A stretch of 8,993 nucleotides of DNA from Candidatus Rokuibacteriota bacterium (lineage in GTDB: Bacteria; Methylomirabilota; Methylomirabilia; Rokubacteriales; JACPHL01), in assembly GCA_016188625.1 (NCBI GenBank), contig JACPHL010000260.1, forward strand, positions 1-8,993, read 5' to 3'. A program made the translations under genes and the position numbers. The notes below the pieces were generated by a model that saw only the letters and a program-made list of their open reading frames with translations, did no database searches and was not told where the DNA came from. Of this stretch, positions 1 through 8,993 are shown one piece after another. Position 1 is the stretch's first letter; every line of letters begins with the position of its first letter.

Positions 1-526
1 CGCCGGTGGGGGTGCCGAAGATGGCTTGGGGGGTGAGGAACATGTGGTCGATGAAGGTGAGCGGGTGCGTCCGGCGGATCGTCAGCGGCGCGGGGAAGTG
101 GTCGCCGAAGAGCGCGTAGAAGACGAACACGCTGGCGATGATCGGCAGGGGCCAGCCGGTCATCCGGCGGGCCGCCTCGAGCACGAGGAGGATCGTCAGG
201 GCGCCGAAGACGACGTCGAGGGTGGTCATCGGCCCGTAGTACCACTCCCGCCGGACGATGCGCTCGTGCTCGACGATCAGGTAGAGGTCGATGGCGAAGG
301 TGAGGAGGGCCAGGGGGATGTCGATCGCCCCGGCCAGGCGCCGAGGGAGCCGGCGCGAGCACGGCACCGTGAGGAAGCAGAGGGCGAGGAGCGTCATGAG
401 GTGCACGGTGCGCTGGAGCATCGACTCGAAGGCCCCGAACGCGCCGGCCCACAGGTGGAAGCCGGACAGGGCGACCGCGAGGGCGCCGATCAGCCACTTG
501 GCGGTGCGGCTCTCCAGGAGCGCCAT
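1..526 (-). CDS. TRAP transporter fused permease (4TM/12TM), N-terminal part
   Basis: Inner-membrane permease that would import an organic acid with the TAXI binding protein encoded just upstream. Only the first 175 residues are present; the gene leaves the window at base 1, and intact fused permeases are roughly 600-700 residues. Visible hydrophobic segments lie at about residues 11-33, 41-56, 66-86 and 103-140, matching the small DctQ-like part plus the start of the DctM-like part. Family-like stretches are FHLWAGAFGAFESMLQR near residue 23, FYALFGDHFPAPLTI at 136-150 and QAIFGTPTG at the edge. The start is the ATG at 526. It is in frame with the TGA of the preceding binding-protein gene, and none of the 16 codons between is a usable start, so an upstream start is excluded. 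No Shine-Dalgarno sequence sits at normal distance; the only purine-rich run is inside the hairpin at 537-564. Order after the TAXI gene is typical of TRAP-TAXI loci. Confidence 0.88.
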   Translation of the reverse strand, partial: MALLESRTAKWLIGALAVALSGFHLWAGAFGAFESMLQRTVHLMTLLALCFLTVPCSRRLPRRLAGAIDIPLALLTFAIDLYLIVEHERIVRREWYYGPMTTLDVVFGALTILLVLEAARRMTGWPLPIIASVFVFYALFGDHFPAPLTIRRTHPLTFIDHMFLTPQAIFGTPTG

Positions 527-536
527 GTCAGGGGAC

Positions 537-564
537 GGCCGGGGAGGGTCTCCCCTCCCCGGCC
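537..564 (-). promoter_or_regulatory. Perfect 12-bp hairpin with GAGA tetraloop between TAXI and permease genes
   Basis: Seen directly: on the transcribed strand the arm GGCCGGGGAGGG, the loop GAGA and the arm CCCTCCCCGGCC form a perfect inverted repeat. The loop fits the GNRA tetraloop pattern. The hairpin starts 10 bases after the binding-protein stop and ends 10 bases before the permease ATG. No U-run follows, so it is not a classical intrinsic terminator. In transporter operons such hairpins often stabilise the binding-protein message or reduce downstream expression. Here the stem also buries GGGGAGGG, the only Shine-Dalgarno-like sequence upstream of the permease. The role is inferred; the structure itself is unambiguous. 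Confidence 0.72.
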
Positions 565-574
565 GCGGGCTCGC

Positions 575-1591
575 TCACTTGAGGTAGCCCTTCTCCTCGT
601 AGAGCATCCGGGCGCCGTCATGGAGGGGGAAGCCGCCGATGTGCCGGGCCATCGCCTCGGGCTTGAAACCGGCGAGGGCGGCGTGGAAGGTCTTGAACTT
701 GGCGCTGTTCTCCGCCACCGCCTTCAGGCAGGCGTAGACGACCTCCTTCGGGAGCTCGGCGCGGGCCACGAAGACCCCGCCGTCGGTGGGCGCCGGCACC
801 GGCTCGGTCTGGCCGCGGAACTCCCCGGCCGGCAGCATCCCCTCGACGAAGCCGTACTTCTTCGACAGGTGGTCGATCAGATCCCGGTCCCACTGGAGGA
901 ACTTCATCTCGCGGGCGGTGGTCAGGTCCACCAGCCAGCCGATCTTGCCGGTGACCACGGCGAGGATCCCGTCGGCGTGGCCGTCCTTGATGAGGTTCAC
1001 GCCGTCGGCCCACGCCACGTGGCTCATCTTGCCGCCCCACTCCGCCAGCTTCTCCCAGTTCCCGCCCATCTCCTCGAAGGCGGTCCGCCAGATCCACTCG
1101 GTCGCGTTCCCCTTGGCCAGGGTCGTCAGGCGCGCGGGCCTCTTGTTCCGCACGATGTCCGAGACCGTGGTCGCGGGGAAGTCCTTCCGCACCACCGCGA
1201 TGAACTGGTACTCGTCCTGCACGTTCACGATGGCCCGGACGTTGGGGTAGTCCTGGTCGAACGCCCCCTGCTTCTGCACCGCCAGCTTGGTCATGATCCG
1301 GGTCGTCGAGGACAGGTCCAGCTCGCCCTTGTTGGTCCGGGGGATGTTGCCGATCCACCCCCCGGGCACCACGCTGATCTTGATCCCCGGGTAGGCGTCC
1401 CCCACGGTCTTGGCGAAGCCGGTCATCTCCACGTAGCCGATCCCGCCGACGGTGCCCCCGCCGGCCCTGAGGTTCGCGGTCACCTTCGTGGGGTCCACGG
1501 CGGCCTCGCCGAGCGGCACCCCGGCCAGCCGCGACGCGAGCACCCCGCCCCCCGCCGCGCCCATGACCTTCAAGAATCCCCTCCGATCCAT
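575..1591 (-). CDS. TAXI family TRAP transporter solute-binding subunit
   Basis: Periplasmic binding protein of 338 residues, a normal length for the TAXI family; it delivers a substrate to the TRAP permease encoded next. The N-terminus MDRRGFLKVMGAAGGG is a twin-arginine (Tat) signal, with RR at residues 3-4, the FLK motif and a hydrophobic core to about residue 24. Cleavage is probably near the GEAAVD stretch around residue 30. The mature part begins with the glycine-rich TAXI segment (RAGGGTVGGIGYVEMTGFAK), then AYPGIKISVVPGGWIGNIP and NKGELDLS, corresponding to the family's typical G-x-V-x-N-I-x-x-x-x-x-G-E-x-D-L block. The ATG at 1591 has a strong AAGGAGGAG Shine-Dalgarno at about 1595-1603. 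It lies 21 bases after the flavoprotein stop, so the two are almost certainly co-transcribed. The ligand cannot be read from sequence; TAXI proteins with known ligands bind small organic acids such as glutamate or dicarboxylates. Confidence 0.92.
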   Translation of the reverse strand: MDRRGFLKVMGAAGGGVLASRLAGVPLGEAAVDPTKVTANLRAGGGTVGGIGYVEMTGFAKTVGDAYPGIKISVVPGGWIGNIPRTNKGELDLSSTTRIMTKLAVQKQGAFDQDYPNVRAIVNVQDEYQFIAVVRKDFPATTVSDIVRNKRPARLTTLAKGNATEWIWRTAFEEMGGNWEKLAEWGGKMSHVAWADGVNLIKDGHADGILAVVTGKIGWLVDLTTAREMKFLQWDRDLIDHLSKKYGFVEGMLPAGEFRGQTEPVPAPTDGGVFVARAELPKEVVYACLKAVAENSAKFKTFHAALAGFKPEAMARHIGGFPLHDGARMLYEEKGYLK

Positions 1592-1612
1592 GGTCTCCTC
1601 CTTGGCTTGGCG

Positions 1613-3346
1613 TTAGTCTCCCACCTCGACGGTGAGCGCCCCGGCGCCCATCGCCTCGGGCTCCCTCCGGCTGAACCTGACGGGCTGGGTCCACACCTCC
1701 ATCCCGCCCCCGTCCTTGACCCGGACGTGGACGTTGACAAGCCAGGCCGGGGCGGGCTCCGGGTGGTCCCGACGGTAGTGGGCGCCGCGGCTCTCCCTCC
1801 GCTCGAGCGCGGAGCGCGCGATCACCCGTGCGGTGGTCACCTGGCTGAGGAGATTCAGCCAGTCCTGCCACGCGAGGTTGTACTCTCGCCCTCCCGGGAC
1901 CGACACGGCCCGGACCCGCTCGGCCATGGCCTCAAGCTCCTCGCCCGCGGATCGGAGTCCCTCGCCGTCCCGGATGAGCCCGACCCGCTCCCACATGAGC
2001 CGACGGAGCCTGGCCTGGAGCGCGTAGAGGTCCTCCCCGCCGCGGGCGCCGAGGGGCGCCAGGAGCCGATCGGCCCGCTCGGCCGCCCGGGCCTCCGAGA
2101 CCCGGGGGAGCGGCCGGCCCTCGACCCACTCGGCCGTGACATCCCCCGCGATCCCGCCGAAGACCGTGGAGTCGGCCACGCCGTTGCCGCCGAGCCGGTT
2201 GGCCCCGTGCACGCCCCCCGCGTCCTCGCCGGCGGCGAACAACCCCTCGAGGAGCGTCCGGCACGAGGGGTCGATGACGACCCCCCCCATCATGAAGTGC
2301 GCCGTCGGCCCCACCTCCACGGGCTCCCGCGCCAGGTCCCGGCCGAAGTCCCGGCACCGCTTGACCATCCCCCGGAAGTTGCGCTCGACGAACTCCGCGC
2401 CGAGGTGGGAGACGTCGAGCCAGACGCCGCCGTTCGCGGTCCCCCGCCCCTCCGCGACCTCCAGGTACGAGGCCCGCGCCACCAGGTCGCGGGTCGAGCG
2501 CTCCATGCGGCCCGGGTCGTGGGCGGCCATGAACCGCTCGCCGAGCCCGTTCCGGAGGTGGCCGCCCGCCCCCCGGAGCCCCTCCTCCAGGAGGGCCCCG
2601 GTCATCAGGGAGCCGGGGACCACGAGGCCCGTCGGGTGGAACTGGATCATCTCCATGTCCCGGAGCGGCGCGCCGGCCGCGAACGCCATCGCGATCCCGT
2701 CCGCCGCCTTGTCGGCGGAGCAGGCGACGACCCTGTACATGGCGGGGCCGCCCCCCATGGCGAGGAGGGTGGCGCGGCTCCGGAGTAGGCTGAACCGGCC
2801 GCTCCGGAGGTCGAGCAAGAGGGCGCCGCCGACCCGCCCCTCCTCGTCCTGGAGGAGCTCCACCGCCCGGTGCTCCTCGAGGACCCGGACAGGACGGACC
2901 CAGGCCTGCTCGGTCAGCCGGTTCATGATCTCGATCCCGGTGAGGTCCCCCTTGTGGACGGTCCGGTCGTAGGATTGCCCGGCGAACGGCTTCTGGTGGA
3001 TCCGCCCGTCGGGCGTGCGGTCGAAGAAGCAGCCGTAGCGGGCCTCGAGCTCGAGGAGGCGCCGCGGGGCCTCGCGCACGAGGGTCCAGGCCAGCTCCTG
3101 GTCGTTGATCCACCCGCCTCCCCGGAGCGTGTCCAGGAGGTGGGCCTCGAGCGAGTCCGGAGGCGCCAGCGCCGCGTTGTAGCCGCCCTGGACCATCCGG
3201 GTGCAGCCGGCCCGGCCCAGGAGCCCCTTGACGACCACCGTGACCGAGGGGCTCGGGGTCCGGTCGGTCGCGTGGAGGGCGGCCGAGAGGCCGGCCCCAC
3301 CCGCCCCGAGGATCAGGATGTCCGCGTCGAGGCGCTCCACGGCCAC
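1613..3346 (-). CDS. FAD-dependent fumarate reductase/succinate dehydrogenase-type flavoprotein
   Basis: Cytoplasmic flavoprotein of 577 residues in the SdhA/FrdA/L-aspartate oxidase superfamily. The dinucleotide-binding motif GAGGAG is at residues 14-19 and the second FAD-contact segment QGGYNAAL at 53-60. MIQFHPTG (His237), STRDLVARA (Arg286), GPTAHFMMGG (His350) and VHGANRLGGN (Arg384) match the substrate-binding and catalytic positions of fumarate reductases. GLFAAGEDAGG near 369 is the C-terminal FAD motif. A helical Succ_DH_flav_C-type domain ends with YRRDHPEP. The position that carries the covalently flavinylated His in SdhA/FrdA is Cys48 here (AGCTRMVQGG), so FAD is probably non-covalent. 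No iron-sulfur or membrane-anchor subunit gene is adjacent. The start is a GTG at 3346; a second in-frame GTG at 3340 (giving MERLDADIL) is equally possible, and the Shine-Dalgarno is weak for either. It lies 31 bases after the ThDP gene. It likely oxidises or reduces a C=C bond of a di- or tricarboxylate; the exact substrate is unknown. Confidence 0.87.
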   Translation of the reverse strand: MAVERLDADILILGAGGAGLSAALHATDRTPSPSVTVVVKGLLGRAGCTRMVQGGYNAALAPPDSLEAHLLDTLRGGGWINDQELAWTLVREAPRRLLELEARYGCFFDRTPDGRIHQKPFAGQSYDRTVHKGDLTGIEIMNRLTEQAWVRPVRVLEEHRAVELLQDEEGRVGGALLLDLRSGRFSLLRSRATLLAMGGGPAMYRVVACSADKAADGIAMAFAAGAPLRDMEMIQFHPTGLVVPGSLMTGALLEEGLRGAGGHLRNGLGERFMAAHDPGRMERSTRDLVARASYLEVAEGRGTANGGVWLDVSHLGAEFVERNFRGMVKRCRDFGRDLAREPVEVGPTAHFMMGGVVIDPSCRTLLEGLFAAGEDAGGVHGANRLGGNGVADSTVFGGIAGDVTAEWVEGRPLPRVSEARAAERADRLLAPLGARGGEDLYALQARLRRLMWERVGLIRDGEGLRSAGEELEAMAERVRAVSVPGGREYNLAWQDWLNLLSQVTTARVIARSALERRESRGAHYRRDHPEPAPAWLVNVHVRVKDGGGMEVWTQPVRFSRREPEAMGAGALTVEVGD

Positions 3347-3377
3347 GCGCTCATCCGGCGGGCGGGTGCGGCACGGT

Positions 3378-5044
3378 CTACCGCCGGCAGACCACGTTCA
3401 GGAGGGCCTGGCGCCGCTCCTCCCGGACCGCGTGGAGGGCCCGGCGGAGGGCCGGGACCAGCTCGGCCGGCTCCTCCACCCGCTCGCCGTAGCCGTCGAA
3501 GGCGCGGACGATCTCCTCGTAGCGCGGCGCGGGCGCCAGGTCGCTCAGCGGGATGTGGCGGGTGGTCGCGGCCCAGCCGTCCGGGTGGAGGCCGAGGCAG
3601 GCGGACTTGACCGCGTCCCAGCTCTCGTTGTTGAAGACCACGGTGAGAACCGGCAGCTCGTGCATCCTGGCGGCGAAGTGGCAGGCCGTGGGGACGCTGA
3701 ACAGGTACGCCCCGTCCCCCAGGGTGGCGATGACCGTCTTTCCCGGCGCCCCCAGCTTGGCCCCGAGGGCCGCCCCGAACCCCCAGCCGAGGCCGGAGGA
3801 GGGCGGGCTGGCGAGGTAGGAGCCGGGCTCGGCGAGGGGGGCGTGGCGGAGGTCGAGGGGGTACTCGTTGACGACGATGGTCTCCCGGTCCAGGACCTCG
3901 CCGACGCAGCGCGAGGCCCACTGAAAGCCGATCGGGCGCTGCTCCGCCTCGGCGCGGGCCGCGGCCAGCCAGACCTGGCGTTGGGCCCGATGCTCGGCGG
4001 CGAGGCGCTCGGTCCGCGAGGCGGCGATGGCGGGCCGGACGCGCTTGCCCACCGCCTCGGCGAGGAGGCCGAGCGCGACCGCCGGGTCCGCGGCCAGGAC
4101 GACGTCCGAGGGGTAGCTCCGGATCGGGTAGCGGCTGAAGTGGGGGTCCACAGCCAGGTGGATGACCCTGGCCTCCTCGCGCGGCTTCTGGATGGAGGGG
4201 TACCAGGGGACATCCGAGTCGAGGACCAGGAGGACATCGGCCTCCGCCACGGCCGGGTTCCCCTCGAAGGGGAGGCCGAACCCCAGCTGGCAGGGGTGAT
4301 CGTGGGGGAAGTTCATGTAGAACGGGTTGGTCTCGGATCGCGTCCCGCCGACGAGGCGACGACCAGGGGGAAGCGGGCCCCGGCCAGGAGCTCGGCCGCC
4401 TCCGCGAGCCGGGCCGGGTCGGGGTAGCGCCGGCCGGCCGCCCCCCGCCGGGGCGGCGAGGTGATGGTGATCGCCTCGACGGGCTGGGCGAGGACCTCGC
4501 GCGGCAGGGTGAGATAGACCGGCCCGCGGGGGTCGGCCATCGCCAGCTCGAGGGCCCGGTCCACCACCGCCTCGAGCTGGGTGGCGTTCCGGAGCTCGTA
4601 GTCCCACTTCACGAACTCCCGGACCATCCCGGCCTGGTCGAAGGCCTCCTGGGCCCAGTGGATGTAGATGTCCCGCGACCCGGGGAGGCCCTCCTCGGTG
4701 AGCGGCGTCCGCCCGGCGGTGAACAGGATCGGGGCCTGGGAGCGGGCGGCGTTGATGATCGCTCCGACGGCGTTGGCGGTCCCGACGCTGACGTGGACCA
4801 TCACCACCTGCGGGCGACCCGTCACCGCGTAGTAGCCGTGGGCCATCGAGACGGCCACGTACTCGTGGGGGACCAGGATCGGCCTGGGTGATGCTTTCCC
4901 CTCGGCCCGGAAGCGGGCGAGGGCGTCGAGGATGGAGGCGAAATCGGTCCCCGCGTTCCCGAAGAAGCAGTCGATCCCGCGGTCCCGGAGGAGCTCCAGG
5001 TAGGCCTGGGCCACGGTCTCGACCCGGATCGTCTTGGTCGCCAT
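3378..5044 (-). pseudogene. Thiamine-diphosphate-dependent enzyme (acetolactate synthase/decarboxylase superfamily), frameshifted
   Basis: ThDP enzyme split over two frames. The first frame (5044 to about 4334) carries the N-terminal Pyr domain: GNAGTDFASILDAL near residue 29, the activating Glu61 in VPHEYVAVSMAHGYY, and HVSVGTANAVGAI at 84-96. The second frame (about 4334 to the TAG at 3378) carries the end of the middle domain (YMNFPHDHP) and the PP domain with the Mg-ThDP motif GDG-X26-NN (GDG near 3712-3720, NN near 3627-3632). The break is at about 4334-4340: frame one reads SSAGRDP and then stops at 4313, while frame two resumes at ETNPFYMNFP. Compared with IlvB-type middle domains, about 20 residues (the helix and next strand between GRDP and the NFP-DHP motif) are missing, so this looks like a deletion of 3n+1 bases rather than a single-base slip. 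Intact length would be about 575 residues. The ATG at 5044 has AGGAGG at 5054-5059 and an 8-base spacer. The substrate is unknown; 2-oxo-acid decarboxylation or carboligation is expected from the family. An assembly or sequencing error is possible. Confidence 0.82.
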
Positions 5045-5092
5045 GCCGTCAACCCTCCTGCCGCGCCCCGAGCCGCGGCCGGCCCCGCCGGG

Positions 5093-5680
5093 CTAGAGGC
5101 CGAGCCTGGCGTAGATCCCGGCCAGGCGGTCGCGCGCGCGCTGGAGGACCTCGTCGTAGAGGTTCTGGCCGTGGGCGTCCATGGCCACGGTCAGCGGCCC
5201 CAGCCCCCGGACCCTGAACCGCCAGAGGCACTCGGGCATGAGGTCCTCCCAGAAGACCTCCTCGATGGCCTCGATCTGGGTCGTCTCCAGCGCGGCGGCC
5301 CCGCCCGTGATGGCGAGGTAGCACCCCCCGAACTCCCGCATCGCGGCCAGGCTCTCGCCCGAGAGGCCGCCCTTGCCGATGATCGCCCGGACGCCGAGAC
5401 GCTCGAGGAGCGGGCGGGTGAAGCGGTCCATGCGCATGCTGGTGGTCGTGCCGATCGAGACGGGCTCGTACCGCCCCTCCGCCTTCCGGACGTTGGGGGC
5501 CGTGTGGAGGACGACGCCGTCGCGGAGGTCCGTCGGGGGCGGGACCCGCTGGTCGAAGAGCCGGATCAGCGTGGCGTCGCGGAGGCCGAAGACCGTGCCG
5601 TCCAGGACGACCGTGTCCCCGGCCCGGAGACCGCGGACCCGGGCCTCGCCGAGGGGCGGGGTAAGGTGGTGGATCGCCAG
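5093..5680 (-). CDS. Class I fumarase/tartrate dehydratase-type hydro-lyase, beta subunit (C-terminal type), non-ATG start
   Basis: Beta subunit of about 195 residues, pairing with the alpha subunit encoded just before it to form an iron-sulfur hydro-lyase (fumarate/malate, mesaconate/citramalate or tartrate type). Motifs: LTPPL and LRAGDTVVLDGTV near the N-terminus, HTAPNVRKAEGRYEPVSIGTTTSMRMD at about 59-85 (cut here as HTAPN and GTTTSMRMD), IGKGGLS, and the C-terminal WRFRVRGLGPLTVAMDAHG, all typical of the FumA C-terminal/TtdB family. The first ATG in this frame is at 5437, which would drop 81 conserved residues including the whole N-terminal beta region. The frame is open from a TGA at 5708-5710, and no ATG, GTG or TTG occurs before 5437. 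The best start is CTG at 5680, preceded by GGGGA at 5687-5691 with a 6-base spacer. CTG at 5686, overlapping the alpha stop as CTGA, is the alternative. The stop is TAG at 5093-5095. Translation is probably coupled to alpha. Confidence 0.85.
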   Translation of the reverse strand: MAIHHLTPPLGEARVRGLRAGDTVVLDGTVFGLRDATLIRLFDQRVPPPTDLRDGVVLHTAPNVRKAEGRYEPVSIGTTTSMRMDRFTRPLLERLGVRAIIGKGGLSGESLAAMREFGGCYLAITGGAAALETTQIEAIEEVFWEDLMPECLWRFRVRGLGPLTVAMDAHGQNLYDEVLQRARDRLAGIYARLGL

Positions 5681-5682
5681 CG

Positions 5683-6597
5683 TCAGTCCCCGTGCTCGAC
5701 CCGGCCGTCAGGATGGATGCGGGCAGAGGCCCGCTCCCCCCGCCAGCACTGGAGCGTGACGGCCACCGGGTTCTGGGTGATGTGGGTGTAGGCCGCCTCG
5801 ACGTGGACGGCCAGCGCCGTGGTGTCGCCGCCGAGGCCCATGGGGCCGAGCCCCGTGGCGTTGATCGCCTCCAGAAGCTCCGCCTCCAGCTTGGCCAGGT
5901 CCGGGTCGTCGTTGGGCTCCCCGATCGGCCGCCAGATCGCCTCCTTGGCGAGCTTCATGGCGAGATCGGCGGTGCCGCCGAGCCCCACGCCCACCACGAT
6001 GGGCGGGCACGGCTTCCCCCCCGCCTCGAGGACCGACTCGAGGATGAACCGCTTGACCCCGCCGAGCCCGTCCGCCGGGGTCAGCATCTTGAGGAAGGAC
6101 TGGTTCTCGGCCCCGGACCCCTTGGGCATCATCCGCAGCTCGAGCCAGTCCCCGCCTTCCAGGAACTCGAAGTCCACCACCGGGATCCGGAGGCCGGTGT
6201 TGGTCTGGGGGTTCTCGCGGGTGATCGGATGGCAGACGCTCGAGCGCAGGGGGTGCTCGACGGTCGCCTGCTGGACCCCCCGGGTCAGCGCCGCCAGGAG
6301 GGCCGGGCCGTCGAACGGGAACCGCCGGCCGACCCGGACCTTGAAGACCGGGATACCGGTGTCCTGGCAGACGAGCAGCCCGTGCGCCTCGGCCACCTCG
6401 ATATTCTTCAGCATCGTCGCCAGGATCTCACGGGCGCGGGGGGAGGTCTCGCGGGCATGGGCGTGGGCCAGGGCGACCTTGACGTCCGGGGGGAGGACCT
6501 TCAGGGCGCGGAGGTAGAGGACCTTGGCGGCCTCGGCGATGACCTCCGGGAGCGGCTCGGTGCCGATGGCGGAACCCTCCGTCTCCGCTGACCGCAC
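5683..6597 (-). CDS. Class I fumarase/tartrate dehydratase-type hydro-lyase, alpha subunit
   Basis: Catalytic iron-sulfur subunit (FumA N-terminal/TtdA type) of a two-subunit class I hydro-lyase, adding or removing water on a dicarboxylate, most simply fumarate to malate. Family motifs are present (residues counted from an ATC codon at 6567): VCQDTGIPVF (Cys67), SSVCHPITRENPQTNTG (Cys112), KPCPPIVVGVGLGGTADLA (Cys187) and TLQCWRGERA (Cys274). Cys67, Cys187 and Cys274 align with the three 4Fe-4S ligands known for this class. The other strong block is GPMGLGGDTTALAVHVE. Length is 294 residues from ATC or 304 from the GTG at 6597, both normal. The start is uncertain. GTG at 6597 is the only standard start codon near the conserved N-terminus but lacks a Shine-Dalgarno. 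An excellent GGAGGG (6575-6580) sits 7 bases before the in-frame ATC at 6567. The longer reading from ATG 6726 overlaps the EF-G-like gene and is low-complexity, so it is rejected. The stop TGA at 5683 abuts the beta subunit. Confidence 0.88.
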   Translation of the reverse strand: MRSAETEGSAIGTEPLPEVIAEAAKVLYLRALKVLPPDVKVALAHAHARETSPRAREILATMLKNIEVAEAHGLLVCQDTGIPVFKVRVGRRFPFDGPALLAALTRGVQQATVEHPLRSSVCHPITRENPQTNTGLRIPVVDFEFLEGGDWLELRMMPKGSGAENQSFLKMLTPADGLGGVKRFILESVLEAGGKPCPPIVVGVGLGGTADLAMKLAKEAIWRPIGEPNDDPDLAKLEAELLEAINATGLGPMGLGGDTTALAVHVEAAYTHITQNPVAVTLQCWRGERASARIHPDGRVEHGD

Positions 6598-6624
6598 TAT
6601 CGCCCGGGGGGGGTGGCCTGTCAA
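6596..6624 (-). promoter_or_regulatory. Candidate sigma70-type promoter for the fumarase-TRAP operon
   Basis: On the minus strand a perfect -35 hexamer TTGACA (6619-6624) is followed by exactly 17 bases and then GATAGT (6596-6601), which matches TATAAT at four positions. It starts 20 bases after the EF-G-like stop. Transcription would begin near 6589, upstream of the GGAGGG at 6575-6580. That layout suits translation starting at the ATC at 6567 but not at the GTG at 6597, which overlaps the -10 element. The spacer contains a run of eight C residues (6606-6613). The motif and spacing are seen directly; promoter activity is inferred. Confidence 0.5.
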
Positions 6625-6643
6625 GAGCCCCGCCCGCCCCGGG

Positions 6644-8731
6644 CTACGCCTTGGCCTCCTTGTCGGCCTTGACCTGGGCCACGATCTTCTCGGCCAGGAA
6701 CGCGGGGACCTCCTCGTAGTGGGCAAACTCCATGGAAAAGCTCCCCCGCCCGCCGGTCATGGAGCGGAGGTGGGGCTCGTAGTTCAGCATCTCGGCCATG
6801 GGGACCTGGGCCCGGACGGCGGTGTAATCCCCTGACGGCTCCATCCCCACGATCCTCCCGCGCCGCCCGTTGAGGTCGCCGATCACGTCGCCGGCGTGGT
6901 CGGTCGGGACCGTCGCCTCCACGTTCATGATCGGCTCGAGGAGGCACGGGTGGGCCTCCATCACGCCCTTCTGGAGGGCCAGCGAGCCGGCGATCTGGAA
7001 GGCGAGGTCGGAGGAGTCCACGCTGTGGTAGGTCCCGTCGTAGAGGCTCACCTGGATGTCCACGACCGGGTAGCCGGCCAGGACCCCCCGCTCCATCGCC
7101 CCGCGGACCCCCTTCTCGACGGCGGGGATGAAGTTGCGTGGGATCGCCCCGCCGACGATGGCGTCCACGAACTCGAAGCCGCCTCCCCGGGGGAGGGGCT
7201 CGATCTCGATCCAGCAGTCCCCGTACTGCCCGCGGCCGCCGGTCTGCTTCTTGTGCTTGCCCTGGGCCTTGGCCTTCCCCTTGACCGTCTCCTTGTAGGG
7301 GATGCGGGGAGGCAGCAGGTTGACGTCGGCCCCGAACTTCCGCTTCATCCGCTCCACCGTCACCTCGATGTGGAGCTGCCCCACGCCCGAGACCAGGAGC
7401 TGCCTCGTCTCGGCGTCGTAGTGGTAGCGGAGGGTGGGGTCCTCCTCGGCGAGCCGGGCCAGGGCGTTACTGATCTTGTCCTCGTCGCCCCTGGCCTTGG
7501 GCTGGATGGCGAAGGAGATGGCGGGCTCAGGGAAGGCGATGGACGGGAACACGATCGGGTGCGCCTCGGCGCAGAGGGTGTCGCCGGTCAGGGTCTCCTT
7601 GAGCTTCGCCGTGACCCCGATCTCGCCCGGGCCGAGGGCGTCGGTCCCCTTCTGCTCCTTCCCCTGGATCAGGGCGACCTGGCCGACCCGCTCCTTGGTC
7701 TCGCGGGTCGCGTTGTAGACCTGGGAGTTGGAGGTGAGGTGGCCCGAGTAGACCCGGAACAGGGTGAGCTTGCCGACGTGGGGATCGGTGAAGGTCTTGA
7801 AGACCAGCGCGGAGAAGGGCTCCTTGGGGCCGGGCGCGCGGGTGACCGGCTGCTTGGTCTTGGGATCGGTCCCCTCCGCGGGGCCGCGGTCGGCGGGTGA
7901 GGGAAAGGACTCGACCACGAGGTCCAGGAGCGGGTGGACCCCGATGTTCCGGGCGGCAGAGCCCAGGAGGACCGGGACGACCTTCCCTCCGGCGATCGCC
8001 ACCCCGAGGGCCTTCAGGAGCTCGGCCTCCCCGAGGCTCCCCTCCTCGAGGTAGCGGGCCAGGAGCTCGTCGTCCGTCTCGGCCACCACCTCCACCAGCC
8101 TCTCCCGGAACTCCCGGGCCCGGTCGGCGAGGTCGTCCGGGATCTCCCCCTGCTCGACCCGCCCCGAGGGGGGATCGGGATAGACGTAGGCCTTCATCCT
8201 CACCAGGTCCACGACCCCGGCGAAGCCGGCCTCGGTCCCGATCGGGAGCTCCAGCGGAACCAGCTTGGCCTTGAGCCGCCGCTGCATGGACTCCAGGGCG
8301 CGGTGGAAGTCGGCCCGGTCGCGGTCCATCCGGTTGACGAAGGCGAGGCGGGGGAGCCCGTAGTCGTTGGCGAACTTCCAGACCTTCTCGGTCTGGACCT
8401 CCACCCCGGCCACGGCGTCGATGACCACCACCGCGCCCTCCACGATCCGGAGGCCGGCCCTGGCCTCGGCGATGAAGTCCCCATACCCCGGCATGTCCAC
8501 CAGGTGGAGCCGGTGACCCTTGAAGTCGCAGTGGGCCACGGCGGTGTTGATGGAGATCTGCCGCTTGACCTCCTCCGGGTCGAAATCGGTGGTGGCGGTG
8601 CCGTCGTCCACCCGACCCAGCCGGCCCGTCGCCCCGGTCGAGAACAAAATAGCCTCGACGAGGGACGTCTTTCCGACCCCGCCGTGGCCGACGAAGCCGA
8701 GGTTGCGGATCTTGGTGACCTCCACGGCCAT
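6644..8731 (-). CDS. fusA: Elongation factor G-like translational GTPase (EF-G-2 type)
   Basis: Translational GTPase of 695 residues with the full five-domain EF-G layout. G1 is GHGGVGKT at residues 15-22, G3 is VDMPGYGDF around 79-85, and G4 is NRMD at 133-136. Domain II follows the insert rich in Lys/Pro near 290-310. Domain III includes LLVSGVGQLHIEVTVERMKRKFG-like residues (GVGQLHIE), domain IV has KKQTGGRGQYGD and the DSSDLAFQIAGSLA block, and domain V ends with MTGGRGSFSMEFAHYEEVP. Canonical EF-G reads AHIDAGKT, DTPGH and NKMD at the three GTPase motifs. The changes here, including Tyr83 in place of the switch II His, match the EF-G-2 paralogue group typified by Thermus thermophilus EF-G-2. 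A canonical fusA next to rpsL/rpsG/tuf is therefore expected elsewhere in the genome, and this gene is likely an accessory translocase or stress-related factor. The ATG at 8731 has GAGGAGG at 8738-8744 and a 6-base spacer. The stop is TAG at 6644-6646. Confidence 0.93.
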   Translation of the reverse strand: MAVEVTKIRNLGFVGHGGVGKTSLVEAILFSTGATGRLGRVDDGTATTDFDPEEVKRQISINTAVAHCDFKGHRLHLVDMPGYGDFIAEARAGLRIVEGAVVVIDAVAGVEVQTEKVWKFANDYGLPRLAFVNRMDRDRADFHRALESMQRRLKAKLVPLELPIGTEAGFAGVVDLVRMKAYVYPDPPSGRVEQGEIPDDLADRAREFRERLVEVVAETDDELLARYLEEGSLGEAELLKALGVAIAGGKVVPVLLGSAARNIGVHPLLDLVVESFPSPADRGPAEGTDPKTKQPVTRAPGPKEPFSALVFKTFTDPHVGKLTLFRVYSGHLTSNSQVYNATRETKERVGQVALIQGKEQKGTDALGPGEIGVTAKLKETLTGDTLCAEAHPIVFPSIAFPEPAISFAIQPKARGDEDKISNALARLAEEDPTLRYHYDAETRQLLVSGVGQLHIEVTVERMKRKFGADVNLLPPRIPYKETVKGKAKAQGKHKKQTGGRGQYGDCWIEIEPLPRGGGFEFVDAIVGGAIPRNFIPAVEKGVRGAMERGVLAGYPVVDIQVSLYDGTYHSVDSSDLAFQIAGSLALQKGVMEAHPCLLEPIMNVEATVPTDHAGDVIGDLNGRRGRIVGMEPSGDYTAVRAQVPMAEMLNYEPHLRSMTGGRGSFSMEFAHYEEVPAFLAEKIVAQVKADKEAKA

Positions 8732-8747
8732 CTGAAGCCTCCTCTGG

Positions 8748-8764
8748 GTTGGGTTCGGCCCAAC
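8748..8764 (-). repeat. Small hairpin upstream of the EF-G-like ribosome binding site
   Basis: A perfect 6-bp inverted repeat, GTTGGG and CCCAAC around a 5-base loop, ends 3 bases before the GAGGAGG Shine-Dalgarno. It could affect ribosome access, or be a chance palindrome in GC-rich DNA. If the weak promoter at 8763-8792 is real, transcription would start inside this repeat and the hairpin would not form in that message. Confidence 0.3.
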
Positions 8765-8792
8765 TCTACCACAGGCCCGCCGGGGGTGACCA
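8763..8792 (-). promoter_or_regulatory. Weak candidate promoter for the EF-G-like gene
   Basis: On the minus strand TGGTCA (8787-8792; four of six matches to TTGACA) is separated by 18 bases from TAGAGT (8763-8768; four of six matches to TATAAT). It is the only pairing found by eye between the palindromic block and the ribosome binding site. Matches of this quality are common by chance, so this is only a suggestion. Confidence 0.25.
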
Positions 8793-8866
8793 GGGGGGTT
8801 CCCTCGGAGGGGGGCGCTGCCCCCCTTCCGAACCTCCCCCCGAGGTTGCGCCGGCGAAGCCGGCGC
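8793..8866. repeat. Cluster of three adjacent palindromes in the intergenic spacer
   Basis: Three perfect inverted repeats lie almost end to end. The first is 8848-8866, an 8-bp stem GCGCCGGC with a 3-base loop. The second is 8831-8847, a 6-bp stem AACCTC with a 5-base loop. The third is 8809-8825, a 7-bp stem GGGGGGC with a 3-base loop. The third extends, with bulges, to about 8793-8841 through GGA/TCC, GGTTC/GAACC and a G/C run. That longer stem uses bases also needed by the second hairpin, so the two are mutually exclusive. There is no U-tract on either strand. It sits between the upstream gene's stop (8895) and the EF-G-like gene, so it may be a terminator-like element, a dispersed REP-like intergenic repeat, or both. 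Copies elsewhere in the genome cannot be checked here. Confidence 0.6.
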
Positions 8867-8894
8867 CCGGAGCGGACCATCGAATCCGTGAGAC

Positions 8895-8993
8895 TTAGAT
8901 CCCGACGGCCTTCCGGATCTCGGCGGCGAGCGTGGTCTCGGAGCCGTCTATGGGGACCGGGGCCTTGACGGGCGGCGGCGGGTTCTTCATCCC
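8895..8993 (-). CDS. C-terminal fragment of an unidentified protein
   Basis: The last 32 codons of a minus-strand reading frame, ending in TAA at 8895-8897. The visible tail contains NPPPPVKAPVPIDGSE followed by TTLAAEIRKAVGI: a proline-rich linker and a short, probably helical, end. An in-frame ATG at 8990 means a very small 31-residue protein is possible, but no Shine-Dalgarno context is visible and codon use (G or C at third positions) fits a longer gene entering from the right. Not recognised; no function is assigned. The 163-base spacer and palindromes between it and the EF-G-like gene argue that it belongs to a different transcription unit. Confidence 0.5.
   Translation of the reverse strand, partial: GMKNPPPPVKAPVPIDGSETTLAAEIRKAVGI

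Follow-up and report, generated by a model that had tools for sequence, protein, structure and literature searches.

The DNA analyzed here, an entire MAG contig of 8,993 nt from Candidatus Rokuibacteriota, probably of the order Rokubacteriales (the window), carries six genes that we read as one lineage's form of a widespread module for organosulfonate catabolism. The substrate would be 3-sulfopropionate, degraded via sulfoacrylate and sulfolactate; we assign this reading a probability of about one half, while it is likely that the module handles a sulfonate of some kind. The gene set is apparently widespread but undescribed: a literature search on succinate dehydrogenase or fumarase with sulfonates yielded no paper describing the module.

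The six genes are all encoded on the minus strand and are read from high to low coordinates (Table 1). The ORFs and profile matches bear out the genes, their order and their strand as given in the first-pass annotation, and the spacers, stated there as 2-48 bases, closely match the approximately 5, 48, 31, 21 and 48 nt measured from ORF ends. The start of FumB is uncertain, as its ORF has no ATG, GTG or TTG start, and the window reads CTG where relatives have ATG or GTG. All six gene types are indeed present, but two of the genes are not complete: the ThDP gene is interrupted, which had been missed, and the permease is partial. Only the first ~175 aa of the permease are present (126 vs 321 bits for TIGR02123), because the contig ends there.

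Table 1. Genes of the window, listed in the direction of reading.
Gene product	Position	Strand	Basis
EF-G (elongation factor G)	6644..8731	-	ORF of 695 aa
FumA/TtdA-type alpha subunit, Fe-S hydro-lyase	5683..~6597	-	PF05681, E 1e-91; TIGR00722 above cut-off
FumB/TtdB-type beta subunit	5093..~5680	-	PF05683; TIGR00723 above cut-off
ThDP-dependent enzyme, NF006203/PRK08327 kind, split	3378..5044	-	two pieces in different frames
Fumarate-reductase/SDH-type flavoprotein, distinct clade	1613..3346	-	PF00890 and PF02910
TAXI-family TRAP solute-binding protein	575..1591	-	TIGR02122 above cut-off
TRAP fused permease, N-terminal part	2..526	-	TIGR02123, E 1.4e-36, profile positions 2-164 of 615

The flavoprotein is a member of the fumarate reductase/SDH flavoprotein superfamily, as both domains, FAD_binding_2 (E 7.9e-79) and Succ_DH_flav_C (E 2.1e-22), are found above their gathering scores. 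It shares with SdhA, FrdA and TfrA the fold family and most catalytic residues, and in proteobacteria it is adjoined by B/C/D-type partner genes. Unlike them, it scores below every curated cut-off, both for SdhA/FrdA (431 vs 567 bits for TIGR01812, 341 vs 727 bits for TIGR01816) and for TfrA, thiol:fumarate reductase A (575 vs 718 bits for NF004900), and Gly-Cys stands where they have the FAD-linking His, both in the window protein and in its clade. In the SdhA-type substrate pocket, His242, Arg286, His354 and Arg399 are kept, while Thr254 is replaced by Glu in all 44 clade members; this Glu is not an obvious sulfonate ligand, which counts against 3-sulfopropionate as the substrate. The cut-offs and residues rule out TfrA, a canonical SDH/FRD and an aspartate oxidase, and the genome encodes a canonical SDH separately. 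The clade, characterized by the motifs GCTRMVQGG and EEGLRG, spans Methylomirabilota, Actinomycetota, Tectomicrobia, Proteobacteria and haloarchaea. The flavoprotein is proposed to be a sulfonate (3-sulfopropionate) dehydrogenase. That it forms a new, quinone-linked family with this activity, paired with a dedicated fumarase-like sulfoacrylate hydratase and annotated throughout these phyla as Krebs-cycle enzymes, is a tentative proposal to which we give slightly less than even odds.

The hydro-lyase is of the two-subunit TtdA/FumA type, with adjacent alpha and beta genes scoring above the cut-offs of TIGR00722 (316 vs 101 bits) and TIGR00723 (157 vs 145 bits), respectively. The two-subunit Fe-S architecture is common to class I fumarases and TtdAB, but, unlike TtdAB and the fumarase of the TCA cluster of the same genome, the window FumAB falls in a clade of its own linked to the flavoprotein: its FumA belongs to a separate clade of 10 from flavoprotein/sulfonate loci. 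This position and the low scores against tartrate dehydratase models (186 vs 365 bits for NF006084, 153 vs 264 bits for NF006082) exclude an L(+)-tartrate dehydratase, and FumA is proposed to be the alpha subunit of a sulfoacrylate hydratase.

The same scores bear on the route suggested in the first-pass annotation, where a non-sulfonated C4-C6 dicarboxylate (tartrate, methylsuccinate/mesaconate or a plain C4 acid) would be degraded. The enzyme families do act on C4 dicarboxylates, DctA-type transporters are present in Methylobacterium loci, and a malic-enzyme gene, which would suit a C4 acid and counts against a sulfonate, lies downstream in a Burkholderiales locus (L322). However, FumA, which shares 34% identity with TtdA of E. 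coli, is far under the tartrate dehydratase cut-off, the same genome has canonical genes for SDH and fumarase elsewhere, and sulfite/sulfate exporters and other sulfonate genes recur around the flavoprotein. We thus consider such a route quite unlikely.

The association of these genes exceeds chance: each of the 20 fetched, distant Rhodobacteraceae loci has FumA and SdhB genes together with the flavoprotein gene, vs 0/20 control stretches; ThDP genes are nearby in 8/20 loci vs 0/20 controls (p 0.0016). The flavoprotein and FumAB also occur together on a Methylobacterium plasmid, in Rhodococcus RHA1, Burkholderiales and Falsiroseomonas, and on several other proteobacterial plasmids. In M. radiotolerans the genes for FumA, FumB, the flavoprotein and the ThDP enzyme are consecutive and are followed by TauE, SuyAB-like, SlcC-like and ComC-like genes (the ComC-like gene scoring below its family cut-off). 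The Burkholderiales locus L322 has FumA-FumB-TAXI-TRAP-SDR-flavoprotein in a single run beside a SuyB-like gene, and in a syntenic locus of genome G025 ComA and SoeABC-like genes are inserted between FumB and the ThDP gene, the transporter there being TctAB. With FumAB, TAXI/TRAP or ThDP genes lying near the flavoprotein gene in various other genomes, it is not the case that homologues of the ThDP enzyme and flavoprotein are never found with hydro-lyase and TAXI genes, the outcome that the first-pass annotation had named as fatal to its idea of an uptake and catabolic module. Co-location across phyla supports such a module, whose parts travel together; what is not conserved is the six-gene order itself, which the neighborhood comparison found in no other genome, and the ThDP gene is not a fixed member.

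The neighborhoods point to organosulfonates, and not to tartrate or mesaconate. TauE/SafE exporters are present in 12/20 Rhodobacteraceae loci vs 1/20 controls (p 2e-4), and SorA is present in 5/20 vs 0/20; the remaining eight loci show no exporter within ~10 kb, which counts against the reading. Moreover, 10 of the 11 annotated plasmid loci with the flavoprotein contain a TauE/SafE or YeiH-type exporter, found in none of four FumA loci without the flavoprotein (0/4). SuyAB-like pairs, assigned from split UxaA-family genes and context and matching no curated model, occur in Methylobacterium, Burkholderiales (SuyB seen), haloarchaea and two Rokubacteria (G059 and G033). Related loci also hold SuyZ/YeiH, sulfite dehydrogenases and a sulfolactate-dehydrogenase-like gene, and the island of Pseudomonas MPC6 encodes CuyA (cysteate sulfo-lyase) above its cut-off. 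With such neighbors, the tartrate and mesaconate/methylsuccinate substrates of the first-pass annotation find no support, and a sulfonate is favored. Also against it, the window has no sulfur-specific genes, and neither SuyB, ComA and a SoeA-like enzyme nor the SdhB of the clade were found in the host assembly (84% complete).

From these data we infer the substrate, every reaction and its direction as follows. The TAXI-TRAP transporter would import a small carboxylate that bears a sulfonate group; 3-sulfopropionate, the sulfonate counterpart of succinate, is the likeliest candidate. Together with its usual SDH-type B/C/D partners, the flavoprotein would oxidize this compound to 3-sulfoacrylate, passing electrons to quinone, and the FumAB-type hydro-lyase would add water to yield sulfolactate, the malate analogue. 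SuyAB would most likely catalyze the next step, in which sulfolactate loses its sulfonate group to give pyruvate; the sulfite released would be exported or oxidized. The ThDP enzyme may perform an optional side step, e.g. on sulfopyruvate.

With the same module and substrate, water could instead be added at the sulfonate-bearing carbon, giving a bisulfite adduct of malonate semialdehyde that splits into sulfite and malonate semialdehyde; the latter would be converted to acetyl-CoA by an MmsA-type dehydrogenase, making SuyAB dispensable. SuyAB is indeed missing from most Rhodobacteraceae loci, and MmsA genes adjoin FumAB in Pseudomonas MPC6 and, in Cupriavidus P-10, lie 1.3 kb away from SdhB. 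However, these are the only two loci where MmsA is clearly present, and their FumAB are of the type 2 subfamily, unlike that of the window, whereas in Methylobacterium, Burkholderiales and the two Rokubacteria SuyAB-like genes share the locus with a FumA of the window type; hence we regard this variant as unlikely. A larger sulfonate such as sulfosuccinate, dehydrogenated and hydrated at the sulfonate carbon to oxaloacetate and sulfite, would fit the enzyme types and sulfite exporters equally, and many type-2 loci have no further desulfonating gene. Still, SuyAB-like, SlcC/ComC-like and MmsA neighbors indicate three-carbon intermediates, and the literature search found nothing on a bacterial sulfosuccinate dehydrogenase, making this substrate very unlikely.

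Sources of 3-sulfopropionate are homotaurine and, via some bacteria, the plant sulfolipid sugar sulfoquinovose. According to a 2024 study, its bacterial degradation had not been reported before (PMC11489063); for Bilophila, a review from 2026 describes the mechanism as unclear (PMC12890257). A thesis route for Roseovarius nubinhibens, as cited in PMC11489063, leads from homotaurine through 3-sulfopropionate and sulfoacrylate to sulfolactate; its predicted intermediates match the enzyme types of the window, but the literature search found no published genes for it. In Paracoccus, sulfofucose induces a cluster that is annotated for fumarate/tartrate and includes a TauE homologue; this is possibly the same module, though the published scheme bypasses 3-sulfopropionate, which counts against our choice of substrate (PMC12421959). 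Sulfolactate would be the intermediate shared with the sulfolactate biomineralization system of Paracoccus (SlcC/ComC, SuyAB, TauE/SuyZ; PMC12421959). SuyAB-like, SlcC-like and ComC-like genes and exporters adjoin the flavoprotein in several loci, but the window has none of the sulfolactate genes, and in the module the sulfolactate steps would be preceded by those of an SDH-type dehydrogenase and a fumarase-type hydratase. If the 3-sulfopropionate reading is true, it supplies genes for the breakdown of this compound, none being reported in the literature found, and a sulfo-analogue of the succinate-fumarate-malate sequence exists in several bacterial phyla and haloarchaea. Genes labelled succinate dehydrogenase and fumarase would then be sulfur-cycle machinery, the signature EEG instead of TEG together with GCTRMVQGG would permit their re-annotation across genomes, and the question could be tested in culturable strains.

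The ThDP gene consists of an N-terminal part at 4334-5044 (NF006203 profile positions 4-235) and a C-terminal part at 3378-4331 in another frame (positions 257-569). The pieces score ~323 bits each, and no single open frame passes the cut-off of 456 bits, but their relationship to the PRK08327/NF006203 family is clear from the profile matches despite the break. Alignment with four relatives places a clean out-of-frame deletion of 55 nt at about 4333, which could be genuine or could stem from misassembly. The subfamily varies by locus (PRK08327 in the window, PRK06154-like in G037, PRK05858 as the best match in L219 and L227), and most relatives of the window protein are located away from the flavoprotein. 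We therefore rejected the ThDP enzyme, which is also missing from many loci, as a fixed part of the module; it is recurrent but optional.

The TAXI protein scores 110 vs 84 bits for TIGR02122 and is proposed as a putative sulfonate binder. As in other TAXI-TRAP transporters, it is followed by a probable fused permease, but related loci use Tct, ABC, TRAP or DctA transporters in place of TAXI-TRAP, and plasmid-borne TAXI relatives at E<1e-20 are seen only in two haloarchaeal flavoprotein loci. In G031, TAXI-TRAP relatives of 82-83% identity stand alone, apart from the enzyme genes. This, the broken ThDP gene and the presence of FumAB near EF-G in other Rokubacteria, with no flavoprotein on the same contig, would also suit a chance or decaying assemblage of housekeeping EF-G-FumAB, a dead ThDP gene, the flavoprotein and an unrelated transporter. 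We find that the least probable of the readings considered, given the single Burkholderiales run of FumAB, TAXI, TRAP and flavoprotein, the TAXI/TRAP genes joining the flavoprotein on the two haloarchaeal plasmids, the tight co-directional spacing and the intactness of the other genes. EF-G itself, which the first-pass annotation had also missed, is encoded on the same strand as FumA and ends ~46 nt before it. It has homologues (72-78% identical) adjoining FumA or within ~3 kb of it in four related genomes (L205, L207, L208 and L209), and is probably a conserved flanking gene outside the proposed pathway.

On the minus strand, the window, one entire contig of a MAG with completeness 84%, carries in order genes of EF-G, FumA, FumB, a ThDP enzyme, a fumarate-reductase-type flavoprotein, a TAXI binding protein and the first part of a fused TRAP permease (coordinates are collected in the table). 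This matches the gene set and order of the first-pass annotation, except that the ThDP gene is split and FumB lacks a usual start codon. Alignment with relatives shows a clean 55-nt deletion with a frameshift in the former; both flanking halves match NF006203 well in a profile search and, as they are otherwise well conserved, the deletion may be a recent event in the genome or an artefact of assembly. The start of FumB has no ATG, GTG or TTG, and a CTG occupies the aligned position where relatives have ATG or GTG. The window itself contains no sulfur gene.

FumA orthologues (74-80% identity) are present in six other genomes of the order, which is probably Rokubacteriales. EF-G directly adjoins FumA in G003 and G025 and lies within approximately 3 kb in G019 and G033; this proximity to the FumAB pair is kept in several Rokubacteria (L205, L207, L208, L209), its functional reason not being evident. 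Of 60 genomes of the order, 38 carry the flavoprotein (69-80% identity); in most fetched examples Sox genes and a molybdoenzyme similar to SoeA/PhsA lie nearby. Many Rokubacteria (loci L197, L199-L204) place it between Sox genes with a SoeABC-like enzyme and a TCA-cycle gene cluster.

The key comparison for the window is the G025 locus, where contigs C215 and C223 share a single SoeA-like gene at their ends, so that the gene order can be joined across both: EF-G, FumA, FumB, an unassigned gene, ComA, SoeBC-like, SoeA-like, ThDP, PIN, flavoprotein, TctB, TctA. The window resembles this locus, except that ComA and Soe are absent and TAXI-TRAP takes the place of TctAB. The ComA (phosphosulfolactate synthase) gene, lying between FumB and the Soe-like operon, scores above the NCBIfam cut-off and is rare in the order (4 of 59 genomes). 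The PIN-domain gene inserted between ThDP and the flavoprotein is that of a VapC-like toxin. SuyAB-like genes, a call that for UxaA-type pairs rests on split sizes and context, adjoin FumB in G059 (L206) and EF-G, approximately 5 kb away from FumAB, in G033 (L208); none of the UxaA-type pairs matched a curated SuyAB model. Downstream of FumB in G033, at a distance of a few hundred bases, are genes for DsrE-type sulfur carriers. Near relatives of the TAXI-TRAP proteins were found within the order in G031 only, separate from the enzyme genes.

Beyond the order, plasmid searches identified the flavoprotein at 48-56% identity in Methylobacterium, Rhodococcus RHA1, Pseudomonas, Cupriavidus, Paracoccus, Sulfitobacter, Pseudorhizobium and haloarchaea, and the bacterial plasmid loci hold it together with FumAB and SDH-type subunit genes. 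In M. radiotolerans pMRAD01 the order is SdhB-SdhD-SdhC-FumA-FumB-flavoprotein-ThDP, followed by TauE/SafE, a SuyAB-like pair, DctA, SlcC-like and ComC-like genes, the latter scoring under its cut-off. Two haloarchaeal plasmids carry a TAXI protein, SuyAB-like genes, TauE/SafE, the flavoprotein and SdhB, one of them additionally a TRAP permease and a sulfate exporter; an argininosuccinate-lyase-family gene, found in the place of FumAB in haloarchaeal loci L218 and L222/L230, may stand in for the hydratase. A single stretch of a Burkholderiales genome combines SuyB, SdhB, an Sdh_cyt protein, FumA, FumB, TAXI, TRAP, SDR and the flavoprotein. In one Rhodobacterales family the flavoprotein is present in 41 of 394 sampled genomes, and 20 of these loci and, from the same genomes, 20 control stretches were compared. 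FumA and SdhB were each found in 20/20 loci against 0/20 controls, TauE in 12/20 against 1/20, ThDP in 8/20 against 0/20, TctA in 7/20 against 1/20 and SorA in 5/20 against 0/20, although, the loci being mutually related, p-values on these counts overstate the evidence. An exporter of the TauE/SafE or YeiH type lies near the flavoprotein in 10 of 11 annotated plasmid loci, against none of four FumA loci without it, a small plasmid control set. The conserved uptake and catabolic module proposed initially is borne out.

The flavoprotein is different from ordinary SDH. Motifs GCTRMVQGG and EEG(L/I)RG are invariant in 44 members of its clade, whose monophyly has moderate support (SH-like 0.75). 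E. coli SdhA and FrdA carry the FAD-linking His, while the clade has GCTRMVQGG, and Thr occupies the position of the first Glu of EEG in E. coli SdhA, FrdA and NadB. Equivalents of His242, Glu255, Arg286, His354 and Arg399 are retained, residues whose roles are established for SdhA/FrdA. Of the searched related genomes that have the flavoprotein, most contain a pair of SdhB genes. In several cases one of the two maps close to the flavoprotein and the other close to canonical SDH; the flavoprotein-linked kind was not found in the 84% complete host assembly. The window FumA belongs to a separate clade of ten, every member coming from flavoprotein-type loci.

The substrate class suggested at first, tartrate, mesaconate/methylsuccinate or another C4-C6 dicarboxylate, is probably wrong: sulfite/sulfate exporters, SuyAB-like genes, sulfite dehydrogenases and CuyA (scoring above cut-off) among the neighbours point to sulfite released from a sulfonate. 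A C4 acid would fit as well with the malic-enzyme gene downstream of the Burkholderiales flavoprotein; this gene could favour such a substrate, or its product could use a malate analogue. The enzymes are of the types that turn succinate into fumarate and fumarate into malate, so the corresponding sulfonates would be 3-sulfopropionate, sulfoacrylate and sulfolactate, the flavoprotein being predicted to convert the first to the second and the hydro-lyase the second to the third. These are exactly the intermediates of a thesis cited in PMC11489063, a paper which states that degradation of 3-sulfopropionate by bacteria was unreported until then; (R)-sulfolactate is named as the SuyAB substrate in PMC12421959, and PMC12890257 (2026) still calls the Bilophila mechanism unclear. 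An alternative desulfonation, through malonate semialdehyde, is suggested by a second FumAB subfamily, distinct from that of the window, with an MmsA-type dehydrogenase nearby in proteobacterial loci L217 and L223. As for the sulfonate route, a "fumarate and tartrate metabolism" gene cluster including a TauE homologue, induced in sulfofucose-grown Paracoccus and read in PMC12421959 as possibly linked to the Krebs cycle, may be the same module as that of the window.

Coordinates of features in the window and compared loci (in loci lacking annotation, genes were predicted with a simple rule based on composition, and their ends can be wrong)
Sequence	Feature	Position	Strand	Remark
Window	Flavoprotein	1613-3346	-	
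Window	ThDP gene deletion	4320-4345		
Window	FumB start	5675-5690		
Window	EF-G	6644-8731	-	upstream of FumA
L209 (G025)	ComA	9470-10501		
L093 (G025)	PIN-domain gene	10274-10684		
L208 (G033)	DsrE-type genes	4876-5788		
L322 (Burkholderiales)	Malic-enzyme gene	6761-8437		
L217 (proteobacteria)	Second FumAB subfamily, MmsA-type dehydrogenase	10674-13833		
L223 (proteobacteria)	Second FumAB subfamily, MmsA-type dehydrogenase	4624-12302
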